From Pomacea canaliculata (taxonomy: Eukaryota > Mollusca > Gastropoda > Architaenioglossa > Ampullariidae), in assembly GCF_003073045.1 (NCBI RefSeq), contig NC_037597.1, positions 10,389,217-10,453,216 of the forward strand: 64,000 bases of DNA, written 5' to 3'. A model generated the notes under the pieces. That model saw nothing but the letters and a program-made list of their open reading frames with translations, ran no database searches and had not been told where the DNA came from. This document shows positions 1-64,000 of the stretch, in pieces (position 1 is the stretch's first letter; each line of letters begins with the position of its first letter). The position numbers and the translations under genes are program-made.

Positions 1-2169
1 AAGAGAAAGAGCAATGCAGTGACAGAGTGTCTGGGAGTTGACAGCTTCTTTCTACCCAACCACAGCAAACAGTTCACATCGTCCATCGATTCTAGACTCT
101 GTGTTTGTGTCTGGAGAGTTTATTGAGATTTAGGTGACATTATCTGACAATGACAGGAAGGCAATGTTTACAGAAAAGTTGCTGGTTAGCAAGAGTCAGA
201 GCTCAAGTTCTCAGTGACACAGTCATTGTTTCGCCATTGCAAGCACTGCAGCTGCTGCTGTCAAGGACAGAATTATTCATTTGTTTGGTGAATCTGTCCT
301 GAGGTTTTCAAGTCCATATACCAGACCATTGTGCTTTATAACAGAACGTAGCCACAAACTACATCGCAGTGACAAGTCAGCAAGTTTACATCAGACTCTG
401 CTCCCTCGCTTTTGCAAGTTGCATCGCCTCTTCCTGCAGGGCCTGGTGGATCCTATCAGTTGGATCACTAAAGAAAGGGGAAATGCCTGCTCCACTGCAC
501 CAAGCAATAATATTTTTTTACTTCTTCTAGTAATATGATGTATTAATTAATATTATATTTATGTATGATGTATTTGCATGCCTGTATGTAAAGTGCATTG
601 AGTCTGAAAAAGGCACTATACAAATGTCCTATTTATTATTAAAACCTGAGACAGCCATAACATATAAGAGGACCGAAAGTGAAGTAACAAGCTAATTATA
701 ACAGCCTGTAAATGCTGTCTGTCAATAATTTTTGTATGATCAAGCTCATGTACAGCTTTTATGGTCAACCAGTCTACCATTTTAGTTGTTTTCAAAAAAT
801 AAAATTTCACTTTTCCACACTTTACTGCTATAATGCAGAGGTGGAATTCTTAGCCCTATTATGTTCAAACTAATCAATTTGTAAGCAATTTTAAATTTCT
901 CATGTACAATCTTATTAATAGCTGCTTAAACAATAAAATTAATCAGTTCAATTTAGTAAAAGATGAAAACAAATTTAAGCAATGTGTTTTATTAAAAACA
1001 GTCTACCTAACCTAAAGAATATGAGTATCATAAAATTTTCTGTTTTTTTCCAAAACCACCTTTAACATTTAATTACAATATAAAATTCTAACCATGAAAG
1101 GCATCAACATTATCTTTCATCACAGAAATTAGTTTTGGTGCAGCTTTATGTCTGGCACTGTTGAAGATAGACAAGTCTTGGAATACAAAGGATGGTCTGA
1201 TACATTCACATAGCATAGGCAGCTAATCCCTGCCATATTCTTACAGTTCATAACCTGTGTGCATCTTGTAAGTTTTGTTAAATACTGATTTTTAGATAAC
1301 ATTAGTGTACATCTTTTTCTGAACTAGAAAATGTGCTATCACTTGCAGATAACTGCATCTTGTGTATGTGCATGTAGTTGCGCTGTTCTTGTCAAGGAAG
1401 TTTCTTCAATAGTGTTCTCTTGGTATCCCCGTCGTCAGGATAACTTTCACTAGTAAAACCTTCCACTCCTGTCTGTTTAGTGTATATCTCCAGGAAAGAC
1501 ACTGTTCCTCTATATCTTATTCTTCCACTTTCATCTGTTGTCCAAAAGGGAACCGTCTTATCCAGTGGTCTATGCCCAGGTTACTTTCTTATCTTCTATT
1601 TTCTTACAGGGGCCAGACTTACGCAGTTTTGTTTTTGTTTTGCTTTTTTTTGGGGGGGGAGGGGGGACATGGGTTTATATTGTTAGGTCAGTAACAGCAA
1701 CAAGCAGTGCATCCATCCTCAATAATTCCAGCAGATCAGCAGATTTCAACAAAGCATGACCAAAAAGATGCACCTTCAGCAAATTCTTCTGTTTGTATTC
1801 CTGGTAAGAACACTTGATTTCCAAATTTTTTTCTTTATATTTTTTGATGAAAGCTTCATTTCCTCTGTTGATTTAGTTCTTTAAGTTCTCCTTATGATTT
1901 CCATCAGATGTTAAAAAGCTACCAAAATAAATTCTTGTGTGTTTTCCCTCACTATTGTCAATTAAAATGAGCTCTGTAGACACTGCTCAGGAGAAATTTA
2001 TTTGCCAGTTAATGTATACTTTCCTATTTAGCTACATCTGGCTATTCCATATACATGTACATCCAGGTTTGCCACATATGACTTAGATATTGCTAGTAAT
2101 AATTTATTCAAAGCTGAGTATAATATAAAAATAGTTCTATTTTGATTAAAATTCAAAGCATTCTCTTGT
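1..2169. other. Non-coding, no gene recognised
   Basis: Apart from the SINE-like tail near 0.6 kb, I see only AT-rich intergenic or intronic sequence. Open frames at 281-538 and 1480-1759 show no family resemblance and are probably chance. A short T- and G-rich run lies near 1645. Confidence 0.5.
570..645 (+). repeat. SINE/LINE 3'-tail fragment
   Basis: The sequence GTGCATTGAGTCTG followed by GGCACTATACAAATG and a TTATTATT end matches the general pattern of 3' tails of tRNA-type SINEs and partner LINEs in many marine invertebrates (a short core with a short microsatellite end). No tRNA-like head was identified upstream, so this is a truncated copy. Confidence 0.45.
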
Positions 2170-3750
2170 AGCACTTCATCTCAAACGATGCTATCTTTCG
2201 CTCTTGGTCTGTCAGCAATGTACAAGTCTCACTTTCTACAGCAAGACTGGGACAAAAGACTCAATTCGGTTGCAAAAAAGACGTTTGTGCTGCTCAAAAT
2301 TCTGTTCAGTCTTGTCATTGCCACTGTCGCGGCTGTGATCTATCAATGAACATCTTCTGCGCTACCACTGTCACTAGTTAGGGTCGAGCTGACATATTTG
2401 AAGCCTGAACCTGTTCCCCATTCAACTTGATGTAGCCTTTACCAGGCATTTGCTATGACCTTGCTCTTTCGCTCTTCTCCATTCCATACTCTTGTGCACA
2501 TGCGTCTAACTTGTCTGTTAGAGACTGTAATTCACTGCTGTTGCCCGCTATCAGGTCTATTCCTCTGCAAAGAGGAGGTTACTTGGTCTTCCTCTGATCA
2601 AGATGGAGGATTTGTGGTCTTCTAACTTATTACGCATCACTTTCTCTAGGTAGATGTTGAACAACACTAGAGAGAGAAGGCAGCCCTGGCAAACACCTAC
2701 AGTAGTGGGGAAGGACTCCCCCACCTGGCTGTTGAGCAGGACAGAACTTCTGGACCCATCATACAGAGCTTTGATGTTCAGGATGAGACCCTCATCCACG
2801 CTGTATGATCGCAGTACATTCCACAGACCTTTGTGGCAGATTCCATCAAAAGCCCTTCTGAAGCCAACAAAGTTGTGGTAAAGAGCTTTACTATGCTGAA
2901 GGTGCTTTACTACCATTGCTCTCACTCTGAAGACGTGTTCGATTGTCTTGCGGCCAGCCTGGAATCCGGCTTGTTCTTCAGCTAATATCTCTTCCACAGC
3001 CGCTGTCAGTCAGCATTGGAGTACCCTAAGCATAACCTAGGTTGATTGTTTGATAATTCTCGCATTTGCAACTGTTGCCCTTCTTTGGCAAGGGCACTAC
3101 CAATGACTGCAACCGATCACGTGGCCACTTCCTGGTTTGCCAGATTTTGCGACATATCATCGTGAGCACTTCCGTCAGTCCTCACCTCCTTTGATAAGTT
3201 CCAATGGGGCATCACTGAACCCTGCAGCTTTTAGGGCCTGCTTATCAATATTGCTGCCTTGACTTTCGCTCTCAGGACTTGTACGTCCTGGAGTATTGTC
3301 TTCTGATAGCTGCACCATATCTAGAATGTTTTCATCTGTTTTGATTGGCGCATTTATAGCTCATCTCAATACTCTGGGAATCGATTGAGGACGTCCTTTT
3401 GCTTGGACAACAGGCGACCCTGTTTGTCCTCAATCTTCACCTTTTTACTTAATGGCCCATCACACGAGAGAGTGCAAACCAGACTGAAAGCCTATGTGAA
3501 GTCATCCCATTTCATACCATTATCGATTTCCAAACATCTGGCTTCCCTGACAGCCTTGATATTCTTTCACACCTTGCGATGGACTTTCCTGTATGCCTCA
3601 TCTGCCTCAGGACTCGTTCGCGTTTGAAGTCTCAGTTTCTTCTTTGTTCACATCGCTCCAGGACCTCCTTTGTGATCTAGGGTGATTTGGTCGACTTCTT
3701 TCTCCCCAGCATTTTGTCTGGCAATGATACGAGTACCTCTTTGATCTATA
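2170..3750 (-). mobile_element. Non-LTR retrotransposon (LINE) remnant, minus strand
   Basis: The best preserved part, 2997-2557, reads as an RT palm/fingers segment: EEQAGFQAGRKTIEHVFRVR, then LYHNFVGFRRAFD, then TTVGVCQGCLLSLVLFNIYL, ending LLFAEE where an active enzyme has FADD. Upstream on the same strand, fragments such as IEDKQGRLLSKQKDVLNRFP (near 3400) and AYRKVHRKV (near 3590) fit the linker between endonuclease and RT. Downstream, YIKLNGEQVQASN and ATVAMTRLNRI (2430-2310) fit the region after the catalytic motif. Frame changes, stops and the FAEE substitution make it inactive. No intact ends or endonuclease were found. The clade is not assigned. Confidence 0.8.
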
Positions 3751-5751
3751 ATTATCAGCATCATGCACAGGCAAAGCCCCATCTCATGTTTATCTGTAAA
3801 GTTGGCTTTAAACTTCTCAAGCTCTCCATAAAGTAAAAGCTAATTATTAGTCAGCAAACAGATGCATGAAACTGCTTCTGTATTTAGGTCTTTCAGCAAA
3901 GTGAGGCAAGAGGAGCATATTCTGAGTAAGACAATAAATTAAAAAAATTTATATATGACAAAAAAAATATGAAGGATAAAATAACAGTGGAAATGGTTAC
4001 ATTCCCATTTTGATTAATTTTGTGCTCGACACTCCTATACTCACTACTTCTTGTTCAATTACCATCCACAAGTGCACATTGTAGCTGGAATGCTTATAAA
4101 GGATTACAACATATCTTCCGATAGTCATGGTTTGAGCTGTATAACTGTTGGCATAATCCAATTGTAGATCAACTAATAAATAATTTCAACAAAAGGAGAA
4201 TATTATAGAAAAGGGGCATTGTGATCATCTTGAATATGCAATCTGAGGTTTATTTCAGCATCTTCTTACAGGTCAAAAATGGGAAAGTGGTAATCATTAT
4301 TTCTAGTCTGTTTATTTTTTTTTTTTAAATATCTTTTACTTTTCATGTTAAAAGCCATACTTCTGAGAGTAGTTGTCCTTTAAAATCTGAAAAAATGTAT
4401 GGTCTCTGCGATAATGAATCTGGTCAACATAGAGTATTTTCAAACTTAAATAAACTGCTGTTTCACAAAGGGATCATAAACAGCTGCTATGAAAAGTCTT
4501 TGAAAACATTCAAAAAACTGACTTTGATACTCATGTAGAACGACAAATAAATCTGGCAATGACTGTACACTGCCATCATTTTACATGTTGTGCTATACTT
4601 TATTATGAAGGTGTGCATGTTTATAAAAATTTAATCTTGCTTTTAGCACCCATTTCACCTGTCATCTTGGGACTGGGAGAGGGTCTGTGATGTTACTGAG
4701 GTTCCTTGTTCTTCCATTATCTGGACCAGTACATGCAGTGAACACTCACATGTTCTGCAATTTAAATAAAATACACTAAACATGCAAAGCATGCGATTTT
4801 TAGTATGCTATAAAAAGTTAAGCCAAAAATTAGAAAATTGCAATATTTGTCACCATCACTTTGAAGTATAATGGACAACTAATGATGATGGCATGCTGTA
4901 AGCAATTATACCCAAAGTACACATAACTTTGAATCAATACTGTGATTTTGTGTGAATGCAGTTATCTGTTACCATGCAAGAGAACCTACTAGTGTGTTGT
5001 ACATTTAATTATCTTTCATCTGCTTGTTTACAATAAAATAAGGCACACCTTGTTGAGGGAGGGAAGGAACTGCCTTTGCATGCTACTATGAAAAGAATGC
5101 ATAAAAATGACCAATTTACTGAGGGAGAAAGACAGGAAAAGACCAAAGCAAAAATAATAATAAATCAAGAAATATTGGTTTCAGCTATAAAAATTTGATA
5201 CATGCTATACTAAGCATTTAACCAGATTACAGAAAGAAAATAATAGTCATATAGTGACCTCTAGTCTTTATTCCTAAACAAGTATTTTTTTCAAAAAAGA
5301 CAAATCTTATGACTATTACAATGCTATTTTCTTTGGTAAATTGTGACAAAATGAAAATATATACTACTTTTTAAAAAAGAAAAAAGGCATATGTTCAACA
5401 TAAAAATACTATTTCTAAGCAACTGTCTGAACAATGTAGTGCTTCTTTACTTTGGTGTGTATTAATTGATGAAATTGTACCGAAAAATAGTCTAGCCTTT
5501 TATCACGCACTTTGCATAGTTGATCTTTATGCAGCCATTGTTGCTTAAATTATATACCATCTACAAAAAAATGTAAGGCACAATGAGGATCTGAAATATA
5601 TTTGCTTCTGAAATAAATAAGTCACTAACATTGTTTGGTGTTGCTCTTTGAATTATATGGCTACTGAAAAGATTTTGATCTCTCAGTAACATAAAAGACT
5701 GATTTTGCAAAATAAACAATCAAATAAATTTATTCTTTATTCCACTACTGG
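3751..5751. other. Non-coding AT-rich stretch
   Basis: No open frame, RNA gene or repeat structure was recognised between the LINE remnant and the small hAT element. Confidence 0.5.
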
Positions 5752-5889
5752 CAGGCCTGTCCTTAGCCCCCGCGGGGCCTGATGCATAAGGCATGTGCAG
5801 GGCCCTGAACACCACAATCGCATGGTTTTAAGCAAAAGCACGGGGCCCTAGGCAGATGCCTCATCTATCTGTTCCTAAGCATGGCCCTG
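5752..5889. mobile_element. hAT-like MITE, 138 bp, with 8-bp target duplication
   Basis: The element begins CAGGCCTGTCCTTAG and ends with the inverted form of CAGGGCCATGCTTAG, imperfect 15-bp terminal inverted repeats. It is flanked by ACTACTGG (5744-5751) and ACTAATGG (5890-5897), an 8-bp duplication with one mismatch. Eight-bp duplications and CAG-starting termini are hallmarks of the hAT superfamily. It is GC-rich in an AT-rich setting and has no coding capacity. The divergence of termini and duplication suggests an old insertion. Confidence 0.7.
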
Positions 5890-5897
5890 ACTAATGG

Positions 5898-6689
5898 CAT
5901 ATGATCAATATACTGATATCAACATCCCAAACTAAGCTAGACAGCAAATGACACTAATACAAATGTAAACTTTAAAACAGATGCCATTGCTAGGACGTTT
6001 CAAATTAGCTGTTGTGATCTAACAGGATAATTAGTATACACATCAAAGACCTGTGATGCTATAATTCTGGAATTATAAGATAAAATCATCAACACGTCTG
6101 TGAACAATTTCACGTGTGTGTGCACGCACTTACCTAAACAGTTGTTAGGCAGTCTCAAGCTTTTAACTTACTGCTTACATATTTCCCTAAATTTTTAGAG
6201 TTCACTTCGCTTTTAGGCATGAAAGTTCATAACTAACACGTTTTACGTTAATCATAATGCACAAATGTGGCATTGGAAAAGCCTTCCAATCCTTAAAGAC
6301 ACGAGATAGTTGTTTGATTACACTGATGATTACATTAACAGTGTCAAAAGGGTCCTCCCACTCATTTTGTTGCGGCCAAGTTGTAAGTAGTTAATGACAT
6401 GCTGATAAGCTTATACATGCGTTCCTCAAATCAGAAACGAGATGAATCGGTTGAGCCACTTAAAAAGTGCAATGAAATATCGATTTAAAAAAAAATCATT
6501 TAAAAAAAGCTCACGTACAAAAATCCTGATAGTTTCTTCTGTCAGCAAAATAGAAGAAGCTGGCCGCCCAAGCCCACTGCTCTGAGCGAGGAATTCTTTT
6601 ATCCAACTCTTAAATGTGATGGTAGTGGCTGCTCCTGAGCGCAAAATTATCAAATAGTTGATATGGGTAACAATATTTTTAGGTCAACG
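5898..6689. other. Intergenic DNA upstream of EIF5
   Basis: No gene is recognised. A minus-strand open frame at 6426-6653 is low in complexity and has no family resemblance. Confidence 0.4.
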
Positions 6690-6835
6690 CTGAGAATAAG
6701 AAACCTGATAGGGAAACAATGTAACTTTCCTACTTCCTCCCATCGAGTCATCAACTAACATGGCGGCTGAAAAGTTCGTATTTTCTCGCGTTATTTCTTA
6801 ACGCAATCGTGACATCGCGAGCCTAGTTTGCATAC
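6690..6835 (+). promoter_or_regulatory. Probable EIF5 promoter region
   Basis: Just upstream of the predicted first leader exon lies a pyrimidine-rich stretch (CTTTCCTACTTCCTCCC) resembling the TCT/TOP initiators of translation-machinery genes. It is followed by AACATGGCGGC, a good match to the YY1-type ATGGCGGC element common near such promoters, and several CpGs in an otherwise CpG-poor area. The transcription start is inferred. Confidence 0.4.
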
Positions 6836-8568
6836 GGGTACTTTCTGCATACTACCACCTGAGGTGAGACATCTGGCAATACGGTTACTTCGTCTAAAGA
6901 ATATTTTCTTAAGCTTTTATGTTTACGTAAAACTAATGTTTGAAGATATGTTTTCATCTTTTATTAACTTTACAGCATTTGTGTTTTCAGGTTTGGTCCA
7001 AGAGGTCCTTTGTCAAGGACATAGGCCTACATATTCCGTCGCATATTTTTGCTTGCAACTTGGGACTCGTATCCCAGGATATTGGCTAGTGCCAGTTCAA
7101 TATTTCTGCTCGTTTTCTCCACCGTATAAGGTTTTATGACGTTTTTGCGTCAAATCGGTAAGTATGTGTGTAGTTAATAGCATTTTTGCTTTCTTTTAAT
7201 AAATCGAACACGACTTCTTGCATCATGTCGCTCTACCCCAGACAGTCCGCCATATTTTTCGTGGCCACGTTCAAGCACGTGTGTATCACTACATGAAAAT
7301 GTGATTACGCCCACGATTTATGTTTAAGTTATTTTTTAAAGAAATTATATTGTAATAACATTGACATCTTTTCATACCGTGTTAAGAGGTGTTCATATTT
7401 TATTTGAAAGATAAATTATATATTGTTCTGACCCTGCCTCCTCGATTCAGAGTTGAAGCTGTTGAAGTGGGCAGGTTATTTATTTTTTGGTTTCCTGTTG
7501 ATCTAATGTCAGAATTAAAGAGTACTTAAAATTGCTGCCGTTTTGACGTGTAAATCTATAGTTTATAACAGGGATAAAGGTCTACTTACAAGTTTTGTAC
7601 TGATTGCGCAAATTTTAAAAATATGTTAGCCCACAGATAAATCGAAAGCAGAAGTGCACGTTGTGCTTATATAGTGCGCGACTGAAATGTAATTAAAACT
7701 AGACTTTCTTGTGTTTTGATAGTTCTTTATTGGCTGAGCCTTGGCATAGGTTTCTTCCAGTTTACACAACAAGTGGGGTGCTATTTTTGTTCTTATAGAC
7801 TAGATACAGCGTAGTTCAAGATCCTTCCCTAGATTGGGGTAAATATCTAGCACACACATTTTTCAATGCTTGAGATACATGCCTACAAATATAATAAATG
7901 TGCAATTTACATCGCATTTGATAATGTTCCTGTAGAAGCATGCTTTCAGTACTTAAGACTAAAGATGTGGGCAACATACAATGAACGGAAGTACAGTACT
8001 TACAAGTAATAAAAGAACAAACGTTGAAAGTGCAAGGAAGAATCAGGTAATAAACAATAATGGCAGCGTGAGTTATGTGAATCAGCAAAATCTGTAGACA
8101 TACTCAAAAAGAGGTCAGTGGTACAAACATTTACTTTGTGAATCTTCGGCCAATGGAAGACATGAGAATTAGGCATATTGTGACACATGAATTTGATCTC
8201 TTTCTGTGTGTGACAGTGCTTCTCAGGAATGGAAGAAGAAGATTCATTCAGATGTGGGGTAACAGTATCTTGCACATGGCTTTACCCAGTCATCAGAAGG
8301 GGGCAGGGGTGTTTACTCCTCAGTAGTCCTTAAAAGACAAAAGATATTTTTGGGTGTTGACTTTTGGTGTCACTCTTATCAACTCTTTTTTACTTATGTT
8401 TGCAGGGCCCCTGTTGAGGCAAGCAAAAACCATTGCGCCCTTGAATTTAGAGTTTTGGAGTTTTAATACTCCAGGAGCTTTTATGAAGTTCTCTGCCACT
8501 CTCACGTATTGGAGAAAACCCCACTGTAGTATTCACAGAAAGCGTAAACCTTACCAAATAATCCAAAC
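6740..8568 (+). other. EIF5: EIF5 5' untranslated exons (predicted)
   Basis: Splice signals suggest three leader pieces. The first runs from about 6740 to 6863 and ends at a strong donor (CTGAG then GTGAGA). The second runs from 6991, after a TTTTCAG acceptor, to 7157, before GTAAGTATG. The third runs from 8406, after a pyrimidine-rich TTTGCAG acceptor, into the first coding exon. The start of transcription and the use of the middle exon are inferred from sequence signals only. Several short upstream ATG frames occur; the last overlaps the main start codon and is listed separately. Confidence 0.5.
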
Positions 8569-8635
8569 ATGGCCATCAACATTGACCGATCCAACATGGA
8601 CCAGTTCTACCGCTATAAGATGCCTCGGCTCTTAG
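8483..8635 (+). promoter_or_regulatory. Upstream ORF overlapping the EIF5 start codon
   Basis: A 50-codon frame (begins MKFSATLTYW) opens at 8483 in the same exon as the EIF5 start and ends with TAG at 8633-8635, beyond the EIF5 ATG at 8569 and in a different frame. Its ATG has T at -3 and A at +4, a poor context, whereas the EIF5 ATG has an optimal context. Ribosomes that initiate here cannot reach the eIF5 start. Animal and plant eIF5 mRNAs are known to carry inhibitory upstream starts in poor context that let eIF5 repress its own synthesis. The arrangement is read directly; the regulatory role is inferred from that precedent. Confidence 0.7.
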
Positions 8636-11600
8636 CCAAGGTAAAAGATGCATCTTGGATGCAGAGTCCGTTTGTGTCAGAAAAAACAAGTCAACATTTG
8701 AAAAGAAATCTCAAGGAAATATGCTACAATTTTTAAAATGCTGAAGTAAAATTAATTGATATTAGCCAAAAATTGACTAATGGATGTGAAATGTTTTTGT
8801 TGTTAATTTGAATAGCACTAATTGTGCTAACACATTGTCTTTCTGCTGTACATTTACAAATCCTGTTGAGGCCGACATTTCAGTCAGCTGTGATAATATT
8901 AAAACAATTTAAGGCACTTTGCCATGGTTGCAACAAGAGCTTGTATATTTAGACTGGTAAAAGCGTAAAGTTAATGGAATCCAAAACAGGATTGGCTATT
9001 AAAAAGAAGTATGGAATGAGACTAAACAAAAGGTTGGCAGATTTACATATCATTAAGAAGGAAGCAGTAGATCTGTTGAATTTCATATGCATCTCCAGCT
9101 TGAAGTTACTGTCCACTGTACAGATATATAGAAAAAGTGAAATTGTTTTGTTTTGAAATCCTACAATATCGCTGAAGGAGCACTAAAGACAGAGATCGTG
9201 GACTAGAAGAATAAAGTATATCCTGGTAAAAGTCCAGAAATTTGTTCTGGTTGTACTACAATGTGAATTGTTTTTCCAAGGAGCAAAGAGTTTTTAGTGG
9301 GGAGGGTAGGCAGAAATGAGTTTGATTATGACTTTCAGACCTTGCATTTTAAAAAATTTTACTAAACATGTGCTCTTTTGTTTTAATTCTTGACACGTGC
9401 TATGTGTTTGTAAATATCACTGATCTGTGTAGGTGGAGGGCAAAGGAAATGGAATAAAGACTGTGATTGTCAACATGGTGGAGATAGCAAAGGCGCTTTC
9501 CAGGCCACCAACTTGTAAGTGTCTCGTGTTAGTGTCATGATATGCAATATTCCTTACTTTTATCTTAAGTGATAAGTGCATGTTTCCCTCACTGATACCT
9601 TAAATCTATGTTGCTGCAAAAGTAGAACACCTGTTAACCTAACTGGTGATATAAAGAAATACGCACAATGCATTTAATTTATTTACAGAGGAAAATGCAA
9701 GGACAAAAATCTGCTTTACCTCTTGCACTTGAAATGTGAAATGGAATTTGTTGTGTGAATGATCACAAGGGACTGCTGCCTCATTGTTGCATAGTGCAAT
9801 ATAGTACATTCAAGAGACAAGGCTCATACCATGTATTCCGATCAGAAAATCTTTCAACCATTAGGGTTAATGCAGAGCACTACCAAGAGAATACCAAGGA
9901 CATCATGGTGACCTATTGTGGGGAGGTGTTATACTAAACTTTCACGTGCTAAGCATCTGTTTTTAGAACTACGAGATCAATCTTTAGAGGAAAACTGACT
10001 GCTTCCAAGACCCTTTCCTCTAAATGCATGTTGTTTGGTTTTAAACTGACAAAACAGCTGCTTGATGGTCACAAACATTGAGCACAATATTTTCTTACGC
10101 TGTCTGCAAACTTTCGATGAGATCTTTGCTGTTGATGCCAAACGATAGGATAGGTTGGTCCTGGCCTTTCAGGTAACCCACTGCTGGCAAGGTGTGGGAT
10201 GTGTGGCAGCATGGGAAATAACCTAATAGTGTTCATCATAGGAAAATCAAGTTGTCAGAATCAGTAAAATGCACTATTTAGGATTCTTGTGTTCATTTCA
10301 GACCCCACCAAGTACTTTGGTTGTGAACTGGGTGCTCAGACTCAGTTTGATGGCAAAAACGATCGATACATTGTTAACGGATCCCACGATGCAGAAAAGC
10401 TTCAAAATCTGCTTGATGGCTTTATAAAAAAGTTTGTGCTTTGCCCAGAATGTTCAAATCCAGAGACCAATCTCGTAAGTGAATTTATGTGGCTTATCGG
10501 TTAAGTGTGTATACTTGCATATTGGTAATCTAGGTGTTAAAATTATGCTTTAAACTGCGTTTTTTCCTTCTCTCTACATAGATTGTATCCACAAAGAAAC
10601 AAACCATTCAGCAGCGTTGCATCGCTTGTGGTAACAATAGCAATGTTGACATGCGCCACAAACTTACCACCTTTATCCTTAAGAACCCCCCAGAAATGGT
10701 AAGTTATGCTGAATTTTTTTGTTTACCCTTATCCAACATTTGCCAAGTTTATAAATAGGAAAAAGTTTTTAGCTTTTTTGTCAAGAAAGGAATCACTTTT
10801 ATTCTGGTGGTTTTTTTGTTTTTTAAACATTTTCATTACTACTTTGCTACTTAAAAGAAAGCTGTTAAAATTAACAGTTGTTCGCTTTGCGCTAAATCAT
10901 AACTTTTTGATTTTGTGGAATTGCTTAGGATCCACAAACTCAAACACCAAGCAAAGGCAAGAAGTCGAAGAAGGATAAGGTAAGTTTTATAACATACACT
11001 TGCTAGTTATGGTAGGTATAAGTAACGCATGATCTACAACACATATTGTGAAACACTGAGGCTGGAAGTCCCAATTTCAGTTGACAATCGGTGAAAGTTT
11101 TTTCTGTAAAGGTGAAACATCATGTCTATGAACCAATTTTTTTCATTATTATTAAGATGTTTCTTGTTACGCCTGCTTGGGGTGAGATTTGAAATCATTT
11201 ATTTTAGTGTACCATTGCAACATGAAAATCCACATTTACAGACGTGCTAAGCCATTTGCTGTAAAATTTTCCAATGCTTGTGTGCAGAAGGATGAATCAG
11301 ATCGTCACAGCCCAGAAGCCAACACTCAGCAGCAAATGGCTGCCCAGCGTGCATCAGGTGGTAACATTGATGTACCACCTGAGGTAAACATTTATTGTTA
11401 GCTGATAGTACTTTGCTTTTGTTTTTTATCTCAGCTTGGTGTTTGTACTTTCTTAAACATGTAATACATTCGTCCTTATACATCTTGCTAAATGCTTTTT
11501 GCTGATTTTTTTATGTAAGGCTTATGTGGAGTGATAATTGCTTATGATAATAATGCATACATTGCTTAAGCACACCTGTACTGACCTCATTGTTAAAGAC

Positions 11601-14600
11601 TGGGGTAGGGGTAATGATCAGTTTTTAAGTTCTTTAAAATATATCTTTCTCTGGGGCGAATAATCGGAATCTGCTTTTTTATTATTATTATTATTTGCAG
11701 AATGCTGAAGCTGCAGACGATGACTGGGGTGACGAAGTCAGTGAGGAAGCAGTAAAGCAGCGGATGGAAGAACTGTCTGGTGCAGCAAAAGGCCTCGCTC
11801 TCACTGATGATTTAGAAAAGACAGACAAGGATCGCTTGGACATAGTGTATCAGCTAGTCAAGGTCAGTCTGGGGTTGGGAAATATTTTTATCTTTTAGTG
11901 CTGGTGCGGGGTATCTAAATAGTCACTGCATGTCAGTTTTAAATGCAATGTTTCAATTTACAAAAAGTGCTGTGTTGCTTTAAGGCAAGAAGTAACTTGA
12001 GACATTAATGGTTTTTAGGCTGACCTGGTGAGATTTAAAATAACATCACTGGTATACAACACGTGGTTGATGCATATTTGCAGAAATATGTTTTGATACT
12101 AAATAAATCTGTTGCTAACATGTATCTTCACTATTTTTCTGAAAATGGCTCAGCCATGGTTACGCACCTGGCAATAAAGAGATGTACATCCTGTCCCCTA
12201 ATTTGCCGTTTGAGCGAAATGCCCAAGCTATAAATAGTTCTGAAACTGTTTCAAGTTTTATGCCTCGTCTTTCTGTGAATCACTCATGCCTTTAGCAGTC
12301 TGTTGTCAGCAAAAGGGCTTTAAAAAAATTTTTCCTTCTCCGTAGTGCTAAATGCACAGTTAATGAATACTCTTTATGTGTGTGAATAATCTTAGTGGGA
12401 GAAAATATTTTCAAAAGTTGCATCAACTGTGCAGAAAAAAAATGTTGGGAAATGCCTTGTATGCAAATGATGGTTTGGTTTGGGTTGTTTTTAAGTTAAT
12501 TCTGATCACAAAATTTTGGTATTGTTTTGAAACTTCATGAATTGAATTGTGATAATGAAAAATAATGCAGTTTTAATAAGAAATATCAAGGGTGATAAAC
12601 ATATATTCCTATGGAATTTTTTGGGCTCAAGATATTTGAAAAAATATTTTGTCTTGTTTATGGGTAAATAACCATGTTCAGTTGCTTATATCTCCTGGAC
12701 CTATTGAGATATCAGAAACTTCTTAGATCATCATAAGAGATGCCTCCCTGGGGCTAGTTGCACAACATGTTTTGAAAACCTTTAACTATTCAAAGGAAAT
12801 TTTAAATCATTTTTACAAAATAACTCCTGTGCCATAAAGATATGTTTCTTAAGAGCATTCTAAAATTTGTGCTGAAGGGAACAGAAATCTGGTTTAAACA
12901 GTTTTATTTTAGCTAAAACAGTTTTCAGTGGGGAAAAGTTGTAAAATTGTCCACTTTGTCTTCTGAACTAGATTTAAGGCCTAAGTATGTTGTGTAACTG
13001 GCCTGATCAGACGTGTGTGCACTTGGCCGTGTTGGTCACCTTGTTTTCTTTTTCAGCTTTTGTATATTAAAGCCTTTGGGTAAATCTTGTAAACAATGTA
13101 TCATATCAAATCTTATATCAGAGCAAGCATCAAAGTGGGGAACTGAAGAAATGCATTAAAGAGGTGGGGATAGAAGCCGAGCGGCTAGAGGTGACGGACA
13201 AACTGCCCTTGATTCTGGTGGAAGTTCTGCTTACAGATAAAGTACTGACACAGGTCAAAGAGTACAGTGTCATTTTCCGTATGGTAACTATCAAATTTTT
13301 GTGGCTTTGCTTTGAGAAAAATTGCAAGAACATATCAATGGTTACAGAGGTTTTTTAGCCCATGGCATGCATTTTCTTGAAGTTTCAGAGACTTCAAAAT
13401 CATACTGCTTTAGATTTCCTTATGTGATATTTGTGGTCTCATATTTTAACTTTTGCCTGTTAATGCCTGTCGGCATGGGGTTTTTGTTTTTTGGGTTTTT
13501 TTTTTAGGAAATTACTTAAGTCTGCCTTTAATCATTGTAAATTCTCTTATTAGACTAGTTTTACAAGGAGATTTAAAAACATGTTTTTCTCAGTTTTGTG
13601 AAGAGAATCATCGGGCTCAAAAATACCTGCTGGGAGGACTGGAGTTGCTAATGGGGAAAGAATATGCAGCTACACTGATGCCACGTGTGCCCCACATCCT
13701 CAAAATCTTCTATGATTTAGACATTCTTGACGAGGAAGTCATTTTGGAGTGGGCCAAAAAGGTCAGCTGTTTTTCTTATTGTCTGTTTTGTTGTTAAGGC
13801 ACTCTTCTTAATGCAAGCTCTGCAGACAGGTGCATGCTTGATCTGAAAGAAGTGCTACATTAATTACCCATGAACCTCTTCCACCACATGCAGTTAATCA
13901 TAAAGGTGGTCATTGCAACATGGCACACTAAATTGGATGCATTTGGATCAAGTGAAATTGTGCCCTATATCTTCTTTAATCCCTAAATTTTAATAAGGTA
14001 TTTTGAGTGACAACTGACCTTTAGTTTGCACGGGAAAATATTCTTGAATGCTTTTGTAACTTGTTTGCAGGTCCTTTAATGATGCTTTTAGGGTCCTCAT
14101 TTTCAATGTGAACCCTGTAATAGGCATTAGTGTAATTCCAAGATTAACACTTTCATATTGAGTAGGGAAGGTGTGCTTGTCCTTTCCTACACCATTGGTA
14201 GAGTTATTTGTTGATCATTGCATTTTTATGAATAGAAAGTTTTTTTATGAATATGCGGCATAAAATAAACAAGCCAGTCATTAGAAAGTGCACTTGACAA
14301 ATCTATAAGGATTTTGTAAGGATTTCATATGTAAAGGCTGTATGATATGGCTTCATTTTCTTCTGCAGAAACTTGAAGGCTGTTAGGACAAGTTTTTATT
14401 TCTCTTGTTCAGTTTCTTTCAGTTGAGTTTTCAAATTCTTTGCACTATTTTAAATCCAAGTATAGCAAATGTGCTTGCTGGGATTGAGAAGTGTGCCACA
14501 TTAGCACCCATGAACCTCTTCCACCACATGCAATTTATCTTGAAGGTGGTCATTGCAACATGGCACAAATGAGTTCTTTCTTTACAGAAGTTGTAATAAA

Positions 14601-16392
14601 TTTGCAGTGTAAATATATAGGTATTCTTTGATATAATAGTAGGGTTTGTTTAGCACGTGTGTTTGTATCTGTGACCCTCCACGACGAAATGAGTCTTAAG
14701 TCGCGCGGAGCAGTTTAGTGCTAGAGGCCCCAAAAGGTGATAGGGGTCAATTTTGTTCACTTTAGCTTTTCTTTTAAAATGGATTCCTTGGTAATTAACC
14801 TGTCGGGAAAATACTAAAAACGATTCAAATATTAACCTATCAAAAGATTTGTCTGCTAAAGTTAAGGAGTAAACAATCCTGGCTGGCCATCTCGACACTA
14901 ATGTTTGAACCCACTTTTCTCAAAATTGCTGCCACCGTATTTTCATACTTCAAACAATTATAACTCACCGGACTGTAGGACAGAAGAACTTTTGTATCAA
15001 AAGACAGTACAGAATCTGCATTTGAAAATCTCACATTTCCAACGCATTATCAGAAATAGAGCGGATACGTGATTCCTTCCTGAGGATTTGCTTCCTAATC
15101 TCTCTTCCTGGACCTTGGAACAGATATTTACAAGGGAGGCAAGACTGTTCCTGTTCCTTAGGGGGAGGTTGTCAAACCGAGGGATGAAAGAAAAAGTGAT
15201 TAGACTTTCAGTGAAGAACTGATAGAACCGAGTGAGGATGACAGCCGACAAAGAAAGATCTGTTTCCGTATGAGGTACAGACGTTGGCTCTTACATAGGA
15301 TCATGTCAGTGTTGATGTCCCATTTAAGTTTGTTAATCAAAGATAGTACCTAGATATTTGTAGGAGTCCACTACCTCAATGGCATCATAATGGATAATGC
15401 CGATGACTGCCTGAGGCCTGTTTGTCCGAAAATCGAAGATCATTTCCTTAGTCTTTGAGACATTCAAGACAAGAAGATGTTCACTATCATACAAAAAGAG
15501 ACTTCAAGGCCGTGTCATCAGCAAATTTTACAAAAAAGCACCCGTTCGTAGTGCTTCTACAACTGTTAGTATGAACAGTAATGGAGACAAGCAAAAGCCT
15601 TGAAGGGAACAAAGGTGACAACAATATTTGAGAGAAGACCGTTAAGAGAAACGCTCTGATGCCTGTTTGTTAAAAGGTCCAGGATCCAGAGAGCTGGTTG
15701 GTGAGACAAATCTGAAACTAAACTCACCGCCTACAAGTGAATGTTACATAGTGCAGAAAAAAATCAGCTAACAGAAGCCTGGCATGATCTGCCTGCAGGT
15801 GTCGGTATAAACATTTGAGCTAAGTGCATAGACAAATAAAATGACTGAAATAAAGTACTTTATGCTGACTTGAGACTTGATTATGATTAATGGTGAGTGA
15901 CCAGTTTGAACCATACTCATTAATTTAAATATGAGCACATTCTTTGTTAGGTTTACAATTTTTAATCTTCCACAACATTAAATTTTTTTTTTCTAAATTC
16001 AGGTAACTAAGAAGTATGTCTCGAAGGAAGTGGCATTACAGTTAAGGGAGAAAGCAAAGCCTTTCACAGATTGGCTTGAACAAGCAGAAGAGGAGGAGGA
16101 AGATGATGATGAGGAGGAAGCTGAGGATGAGGTGCCTTTTCTGATTTATAAATTATTGGTGGTGACTGTCAGTAAATTAATCATATGATTTTCATCTAAA
16201 CAGTTAATTGCTGGTTTGGGTCCTATGTGTATTACCTGGTAAATTAAAAGTTGTTAGCAATCTAGTGAATTTTCATGTTTGTTATAGGTGGTGTACTCAA
16301 CCACTGAAAAGGTTGGAGAGCAGCCAATAGAACCTAAGGCAGCTGAGGAAAATGGAAAAGAAGATGAGGATTTTGACATTGACGCCATTTAG
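8569..16392 (+). CDS. EIF5: Eukaryotic translation initiation factor 5 (eIF5), 11 coding exons, complete
   Basis: eIF5 is the GTPase-activating protein for eIF2 in the 43S/48S preinitiation complex and a partner of eIF1, eIF2-beta and eIF3 in start-codon selection. Coding exons: 8569-8640, 9433-9514, 10302-10474, 10582-10698, 10929-10979, 11288-11383, 11701-11862, 13122-13283, 13594-13761, 16003-16131, 16288-16392. All junctions are GT-AG and keep frame, giving 438 residues (human about 431). The N-terminus contains [11 protein letters not shown], with arginine at position 15, the known arginine-finger site. Next come the [11 protein letters not shown] and NGSH motifs, then a four-cysteine zinc finger (CPEC ... 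CIAC). Exons 5-7 encode a charged linker. Exons 8-11 encode the C-terminal MIF4G/W2 domain with acidic AA-box stretches ([20 protein letters not shown] at the end). The start codon has A at -3 and G at +4, a strong context. Identification is secure; the linker exons are the least constrained part. Confidence 0.96.
12751..13004. mobile_element. MITE-like inverted-repeat element in EIF5 intron 7
   Basis: GGGCTAGTTGCACAACAT at 12751-12768 is matched in inverted orientation by ATGTTGTGTAACTGGCCT ending near 13004, with two or three mismatches. The roughly 250 bases between are AT-rich and non-coding. Terminal GGGC(C/T)AGTT(G/A)CACAA sequences are typical of small non-autonomous DNA transposons in invertebrates. 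No clear target-site duplication is visible, so the superfamily is not assigned. Confidence 0.5.
13808..13930 (+). ncRNA. Candidate intronic H/ACA snoRNA, copy 1 (EIF5 intron 9)
   Basis: A hairpin closed by CAAGC/GCTTG (13814-13818 with 13836-13840) is followed by AAAGAA at 13846-13851, which fits the H box ANANNA. A second hairpin follows, with lower stem GCTA/TGGC (13854-13857 with 13921-13924) and upper stem CCACC/GGTGG. It is followed directly by ACA at 13925-13927 and three more bases, the expected ACA-box spacing. The 3' hairpin is nearly identical to a second intronic copy about 640 bases downstream while the surrounding intron is not conserved. The 5' hairpin is short for the class. 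Vertebrate EIF5 hosts the H/ACA snoRNA SNORA28 in an intron, which supports the host-gene context; orthology is untested. Confidence 0.55.
14453..14570 (+). ncRNA. Candidate intronic H/ACA snoRNA, copy 2 (EIF5 intron 9)
   Basis: This is a paralogue of the copy near 13.8 kb. A 5' hairpin is closed by AATCC/GGATT (14453-14457 with 14481-14485). An imperfect H box (AGAAGT) follows. The 3' hairpin is closed by TGTGCCA/TGGCACA (14492-14498 with 14561-14567) with upper stem CCACC/GGTGG (14521-14525 with 14545-14549). ACA at 14565-14567 is followed by AAT. About 60 bases of the 3' hairpin are almost unchanged between copies, whereas the 5' hairpins differ, suggesting selection on the 3' guide pocket. 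The H box departs from consensus at its last base. Confidence 0.5.
14650..14989. repeat. Unclassified repeat-like intronic segment
   Basis: This stretch between the snoRNA candidate and the LINE remnant has more CpG (for example GTGACCCTCCACGACG) than the surrounding intron and no recognisable coding content. Its base composition suggests an inserted repeat, but no termini or duplications were found. Confidence 0.25.
14990..15745 (-). mobile_element. LINE reverse-transcriptase remnant (CR1/L2/Jockey-like) in EIF5 intron 9
   Basis: Read on the minus strand, this holds a decayed LINE RT C-terminal region. [11 protein letters not shown], the catalytic FADD region, lies near 15513. Downstream come [12 protein letters not shown] and QRLYLIRK near 15330-15260, then [14 protein letters not shown] and [16 protein letters not shown] near 15210-15110. 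Several stops and frame changes interrupt it, so it is inactive. The order of motifs matches the RT tail common in Jockey-superfamily LINEs; the clade is an inference. It is inserted antisense to EIF5. Confidence 0.7.
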
Positions 16393-17190
16393 ATAAGCAA
16401 TGGAATAAGGATCGACGGTGTGAATACAAGTGTAAGGTCTCTTCGTGCAGTTGCTTATGAAGCTGAGCTTGTGAACACTGTCTTTGCTCCTTAGCTTTGT
16501 GCTCATGTTGGTCATATCTCCCACAAAGAGAATGTGTAATTTGATTGCTGTGACGACATTATTAATCTATGAACTTGGTACATAAAACTGTCTTTTTTTA
16601 TGTTATTGGTTTGTGTCAGCATTTGTGTGTCTCTTCATGAAAAAGGAAAACCCAGTTGTTGGGTGAGGCTGGGATTAACTAACTTTTATGGGTGTAATTA
16701 TTTTTTTTAATACTTTTATCAGGGAGATAAGATTTTTTTTTTACCTGTCCCCTGTACGTTTTATTGCTCATAAAGTCCTGCTGGCCATGGAATGTGTAAG
16801 CTGGAGTAATCCCAACCACTTCATAATCAAATTTTGAGCAACCTTTTAATTAACTGTTGCTTAACTCTGACAAAAATTTTGCTTTTCTTAATTTGCTTTT
16901 TTTCTATTTTATAATTGCCATTTGGGAAGTCTGTTTTAGTGTGGCTTATTTGTAAACAATTGTTTTGGGCAGGGAATAAAGTGATGAGGGTGGTACAGAA
17001 CTTTGTTTATGTCATGTGTGATCATATTTCCTTTAGAAAAAATAATGAAGTTAAAATTTGTCTGTTATTTGTGAAAAGTTAATGTTCACAGTATTTTTGT
17101 TTATTGCTTTTGCATGTCTTAATATAATACTTCAGTCAATCTAAAACTTCATGATTTTCCTTTTGTTTAAATAAATGATGTCTAAAGAAT
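16393..17190 (+). other. EIF5: EIF5 3' untranslated region with two polyadenylation signals
   Basis: The AT-rich stretch after the EIF5 stop has no coding signal. AATAAA hexamers at 16975-16980 and 17170-17175 are plausible alternative polyadenylation signals. The exact end of the transcript is not determined. Confidence 0.5.
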
Positions 17191-19850
17191 AATGTCTGCA
17201 TTGTTGGGTTATGATTGTGCAAGACTCGAGTGTACTGCCCTGAATTGTGTTACATTATGCTTTTGCCTTGAGGTGGTTAGCATCCTGTAAAGGATTCAAG
17301 AAAAGTTTTGTTAATAATGCAGATCTTGAAAACCTTGCAGTGATGATAAAAATGATGGGTCAGCTTCGTATGCACAAGAACTACTGATCAGCATCTGCTA
17401 GGCCAGTGGTGCCGCCTGGAAACCCCCTGGGTAACCTGTCATGTCCAAGCCCAGAGGAAGGTTGGGGTTAGCAACCCCACCCAGTAACACAACTCCTACA
17501 GAAACCGCAGATGCAACAAGAGCCTGGATGGGAAGATTCTTCTTCAGAAGGGTCTATAGTCCACCGGGGGTAATAAGGAACAAGAAGGCCAGTGGTGCCC
17601 AACCATTTCTTGCTGGACGGACGCGATATAAAATCTCATGGGCCAGAACATGGCGGGTTTGCTAGAATCATGATGTTAAAAATGAAATTGTCTGGTTATA
17701 ATGAGCGGGTCATAGGTAAGGCATCCTGTGCTAGGCCCTATACCTGCTTGTAGCAGAGGACAAAGAAAAGGGCTGTAAACCAAATTCTGCAGCACAAAGG
17801 TAGTGAGAGAAATACCAGATTTCATTATCCTTAAAATGTGAAAATTGGTTTGTGTTTGTTATGATAGCTAATTGTACTTTATTCGCAAAAGACCACTGCA
17901 TAACATCAGCAGGGGCTAGCAACATAAGCCAAACTGTCACTAAGGTAGGATGAAATGAAGGTTGTAGGTGTAATGATATTGTTTGGGTGCTTGCGATATC
18001 CACCTTTGCTGAGGACAATAAAACATACTGCAGTAAGATATGCTAATATAACTCGAATACAGACGATCGTTGTGGCCAGTTTCTAAGGCAAAATAGATGA
18101 AATTAAACAAAGCGGGGGAAAGGTAGGAATAGGATGCAAAGCTGGTATAACCGACAAAGGAACAATTGATACTGCTCCTTAAACGAATACCATAACCATC
18201 TAGATTTGGCACCGTAGAACATGACTAGTAAGTGATACCTTTCTATACAAAAACCCCACCTGATGATCAAAATATGTGTATCTTTCTTTTTGTCTATAAG
18301 GCCACCAAACCTGTATTTATAAACCTTGCTTATTATTGCTTATTCACAATCCAATACCACGTACATCACACATTCACACCCGTCACACCGTCACACCAGA
18401 TTTCGATCATACAATCACTGTATCGTGCTGCGCGCTTTCAGCCGACAAACGCCGGAAACTTGAAGTTTTTTTGACAACTGTATTGGTTTAACAACACAAT
18501 ATGGCTGACTCGCCAGCCCAAAGCACAAAAAGAGTACTGACTTTAGAAAAGACCCCGGATGTCCACCACGGGATAACTCTAATCACTACATCTTTGAGAT
18601 TATTCTATTATTAGGGAGAATCTTTTCTTTTCTAAATAAAGTTGTCGTCAGTCTTTATAACGAGCGGGCAGGGTGATAATTCTGCCGCTAAGACATTCTT
18701 GGTATTAAACTGCTACTGGCAGAAAAGCTGCTTTGATCTGGAGCTGCGCTGTGTCTGGCATCAGTAGCAGGATCACCGTCACTGGATGTCGACATAGTCT
18801 AGGAACGTTGACATAAAGCGATGCCCCCGAGCCGGACTTGCATACTGGTTCGTTGTCAACATGTGGTTTATTTCTCACTGGGACTTGAGAAGTAGAAAAC
18901 AGGACTGGGTTTGGGAGTGGATTGCTCCAGCTCAAAATTTCTTGACCTTCTGAGATGACGTCTGTTGCGCCCGAAGCTGCCTCTTGGTTTTTGTAGAATA
19001 TATGACCGCGGTGCACACTGCTGCTGAGTAACTGCTGGACTTAATGCTCACAGTCTAGCTTCTTTGTCACCTGGACGAGGTGACGTTTATCAAAACAAAC
19101 ACTTCTTCGCCTTTGCATATACCCCCCCCCCCAAAGAAGTTGTACACGCCCACCATCCTCCTCAAATCGGGTACAGTAGTTGGATCTAGAATGGAGATGA
19201 TTCTACCTTTCCTGGGTCTGGTGAAATTCCATTCTTGCTGATTCGAAGACCTCCAAATTCAATCTCATGCTTCCTGAGCTGAAAGTTCTCTGAATGTGTT
19301 ACGTTTGTGTTTATTTGTGTAATCGTTGTGATAGCTATATAGGTGCGATACGGTTTGAGTACCTGTCAGTGAATATGCATGCGTGTGAGCGCCCGTGTGT
19401 GTGAGAGTGAGACTCGATCATTGCTGAGTTTCAGGATAGCACTGTAAAGTATTTTCATGACCCTCTCTGGACGTTTCTCGTGAGTTCATGTTCATTTTCT
19501 CTATAAACAAGGATATCATCAAAATAGCATGTTGGGTTCATCTTTCACAATATAGTTTCCATGGTTCTCTGGCGCCAACACTAAAACTGAAAATACTTTG
19601 CGTTTCATGGCATCGGAAAGCTTGTACCTCATTAACAGCGAGCGGTAGTCGTGCTAGCAATGTGCATGATGTCAACCGCACATGCACAGCACTAATACGT
19701 CAGAGTTTAATTTTAGAAACACATTCGCTCAAGATGGCGCCCAAACACCTTACGGAAGCGTGCTAGGATTAGTGCCCCGGCCTCTTGACATAAACATTCC
19801 AGCATTCTCCTCGTCCTCGCAGTCCTTTTACCGCTAACCGCTTATTTCCG
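17191..19850. other. Intergenic region with possible repeat pieces
   Basis: No gene is recognised. The 13-base string GGCCAGTGGTGCC occurs twice (17402-17414 and 17588-17600). The sequence from the second, CAGTGGTGCCCAACC followed by GC-rich DNA to about 17650, resembles the end of a hAT-type element, but the opposite end was not found. Short frames at 17441-17665, 17731-18212 and 18705-19016 show no family resemblance. A C-run lies at about 19124-19133. Confidence 0.35.
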
Positions 19851-19859
19851 CGTCAGAGA

Positions 19860-19987
19860 TCAGCACTGTCGAGCACACTTGTGATTCGACAATGGCTTCA
19901 TTCCACATCGATCGTCCGGTTGCGAAGCTTCGCCGTTCTGCGGTAGAATGTCGTCTGCTACAGGCCATTAATTGCCGTTTGTAAACG
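19860..19987 (+). other. Possible 5' exon ending in a strong donor
   Basis: A CpG-richer stretch ends at 19987 before GTGAGTTTTTTG, a good donor. It contains a short frame (ATG 19892 to TAA 19984, beginning MASFHIDRPV). It could be the leader exon of the unrecognised gene at 25.3 kb, which has a plausible acceptor (TTTTGCAG) at 24925. The link is conjecture. Confidence 0.25.
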
Positions 19988-22900
19988 GTGAGTTTTTTGT
20001 TTTATATTACAAACTCTCATTAGTACTGTTCCGCACCCTTATTTGTCACTGTGTATAAGCTAAACTTTGGTGATGAAAATGAGTTCTAAAGAGAGATATG
20101 CGAGGCCACAAAGATAAAGGAAGAATTCCAAGCTAATTTAGGAACGACCCTGTAGCTATAAAAGACATACGTAGCTCGGTAGCTGCAGTGCCCTTTTAGA
20201 CAGGCGCAGTGTAGATTTCTGAGATTTGTAGACATGACTAACCTTTACTCAAAAAGGAGACAAAATTCTTTTTTTAACAAAGAGATAAACAAAATCCCCA
20301 ACCATTGTGGTATTATATATTAGAGACGATGAATCATGTGTTAAGGCGTCACGAAAAGTTAGGGATAGTCCTATTTATTATTATTTTTCTTATAATACAC
20401 GTACTTCTGAAGTCTCAGAGGTTTCACGGTGATGTGGCCCTCCTGCTTACCACATTCTTGCACCTAATACCGTCAGACAAACAGGTGTGTATGCTGAAAC
20501 ATATTGCTATTCAGCATCTTTCACTCAGCTACTGGCATGGGGAACACCTACCTGTTGGGAAGGTGCGCCCAACAGAATGTTACATGTGACATTACCGCTA
20601 TTAGTGGTAGGCACGTCAGACCACTACACTACTAACTAAACCATGTCACAACCTGTGGAGACTGGGAAAGAAGCCTATCGACCTTTAGTTATATGCATTT
20701 TTTTTTTCTCATGTTCAGATAGCATCTTCTGTCTTACTTCACTCCCTCAGAACTTAATTCGGTTTTCACCATAACATCTCTTTCCGGAATAAACTATCAG
20801 CATGAATATTGTTTCAAATGGCCGCTTCAGACTCAAATGTTGGCACCCTGACTTGAGTAAAGTTTGTTGATCTATGAACTTATGACATTGACGTGGGAAC
20901 GATAGCGATGACTCTGAAGGAGGATTATAACGTGTGATATAAATAAAAGGAAGTAAATTCTCACAGACTTACATAATAAAAAAACTAGTAACGTTCCTTC
21001 TGTGCTGCGCCCTTTCCCTACTCTTTCGTATTGTCTAACGCGCAGAGATCCGTTCCTTCGGGCACAAATATGCGCACTTCTTTCCTGTTCTGGAACATTG
21101 TGTTGCTTTTCACAGAGATCAATAAGTGGACTTTGGATGGGAGGGGGGAGATGAGAACAAACAGACTTTTTAAAAACAATTTTGAGATGGGACCGCACAC
21201 ACTCAGATGAGTATGTGTATTGCACCTGCATTTGTATACGTGTTTGTGTGTGTGTGTCGGGTAAAGAAAGAGGCAAGTAATACATTGATCATCCCGATCT
21301 GGTATTGCCTTGATTAGCGTGTTCGGCCGACGTACCACTTCAAAGTAAGCCGATATTTTCTCGACACAGTTATATTTATATCTCTGGTAAGCTTGCAGAC
21401 AACAGCAGTTAAAGCTGTCGTTCACAAGAAATGCCGCTTATAAACGGATGAAAACCACAAGCATTAAAAGTTTGACATAGCATCGGAAATGTTTGCTGTC
21501 AATAGATTAGAAGAGAGTATACTAATAAACATTATGGATCCTCTTATCTAATGTAGAGAGAAGTATTCGTATGATAGGGGCTATGGTTAGCTTTGCCAGA
21601 TGTGGGAATGCACATCAAAATGTTTCTGCAAAAATAATCGTTTTCCGACCCATCGTGCTAGCACCTGTTTGACTTAGAGTATCGTCTGTCACACAGGGCT
21701 TTTACCTGTGGTCGAAACGTGTTCATGTAGCATGCACGCATCTGCGCATGCCTAGCCCACCTTATTGACCAATTTGTTATCTTTGACAGCTTGTAAAATG
21801 ATTTCATTCCATTGATGTAGACGAAAATACAGTACAGATTATGCTAGCAGAATCGAGCGATTTGGCAGAAAAAAAAATCTTGTAATACTAAGGTAAAAAT
21901 GAACTATTGTTCTCTCTCCAACAATAAGTACTTCATATTGCATAATATCGTTTACCAAAATGTTAGAAGATTAACGTTCAAGAAAAAATAAGTCCTAGAA
22001 CGTTGCTAGTTTGTTTTTATTTGAAGAGCGAATATATTAAACAATAAATGTTTTGAGGAAATCCTATTGCTAACTCGAATCCTGCACTAGTGCGTCACTT
22101 TATTCCCGCCCTGAACCAGTTATGAAAATCTATCTGTTATGAGGTTTCAGTTTTCCTTTCTCGTTCTCTTTTTCTCTGTGTGTGAGGGTCTTGGGGAGGG
22201 GAACACTTTTCCCCGACACTCGTTCTGTAAATGCCCCTCGTTTCCTCCAGCAAGCCTTTGCTACTGAACAAATCTGTCATTGGGCCATAACGTTGAGCTT
22301 TCGCATAGAGAAATGGATGATAACATTCCAACCCAGTCAGCTGGATCACCGGGTTTGCATAGCCTCATTGTCAGTACTGCACAAATGTGTATTCAGACCT
22401 GACAGCACTGTGCATATTCGTTGTAGTCCTCTGCAAGTTGGATTACGTTTGTAACGTACAGAACAGAACTGACAACATGTAATCATCAAAAGTATGGTAA
22501 TGTGACTTGCCTCCGTGATATGTTATCGATCTTCAGACATAAGCAACGTGTCATACCGCTTGATAAAAAGCATTACAATACAAGACTTTAATCTGTAGTT
22601 AGAAATTATGAGTGTGCCTGATACAAACGAGAGTTTTAGTCAAGAGCTAAAAGCGGATAGATAAAGCGTTGTGTACACTCCTCGAGGAAGTCAAATAGTT
22701 TATCATCAAAGCAGGAAGATGATCGTTGAAGCAATCAGGTGGCCTTCTACGCTTATCAAATAGAGTTCATACATTGTGAGAACTGTATCTGGGACCTGAG
22801 TAACAGCGCATGTGTTTTATATGTTATCATTCATTCACTCGTCCGCTCTTGACTGGTACCGGTCATTGTGGGTGGGGAACACATGGATATTCCGCGATTC

Positions 22901-25293
22901 ACATCCATAAATCAGTATCCCTACGGTACTACGAGTGACTTGTACAGATTGTACTTTGCTGCGGCGCCATACCGTCCAACCTTGCTATGGCCACTGTTGC
23001 AGTCGCGGTCCTGATGCGGATATCTGTCGTGGAGCTGCAGTCTTTGGAGAGGGAGGCCTCCAAGTACTAAGGCCGTGCTTTTTTAATGCAGATATCTACT
23101 TTGCTAAAAAGAAAAATACACAAATATAATAAGAATGGATGCTGGTCTCGAAAACAGAATCACTGTTTACTGTATTTGTGACCTTCGGCTATCACAGTTT
23201 ATAGCTGATAGGCATAGGCAACACTGTCAAACTGCTTGATTGACCGTCATCTTGTTTTCTGCCAGTGATGGGAAGGTGATGTCGTGTGTCTGACTTGCTG
23301 GTTGAGATTTGGAACATGCACAATGATTATTACTAATTTGTCTGACATGATTTTTGTCTCTCCTTAGCCTCTTGAATCTATAAACTTTATCAGCTACTAG
23401 TTTAACGAAAGACGTAAGTACAGTAGTCAGGTCACGGGGAAGTGCGGACATAAGACATAGTCAGGTCAAAGGTCTCAAAAACATGTTGGCCTTTTTCCAG
23501 CATCAGTCAGATTAGTGTGAACGGCATATTTCACTGAGCTTCCTGGAATCAATCATTGCAGACTGGTCTGTACTCCACACAAAGCTTTGCTGTGAAAGCT
23601 CGACATTGTGAAGCAGCTGGAGGAAGGCAAACAAGAGTTTGAAGTCGACACTGTCGATACGCAAATCTCACATCTAAGTAATGGCAATATGGCGCAGATG
23701 TGACAGTAGAAATAAATTGGCACATGAAAAAAGATGAAAAGTGGCGCAGACAGAAAACCATCAAGAAACGTAGCAAATATCACAATTGAACTGATGAACA
23801 TTAGACATAAAACTTCACGCAGATCAACGGACAAATATGGATAAGTGTGGGAGAGGAGTCACTTTCGAGCCAGTTGTGCCATATCCCCTCGTGCCAGACT
23901 TTTTTCTGAAGGGGCATGGCTAGTGACTGCATCCATTTTTTGCTTTCCCAGTCTCAGCGATAGAGCTGTAAGGGCTTTTGTTTGTTTGTTGTTTCATCCC
24001 CAGACTGCTTGAGCAGCACAGCTAGAACATTGTCAACGCCAGGTATCTATCCCTTAAGACTACGTATCACTCTTTTGGTCCTTTTGCTGTAAGACTAGTA
24101 GGTTGTTTTGAATGATGTTAGCGTCTGTCTCTTGCTGGAAGTTGTACAAGTGTTTGCCATTTTTAGTCCAGCGGTTCAGTACATAAGTGCCTTCTTTGAA
24201 AAGACGGCTATTTATGTCTTCGATGACTGAGGTGTTGACCTGTCTTGGTCAGGGTATTTCGTAGCTGGTTGGCCTTTTTGCTGTCTATCTCACACATATA
24301 TATATATGCGTGCGTGTAAACTGCGTTCTTGTATACTCGCACCGTAATACTCAGGTTCTTCAGTGACTTCAAGATCCGAAGCGATGTTAGCTGCTAGTTG
24401 TGCGAATCTGTAAAAGGGGGAAAAAATGAACCGTGCTTGCTAGTTAACTACTATGCTAACTACTTTTGAAGACTATGATTAAAACGGACAGCTATGAAAG
24501 AGGGCTTCCGAGTCCCCCTTCAAAACAGGACACTTGCGAAACCGCTACTTATACACTGAACGTGCTAGATACGTCATCATATGTCTTTAGACCAGTTGAG
24601 ACAATCGATGGTAGGCTACGCAGTTTTAGTCACTAATCATCGATGTCATTGATATGTATAAAATCACCGCACTGCCAAGAACCCCTGCATATTGCTGCAC
24701 AAGTCAGTCGTTAACCGATAAGCACTTAAATGCGAAAATAGTATTTTGCTTATCTTTACGAACAATTATTTTGTTTAAATTAATGTTCTAGATTTATACT
24801 CAAACTTTGTGGTTTTGGGTTAGGCGTTGTTGCCTGATTTTCTTTACTTACACAATTCGTGACCAGCAGACTGAATTACAGCGGTAAGATCGGTTATGAC
24901 TTTAACAAAACGTTTTCTTTTGCAGGTCTTTACACATGCGGACCAGTGAGTGGTAAAAACCTTTCCGTTGCTGACGAGATGATGTCAAGGAAGTAACACG
25001 ACTGCAGTTATCGCCACGAACCATGCACGATCGTTCTCGTCAAGCCGGAAGATGCTATGCGGCCTAGTGCAAGATTCATTTTCCGTTATGGATTGCCATT
25101 TAAAATGTTCAACGATGACCATTTGTTGCCGTGAATTTTGACCTAGTATGTTGCACCGTTTTAGCTTTACATCATACTAGCATCTCCAGTTCGATTATTT
25201 CACATCCTTCTCCCCCAAGATCAACTTCAGCATACAAGCCCTTAGAAGGCACCAGCTTGAATGAAGAGTATATCTGTTGCCATCTTTTTTTAG
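19988..25293. other. Long stretch without recognised genes
   Basis: This may be intergenic or a long first intron. A minus-strand stretch near 20520-20660 (GGTTTAGTTAGTAGTGTAGT read from about 20645) vaguely resembles a tRNA-derived SINE head. A short TA microsatellite lies at 24296-24307. Open frames at 20872-21425, 22137-22454 and 23549-23834 have no family resemblance. Confidence 0.35.
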
Positions 25294-25295
25294 AG

Positions 25296-25865
25296 ATGCT
25301 AGGCACTGTGGGTGATAACCCAGTGTACAATGCACATCATGAAAGGCAGTTTTGGGGAATCTGCCTCGCGAGGCAGTCGTCATTAGACCTTCATCCTCAG
25401 CGGACCTTCACCCGTCAAGAAATCAAAAAGCACAACACAGAAGTTGGCTGGAACCAGTGGGTCACACTACGTGGTAATGTCTACGATGTCACGGCTCTCA
25501 GGGAGCACTTCCTCGACTTCATACAACGGAAGAAAGAAGCTTGTGCCACGGAAAAATCTCGGAGGGTCGAGAGGGACGCCTTTCGTGACTCAGACGCGTG
25601 TGGTGTTACGCCGAGAGGTTTTGGTTCAGAGAAAGGAGCTGGATTCTGCCCTCAGAATGGAAACAACGACTGCAGAGGAAACGGAAAGTACTCGTGGAGT
25701 CCGAAGAACGCGACACTGACGTTCTGCAGGAAGGGAGAAGACAACAGCATGCAAAATGATATCCATGCTGAGCTCCGTGAACATCCAGGTGTCTGTGGGA
25801 CGAACTCAAGCAATCTCTGGAACCGTGTGCATCCCAGCGTTGACCAGCTACAACGGGAGCGATAG
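25296..25865 (+). CDS. Uncharacterised protein with cytochrome-b5-like segment (first frame)
   Basis: The open frame, taken from ATG 25296 just after a pyrimidine-rich acceptor-like CATCTTTTTTTAG, encodes FTRQEIKKHNTEVGWNQW then VTLRGNVYDVTALREHF. This resembles the start of cytochrome b5/heme-steroid-binding domains (ordered as Y/FTxxEVxxHN ... W ... GxVYDVT). The heme-ligand HPGG motif expected next is absent (REHFLDF instead), so heme binding is doubtful. From about 25540 the frame becomes less protein-like, while the other forward frames show coding-like composition before the long frame that starts near 25720. This suggests the two frames belong to one gene separated by one or more single-base discrepancies or an unrecognised intron. 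Local GC content is higher than in flanking DNA. Upstream exons are not resolved. Confidence 0.5.
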   Translation: MLGTVGDNPVYNAHHERQFWGICLARQSSLDLHPQRTFTRQEIKKHNTEVGWNQWVTLRGNVYDVTALREHFLDFIQRKKEACATEKSRRVERDAFRDSDACGVTPRGFGSEKGAGFCPQNGNNDCRGNGKYSWSPKNATLTFCRKGEDNSMQNDIHAELREHPGVCGTNSSNLWNRVHPSVDQLQRER

Positions 25866-26859
25866 CGACATCGATACCAGCGAGGACGACGAAAATGATG
25901 ACTGCCTAGCCGATGACGAAGATGACAGCGACAGAGGTATTTGGGCTACCACTGATAACAACCATGGCGAGGTCATCGATGGTGACGCAGCCGACAGCAG
26001 AACCGACGCCATACTACCAAACGTCCCTTCAGTATTGCACCATGACGTCATATCGGCGCTACACAAGAGCGGGCTGACAGATTCGGAAATGGAAGCGGAA
26101 ATGCGCCCTTACCACATTGGTGTCATCGAGAACGTGCCCAGCTGGCGCTTTTGGCAGAGTTTCCGGGCTGATGTCATGGGTCTCATCGGCGATCTGAATG
26201 AGCAGGAGACCAATGGCAGCCTGGGACAGTACGAGCGAGAATATCTGACCCAGCTACAAAGGTGGCTTCGGAAGTACATTGATATCGACCCCCCTGTAAA
26301 ACCTCAGCACGTAGGAGATCCTAACACTAGCGTCTTTGTGCTTCCTGCAGATCCATTCTCGCTTCGACAGTGGCTTGAAGACTGGGAACCCTTCGATACC
26401 AGCTTGCCCAAGACGGGCGCCTGGCAGGTAGCGGAGCAGCACGACCTGTCTCCTCTCGCCAGTGCTGACGAAGTCTTCGCAGCTTCACTTCGCGCGCACT
26501 TCTCGCAAAGCGGTGGGTTCCACTTTGATATTGCAGGAGAAGCGGCCTGGGACGTTTTGCCATCTGACATCATTTCCAACGACCAGATGACTGTCAAGCA
26601 ACAGGCTGTGCACGACTCTCGTATGCAGCAGAAAGACCCGTGCAACCCAGATCGCATATGCAGACGTCGAGCAAAGCTGGGCGCATACTTCAGACACAAA
26701 TATAAATTATCAGAGGATGAAATGATGAAGTTTTTGCGATGGGCAGACATTATGGAGAAAAATAAAAACGAACTAGACGAGCTTTGTGTTTCCGATGCAC
26801 AAGTGTGTGGTTGTATTGATGAATTAAATCTCCAATGCCCTGAGGTCACAGCGTTGTAG
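25720..26859 (+). CDS. Uncharacterised acidic protein (second frame, C-terminal part)
   Basis: A long frame open from 25720 to TAG at 26857-26859 (first ATG at 25756, 367 residues from there). It has a strongly acidic serine/aspartate stretch at residues about 34-60 (SDSDIDTSEDDENDD). A compositionally normal, probably globular region follows, with IENVPSWRFWQSFRADV, YEREYLTQLQRWLRKYI and ADPFSLRQWLEDWEPFD. A lysine/arginine-rich helix-like segment (CRRRAKLGAYFRHKYKL) comes next, and the tail is cysteine-containing. Codon composition is coding-like throughout. I do not recognise the family and see no signal peptide or membrane segment. The absence of introns over more than 1.1 kb contrasts with neighbouring genes. 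It overlaps the upstream frame by about 146 bases. Confidence 0.6.
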   Translation, partial: RSAGREKTTACKMISMLSSVNIQVSVGRTQAISGTVCIPALTSYNGSDSDIDTSEDDENDDCLADDEDDSDRGIWATTDNNHGEVIDGDAADSRTDAILPNVPSVLHHDVISALHKSGLTDSEMEAEMRPYHIGVIENVPSWRFWQSFRADVMGLIGDLNEQETNGSLGQYEREYLTQLQRWLRKYIDIDPPVKPQHVGDPNTSVFVLPADPFSLRQWLEDWEPFDTSLPKTGAWQVAEQHDLSPLASADEVFAASLRAHFSQSGGFHFDIAGEAAWDVLPSDIISNDQMTVKQQAVHDSRMQQKDPCNPDRICRRRAKLGAYFRHKYKLSEDEMMKFLRWADIMEKNKNELDELCVSDAQVCGCIDELNLQCPEVTAL

Positions 26860-28577
26860 TGTTTGGTGGTCGCTTGATCCAGATGCATTCCTCACATTTT
26901 TATGAAGACATCCTTCAATACATATGAGTTTTCTGTAGTTGGTGTTCAGGTATTCACTATTGTTTTATATGGGTTTTTTTCGCAGCAGATGATTGAACCA
27001 CCATGAGGAGATTCAGGGCTAATTTTATACAGGCTACAATTGTGTCTTTGGTTTGTTACTTGGGTGTATTATATCAAGGTGCTTCCTAATTCCTCATAGC
27101 TTTAGCTGATCAATTTCATTGAAGGCTTCGCTAATATACGTTGGTTTTTCCCCACAAGATCAGGGCTTTATCAAGTTATACATTCCAGTTTATTTGCCAC
27201 TATGACCTCATTTGCACTGATAATTTTTTTCAGACTTTATACATTTATTGGCAATTCCTTATGTCAAAGCATGTACATTTGAAGTGTTAATCTCCTGTGA
27301 TTGGTTTTTTGTTCAAAAAAATATATAAGAAAAGCACTATATGTCACAGACATTACACCTTTCAAATGATACTGACCATTGGAGATGAAATTGCTGACAT
27401 ACCTTCAGCACGAGTGATCTTAGACTAGTAGCTGAAAAATGAATCACAAGTAAGATTAGAAAAGTTGTTGGGGTGTCTGTTGGTTATCATAGACCACCCT
27501 CCAGTTCCCATCCATACCACATGCTGATCAGAGATGCAAACATTTCATTAGAAACTCTTTCTCACTTTGGTAACAGTAGATACAGCTTTTTACATATATG
27601 CTGAAATGCACAAAAGGGGAGTCACACATCATAATACATCTAGCTATTTTTTTAAGGGTGTATATAGGAGTGTAGAAAGAGAGAGGGAGTTAAGATAGAT
27701 CCAACAGCTTACATTAACTGCTAAACTCCATATGCCAGTTAGCCAATCCACACAGCTATGTATCCTAGCTTCAGATTTTATAGCCAATATTTCATAGCTC
27801 ATTCCTGGGTCATGAAATTGTAACCAAGGACAACTTTTCTCAAAACTTTATTATCTGCAGAAAATGTAAATTTACATAAAAAAATATCAAAACATATCAG
27901 CCTGAAATATAATTAGCAGAAAAAAAAAACTTTTTATAGTTTGAAAGACAGGAAAAGAAATGAATATATATGGAGGTGTGTGCATGCATGCATACATTCA
28001 TACAAATGTTTAGGAGTCATGAGGAGATAGAAATCCAAGTTCTTACTGATTTTATGAAACAATTTACTCTAACAGACTTGATATGCCATGGATTGAGAAA
28101 ATCAAGCAAAGTGCTTTGCTACTCTATGTTTTTTAAACCTGCAATCTAAGTGTGATATTCTGAAATAAGATACACTTTTGGTGTTCAGTTAAAATGAATT
28201 ATCTTATGCTGGATTATTTTTTAATCTTGCTTTGCAAAATGTACGCTTTTGTACTCAAAGAAGGAAGTGATGTTGTTTTCTTTTCTGAAGCTGCTTGGAG
28301 TATAATACAGATGTGTTAACTATAAACAAGTTCTCACATATTTCATAAGATCCAAAATGTTCATAATACAATGACTGCTTTTAAAACATATGCTGGAAGG
28401 TCATAATACAAATGACAATGATACACAATGGCAACAGTATGTTGCATGGACAAAATGACTGGATTCTGCAGATAAAATATGGGGCATCGCAGTATGTTAT
28501 TTGTTATTTATAAATAATATTTGCTAAGCCACCACTTAAAAGACAAAAAAGTTGTGCAATAGTAGCAGCCGACAATA
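26860..28577. other. Tail-to-tail intergenic region
   Basis: This AT-rich region lies between the stop of the unrecognised plus-strand gene and the stop of minus-strand ERG28. It probably holds both 3' untranslated regions. No coding signal was seen. Short TATA/TGCA simple repeats occur near 27964-28000. Confidence 0.45.
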
Positions 28578-31100
28578 TCATGTTATTTTTGTTTTTCTGT
28601 TTTCACCTTCTTTGACTGGTACTACATTATGTCCAAGGAAGAAGTAACCAACAGACATCAAAATTATTGACATACCTGAAAAAGATAAAAGATTTCTTTA
28701 TATAAATGTACACTTCTGCACAATATTTACCAAAGCTTTCAAAGAATTTTTCTTTAAAAAATGTCAATCTGAATTTTACTTACTGACTTTTACTAGGAAT
28801 GTAACTCATAGCACAAATTAGGACAGAAACTACAGGTCAGATTACACTCTCTTCTATCAATTACAAATTACCATTATTAGCAAACTTTATAATGAAAATA
28901 ACCGACGATATCTTTTGGCAGTCAGCTCATTAGCATCTTAAACTGCTGATCTCTTTGAGATGTTCTCCTTTCAGTTTGATCTCTGCTTTGCTTACACCGT
29001 TACTTAGGATGGTCTGGTGGCGCAACCATTAGTGCCTGTCACCAATACAGTGAGGGTTGGCTGTCATGGGTTCAGCTCTCATCTCGGGCATACCTTCTTT
29101 CTCTGCATGTGTCATCTGTTTACAGGGCTGGCTGCCTTGTTGTAATATAGCCTTAGTTGCTGGCTTGGCATACTGTTACTTAATCATGGCTTTGTGCCTG
29201 TCAGTGTTGGTCTCCATCCCATGTATTTCTACTCTGCCAGTAATGTCTTGCAGTTTTATATTTCTGCCTGATTTCAGGACAGGCTACAGAGGTCTCCCAC
29301 CAATGGAGAGGGAGGTGTGGTGATAAGGGAGTGTTTAATACATGAGTTTCTCTAAAGTGTTAACACTTCATATACAGTTTGCACCTGTGAATATGAATAT
29401 TCATAGCTATAGCTGAATTGCGTTGATACACCAAAATTGACTGAGTTAAATAGCAAAGGTGAATGGTGGGCACACTTGCTAGTAGTTTCTCAGAGGTGGT
29501 CTTGAGGTGGTTTAGATTACGTAAGCTTAACCTGCTGATAGTTTAGTAGTTCTGTCACTGCCAAGGTTTTCATTTGAGTCTCTTCTTTATGTCATGCTAT
29601 AAGGTTCCAGATCTTCTGGCAGAGTAGTGAGGCATATGCTGTTTCTTTCCCACCCTGCCTGAGTAGCTCAGCTGCTAATTCTGAGCATACACAGATGCAT
29701 TTACAGGCACACACTCCTAAGCATAGCACTTCAAAATTTATGACATTTGTACATTCACAAGTAGATGAAGGTGAACATGCATACATACAATTACATACCC
29801 TTTGTATATATTAAATGCTAAACTTACTAGAGACAGTCAGGGGTGCTAAGACACCTAGGCTTAGTTCTGCTGTTTCATATGGATACAGCTCTGTCACAAA
29901 ATGACCAAATGCCAGGAAAAATGAGAAGAAAGTCAAATGATATAATCTGAAAACAAAACAAGATGTATGAAAAATTACTATGAATGTAAAGTTTCTAAAA
30001 AGAATATCAAACACACCAAAAGACCACCAATCAAATGTAGAAAAATACCGTTTTCTCTTATTTGTTTTTTTGTGTGCATCTGCAACTATTTGTCATGGTT
30101 GGAAATGTGAAGTGAAAGGTCTCATAGCCTATAAGCTGTAAGAGCAGTAATTGATTATGTCTAACACTGCATGCAGAAGGCTCTCTCTTTCCACTGCTTT
30201 TGATAAATCATCAGCTACCCATCAAAACTGTGTGAGGAGGAGTTTTCTTATCACTGTTAAGTAACTCGTAAGTCATGACCTCAGTCAAGCACACAACTAT
30301 AAAGTTATAGAGTCCCTCTGATAATTACTAGATTCAAAATATTTTTACAGCAAACATTAAATGTAATATTTATATTGTATTTAATCTTTCACATTCTCAA
30401 TTCCTATTAACTTACATTTTGTTGTGGATGTTGATGGCACAGGCAAATCTAAGGATGCCTGACAAAAGGGTCCAAATTCCAAAAAGTCGAGCTGCAAGAC
30501 TTGTAACTGGAAAGAAATAATGTATGCTAAATAAAAACTAGCACCACATAGGGCATACTTGATGAAAAAGGTGATTTTGTAGTACTTTTGCCTCCTAAAA
30601 CCAGAATGGCAGTGTGTGGTCCATAACTGTCAGATAAATTGGCTAATGTGTATGCAGTGTTTTTGAAGCTGGCAAACAAAAGAGAAGGAAAGAGTCTTTG
30701 GACTACATTTAATGGGGATAAACTCCATCGACAGTTCCTTAATAAATGTCTTCTAATTTCTTGCTGTATCTGTCTACCGATGATCTTCTGAATATTCTGC
30801 TTCATCTGTGTATAATTAGCTCTTCTATATTTTCTGTTATATATTGATTTCTCTCTCTCTCTCTCTCGGAAAAAGCTAAAATATCAGGTGTGCACATTCA
30901 CCAATCCCACAGTGTTGTTCAGATTTACTGTTTAGGTAGCAATAAAACTGACCATTAATGCTTGGATTTCTAGTATATAGTCGTGATGAAAGAAAAGAAG
31001 GATCGATAAAGCACTGCACTGTATTTCCAAGAGCCATTATCGCCACAAAACCAATCCACACACTTAATGATCGCAAATATTTTGACTGACTAATAGCCAT
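28578..31100 (-). CDS. ERG28: ERG28, ER sterol-biosynthesis scaffold, 4 exons, complete
   Basis: ERG28 is a small ER membrane protein that tethers the sterol C-4 demethylation enzymes. Coding exons, 5' to 3' on the minus strand: 31100-30953, 30506-30416, 29946-29828, 28675-28578. All junctions are GT-AG and in frame, giving 151 residues (human 140). Diagnostic stretches are LRSLSVWIGFVAIMALGNT, LFGIWTLLSGILRFACAI, ALGHF-type LAFGHFVTELYPYETAE, LGVLAPLTVSS and the C-terminal LMSVGYFFLGHNV. Four hydrophobic segments correspond to the family's membrane helices. The chosen start ATG (31098-31100, MAISQSKY) matches the family length; an in-frame ATG ten codons upstream (31128-31130) would lengthen it slightly. 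The basic C-terminal tail is ENRKTKIT. No defect is visible. Confidence 0.93.
29005..29325 (+). mobile_element. tRNA-derived SINE in ERG28 intron 3
   Basis: The head (TGGTGGCGCAACCATTAGTG ... GGGTTCAGCTCTC at about 29010-29085) resembles RNA polymerase III A- and B-box spacing in tRNA-derived SINEs. The body (GTTGTAATATAGCCTTAGTT) resembles core regions I associate with molluscan SINEs. It lies between the third and fourth ERG28 coding exons, antisense to the gene. Flanking duplications were not found. The open frame across it (29057-29323) is a by-product of the repeat. Confidence 0.55.
30852..30867. repeat. CT microsatellite
   Basis: About eight CT units within ERG28 intron 1. Confidence 0.8.
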
Positions 31101-32851
31101 CTTTGTCGTCTGCTGGTGGCTTAATATCATTATTGACGTCCGGAGGGATGATCACCGGATCGCGGAGAGAAATAACAGTCATAAAATACACGGCGTCCGT
31201 AGCACATGCGACGAACAACTGCTAGACTGAAAATGTTGTTTCGCTTTTAATGTCCATTTATCTGGACACGTTTGCTTATGTGACTAGGGCGCTTGAAAGC
31301 TCTCTTGCATTGGTAAATAAAACGATACATTATAATTATTTCTTTGATATATAAATAAAATACACGAACAGAGGTAACCAACTTACGGCAATGCACCGAC
31401 CTACTTACGGCAACAACCGTGACAATAAACAACCTGCCACAGGTTGGTGCACCAAATGCTGCTGGCTTTAGATTAAAGAACAGATCTTCAAGGAAGCTAG
31501 CATACCAGTTTCAAATGTAATTATTTTTCTGATATTGTTGTGGTGTGTGTGTGCACCCGTACAGTTGTATGAATGGCCATCACATTAACAACAATGACGT
31601 ATATACATACCTAAACTGCACGTACGATGACCTTGCTTAAATCTCATCTTTTTAATACGTGTATAGCACATATCGGCGATGGAATGTGAGTCGATTGAAC
31701 ATTATATCTGATGATCTCGATTGTTCAGATTCCATAGACCATGTGCAGCTGCGTGTGCATATAATAAGATAAACAGTTAATATATATATCGTTAACAATC
31801 CTTCACATATCTCAAACAGGCATGTACATTCAAAAATTCACGAATTCAGCAAATATCGTATGCACCGTTGTAAACCATGGGCACATAAGGTATGCTTTTG
31901 AACAGACTGGTAAGGACGCATTTCTCAGGTGTTGTCATTTTATGTTAAAATATTTTTCCAGGAGCATTTGTATTAAATAAGCACTAAACAAATATAATAC
32001 TCAAGAATTTTTCCTGAGTGATTTTATTTTTCTGTCTGTGAATTGGCTTGATGTGTGTTATGCTGTATTTGGAAAACTGTTAAATATGAAGCTGTTTTGA
32101 AATTTCATTACAATTAAACAAAAATAATTATTTTCAGTAGTCTTTTGTACTACGGCTATCTCTGTTTATTTTCTTACAAACTTGTTGCAGATGCCTTAAG
32201 AAAGGAAAAAAGGTTTTAAAGAATACTACCTACAGAAAGGCCATTTCGTAATTAAAAGTATGTCTAACTGGAGAGACTACAGCAAAGAACATTGGGAAAA
32301 AAGCAACAAATTAGCACAGTATTGCTAGGCTTTTTTCTGCTTTCATGAAGATTAGCTGCTGAAGAAGGCATAATGATTAGACAAAAACTTTCACTTGATA
32401 AGCATCAGACAGTCAGTAAGCTATTTTTTTCTTATTTTCAGTGAAATAAAATTAATTATCAAGTTTTATTAACAAAATAAAGAAATGCTATCCTCATTCT
32501 CACTCACCTCTTTATTTTTTTAAATTCATTTATTGCCATATAAATGGCAGTTTACTGAAGTTAAATTTGTTATACCTACCTACAAGTTGCATAAATAACC
32601 AAATGAGATAGGTGTTCTTAATTTGTGAATAGATTTCATTAATTTTATCTCACAGCTTTAGTACTTTTTGCTGTAATGCTTCCCCTTGAGAATTTGTTTC
32701 GTTCATCGTGTTTTTTTCCACATAAAAGAAAAATTAAAATATATTGGTTTTTATCTTGATCTCATGTAAATCTGCTTCTTTAAGTGTCATTTCTTTTTTC
32801 CTGCATTCAAATTTCCCTTTGAATTTGAAGGGGTATGAAAATATTCATAAG
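31101..32851. promoter_or_regulatory. Divergent intergenic region between ERG28 and vasohibin
   Basis: ERG28 is transcribed leftward from about 31.1-31.2 kb and the vasohibin gene rightward, so their promoters are likely in this interval. The first 150 bases are CpG-richer (GGATCGCGGAG, CGGCGTCCG). The unlocated first vasohibin exon should lie here; one weak candidate is ATGGAAT before GTGAGT near 31680. The remainder is AT-rich with no recognised feature. Confidence 0.35.
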
Positions 32852-35800
32852 GAGGTCTTTTGAAATACACAGCAACAAATATCAACAGTGATAAAGATGA
32901 TGTCCATGAAGAGAATGGAGCACTTTTTTGGATCAACCGGAGTGGTATTCCTTTGGATAAACCAACGTGGGAAAGAATGTGGGAGCATGTGGCACGTGTG
33001 CACCCTGAAGGAGTGGCTATGACCAAAAAAATCAGGAATCAGAAAGACTTGCCTGAGGTGTGAATCATGTTCTACTGTTTATACACAAAGTTTATGTGAA
33101 GGTTTTCTGGCATTTCAAAAATAATAAATGACTGAATTGTTCAAGTGTACATTTGTCATTTTAATGTACTACTATTGGATTTAGTTTTTGTCATGCAAAA
33201 GTGTAGATCTCCATTCTGCTAAGATTTGGGGGAAAATCAACAACAACAAAAAATTAAGGAAGAGGGAGTGAAAGAGAGCACCAAAAAAAAACATTTGCAT
33301 CATTTTCTCAAATGAAAAATAAGTCATACAGTTAAGAATAATAAGAGCTAACCAAAATGAAATATAATAGTTAAAATAGTCCAGACATGACAGTGATGTC
33401 CAGTGTCACAGTAATGAAAATTTATGATTTTCAGATTGCAGTGCCCCAGGCACCTCTAACATTTCCTTCCACAGTTCCCATACCAGAACGTCTGCAGCGC
33501 ATACAAAAATACATGTCAGGATTGGAGTATCCTTTTGGAGATACTGCAGATGCTTTCCTTTTTATTTCCTTGCCATTGTGTTTTCTCAAGAGATGCCTAC
33601 ACATTTTTGTGCTTGTAAGCTAAAGCACACACCTAAATGCACAAACATATATGAGTGCGCACACACATTCATCCATGCTTTATGTGCACACGGACTCAAG
33701 AATTTGGGGTCTTAAACATAAGGAGGAATAGACTGAAATGTGCATTGTTGTAAGACACTTAAAAGTTCTTTTTGAAGTTTTATCAAAAATTGGATGGTGG
33801 GCATGTTTCACATGTGGATATGAGGATTACTCCAAAATGTTTTTTTTTAAATAGACATAAAACATTATTTCCTTGATATATCTATAGGTATAATCACACT
33901 GGCACTCAGTTCTTTGAGATAAAGAAGAATCCGTCCAGTGGCAGGGTTTGTTGCTTTTTATTTTAGTCTAAAAAACTTTATAAAGATAAAGCAGTCATAG
34001 CAGTGAAACTGTAATAGAAAGTTTAAAATAAGAGAGATCATGAAAGAATTAGATTATGCCAAAATCGCCATACAAAAAGTGTGCTTAAGTTGTGTTTTTC
34101 ACCTGAATAAAATACTTAGAGAATGTTGTAACCATTGTTTTTACCTCAAAAAGTGGACAAGCACTATTGTGGGACATATAATAAACATTTTAATTTAGTC
34201 TATGTGTGTTAATAAAGTGAAATAAAGATTACAAATAGTAAAGATATTTTTAAACCTTTCAGTCATTGAGGAGCAAATTTTTAAGAGACCACACCTTTCA
34301 CTGGTCCAGCATTTTTTATTAGGTGGTGCCCATCCCCTCTCATTATATAGACAGTAATTTTATTCATTCACCATCAAACAGGTATGGAGAAATGTAACAC
34401 ACATAACAGTTCACCCATACAATTTCCTCAGCGCTTAAATAAAAGTAATGACTGTTTTGTACTATATGATACTAAGAATTAGGATAGCAATGATGTTAAT
34501 GAGTACAGCATTGATCTGACTAGTGACATTACTTAACAAAACTATTACAAATAATTTTATAAATTGGATTGGTTTTCAGTACATTTTTTTAAATTTTAAT
34601 TGCATTAAGTGCATTTGGAAATGTAAAATAAAATTTAGGAATTCATCTTTTTCTTTCATTCTTGAAGTAATCACAGACAAGAATATATAGTGGAATTTAT
34701 CTCAAATATCGCAAGTTTTAAATTTGAACAGTGTCATTGTATTCTTGATATATTGCAAAACTGTTCAGTCCAAACTGGAAGATTATTATTTAAGGTTCTA
34801 AACTTAAACTATGTTACACAGTCCTTGCGAAATAGTAGAATAGTAAATATAGTTTAAAAAAAGCATTCTGTAATTCCAATATATATATAATTCAGAAAAC
34901 AAATTTTGGATAAATATGTAAAATAACATTTTCATTTTCTAACCTTATATTTAAACCAGTTAGGGGAGATTTGTTAGTTCTAAACACATGACAGCCCTAA
35001 AATATTCAATAAATCTTCAATAGCAGTAACATAATCTGAATGGATTCCATTATTTACATACAATTTTTAGGTAAATCAATAAGCAACACTAGAAAACTTA
35101 AGTACATTAAAGGGATTAATCAGTTATACCCAAAATCGTAATTTTTCCAGTAACATCTAGTGAAAATCTACCTAACTCTCAAAGTATCTTTTGAGCTGGG
35201 TGTGTTTGTTCTTAGTCTAAAAAGATAATTATAATAATGTAATTGTAGTTTTTTAGCAAGATCACAAGAACCCCACTCTTCACAACCATACAAATACATA
35301 GGAGCAATCACCTATCGAATAGATCTCTCATTTTCTGCCATTCTTTTTCCAAGTTTTAAAGTAAACAGCTGGGTCAACTGGTCTGCACCACGCAGGTAGT
35401 GAGTTCATCTCATGGATACCAAGCTCAGCTAGCATGTACACCTTAGGAATTAGCAGGTGGTGCTTTAACTGCTTTCCGATCTGCTTTTCTGAGAGTGAAA
35501 TAATTATTTTTTGTTTCAGATTGATGGAGTGTGCCAAAGAAATGATAAGAGAAGCTTTACCTATCAAATGCTTGGAAGCTGTGATCCTAGGAATGTATCC
35601 TTGAAAAAAAAAAGAGAATGTGTGTGAATGCTTTCAATCAGTAATGTGAAATTTATTTCAGTTTGCTTTATACTTCAATTAGCAAATTTGCCTCATGTTG
35701 AGAGGGAAGAGAAGCTGAATGAGTTATTGTAAGAAAAATGAAATATGGCTGTCTGTGCATACAGTGTGCATGCTTTCTACACGAGTCTAGAAAAATTAGC

Positions 35801-38800
35801 CTGCTTTATATAGTTTATAGCTGCTGACATATCAAGCCTTTGTGGAGGATAGTTTTTTAACTATAACTGCAAGACCCCACAGAAAATATTCACATCCAAA
35901 GATCTCACATTAGATCTTATTAATTTTTGTGGTCAGTTGATTGTGCAGAAATGTTATCATCACTGGCTTACTTGGGTGACAAGGAATTTAAGTACTTAAC
36001 AACATTGCGAGATACTTGACTAATGGCATGCTAGGTCTTGAACGGTTTCCAATCAGCTTCAAAACCATTTTCAGTGGAACAGCTCATCATCATGTGGTAT
36101 TGGGCGTTTACTATGGTGGGCGTTATGGTGCCATTGGTATGAGTCGCAGAGATGATCTCATGTATAAAACTCTTACATTTAAGGTAAATAGCAATTGAAA
36201 TAAACTGACTTGATTTGGAGTTTAAAAATTACACATTTAAAAACTATATTCTCAGACTACAAAAGGTTTACATGTCTACAAATAAAGAAAAATACAATTT
36301 ACATTATATTGTGTTCAAAATGATTTTTAAGAAATCAAATTAAATTTCACATTTTAAAAAATGAGTTAAATTATTTATTCCTAATGAACAGCATAGAGAT
36401 ATTTTGCTAATTTTTCTTTACAAATGGTCCTATTTTTCTTAATAAGTAAACTGTTTTTAGACTGCTGCAGAAGTGACCTGCATACAGTTTGGCAACCATA
36501 GGTGTTTTATGGCTGTAGCAATCATTAGTGTAGCTTTCATTTTAATTTCAGAGTCTCTCTGATCTTGTGTTTGACTTTGAGAGATCCTACAAAAATTGTG
36601 AGTAGTAGTTGTCATTTATACTTAGTACAATCTTTTAAATAAAATAGCCCATATTGTTATCCATAGATCAAAAACTGTTGTGAATTTTCATCAGCTTCTT
36701 CACAGATAGTAGCAGTAACAATTAAGTGCTGTACACATACACGAGTTGATGTGTGTTGGAGTGTGTGATTGTGTTGGATCATAATGCATTCCTATATTTA
36801 AGTCACCTCTTTTTGTATCCAAATCTAAAATTTCCAGACGAACTATTTTTCTGTCATGGCATCAGTGGCATTTTTTCACATGTTATTATTCTTTTGTCAT
36901 TATGACTCAGATTGGCATGACTTAGTAAGGATAAAAGTTGGCATGGCAGTTTCACATGATCAGCACAGCTATGAAGTTATCAACTGGAAGGTAATCAGAA
37001 TAATTTTAGGAATCAAAAGTATCTTTGGAATGTTATTAGTTTTGAGTAACTTTAGTGGACAACATGTGAAAAAAAAAGAAGTAACTTAAGTGTTGGAAAA
37101 AAATACATTTCAGCATATGCATGTGCTGTTCCTGCATGCAACTGTGCAATCACCTGTCAAAGAATATTTGCTTAATGATTTTGTCTGAAAAATTGTATCT
37201 TTTCAGATTTGTCCTTGTACCACTAAAAGCTGATTACATTTACTATTCTAATTCTTATATGTGTGTGGCTTGAGTTGAAGGAAGAAGTGTTGTGTGGTCT
37301 GAAGAAATTTTTCTCCTTCCTGTTATTGCTTTCACTGTTGCTATGATAACAACCTGTATCACTTGTGACCTTGGTGACAGGCTTCTGCAATATTTTGCAG
37401 GCATTAGCTCTCAATCTGCGACATATGCATCGCAAGGAGCTCACAAGAGACTTAGAAGTTCATTCTCGCTACATGAGAGCAAAGGTGGGCACAAAGAGAC
37501 ATTTATGAGCATATCTTCCTTTATATTTGTTAACTAGGTTGGAAATTTCGATAATCTCATATTTCAACTATAATAAAAAAAGAAAAGTGTATTGGTCTCA
37601 TCTGTTAAAACAGATAAGACTTTTGGCAAAGAAATGCATGCAGATTTGATCATATGACAATACAGTCACACATACACCAGCAGATGTAGGAAGCACATCC
37701 CCACCCCACCTCAACAGACACACACAGACTGATGGCATGCAGACTAAGCAATCTACAGTATTCACAACCCAGCCAAACTTTCAAGTCTGGGGCATAGTTT
37801 TGCCTGTGCAAATAAAGGGAGTGGGAGTTTAAAGGCAAATCTTGGCAATATTTTGTGTAGAAAAGGGAGAGAGTACATCTAAAAGCATGTTCTCAAAATA
37901 TGTAATTAATCTCAGATCACTAACACTTTTGCATAATGTTTAAAAAAGATTTCTTGTGTTAGTTTAAAATGTCAATCATTCAGCTTAAAAGGTTTGAAGT
38001 TTTTTTGGGGGGCTGGGTGGGGTCTGTTGCGAAAGGATACAGTAGTCACATTTTTTTTTTACACTAATGCACTTATTTCTTAGTTATGCTTCCTAATACA
38101 TTTGTAGGTATGACCATTTTAAATATATGGACATACTGGTGGTGTTTTCATGAGATTACTGAAAGCCAATTAAGGCACAATAATCGCAAAGTATATTTCA
38201 AACAGGCACAGTCATTGTTGTTGAATACCTATGTGAAGAATGTTACTCCTGTGCATGAAAGCAGTAGTGCCAAAGAAAATCTGAAGTATGGACGTAGTGT
38301 GTCTCCAATTCGTGTTGCTAGATCGTAAGTATAAAATTTTCTTTGGTTGATCGAAAACAGATCTTTTTGAATATTTTTTTTCAGCTCTGGTTTAGACAAG
38401 ATTAACAGAATATATTTTCCTTTTTTATCAGGTAGCTTTGAGAGTACATTCAGATAAGGGTACCAGGAAAAAACTGTACTTCTTGTAATCCATTATCACC
38501 TGACAGCAATGAAATTGTTTTGTAAAGAATTGACAAAATTTAATTACAAGTTAAAGGCACTGCTTTTGTTGGCCTTTTTGTGAGTTTTCTTTAAATTTGC
38601 GTTCTATAGCAATAATTTGATTTGTAATGTCATATGACAAGTTTACAGGCTATTCACATATTCATAATGTGATGGACGCTTTTGAATAACCCAAGGAAGT
38701 CACTAGTTTTAAAACTTGAAGTTTTATTTTCAGAAAAAGTTTAGGAGTGGAAACAAATGTCAAAAGGCCCACACCATGCATTGGCGACAAGTTAGTTGAC

Positions 38801-38830
38801 AAGGACCTTGGCTATCAAATAGGCATCTGA
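32852..38830 (+). CDS. VASH: Vasohibin, tubulin tyrosine carboxypeptidase (N-terminal exon missing)
   Basis: Vasohibins, bound to SVBP, remove the C-terminal tyrosine from alpha-tubulin. Exons: about 32852-33057, 33435-33526, 33888-33945, 35520-35594, 36012-36183, 36552-36597, 36911-36990, 37401-37484, 38206-38324, 38734-38830. Diagnostic stretches are GIPLDKPTWERMWEHVARVH, YNHTGTQFFEIKK, ALPIKCLEAVILG, RFPISFKTIFSG, RYGAIGMSRRDDLMYK, VSHDQHSYEVINWK and the C-terminal GYQIGI (human VASH1 ends GYQIRV). The Cys-His-Ser catalytic triad is visible: Cys in IKCLEA, His in HHHVVLG, Ser in GMSRR. Roughly 342 codons are accounted for. No ATG opens the first recognised exon, so at least one upstream coding exon is missing. 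The junction between 33945 and 35520 is one base out of phase (see findings). All other junctions are GT-AG and in frame. Confidence 0.93.
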
Positions 38831-39476
38831 GGTTGGCTCAGTTACCATGAGCTTTCTCTTAAACCTAAATGACACTTTTGCAAATGCCTTGAATACCCGT
38901 AAAACATAAAAAAAGTGATCTTTCTTTGTTCATTTTTTTAAATGTTGATTTGCTCAAACTTGTTAGACAGATTACATGTCTATGCCTCTTTATACCAGAA
39001 AGGATTTTTATCTCAATTCCCTTTAGTCCTGAGTACAGTGGTGCTGCCAGTATTGTGTATCAAGGAGAAAGAATAAAAACTATATCCAGCTTCCAAGATC
39101 ATGGAATCACCTAGCTTTTGTATTTGCACAATCCTGTGTACATAGGGATGAAAATATCGTTGATTTATAACCACAATTTTTTCCTTGACCGTGTTGATGA
39201 AACTGTAAGTTGTGATCAGACCAGTGTGATATTAAGTGTTCTGCTGGTGAATGCACACAATTGACAGGGAATCCATCTTGATGACTTTATTAGCTGTTAC
39301 CAAGTTTGTATTATTGGTATTGGTAATACATCTTTTTGAGACCAGTTCAGTATATATCACGTGGTGAAAAGATACAAGATTTGGCCACAGCAACAACCTG
39401 TCTTTTGACAGGAACTGGTCATCAGCAGGCAACAGTTGAGTTTGGTATTCTAGACCTGCTTGCTACCTCTGTGGCA

Positions 39477-39758
39477 ATGTCCATTCGCTTATTTCTGTTT
39501 GTTAGTCAGTTTGACCTACGTGTTGGCTTCTATCAAGGGTGTCCTAAAAGAGGGTCTAAGAGTGGAGTGTGTATCCACATAACCGAACAAGACGAGCTTA
39601 AACCATTTGACTGTAGATATTTTCTTCGGAAACCACCAGATTATGATCTGTACATAATTGTTGGTCATGATTCAGTTAGGAAATTTAGAGCAGATTCCTC
39701 AGGCACTTCGTCTCAAATGTCTAATTTTCTGCAGGCAACAAAGTCCAGAAGACAGTAA
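39477..39758 (+). CDS. Unrecognised 93-codon open frame downstream of vasohibin
   Basis: The open frame extends from 39336 with its first ATG at 39477. It includes FDCRYFLRKPPDYDLYIIVG and ends ATKSRRQ. It may be chance, part of the vasohibin 3' untranslated region, or an alternative last exon. No family is recognised. Confidence 0.25.
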   Translation: MSIRLFLFVSQFDLRVGFYQGCPKRGSKSGVCIHITEQDELKPFDCRYFLRKPPDYDLYIIVGHDSVRKFRADSSGTSSQMSNFLQATKSRRQ

Positions 39759-40828
39759 ACCTGTACAATATACTTAATATTGCTCTTGGTGACATATTTC
39801 AGATAACACACTGATCTCTTAAAACAGTTTAAGGCACTAAGTAATCTTTATCTTGTTCTTGGCATTTGGTGGGGGATGGTAAATACACAGAAAGGTGGTA
39901 TGGTTGAAGGGGAGATGGGCATAGACAACTGTAGATGACATCAATGCCACAAAACTCTACTTTTCATCCCAGTCTTTTGCTGTCTACCTTTGGTGATATA
40001 GTAAGGAACTGCTCTAAGGCATTGGATACTTTGCCGCACTGCATATAACTGAACCTATTGTTGTTGCCAGTCTGCACAACATCTGCTAGAAAGAGCAAGT
40101 CTGAGCTTGCTTTGCTGCTGACCAGGGTTTACCATTTTGGTTTTTTAGTTGCAGTGAAAACTTGTGGCTTGCACCTGCCATGAGGATATTGAAACGGTAC
40201 ATGCCAGCTTCTCCATTTTAGACGGCCTCCATATTTGGCTTATTTGTTTAGGTCTTCATTCATGGTTCTTGGGGGCCTTTTTATTATTTCAGCACTGCCA
40301 GCATCAAGCTCACATTGCTGTACTCATCCTTGAGTACAATTTTATGAAAATTGTAATCCTAAACCTTAAAAATAAACCTCTGGCGTTCAAAACAAGAATT
40401 ATCTATTAACAGGTTAGAGCTTAAAATGATCAAGTATGTCATTTATATAGCATATTGTAATCATAATTACAGATTAGAAAAGTTGCATTACTTCTCCTTT
40501 CTGAAATTATGTCAGGTCAATTTCAGTCACAAATATTAAAATGTTGAACTGTCATTTATTTTTTCTTGTTGCCTCCAGTCTCATTACGTGAGGCCACTAT
40601 TTAAAGATAACTGTTAAAATTAAGTGATAGCCACCACCCTCTTGTAACTGGTGATCTGAAAATTATTTATCTCGGAGAGCAATATGTGCATGTAAACTGC
40701 AAAGCCTGAAGTAATTAATAAAATGTGAAATTTTGCAGAAAATCTTGTTTGGAAATGTGTTCATAGCAAAAGCAATTTTAACTTAGCTTTTTTCATTTAT
40801 TGCACGTGGTTTACCAAATTAAGTTTGA

Positions 40829-40893
40829 CATAATAATAATAAATGCAAAATTTTTAAAGCGCATACTCACAACTCTAAGGAGCATGCTTTTAG
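40829..40893 (-). repeat. SINE-like 3' tail, minus strand
   Basis: On the minus strand it reads GCGCTTTAAAAATTTTGCAT followed by a TTATTATTATTAT end. This is the same general tail pattern as the fragment near 0.6 kb, in opposite orientation. Its head was not identified. Confidence 0.4.
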
Positions 40894-41369
40894 CACTTAC
40901 GAACAAGAAATGGGAAAACATTCCTTTTTAATTTTTTTTTTTTTTTTTTAGGTCACTCAACCTTTAACTTGCATGATAAATAAAGAAGTTTCCCAGAAAT
41001 AAGACTACAAGTACCTCAAAAAACATTCAATTTATTCAAGAGGAGAAAACTGAAACAGATATCAAAACCTTACATTTCAGTTGTGTTTAATATTTGGTTT
41101 TTTTTACCAACAAGCAAACATTTGAGCATATCTTTGTTATTTGCTGGATGCGCAAACTGAACAGCAACCCTCTGCTCCTAATTCCCAAGAAAAGGTTCAA
41201 GTGCACTGACAATAATCCAAAGCTAGAATGCTTTTTGCCATCTACTTTGCAATAGCGAAACACTTTTTGAATATTGAAGGCATTTTACTGCATTTATGGG
41301 AGATTATTTTCTCTTTGTAATGAAAAATGTTAAATAGTATTTATTTGGTTTGCTATTTCAGTAGTGCAA

Positions 41370-44300
41370 TCATGTCAGCAGAAATTTAGCAATAAGACAT
41401 GAATGATCTGAAGCTAGTGTTGTATTAGGAATGCCTCCTAGCCTTCCCAGTTCTTGAGCAGACATGAGGCCGTAGCGGCCCAGCAACTTCAGGCACCCTT
41501 CTTTCACTTGCCGCAGTTTCATCTGGCGACCATGATGACTGTCAACTTCTTTACTGGCCACTGTATAAAAAATGTAATCAACTGTGCATTGTGCTTTGTC
41601 GTGATGAGTGGTAACCTCCTCTTCTCTGTGGCCAAGCCTTTCTATAGTGTGACGATAGGCTGAGACAAGATTAAGACTATGCATAAGCCTTCCTGAGTTG
41701 GACAAGACAGGTGCAGCTGAATTAAGTATGGATTTATCAGAAAATCCACATGTTGGACTGATTGATTTTTCACTTAGTGGTGAGGATCCAGACCCAGTTG
41801 ATGAATCCGTGCTTGACATACTTGACCTCTCGGCACTTCTACCTTTGGGAGTATGAGACTGAAGCAAACATGAGTTAATGTGATGCTGAGCTCTTTGCTG
41901 CACAACAACAGAATACTGACAATTATAACCAATACCATAGTCCGACGAGAAAAAATTCTGCTCAAGAGTCCTGTTGTTACCATACTGTCCTTCCTCTTGA
42001 CCAGACATGGCTCGAATCAGCTGTCCCTCATACTGCAGGTATCCTGTGATAAGAAACTTGTATAGCTGGCAGTATGGCTCCATATTAAAGTCTCCAGTGA
42101 TGATGACTTGGGCAGTAACATGCTCCACCAGCTCTGACATTCAGCTCAATCTGCTCTGAAGGATGCTGCTCACTTTTTGGCTGTACTTCCCTTGGGCCAA
42201 GGTAAGCATGCTTGTCAATTTCTGCCAGAAGGACCATAAGCTGAGCAAGTTTGATGTCACCTCGGCGTGGATTAAACAGAATGTGGGTGTTGGCCACTAG
42301 AATCTTGTCCTCACCTTCCTGCAGATGGTGCTTGATCTGTAATATAGAGAGAGATGGGGGTGGAGGGATAAGGGAGGAAAGGAAAAAAAATCAGCATGAT
42401 CTCATTAAGAGTCTATAACCACACAAAAGTACAGCCCAATTTTAAAATATGGGCAGTAATTACTAGCGTGATGTCAGAAAAACCACAGCTATGGAGGTAC
42501 ACTTTTAAAGAGTTTTCAACAGCACCACAACCACCTACCCAATGCAAACTGCATATGGCATTGTCCACAGATCAAACACAAAACCCTAACCAGAACTTTA
42601 GTTTGTGTGAATGTGCTTCAGATCCTTAAATCTTTTATGAAAAATTTCTGTGCAGGAATCCAATCTGCTATAACCCCTTAAGTATTCAATAAAGACATTA
42701 TCAACTGAGCTCACTGAAATACTGAGCCAAGAAATTTTTTTTTAAACACTGCACTTGCACTTACCAATTTGCGACATGGCTGCAGCTCAACTAACAAAGC
42801 AATGTTGTTTCTATCGAGCAGCCCTCCCCGACAGTAATCTACAGGAGTGCTGCGCAGCAGTCGGAACTTCCTGTTTTGCCACAGTGTGGCACAGCCATCA
42901 CACTTGTCCCCCTTGCGCTTTTCATATACTCCTGAATAGCCTATGTGTGGAGAAATAGCATGTAAGGTGTGTTCAGATATTCTAATAGTGAAACTTAAAA
43001 ACAATTTTAGGCTAATTTGGCAATGCTTGTCAAATGACTAAAGCTTTAGTGCACGAGGCATTTTGTGAAGGCGCAGGGCAACAAACTGTGGGTAAAAAAT
43101 TTTTATACCAATTTAAAATAGTTCTGCATAGCATTACTGAAATATTTCAAGAGTTACAATGAATGCCTACCTAATTTCTCAAGTTCTGGTAAGAGATAAT
43201 CTTTAAAGTCATCTGACTGGACTTCCTGTAAATTGACAATCTGCAAAAGACGACAAATGAATGTTTCTGATAGTGCCACATGCATAATTATTAAATTAGA
43301 AACAAAAATGCTAAGTAAAAGTCTAAATATTAAATCAGCTCCTCTCCCTCACCATCTTAAAGAAAATATACTCCTGGATAAGAACAAGACAGTATTCCCA
43401 ACTGCTTCCTGCACATCTCTAAACTAATGCTATAGACTCAACATCCCAAGTCATGACGACTGGCAAATCTTCTGCATTAAATGCATCTTTGGTCATGGAT
43501 CTCACTTAAATTTTTATGTCCTTGAGGAAATGGACAGTTCTTACTAGTTTTCTAATTTATTTATTCCACCCCACCACAAGTTTCTTCCTTAGATTAAGCC
43601 ACAGGGTTGTTTGAAAGATGTCTGGGTTGACAATATTATTTTGTGGATGCTTCAGCCTATCACCATTAAAAAGAAAAACATCTGACGTGAATCCAAAAAA
43701 CATTCAGGTATATCTACTGCAATCTGCATCTCATTTAGGAAAGCATTTGGTGCCAGGCAGATGAAAGTCATTTTTGCTTGAGCAGTTATCCACATCATCA
43801 ACCCAAACATTATGTACATATTGGAAGAACTAAAAACACCAACATCTGGTCGATGGTAAGAAATCTCAGCCACCAGTCGGTGCCTGCGTAAATTCCAGTC
43901 TGTGGCACTCAGACTACTGGATCCATACAGGTGATGGTGATCCTCCAAAAGACGCTGTGCCAAAATATTGTAGGTCATGATGGTAAACTCCACTTCCTGT
44001 GTCTTCTGCTTTTTTTGTCTGTTGAGCTTTAAACTTTTGGTTTTTTTACCTAACCAGGTATCTTCCCATCTGCGTGGCAGCATCTCTAACTTTCTGAAAT
44101 AAGCTGAAATCAGTGTAAGCAGTGATTACCTTGGCATGTTTGTTAGCAAACTCAACTGTACAACTAAACATTAAATCTGTATCACAGATTACTGCTTGTC
44201 TTTTCCACAAATTTTGCTCTTTTGAAGAAGCTAATGTGTGCACTGTAGACTGCTTGAACTGTTTATCAAAATCTATGTTATGAACATTCCTTTTACCCAT

Positions 44301-46223
44301 TTGTTTCTTAAAACATTAATATTCATCTTCAAAGTTATTCTACCACTTATGCATATCACAGACACAATACCCTAATCCTATGTGAGGACATTTTCTTCAT
44401 CTTGATATTCACTTTTTATCGTAAATCAAATTTTGTGAGCTAATCAAAATACCAAATAGTTTACAATTGCTAAATACTTAAAGATAATGGCACTGATTAC
44501 TACTGCTGTAAATGACTGCTATGGAGAATTTTTCATAATTTATATAATTTTTATCCAACTTACGGCAACAGGATTCACTCAAGCTATTACTGTAAAAATA
44601 TATCCACATAAAGTTATACCTACACTCTAGGTTCCATTTTTCTGATTCATCTATCCTGCAGCCTGTGTCTCCTGGTGAATGCATTTCACTGCATCTTGCT
44701 TCATGAATATCTGATGAATAAGGTATTGAACCTTTGCTTTCAGCAAAAGCAGAACTAGATTTCTTTTCTACAAACATTTCATCTTTAAACTTTTGTTTCT
44801 GTAAACTTTTGGCTTGCTCTCCATCATGGATTTTTTCTTCAGCCCATAGTTGATGCCTGTGTGTTGAAGCCATAATCTGTGAAGCTGTGTGGCACTGACG
44901 AACTGGGCTCCAACCTGCCGATGAGAGGGAGCATTTGGCCTGAATGCTTGACAAAGGATAACTAACTACCTGGGAACCACCAGGGTGTGCATGGTATGTA
45001 GTACCTGAAGGAATCTTTGCTGACTTTTCCCAATAAGAAGGTAGACCACATTCATAGGCAACAGTATTGCACGAGTCTCCGCTTCTATGATCAGCATTCT
45101 GACCTGTATGTTTCTGCTGGCTTGTTGCAGCATGTCTGCGGGAGGTTCTTTTAGTTATATCAAATGCCGTTTTTGAATATGATCCAACATCAGCCTCTCC
45201 ACTCTTTTTGAATGCTGCTGCAGTAGAGGAGACTTCTTCTGCCCCTATATTAACGTCCGAGCTTAATCCTCCTGAATCAGAAGTTTTTTTGTTCGACTGT
45301 CTTATTGTATTAACTGCAATCACGTTAATGTCTGATGAACACTCATGAGTTCTTTTCATTTTGGTGACATCAAAGTTTTGCAGCTGCAGTGCATGATTTA
45401 TTATACAAGGATTTTTGTCTGCAATGTCATGTGTACCAAATTTCCTGGCCTGTGGATGTCGCTTTCTTAGATTGAAGGTCTCAGACAGATATTTCACACC
45501 TGGCTCTTCATACACTAGGCCTGCTGTCTTTAAACACTGTAGAAGTAGATTGTGACGATGAATGGAAGAAGTATGTGACCCCGATGGTCTGCAAGGACAA
45601 AATAAATAAATTATAACTTTATTGATTTGCTGTATGCTAGCCATTTATTCAAATTGTTAGCCTTATATCATTACAAAATATCCTGTTACCATCTGGGCAA
45701 ATCCTTTTATTTTCTCTCCCCACCCCTCTCCATCCCTAATACACATGAAATATGAACTAGCATTCATTAAAAAAAAAACTGTCCACGCATCTACCGACAC
45801 CATCATTCTCCTTGGAAGTTGATGAAAATTTCTGTATTGATTAGAAACTGTGACAATGTATAACGTTTCATGATCCTAAAATTTCAAATACAAATTAGCA
45901 CACAACTTCTGCAGCAGAACTTTATATTAAATTGTAGCAACCTTACATGTAAGAATCTAATATCAGGAAAAGACACACTGCTGAAAAAAATCTCATGTTA
46001 AGACATTTTAAATGATTGGTTGGGAAAAAAGAGTTAAAGTTCAAACATTTTATTATATATTAGATAAATCGGCTTTATGACTGGCAGCCGACTATAATTA
46101 ATTTGACATTCTAAATTTTGATTTACAGCATAAACGGTACAGCTGGCAATATGAAAAAGTTACAAAGTATTTCAAAGCCTACCTTACAGACTTTAACCTC
46201 AAAATAACGACTGAGCACGCCAT
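41370..46223 (-). CDS. ANGEL: ANGEL-type CCR4-family exo/endonuclease, 6 coding exons
   Basis: ANGEL proteins are EEP-fold nucleases (cyclic-phosphatase or mRNA-associated activities reported for family members). Exons, 5' to 3': 46223-46183, 45588-44620, 44093-43838, 43240-43171, 42940-42765, 42336-41370. Exon 1 (MACSVVILRLKSV) joins the large exon 2 in phase. Exon 2 encodes a long serine-rich, poorly conserved N-terminal region. The EEP domain begins at FTIMTYNILAQRLLEDHHHL and continues with IVNLQEVQ (metal-binding Glu), LLDRNNIALLVELQP, VANTHILFNPRRGDIKLAQL, VIITGDFNMEP, VDYIFYT and LASDHSCLIAKFLLT. The catalytic Asn, Glu, Asp/Asn and terminal Asp-His are all present. The total of 2479 bases is one more than a multiple of three: an extra T on the plus strand at 42108-42109 puts GGACYCP and VIITGDF in different frames. 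The donor at the end of exon 3 (GTTTTT) is weak. About 825 residues if the extra base is ignored. Confidence 0.9.
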
Positions 46224-48360
46224 ACGTCCACAAACGCGTGTTTACAGAGCCTGACTTAGCATTCGAATTAAGATACGATACTACTTCAATACTTGCTTAT
46301 TGCTCGCAAACGTCTAAAAAAAAAATCCATCACAAATCGGGGTGCCAGGAGTACGCTACGTACACGATGACAAAAGAAACTCAGGATGAGTAAGACCAAT
46401 CTGAGGCAATTGTATTTAAACCCATACGTGGTGTGTGCGGTCACAGGGGCAGCTATCAGTTACACAAGTGTCACCGCTACATGCTGTTCACGCATACATC
46501 ATGCAGGGAAGTTTGAGGACGTCAGCCAATGTCAACCGGAAGTAATGTAGTCGGCTGGTCGTCCTTTATTTATTAAGAAGTTCCATCTCTGTGAAAGATC
46601 CGATAGAAAATAAAAGTGCTTTTTTGAGAAATTTTTATGAATAACCTTCAGGGTTTCTGTATTTTATGTCAACATCTAGAAACTAGTAGCAAAGGGTCTT
46701 TTCCACCAACGTTTTCCAGACAACATCAAAGACTGCATTCGGCGTGTAGTCTCTGGCCCATCGAAGTACAGGAATCACACGAACCATGGAGGTATATCAA
46801 TTAGTTCGTGAAAGAACATTTAATTAATTTATGCACGAACATTCAAGATCATGAGCGTGAAAAGGGGACATTACACTTTCCCAAGGTCAGATCACATGCA
46901 TAGGCGGTCACTGCACAACTGGGAGTGTGGAGTAATTATCGACTGCGTTTAATTTTCGCAGCTTTAAATTAAAATGTCTGACTTCTTTTGTAGACGATTA
47001 ACGCTGTTATGGTTGTCACTAAAGTTAATTAAGAAATTAATATGAATCATCTCATGATATACCCAAGTAGCGGACACAATCCTTATGCGCAATGTTCTTC
47101 TCTCCCCTCCGATAGACGATCTTAAAATAACCTGACCTGTAACACGAGACCACGGGTATTTTTAAAACCGTCTACGTACAAACCATTTTTATGGCAATAG
47201 ACGTTCTTTTTGATGCTGCATCCAGTTGTTTCCAACAGGCAGTATGAGTTTGCTTGATTAGATATTACCAATAACCCATTAGGTTATGATCAGCTGTTGA
47301 GGGTCACAGGTACACGTCCGTGACGTCACGGCTTGTGACTGCTATAGCAGCAGCTAATCCGGCTTGTGTAAATTATTTTGAGAACAGTGGTTTGTACTGA
47401 AGCATAGAATTCAAATTAACGGTAATTTTTTTTTTATCAAACGACGTCACAAAGAATATTGTTATAAGTATCAGCGAACAGTGACCTGGCCTAGCGGAGT
47501 ACTATCATCAGTTAAGATACGTATAAATTAACTGTCCCTTAAAAGTGATCGAACAGCTTGTGCTCCCAATCTCACCACAAGAACCAAACAACACTTTCAT
47601 GGGTTTTAAGTTCTTTTACTCCCACACCAGTCGATAGTGCTGGCTCAGGCGAAAACTCTATACCAAATACTCGATCACGCTCTCGATGAAACGTGCTCCC
47701 AACTCTGCAGTCTCGATCCTCACTTTCTGCCCACTCGCCTCTTCACCCGACCTTCACGCTGGACTTCTCTCCAAACACACTCCCTGCAACTTCATCCTGT
47801 CGATCGCTATAGTCGACCCCCTCCCCCTTTCCTTCGGTCACGGGGTGGTCACCTTGTCAGTAAGTACCCCCAACCGCCAAAGCCTGTTCCTGTGTGCGTG
47901 TGTATGCGTGCCATATTCCTTACTACTATAGAAATATAATTGTTATTTAGTACTGTACGTAGTCTTACCTTGGAGACAGGCTAAAGAAGAGGAGAAGGGA
48001 AGGAGGAAGAGATGCGGCACTGTAGACACGTAAACTAAAACTGCATTTTAAGAATAAATTTAAACTAAAATGGCATTTCCTTTACAAATAATAAAATAAC
48101 AAAACTTAATTGATGAAATCCTTTTTCTTACCTTTAAACGTAACATTATTTTTCATTTAATCATCACTTGTTTTTGCTTCTTTTTTTTTTTTTTGGCTTC
48201 ACTTTCGGCTTTTTCACTTGCATACCTTTTGAATAAAAAATCTATCCAAAGATGTTTGCTTTTGCCTGCCTTTTAAAATGTTACGAATGTCACTTTCTTT
48301 GGCCCCATCGTAGCACACAAAAAGTAAAAACTGCGAAAATGATGCAAAAATGAGTACAAC
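46224..48360. other. Upstream of ANGEL, no gene recognised
   Basis: The first several hundred bases probably contain the ANGEL promoter and leader. Overlapping frames at 47637-47939 show no family resemblance. T- and A-runs occur near 48181-48194. Confidence 0.4.
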
Positions 48361-48364
48361 GCGT

Positions 48365-48580
48365 GATCGAGATACGATATGTGGGTAACACGCGAGAAAG
48401 AACGAGACGACGCCGTGACGATGCCGTGATTCTGCGATCCGAGATCCCGGCGCGGCAACTTACGCATGGCCGCCTGCTCGTATCTCGGAATTCAGCTCGG
48501 ATCTCAAACAGGAAATTGGCCTTATTCGCAGCTCGTATCTCCAGAAACTCGTATGCCGAGCAGCTCGTATCTCGAGTTTG
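48365..48580. repeat. Cluster of degenerate CTCGTATCTC motifs
   Basis: CTCGTATCTC or close variants occur at 48477, 48496, 48532, 48548 and 48564 on the plus strand, the last three 16 bases apart. An inverted copy (CGAGATACGA) is at 48368. The unit is partly palindromic (CTCGTATCTCGAG at 48564-48576). The segment is GC- and CpG-rich compared with its flanks. It is probably a degenerate short tandem repeat or part of an unclassified element. Confidence 0.55.
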
Positions 48581-50260
48581 ATGAGTTACCACTACACACG
48601 TGTTACAACAATCTAGCTGCGTGTGCATATAAACGGTATACACATGTGATGTTTTGATACAAGGTGTGCAGTATGTCTTGGAAATCTTTCGAGGTCAAGC
48701 AATGAAACGCCTAAAAATGTTATATCCTTCTCCAATAACTCCAGGTTAAAAAAAATAAATTGTGCAGGTATTAGGGTACACATCGCTGATAGCTTCTTGT
48801 GGTGGCCTCGGGTGATGTCGCGATTTATGAACGCACCATAAAGACTATTTTGTCGTCTTGCAGTCTGTTTGCCAAAATACCCCCCCCCCCCAAAAAAAAA
48901 AAAGTGCACATGTGGAGTCAAATTGCAAAAACATCTTAAAATGCCACTCGTCGTGTCACCAAGTCACAAAGACCAACTAGCTTGCAGTAAATTGGACTTA
49001 ACTTTGATTAAGATCTTAAAATAGAGTCGCGCTTCTTCTACTGTAACCACGGACAAGTAATTCATGCTGTAACCGTACCACCTGTGACTAATTAATCCAT
49101 GGCTTATAGGGGAACATGAGCAGAAGTAGTCGGTGCATCGTTGCGTGTGAACACGAACTAATTGCATTACGTGGTCTGAAGCTGAGTGCTGTCGTTGGGC
49201 TGGCAGGGTCATTGCTGCTTGTGGTACATACGAGCTATCGCGTGTCCTAGACTAGACATGAGCAAAGTTGATATCGTCTTTGACACGAGTCTTATCGTCT
49301 GCAGCGAAATATCACGATCTGCATGATACGTCGCAAGATATTTACACCCGTCATCGGACATGCCAGTCTTCTTTACAAGTGCCTCAATCACTACTTCTGT
49401 ATTTCGTCTACGTACACAATAATAATTAATAAATCTCGATCTAATTGTCGTTACGACGTAGACTATAATCCCTTTTGTCCGACTATAGCCGTTACACTTA
49501 CAGTGCGTCTTTTTTCTTTGAACTTACGAAATAAAGCTTGAAAACACACCCGTTTTAACACATACACACAACTGAATGAAAGTTATAATAAAATTGATAA
49601 AAGGTTGGTAAATATTGCGACTCAATTCTTAATAAAGTGCACTGTGGCCTTGCGCTATATCGCGTTTGGTATACAGTATCGTAATAGACTCGCCCGTGTC
49701 AACTTAGACTCGCCCAAACCGCTCAACTGCGACACAGAACCTTGTGCTGACACCCCTCTACTAGTGAGTTGGACCACCCTGACCCCTTGCTGCTGGCGCC
49801 CTCTAGAGGTAGTACATCGGTGATGGCGCCTATTACGTGTAACATATAGCTAGTCGACCGCAACGCGCATCGCTGGCGAAACAGTAGACAATAGCAATAA
49901 CTACGCAGCAGGAGTCCTCAGTGCAAGAGTTATAATTCTGCCATCTTGTTCTCTGCAACAGCAAGCTGATTCTGGCTTCGTCATAGCTTCCTAACGACTA
50001 ATATAACGGACCTACCGTAATGTACCTGTTTACTAGCGTTCTTGGGATATGTTTGAGATGCAAGGAAAAGAAAGTCTGTATGTCAGTTATTAAAATTGAA
50101 TTTGATGACAATTATTCTTTTCCATGGTACATTCAGTGCAAGTTTCCAGTTCCAATGCGCAGTGCCTATGAGGTAGGGTGTTTATTAGGGCAGGCGGTGC
50201 ACATTTACAGGGGCATCCCAACTGTATAGCATGCATGTCCTAATTGCACAAACATTTGCC
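48581..50260. other. Non-coding stretch
   Basis: No gene is recognised. A C-run followed by an A-run lies at about 48880-48903. GGCGCCCTCTAGAGG at about 49795 resembles termini of dispersed repeats but could not be paired. Confidence 0.35.
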
Positions 50261-51800
50261 TAACGACATCCGGCGAGCGCGCAGACGATTAAGTCACAAA
50301 GCACGAAGTGGACGCCATCTGCCTGTTGGAAAACAACTGCTTTCGGGACGTGGCAAAGAGCTTCAACATGTCCCATGAGACGCTGCATCAAAGTTTGGTT
50401 CACTTTTGCCAACGGGGAAGACAAGAGAAGGGCGGGTTGCTGGTGGTGGTGGGGGGTGACCAAGATTTTTAAGTGGCTCGAGAGAGCTTTTGGCTTCTCG
50501 ACTCACACGCGCGAGCCCACACACGCACTCATGCACACAGGCGCGCTGTGATCCCCGTCTTGAGTGTCCCAGCTCGCAGCACCGTGGCCGCGGGGCTGCC
50601 AGCCAGCCAGACAGACGTGCAGGCCGCCAACGGTCGAGGTGGTGCGGCGTGACGCGAGCCCATGGCCTGCGGTCCGCGAGGGGAAGGTGGGGCATCTGAG
50701 AGGCCTGCGGCAAGGCGCGCCACGTCCGGACGGCAACTGCGAAGTTTGCGCGTCGTTTGCGTTTTGCTGTGGGCACAGCAGCTCGCCAGCGTCGGACTTT
50801 GTCCCTTGTGACTCGGTGTGTGAGCGGACAAACTGTTCACTGGGGATCGAACCTTCTCAGGCGGGCGGAAGACTGAACGTGCTGGCGTGAGTTCACTGCG
50901 ACTTCGCTCCATCGGAGTTCCTCTACGACTGGTACTCGCCACAGTGCCGCTGCCAGTTTAGGGATGATCTGAACTGTGCGTGTGTAAATTTTTTTTTTTG
51001 AAGGTTCGCACTGAAAGAGCCGTAAGTGAAGACAGGCGCATGCTGCTATATAGGCTTTTAATTCGGTATTAGATCAACGCAAAGTCGGACTGGTGGCTGT
51101 GTCTGGCGAGTTCTCACGATGTGGTCCAGTATTTTCAGTTACCGATGCCAGACAGCGTGTATATACTTTTTCGCGTTGCTGGGCGGAGTTTAGGCTCGTT
51201 CAAGAATGCGTAGCCGTCATGTTGGGATTGCTGCACAGAACATTTTACGATCACAGAAAGAAAGAAAAAAAAAATCCATCACATTCCCACTCCCATCTCC
51301 AAATTCAAACCCGTGAGGTCCTGTGGCTGTGTGGTTGGTGGTACGTGTTAAAAAGTTCCTCCTGACCAGCTATCGTGACGTACTTTCTACACAGCTATTC
51401 CCCACCCACCCCCAGCAGCAATAAAGAAAAGGCTAGTCGATAAACATCACAAGACAAACGGGTTGACATCTCTTTTGGAAAGAATAATGTGATAAAAGAA
51501 GTTGGTGTGACGAAAACACCGCTACCTCATCCCTCCTCTCTCCCAGTTCTTGACGTCGTTTGCTTTTCTGTGGTGTCGTGGGTTTGTGGCTTTATAACTG
51601 CCTTTTTGCTTTATTTAATTCCTCCTTTCTCTCTCTCTCTCTCCTCAATGCTGCCTTTTAAAGAAACAAAACACGAGGGTGCTGAGAGTATATTATATAT
51701 ACTGATTCAACCCTTACACATTCATACGTGCGCGCGCACACACTCTACCTCCCTCTCTTCCCCCGGCAGTAATTTTATAGCCTTGTTAGGCAAAATAAAA
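50261..51800. other. GC-rich non-coding stretch
   Basis: From about 50.3 to 50.95 kb the DNA is markedly GC- and CpG-rich, producing several overlapping long frames on both strands with no family resemblance. It could be a CpG-rich promoter or part of a repeat. From 51 to 51.8 kb only low-complexity CT/CA tracts were noted (near 51630 and 51730). Confidence 0.35.
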
Positions 51801-54800
51801 CAGTGGCGTAGGAAGATGTTCGGCGTTGGGGGGGCAAACTCCCTGTTGACAGTGAACGGCGTTCGCAATCGCACATTACGTAAAAAATGATGGGGGGGGG
51901 TACTGCACGCACGCACGTACACAGTGGTAGCATCACAACACGCTGCTTTATTGTTAAATGGCAAAGCAGCATTAAATAAGAAAAAAAAACCAAATTAAAG
52001 AATGACTCCCGGCTACCAAACATTATACCTAAAAAAAAAGAACACCAAACCCCGTGACAGCAACGATCAACATTCCAGCTCTGCACATATACCAGCGCGC
52101 ACACACCTATGCACATGCGCGCATGCACAGGCCGCGCAGTCACACTCGGTCACACACCGTACACGTCTGCATACTGGCCAGGGTAGCCATCGGGTGGAAA
52201 AACAAAGGTAAAGATTAATTAAGCCTACTCACCCAACGGCTCGTGACACGCGTTGTTTCTATCTCAAACAAACGCGGGAAAATACGCTGGTTGCTGGAAC
52301 CCTCTTCTAGACACCACGCAGTTCCAGCGACAGTACACACAGCACGTGGCAAACCCCCGACTACTCCCAGAGACGGTGTCGCGTGTCGGCGATTTTTCTG
52401 CTGTCCGTGTTGTGCTTTCCGTACTGTGATGGCCTGTCGCTGGGTGTGTACGTACGGATGGGGAGAATCAAGGGACGGTTTACCGGGTCCTTGTGTAACC
52501 CTATCCGTCTCGCGAGCCCAAGAGCTGACTCGCGGCGTCACAGGTATCTTTTTCTTTCGGGATGGGACAGCAACCCCCCCCCTTTTTCTTTGTCTGTTTC
52601 TTGGCTTTTCGCGCGCGTGGGGTCTTGGCGGTTTTTCTGTCTTTTCTGGAGAGTCTTCATCCAGCAACGGACGGCGCCGGACGTGGGGGACGGTGGAGGA
52701 CCGTGGCCTAGCGGCCGGCGCTGGTCTCTCATCATCAAGCGATTTGGGTGAGCAGAGTATATCTTTTTTGAGTTCACACTATTCTAGTCTATAGGGCCGG
52801 TTAGCATTGTAGTGCGAGTGAGAGGGGTTTTACATGTTCGAGTTATGTTTACGTTTTTTTTTTTTGTGTAAGATTTTGTGCCTCACCATGTTAGGTAGAA
52901 TTTGTGTGCCGGGTCGCGGCGCATGTGGCGCGCACCGGTTTTTTATTATGGATTTGTATGTTAAAAGGACGGCGTTTTAGCGGTCACATGTATGTACACT
53001 TATGCTAGAAGTTGTTATTAGACACTGAGCAGTATTTGGAATGCCGTATGTTGATTGGGTAAATTGTTTCTCTTTACAGGCTTTTCTTTTTTGTATATTT
53101 TCTACGTTTTTCCTCATATTCTTCATGTTGGATTTGCTCATCGTCCATGTCGTCGTTTCTGCACGTTGCCTTTCGTGCTAATGTCCGCCATTGTGTCGAC
53201 CCTGCGCCTTCGTCGCCTCGTCGGCGCGTGAGCGGGACCCTGCTGCGCGAGTGTGCGGCTGGCCATCGAGGGAGTGAATACCTAGGGTGGAGGCCGGCGA
53301 GCAGGGACTCACGTTGACCAAGGTCTACCCGGACGGGAGAACCGAGGGGGGACAGCTGGTCCAGAGGGAGCGAGGGGGGGTCACCGCTGTAGCGGCACGC
53401 GGGCCAGAGAGGATGGGCTGCCGCAGCGAGCACCTTGAGCGGACATTTGACTTGCCACCAGCAGTGCGTGCGGGTGGTTTGTCTTCCTTGTTGTTTTGTT
53501 TTTGTTTTTTTCCTTTTCTTCGCCTACTGTAACATGCCTGTGCACAGGCAACTCTTTATTGTGATTATTTTTGATGCTTGCTCCTATTAGTGTTTTTATG
53601 TTTAGTTAATAAACCTGTCTGTTTTGTAACTTTGTCTTTGTCATCGTTGTTGTGTGGTCTGCGCTCAGCCTGTGGTTCGAATGGTATGTCAGCAAGCCGT
53701 CTCCGGCCGAGCGAAGGGGGTTGCGCGTTCGTCTCCGGCTGTGCGAGCGGACTTCGGGCGTGCATCTTCCGGCGGCCAGGGGGTGGTGACGCGACAGACG
53801 GGCACAGGTCTCTCCGGCCCGCCGTCTTCCCAGTCCACATATACCTGTGTGGCAGGTTTCTATAGGCTTCAAGAAACCTCCAGAACCTTTCCCTACCACA
53901 GGCCCAGCGTCCGCGAGATAATACACGTTACAAAGAGGCACAGGTTATACCTGAACTCGGTGTCGCACTGTGAAAATAGCCATCCACCCAAAGAGACCAA
54001 AGAGACCAGAGAGGAAGGACGCAAGGCACCCTATAATTAAGGCCATAAACTGGCCAGACCACCGTGACGAAACTAGGGTGGGAATGGCCGCAGGGCCATC
54101 CCTTCTCGCTACCCGACGGTGCTGAGCCAGCGATGCGACACGTTCTATGGCATCTACAAAACACGGACACATATATACAACAAACAGTATAACACAGATT
54201 ACTTATGTTGAGTACAGCCACAGTCGTTGATGATAAAAGAGTGCCTTGTGTAGTTTTAGAAATGTTACTTATGCACTTCCCCTGAGTCGTAGATAGCAAT
54301 AATACCAGTCTCTCTGTCTCTAAAGAAAACTACCAATATAGGGACTCGGAGTCTTTGCCTTCCTCGTGCTTCGCTAGCTTTTCACAAAGTGTAAGGGTTC
54401 CTGTCTGATTGGCAAGACTCACTGGGGTATTGCTATGCAACTAATTCGTTACTAGCATTCTGTGTTCCCGATGGCCAGTGCGGCCCTTCGGTTGTAAGCG
54501 ATAGCAGATAATTTTAGGGTGACAGCGAGGGTGTGGGGATGTTTTATGTTGGTCAAACGAAAACCGCCAAGAAAAGGCGTCGCATTATGGGGCAGGGGGG
54601 AGGGAGACCACACTCGATGTACCGATGTACTGTCCGGCTGCTTTCTTCGCTCAGGCTTCAACACAGCCTGCAATTAGCATGGCAAACAATGCCAACCGAC
54701 TGTCCCCGATCTGATCGTCAGAGGTGCTAGAGCCTCCACTTGCCTCAGGGCCCGCTTTTGTGACGGTGATGACCAGAGGCGGCGTTAGGACCACGCGGGG

Positions 54801-57179
54801 CCTGGGGCCGACCATCCGCGCGGGGCCGGATAATAGAGAACGTGTATCAATATTCCAATTGATATGATGCCGGAAATACTGATTTATATACAGTTAGATA
54901 GGCTGCATGTATTTCGCGAAATAACGCACGAATTTAGTGTTTTAATTGTTCGTAACCGTTTGTGACAGTAGCGGTTTTTCCTTAAAGCTAAATAATATGG
55001 CGACGACAACTTAATAAACTGATTGTTATTATTGTCGGGCTTAACGTGAAGACATGGGAACAATAATTTGCTTAATTAGAACTTAGAAGTGTTTTCTGAA
55101 CGTCATTTTTTTGTCACAACTTGTTTAACACAGCTAGCAGTTAATAAGTCATAAAGATGACCTCGGGTAAGGTGACCTGACGTTTCGGGGGCGAAAGCAG
55201 GACCTGACTTTACCGAGTAGTGATGCTTTCAACGGAAGGTCTGTCCACGCCACTACGGTATTCCATTTAAAATAGAAAACCGGTATTTAACATTTAAATT
55301 AAAATATTCCTACCTTATCTCCCGCTCAGCCAACTTTGCGGACGTGAGGTGAGGCGCTGTAACAAATTATGGTACTTCGCCATCTTGGGAGGCTGTTACT
55401 CCGAAACCGTACTTCATAGACCGTGAATCTCCTTGTAAAGTTTCGGTCATTGCAAGATAGTGTCATAAATTTTTTCACAAGGATTTCGTGAATTTTTCCT
55501 GTCAAAGTTGCACCTCACAACTAAAAGTCATTTCAATGTTTCCACCTTTCACTGTCTTTTCACTGGCGTCTGGCGATGTTCTTATCCTCCCCGAGATTAG
55601 TTCAGCCACTGATCCGTACTCACACAAAAGGATTACTGGAAGTGAATAAAATGCCGGGCAGCGGAAAATACGCGGGAGGACAAAATGCCGAGAGGTGGGG
55701 GCAAACGTGCTGACGTAGGCTTGATGAGATGGCAGGGTATCTGGTGTACCCGATCCCGCGGTTGTGAAGGGGCCCGGCCTTGGTCAGTGGATTGTTTTCC
55801 GTCTTTTTCTATTCTCTTAAAGAAAGGTCTGAAGAAGGAACACCCAAGCAGTCTGCAGTATACAATTTCCAGACCTAAGGTAGGCGGGGTAGTCGGGGTA
55901 CGGGCCAGGTGTCAGAGGGCCGCTGGACACAATGATTTATGGCGCATGAACCGTTAGAAGAACGTTCGTGCATTGAGGTCGCTGGATTAATGTGCCACTT
56001 GGAGGACCTGCAAGCAAGTTAGAATTGACAGTAAAGAGGGGGGATATGTTACTGATGTATGGCCACTCTGTGAATGGAAAGGATGGGGCCCACCTATGGC
56101 ACTGCAACCTCTAAGCCCGAAGTGAGAGATGTCAAAGGAACTTGTTTCCTGTAGTTACTTCACGACACAATGAAACTTTCTCTTCCCGTCTCTCCATCAC
56201 CAAGCAAACTACATTAGTCTACAACTCTTTACCCGGGGTGGCCTGTGGATGCCTTTGGATCGGCATCGTCTGCCAAAATCTAAAATGCACTTGTTTTCTT
56301 TTTTTTTTTTAATTTAGCCTAGCTTACTTTTCTAAAAATTTATTGTATCAAGTATAACAGAGTTAGAAATCGGCAGTCTGTAGCATTCCAACACAAAGTT
56401 AAAAAGATAAAAAATAATAACAGGCTGACATGACTCGTTAGAGGCTGCCTTCAAAGGAAAGCAAGCGACTTCAAGCAGCTTCACTTTACACAATAAAGTC
56501 GGCAGGTGAAAGCCATTGTGTACTCATTGGTTGTCCATTTCCATATATCACTAGGTTTGGGGTGTAGTCAGCTGTTGGTGTGGGTTGCCACTTGGAAGTG
56601 GGGGAACTCGGAAAACCGTAACCAAAGAAGCTGACACCTACGAGGGACGAGCAGACGACCACCGGCGATGTACCAGCGGCACGTGCAATAAGATATCGGC
56701 CGGCAGGTCATTATCGTCACGGGTCAAACACCGGAGCCCGCACAGCGACGAAAAATAAAGCGGGATCAACAAGACACCGCCAAAACCAAAGGCGCGGATC
56801 CGAATCAGTGTACGGTATTTTTAAAGACAAGCTGGACATTGTGGACTTGCCAGAAAGAGAGACATTGGGCATCCCGCCCGAACATTTTATGAGCAGGCGG
56901 GACACGAGGTCAAAAGCTTTTGGTCACCATAGCTCGGGGCTGAAGCGCGGGGCCCCTTCGAGAGCGGGGCCTGGGGCGGCCGCCCCATTTGCCACCCCCT
57001 AACGCCGGCCCTGGTGATGACCGTCTCCTCTCTACGTTCCCCTACCTTTCTTCAGTTCTTTGCTCTTTGTGAGGAATTACGTCTCAAATATTGGGGGGGC
57101 AAAAGGATATTCCTGCCCCCCCTGTATTTTCCTTGGGGGGGCGGCTGCCCCCGCTGCCCCCCTGGTTCCTACGCCACTG
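51801..57179. mobile_element. Possible larger hAT-like element with nested insertion
   Basis: CAGTGGCGTAGGAA at 51801-51814 is repeated exactly, inverted, at the right (TTCCTACGCCACTG, 57166-57179). CAGTGGCGTAG is a common hAT terminus. TAAAA immediately flanks both ends, but an 8-bp duplication is absent (AAATAAAA left, TAAAAACC right). These could be ends of one 5.4-kb element containing the 2.24-kb insertion, or of two unrelated copies of one family. Between them are GC-rich segments (52.2-52.8, 53.1-53.5, 53.65-53.9 kb) without a recognisable transposase. Confidence 0.35.
54774..57013. mobile_element. hAT-like non-autonomous element, 2240 bp, perfect 8-bp target duplication
   Basis: The left end reads CAGAGGCGGCGTTAGG and the right end, inverted, CAGGGCCGGCGTTAGG. 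Both are followed by sub-terminal GGGGCCTGGGGC-type sequence. The flanking octamer GTGATGAC is identical on both sides (54766-54773 and 57014-57021). CAG-type termini plus an exact 8-bp duplication are diagnostic of the hAT superfamily. No transposase was recognised inside; frames at 55685-55957 and 56717-57002 have no family resemblance. The perfect duplication suggests a fairly young insertion or little decay at the flanks. Confidence 0.8.
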
Positions 57180-58980
57180 TAAAAACCATAGAGAAAACCA
57201 TATTATGAGTTTTCAATTGTTGAATTTAAATCTTGCCTTTTATTGAACAATGAAACTAGATCGTTACTCGTGCCATATCATCACACATGACTAGTGCACA
57301 GGTTGAATGACGTGCAAGGTTGAAGGTTCACGAGTCTGCGAATTCCTTGGACCAGCAGATATGGTGAAATCTCTCACAAATTTATATCGGTCTAAGAGAG
57401 GCAACTGTGTTCTGTAGACTTATGCTATCTCCCTTGGTTAATGAATCTATCAGCTGTTGAGACAAGGGAAGAAAACTTTCGAGATTTCAAGTTTCAAAGG
57501 AAATTATTTCCCTTGGTCTGTTGTCCCGGTCGCTTGACGACGAAAGGCCCCCTCACACCAGTCGGAAGGAAGGTGATGAGCGATATGATACAATGACCGA
57601 CATACCTGATTGCAGACGAATTTTCCGCGTTAACTTCTAGAATGAGTTCAAGCACAAATTTGCATACGGGTCGAATATCAACATCAAGAGCAGACGATGC
57701 GAACTTTCGTGTTGACGTAAGTACAAATGCTCAAACTTTACGGTCTGTTGTCGTTTCATTTTATTAGCCTTAAGTCGTGGAAACTGAAAGTGAAGGTCAA
57801 AACCTTTTGCCCCAAAAAAGAAATAAATAAAACGCAACTTGTGAAAATTTATTGCGAGGCTGTTCTGACTTTTGAGTCTTATCGCGGGTCCGAATAATTA
57901 AACTGTTCAATGATTCGCCTTGACTTAGCAGCCTACAACATCGCGAGAGGTTGAGCTGATCTCGGCAAACAGGTATATCCAGAGATATACACCATCTGTA
58001 GATACAGCTTTGCCTTTTATCGCTAGGTCACATGATCTCTGAAAGATGTCATTTATCGGTGAGTCATTGTAATCTGTGTCACACTTTAATGATCACTCAC
58101 ACGTCTTGTTCTGTAACCGTTGTGGAGATATAAATTCGTGGATTTAAGTCGTTATCTGGACATCCTCCAGGGGCATTTCTTGCACAAGCAGAGTTGTAAC
58201 AGTTGAGATTTGTTCCCTCAAGAGAAGAAAAGGGAAGGTCAAGGTAGACCCATTGTCTCTTCCTCAATGCCTTTCCTTCCACAACTCTCACAGGGTCAGA
58301 TACTCATTGCACAGCTGAATCAACTGGATGGATAAGGCGAGGGAAGCGGGGTGTACAGGTATGGAACTGGGGAGTCTGTGAAGGCCCGGGTCTCACACGT
58401 CATCACCATTACCCAATTCGATTCCCCTCTTCACTCAAGGCCTAAAGACGAAGAAAGTTAATTTTAAAAACGACAAAAGGTTTCGGTTCAACTTAATTGA
58501 ACTCACGTCAAAAGGCAGAAGTACAGGCCCTGTCATTTATTTGCTGAGAACTGACAGCTCTGTGCCAGTTCCGACAACCGTTCAACCCTCTCTCCATTCT
58601 CCCCACCCAACACCCCGATGTTCAAATGGATGTATAAAAAAGAGTCTTAACGCACTTTTACAAGGAAAGAGAAGCTGACAGATATGCCAATAAAACCTTA
58701 ACCAAAACGGCAGATGTTAAATCCTCTGCCAACAGAACCGAGGACCACAGTGCCTACATCATAAAAATAGAAAAAAAGAGGACGAGGAAAAGAGATAGGA
58801 TTTGGAGAAGAAGGTAATAAAGGAAGAGGTGGCAAACGAGATGACATAGGTAGAACTGAAGAGATTTGTTTCTTTTGAAAGGCAAGAGCTCAGTGCTCGA
58901 GTTTTATCCCGTCATGAGGAGAAAAAGTTTACATATAAAAGCATCTCGTAAACGTGTTTGTCATCTGCGTTTTCTAAAAT

Positions 58981-59012
<32 letters not shown>
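58981..59012. repeat. Poly-A tract
   Basis: An uninterrupted A-run of about 31 bases followed by AAGACAACAACAAC and CAAA units. It could be the tail of a decayed retroposon on the plus strand, but no body was recognised. Confidence 0.6.
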
Positions 59013-59020
<8 letters not shown>

Positions 59021-59249
59021 CAACAACAAACAAACAAACAAACTTGTTTGAATTATTTCGGAAACAGCTTTCCGTTTGAGATGCCGCCCAAAGTTGTCAG
59101 ATTCTTGTATCCCATGACATTCGCCGTTAATAATCACGTACAGCTTTATGATGTAACACCGTTCAAGTGATCGTCCTCAAATGTTACATGGTACTGCATT
59201 ATAAAAGTTGACTGAAATTAAAGGCATGGTTGTGGGTTTAATCCCATCG

Positions 59250-59402
59250 TTGACGAGTATGTTATCTACTGACGATTTAATTTGATATTCAGATATTTGG
59301 GGCCTACCAGGACCCGCTGAAGAGTGTGTTATGTACTGACTTGATTAAAATTGCTTACTATTGTTTTTTAAATTACTTGGGGGTCTACCAAGACCGCAAC
59401 TG
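59250..59402 (+). repeat. Diverged two-unit tandem duplication
   Basis: Two neighbouring units share GAGTATGTTATCTACTGAC (59256 on) versus GAGTGTGTTATGTACTGAC (59322 on), and GGGGCCTACCAGGACC versus GGGGTCTACCAAGACC at their ends. The middle parts have diverged and differ in length. Confidence 0.5.
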
Positions 59403-62400
59403 TTAATGCTGAAAATCTTATGAATAAAAAAAATGCGATGATGTGTGTGTTTATTTTTTATGTTTATTTTCTCCTGTGTTTCTCCCCTTCCACAAAAGTA
59501 GGCGACGGCGTTTCTCACTTCTCCTCTTCATTTGATATGATTCGCGCAAATGTACTATAGGACGACAGTCACGTAGGCGACGATGGATACCCAAGGTAGA
59601 CTCAAATAAATAAGAATTGCTTCTTGTTTAGAATTTCTCACCCGAGGTCTCGATGGTCGTTTTGTTTAGAGCAAAACCATTTGTCGAAAACAATACATGT
59701 TGCAAAACCCGAAACACATGAGAAAGTTTTCCGAAGAGGTTTGAGAATTTCCCCATGGTGTATGGTAAACATCCAACAGGTAAACGAAGCTGTTTCAGAA
59801 ACATTTTCAAGAAAACGTGTTTGCCAAACACTGTATGACTTTAGTCGTCCTCACCGACCGAGAGTCGATAGTTAATAGGGAAAAATCTGTTCTAGGAGTC
59901 AACAGGAACTTTAAAGACCTTCCTCTCAGGCATTATCAAAAGATTATTATGTGTAACAGATAAAGCTTACATTTCGTAAGTTTTGAAGACAGTTGCTAGA
60001 GTAGAGACTGGCTAGAATGGCTGTTAAAAGAAGTGGATCTCGAGGTCTTCACTTGAGGTCTTTACCGTCTGGGACTCAATACATCAACATATTTTTTTAT
60101 TATTATTACAGCTGTACTCGGTGAAGACTGGAAACGTCAACTTGTTCATGTGACAGTGGTTGGAGTGGACTTTTCAAATGACTGGGTTAAATTCAATACA
60201 ATATTCTCAACTCTGAACAAAGGAGCCCCCCACCTCCATTTTTGAGGTACAAGCTCACAAATCAGCAAGTAAAAAAAAAAGATGTCAAAGCCCTGATACG
60301 ACGAAAGTACACGAATGCGCTTCAATCGTAAAGTCTCTTAAATTAATTAGACATTTCCGTTGGCGTTCGTGTAAACCGCTCTCATTCAGGTTGAATTTGG
60401 CTGTTGAAGCCTCCGTTAATTGTTGAACAGCATGTGGGTAACTCGCTGCTAAAGCATATGATTGGGTCTTTTTGAAACAGCTCACCTCAGTCAACCTGGG
60501 CACATGTCATGGTGTGAACTGTCTGAACGAGCAAAGCCTTGTGGTCCTTGATAAACCTTTTGAACCATTTCCTCCTCCCTCCTTCCGCCTCACATGAGAT
60601 TTTAACCCCCTTGCGTCGAACTTTGCAAGAAGGAGAGCTGCAGAAGTGCGTCTATCTTCGGTGGACGGGGGAAGGGAGGAAGCTGCCGATCAGCCAACCC
60701 CAGCGACGAGGCATGGGACCAGCTGCACGCCCTCCCGTCCCCGCCATGACTGTTCTGCTCTTACTCGCCAAAAGTAACTTTATGGAGAGCATGACTCATT
60801 TATCGTGCAAAACAGACACGATCTGGTTAGCACTGATGAGGTGAGGCAATAACCCCACCACCAACCGCCAGGTGACACAGCAGCTAGGGCACCTCCGGCA
60901 GTATACAGGGCACCACTCCATGTCAGTAAACAGGGCAAAATTAGTTGTCACACTGCTACCCCTCAGGATGGAAGACAGTAGCTAAAAGCAGCACAAACCC
61001 TCAAGTAGGCGACAGTAAATCACCTGCTCACCTGCCAAATTTGCAGCCGTCCAAAACCCCCATCTTCTCCTACCTTCATTATCTGTGCAGGTCGGGAATG
61101 TGATAAGAGGACGCATGAGGTGGCCACAAAGAGGCAGAAGGAGATTATGTTACTGCCACCTGCCTGCCTGTTAGACCGTCTGCCTGATAGCCTATTAGCC
61201 AGTCTGTTAGCCAGCCTGTCTGTTAGCCTATTTGTGCGATGGTGTATACGTCCGAGCTGGTTTTGTTTTGATTCACGTCTGCTGCCAGACTTTCTGCACA
61301 AGCACGTGGATGGGAGTGCTCGTGTATGTGCCAAACCGTTTTCTGTGCATCAAGCGAGCTTTGTTTTGATTGTTTATTTGTTTTGAGCGCGTCCATTTGC
61401 TGAGACCACAGAGTTACATACGTTATGTGGGACTTTTGAGCTACAGCAAGCCGTCTGCTTTTCGCACTCTCTTCATGTCTGCTCCTCTCAATGTCATCTA
61501 CACCAGCCCTCGCACAGTCACGCACATGAGAGTGAGGGAGGGATGGGGGATGAGAGAGAGAGAAAAAAAATACGGATAAAGAAAGATTGTGTGTGTTTTA
61601 AAGAGAGAACGCCATCACCATGATTGCACAGATGTTAGCACACCCAAAGCAATAAATCACTAATTATTATGCTGAATTTATTTAAGAGGAAACCACATAA
61701 TCTTCAGACCTGGCTCTCTTTTACTTTCACCACGTCTTACCACCTGCCAAAGAAAGGTCTTTGAAAAAAAAAAACAACAAATCAAACAACTTTGAAGGGT
61801 GGGTGCATGTATGGGGAGGAAAGCATCGTCAAGTTCACTTTTTCTCGTTGAACAAATCACTTCGTGTTCCCCTCACACACACACACACCCCACGGAAAGA
61901 CACGAAAAGCGACTTATTTGCTGTCTCCAGTAATCCGCTCTCTGGGGGTATGGGGTGTGCTCACTAGTACTCGGCAAACTTTTCAATTGTCTGCCATTCC
62001 CTTTCCCATCTTTTTGCCGTTATAAAAGTAATAGCATTTGAATAGACTGTTAACTCAATTTTGGTACTCGATGTATTCATGCGCACACGCACGGTTTGTT
62101 TTCAGCAACTGCGACAAACACAGACTCTCCATTAAACTGCCGACTTCAAAAGAGCTAGAGTTGCAGGGGACAAAACACAGCCGGGTACTTTTAAAGGTGA
62201 GCTGTATTCATCGTCTGGAAGTGCGTGCTTGTCCAGACAGAGGTGAGTGTTGGCTAAGCGTTGAGTGCGATAGTACAGTGCCGCCAAACGGTAGCAGTAG
62301 GTTCGTTGTCCGCACGACGTGAAGTGACGTTGAACTAACGTGGCCCGCGAGAAAATGCGAAATCCGTCAGCATAACCCTTCACCCTGTGCCACACCAGCT

Positions 62401-63184
62401 CACGCGGGACGTCAGATGGTCGGTGGTGTGTACAGACACGCATACACAAGTGCTGAACGTTCGTATTCAAACTGCAAAGAGTTAAATTCAACTGACGTTT
62501 TTATTCGTGTAGTGTGACGAATAGTTCAGCACAGCACAAGGAGACAGACAGAGAGCTAACCCTCTTTTTAAAAAAAAAAAATGTTATCACCGGGTGCCGT
62601 AGTTATGAAGCAAAAATAAGTCGTTTTCCCCAGGGCAAAATAGGAAGCTTAAGGAAATAAGTCTTCTTTCCGAAGTTATAAAGCGATTTCCAGACCCGCG
62701 GGACGCTAGTGAGTGTTTCTTTTATTCCAGGTCAATGTACCACAGGTTTATAATTCTAAGGCTCCAGGAGTTAAAAAAAAATCTTCGGGGTCTAGACATG
62801 GCTTTTATATTATAATTTTGGAAACAATACCTTGACCTTTAGTTCCCCATGCTGTCTCATGGCAACGACTTAACCCTCCATACAAACTAGCGTCACAGAA
62901 GGACGAGGGCGACTTCAATGGGTGGGGAGGGGAAGAAAAGGAAAAAATCATGACAGTAGTTGCTCAACTTTGAAACCATTCAAACACTGAGCTCTTGGAG
63001 TATAATGTCCCCTTTCACTTTGATTACTCAGACAAGGCCATCGATGGTTAATTATGCTTTTAACAACATGTGTCGAGAGAAAAATCGTCCACCTCAACAG
63101 ACAATTAAAATGCTTTTGCGCAACAACATAACCATTCCCCAAACCTTGCAACGCAAAGCAACTTGAAATCAAAATGAAATAAAA

Positions 63185-63375
63185 AAAACAAACTTGAGGA
63201 TCTCCTTTGCGGATGACATCAGCTGTTGTCTCACCAGCAGCAAAGTGCACAAAGCTCACTCGGCTCTCAGAAGAAGCAGCGATGACTAGCCTGACAATCA
63301 ACATCAAGAAGACGGAGGCAATGCGGGTCACCAACAACAAGAAGCCCACTCCAACTACATGGGGAATGTATTACA
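63185..63375 (+). mobile_element. LINE reverse-transcriptase fragment
   Basis: NLRISFADDISCCLTSSK at about 63190-63240 contains the FADD catalytic motif. In another frame slightly downstream, SLTINIKKTEAMRV (about 63285-63328) matches the GLxINxxKTExMR motif that follows FADD in LINE reverse transcriptases. The frame change and small size show it is a dead fragment. It appears distinct from the RT remnants at 2.2-3.75 kb and 15 kb. Confidence 0.6.
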
Positions 63376-64000
63376 GAGATTACAACCAGTACAATTAATG
63401 AAGTGAAGATGAAGATCAATTGATTAGACGAGTATTCCGATAAAATGTAAAGCGATAATAACCACGTACGCGATCAGAAGTGACCGCCGTTTTCATTTGA
63501 GAGATTAGTTTGTGAGAGAAAGTGAAAGTGGTGAGACAGAGGAAGAGGGGAACGAGCGATAGACGTGGCGGTTGGCACCACAATTATCTCCCCCCCTACA
63601 AACGGCCATCAGCGTTTCTCGTCCCCTTTCCTCCCCACCCCCTCCACTGTTCCTGCTTCGTGGAGGAGACCGGTCATTACTTTGGCGACGAGGGGTAACC
63701 GATGCCTTTAAATAGTGCGAGTACCTTAGTCTAATATAATATTTTGTCGTAAACCACCATTACTACATGTAAGAAGGTTTGGGTGAAAGTGTGTGTGCAC
63801 CCATTCGTTCGTGTGTGGTTGAGTAGAAGTTTGTCTTCCTGCGTGTGTGTATCTGTAAATGCATATACATCTATAAATTGTGTGTGTGATTATACCCCTG
63901 TGTGTCCACGTTAAAGACCCGGTGCGTATGCTTGTCCCAGTTCTTTATAACGGAATTCATGTTTCACTAATAGATTCGAATTAAACACTGCATTTAACGC
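63376..64000. other. Non-coding right edge
   Basis: No gene is recognised. GT-rich low-complexity sequence occurs from 63790 to 63900. Confidence 0.4.

Follow-up and report, generated by a model that had tools for sequence, protein, structure and literature searches.

A weak-context upstream reading frame overlapping the EIF5 start codon in the gastropod Pomacea canaliculata, a probable member of the known eIF5 autoregulatory type

Introduction

The EIF5 gene of Pomacea canaliculata is preceded by an upstream open reading frame (uORF) that begins at an ATG in very poor context and runs out of frame across the EIF5 start codon. We interpret this uORF as the snail's version of the autoregulatory leader known from other eIF5 mRNAs, a sensor of start-context stringency, and put the probability of this reading at about 75%. 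Most probably it is an unexceptional example of an already known type of eIF5 uORF.

The stringency of start-codon choice is lowered by eIF5 and raised by eIF1, and many eIF5 mRNAs are reported to contain inhibitory uORFs with poor start contexts, such that more eIF5 leads to more uORF use and less eIF5 synthesis (PMC5823381, PMC3434475, PMC12224906, PMC9082881). Autoregulation of eIF5 through weak uORFs is described as demonstrated in human cells (PMC3426882, PMC9082881), and such uORFs have been termed near universal in eukaryotic eIF5 mRNAs (PMC3426882). As to what constitutes a poor context, a purine at -3 is reported to be preferred nearly universally, with U at -6 to -1 disfavoured and A at +4 disfavoured in metazoa (PMC5823381). 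Ribosome density has been reported on the eIF5 uORF of Cryptococcus neoformans, along with a 2.6-fold increase of the eIF5 transcript in C. deneoformans lacking UPF1, and the eIF5 mRNA of Neurospora is described as an NMD target (PMC7049704).

Here, we describe the anatomy of the snail EIF5 leader, the splice forms in which the uORF is predicted to occur, and how often a leader of this kind arises by chance.

Results

The window, by which we mean the whole 64,000-nt stretch of DNA that was analysed (NC_037597.1, positions 10,389,217 to 10,453,216 of the forward strand), contains an EIF5 coding region at 8569..16392 (+) with 11 coding exons and 438 codons plus stop. Its product matches the Pfam families eIF-5_eIF-2B (PF01873; E 1.6e-39) and W2 (E 6.2e-21), and aligns end-to-end from residue 1 with eIF5 chains in the PDB (27 sequences matched, the best with E 2e-144). 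Its domains, its PDB match and its complete coding sequence identify the gene as an intact EIF5, and the leader in question is that of a true eIF5 gene. Two similar stretches, 13867-13926 and 14507-14566, both of which start with CCCATGAACCTCTTCCACCACATGCA and end with AAGGTGGTCATTGCAACATGGCAC, lie in the intron that separates the EIF5 exon end at 13761 from the exon start at 16003.

The uORF occupies 8483..8635 (+). Its ATG, at 8483-8485, lies in the context GCTTTT-ATG-AAG (GCTTTTATGA), with T at all positions from -4 to -1 and A at +4, and it opens 50 codons that close with a TAG at 8633-8635. The EIF5 start codon at 8569..8571 (+) is in strong context (CCAAAC-ATG-GCC, with A at -3 and G at +4), the uORF frame differs from the EIF5 frame where the two overlap, and 8483 is the sole uATG within 8406-8568. 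An earlier note on this DNA had claimed just these properties, namely a 50-codon frame with a weak start (T at -3, A at +4), a strong EIF5 start, and an out-of-frame overlap ending 64 bases after the EIF5 ATG, and the sequence bears them out. The interval that it gave for the feature, 8483..8640, has the correct start but extends too far, as the uORF ends at 8635 and 8640 is the end of the exon (donor 8640|gtaaaa). A poor upstream start (GCTTTT-ATG-A) is thus set against a good main start (CCAAAC-ATG-G), in an arrangement that is inhibitory as judged by its layout alone, with the overlap reaching 64 nt past the main ATG.

The proposal in the earlier note that this overlap acts as a strict switch is logically sound: reinitiation at 8569 would need backward movement and is therefore unlikely, and the next in-frame EIF5 AUG past the uORF stop is codon 39, from which initiation would yield an N-truncated protein. 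The length of the overlap is without a sign of selection, because in 56% of 20000 synonymous recodings of the first EIF5 codons the +1 frame is open equally far. Just 3' of 8483 the local fold has no stable structure (z +0.73, +0.50). A hairpin of 13 pairs is predicted at 8449-8481, ending right before the uATG, and is mildly better than shuffled sequences (z -1.37, with 24/200 as good).

The product of the uORF could itself be the active element, either by stalling ribosomes or through a function of its own. The human EIF5 uORF is counted among conserved-peptide uORFs (PMC7530721), and the eIF5 uORF of plants is likewise described as encoding a conserved peptide (PMC3426882, PMC2075485). However, in a human reporter study 8/17 conserved-peptide uORFs were sequence-dependent, and EIF5, which was tested, is absent from the eight named in the consulted portion of that paper (PMC7530721), which makes action through a peptide less probable. 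The snail uORF peptide is moreover without a Pfam match, and the final 21 codons of the uORF fall within the coding sequence of EIF5. We give a peptide action very little chance. When the peptide was searched against the snail's own genome, with the best candidates scored, it matched its own place only, and in viral contigs four stretches fitted its pattern, of which none was confirmed.

A single exon at 8406..8640 (+), bounded by an acceptor TTTGCAG|GGCC and a donor AAG|GTAAAA, carries both the uATG and codons 1 to 24 of EIF5. Splice sites were scored with a simple frequency matrix, not a trained model, on which the real EIF5 sites score low and are widely spread (donors 1.2 to 7.9, acceptors -2.6 to 7.5). 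The acceptor at 8406 scores 8.0, which exceeds all ten downstream EIF5 acceptors and is the best among the acceptors scored in 6500-8500; across the window, sites with a score as high occur at 0.09 per kb per strand. The leader therefore probably extends upstream, and from this acceptor together with a CpG-rich stretch farther upstream the uAUG at 8483 is predicted to be part of the mature mRNA. It would lie outside the main mRNA if transcription started, or splicing entered, downstream of 8485, and a weaker acceptor at 8539, with a score of 2.4, does fall within the range of real EIF5 acceptors. Both the high score of 8406 and the distance of the promoter-like stretch argue against such an entry, which we regard as very unlikely.

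This CpG-rich stretch, at 6200..7700, is probably the EIF5 promoter. CpG observed/expected is 0.86-1.16 in seven 300-nt intervals starting at 6200-7400, compared with 0-0.36 in those starting at 4000-5800, 0.08-0.5 in those starting at 8000-10000, and 0.63 for the window as a whole. Two donors, at 6863 and 7157, and between them two acceptors, at 6976 and 6991, are located inside it. From the splice scores we predict an upstream leader exon at 6991..7157 (+), ending in the donor TCG|GTAAGT, and we infer that it is spliced to 8406. The donor at 7157 scores 4.8 (equally high sites occur at 0.49 per kb per strand) and the acceptor at 6991 scores 3.1, both values that also occur among the sites of the ten EIF5 introns or between their extremes; since the acceptor at 6976 has a similar score (3.5), the 5' edge of the predicted exon is uncertain. 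The donor at 6863 scores 6.2. Another site resembling an acceptor, at 7799, has a score of 5.1 and so exceeds 6991 with its 3.1.

Joining 7157 to 8406 would bring a second uATG into play, at 7136 (GGTTTT-ATG-ACG). Its frame is in phase with 8483, which becomes codon 34, and the two share a stop, giving a predicted uORF of 83 codons whose first 22 nt are at 7136..7157 (+) and whose remainder is at 8406..8635 (+). Both uATGs have the sequence TTTT-ATG-A, and with this second in-frame weak uAUG, 8483 may be an internal start of the longer uORF. If 6863 is instead joined straight to 8406, a TGA, identified by eye, lies just upstream in frame, and the uORF has no start other than 8483. Whichever splice form is used, entry at 8406 retains the uORF from 8483. 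No retrocopy of the spliced mRNA was found in the snail's own genome: with the best candidates scored, a 484-nt joined query gave matches to its three exons at their own places, with 100% identity for each, and to nothing else.

A further ATG may belong to the leader. At 6757..6801 (+), within the CpG-rich stretch, there is an element, AACATGGCGGC, which we take to be YY1/TISU-like, with a strong-context ATG at 6760 that opens a 13-codon ORF and could lie in a first exon extending to the donor at 6863. On both strands of the window, AACATGGCGGC is the only match to AA[CG]ATGGCGGC. If transcription begins upstream of 6760, this ATG may add a 13-codon non-overlapping uORF, and its presence in the mRNA would complicate a simple stringency scheme. 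The device with a single uAUG described in the earlier note is thus correct in its anatomy but incomplete, as the predicted upstream exon adds a second in-frame and equally weak uAUG (7136), the strong ATG at 6760 may join the leader, and the uORF stop is predicted to be NMD-prone.

The frequency with which such leaders arise by chance was estimated from 4000 leader shuffles with dinucleotides kept, and from real stretches of the window set before the EIF5 coding sequence (n=1410 of 163 nt and n=1405 of 330 nt). Some start-overlapping uORF is present in 28% of shuffles and 48% of real stretches for the 163-nt leader, and in 35% and 48.5%, respectively, for the 330-nt two-exon leader, so that overlap by itself is unremarkable. 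Among shuffles of the 163-nt leader, 2.3% contain an overlapping uORF at least 50 codons long. Leaders in which every uATG overlaps the main start and has a pyrimidine at -3 and no G at +4, a class whose criterion was set post hoc, make up 3.8% of shuffles and 1.3% of real stretches at 163 nt. At 330 nt, which presupposes the predicted exon, they make up 0.3% of shuffles and 0.07% (1/1405) of real stretches. With the strong-context, non-overlapping ATG at 6760 included, the leader leaves this class.

These frequencies bear on whether the uORF is a passive product of chance, tolerated for its poor start, that slightly lowers EIF5 output and senses nothing. That 28-49% of comparable leaders contain an overlapping uORF, and that overlaps reaching this far are common among synonymous recodings, are in keeping with such an origin. 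However, leaders whose uATGs are all weak and all overlapping arise more rarely by chance, for both the one-exon and the two-exon form, except that a leader with 6760 is not of this kind, and uORFs with weak starts are reported to be near universal in eIF5 (PMC3426882). We consider a passive origin unlikely. The preferred reading, that of a regulatory uORF, receives modest support from the sequence alone, and most of its weight comes from the identity of the gene.

We also looked for other arms of the circuit and for relatives of its parts. A SUI1 search of the genome gave four matches, among them an eIF1 gene, in whose matched exon the first usable ATG is at 32588609 of another contig. This ATG has T at -3 but G at +4, and it may belong to a splice acceptor. 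For a first exon of eIF1, the 10 to 20 kb upstream were scanned and judged by eye, and yielded a few short frames but no eIF1-like candidate. A W2 search of the genome gave five matches. Two are exons of EIF5, and from inspection by eye we take the remaining three loci to be eIF4G-like, DAP5-like and eIF2B-epsilon-like. No BZW/5MP gene was detected in the genome by W2, PF25504 or protein search, and introns may cause such a gene to be missed. A piece of the eIF5 zinc domain searched in bacterial and archaeal contigs gave no animal eIF5 and 1/37 confirmed, which is a short piece of bacterial sequence, and in viral contigs 0/11 were confirmed. Elsewhere in the window there is a reverse-transcriptase fragment at 2557-3009 (-) (RVT_1, E 7.4e-12), probably a retrotransposon remnant, and an open frame at 25119-25865 (+) whose weak resemblance to cytochrome b5 does not reach the curated threshold; the window has no Rfam match at gathering score and no tRNA.

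Discussion

We propose that ribosomes scanning the snail EIF5 mRNA would encounter one or two uAUGs in very poor context before reaching the main start. When eIF5 is scarce, selection would be stringent, and most ribosomes would bypass the uAUGs and initiate at 8569. When eIF5 is abundant, stringency would fall and more ribosomes would start at 7136 or 8483, reading across the EIF5 start to 8635; because uORF translation ends past the EIF5 start, such ribosomes would make no eIF5. The earlier note had supposed that the known eIF5 autoregulatory logic operates here; the layout, with a poor uAUG, a good main AUG and exclusion of the main ORF, does match the published device, and we infer the remainder of the circuit, from uORF translation to its dependence on eIF5.

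An mRNA on which the uORF is translated may also undergo NMD. Under the usual exon-junction rule, a stop upstream of junctions triggers NMD, and ten exon junctions lie 3' of the uORF stop, at distances of 5 to 1145 nt, nine of them at 87 nt or more. NMD is therefore expected.

Loughran et al. (2012; doi 10.1093/nar/gkr1192) reportedly described autoregulatory weak-context uORFs of eIF5 mRNAs. The snail leader is like these in its gene, its poor uAUG, its good main AUG and its inhibitory layout, and would differ in its two predicted in-frame and matching uAUGs, split by an intron, and perhaps in the overlap of the uORF with the main start. The eIF5 mRNA of Cryptococcus is described as having a weak uAUG and a strong main AUG, as in the snail, and, unlike the snail, as also employing an upstream CUG (PMC7049704). 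A link to NMD is reported for eIF5 of both Cryptococcus and Neurospora (PMC7049704), whereas in the snail it is predicted from exon junctions only. In the autoregulation of eIF1 and BZW1/2 a weak AUG is likewise described as sensing initiation stringency, but there it is the main start and not that of a uORF (PMC5823381). The start-overlapping uORF of ATF4 resembles that of the snail in excluding the main ORF through an out-of-frame overlap, but is reported to sense ternary-complex supply and not start-context stringency (PMC11900008).

A more elaborate form of the stringency sensor is a tentative possibility. Two in-frame and matching weak uAUGs on separate exons, heading one 83-codon overlapping uORF, could form a two-stage sensor in which inclusion or skipping of 6991-7157 sets the number of sensing starts, and in which a stop located 5 nt before an exon junction couples uORF use to NMD. 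If this were true, splicing, start selection and mRNA decay would be joined in one feedback loop.

The level of eIF5 contributes to the stringency of start-codon choice on other mRNAs. No report of a mollusc eIF5 uORF was found in the portions of the literature searched, and the gastropod case would carry the known eIF5 feedback loop into the molluscs. The predicted doubled weak start, split by an intron, would offer a natural test of whether the number of weak starts, the overlap and NMD each add to the feedback.
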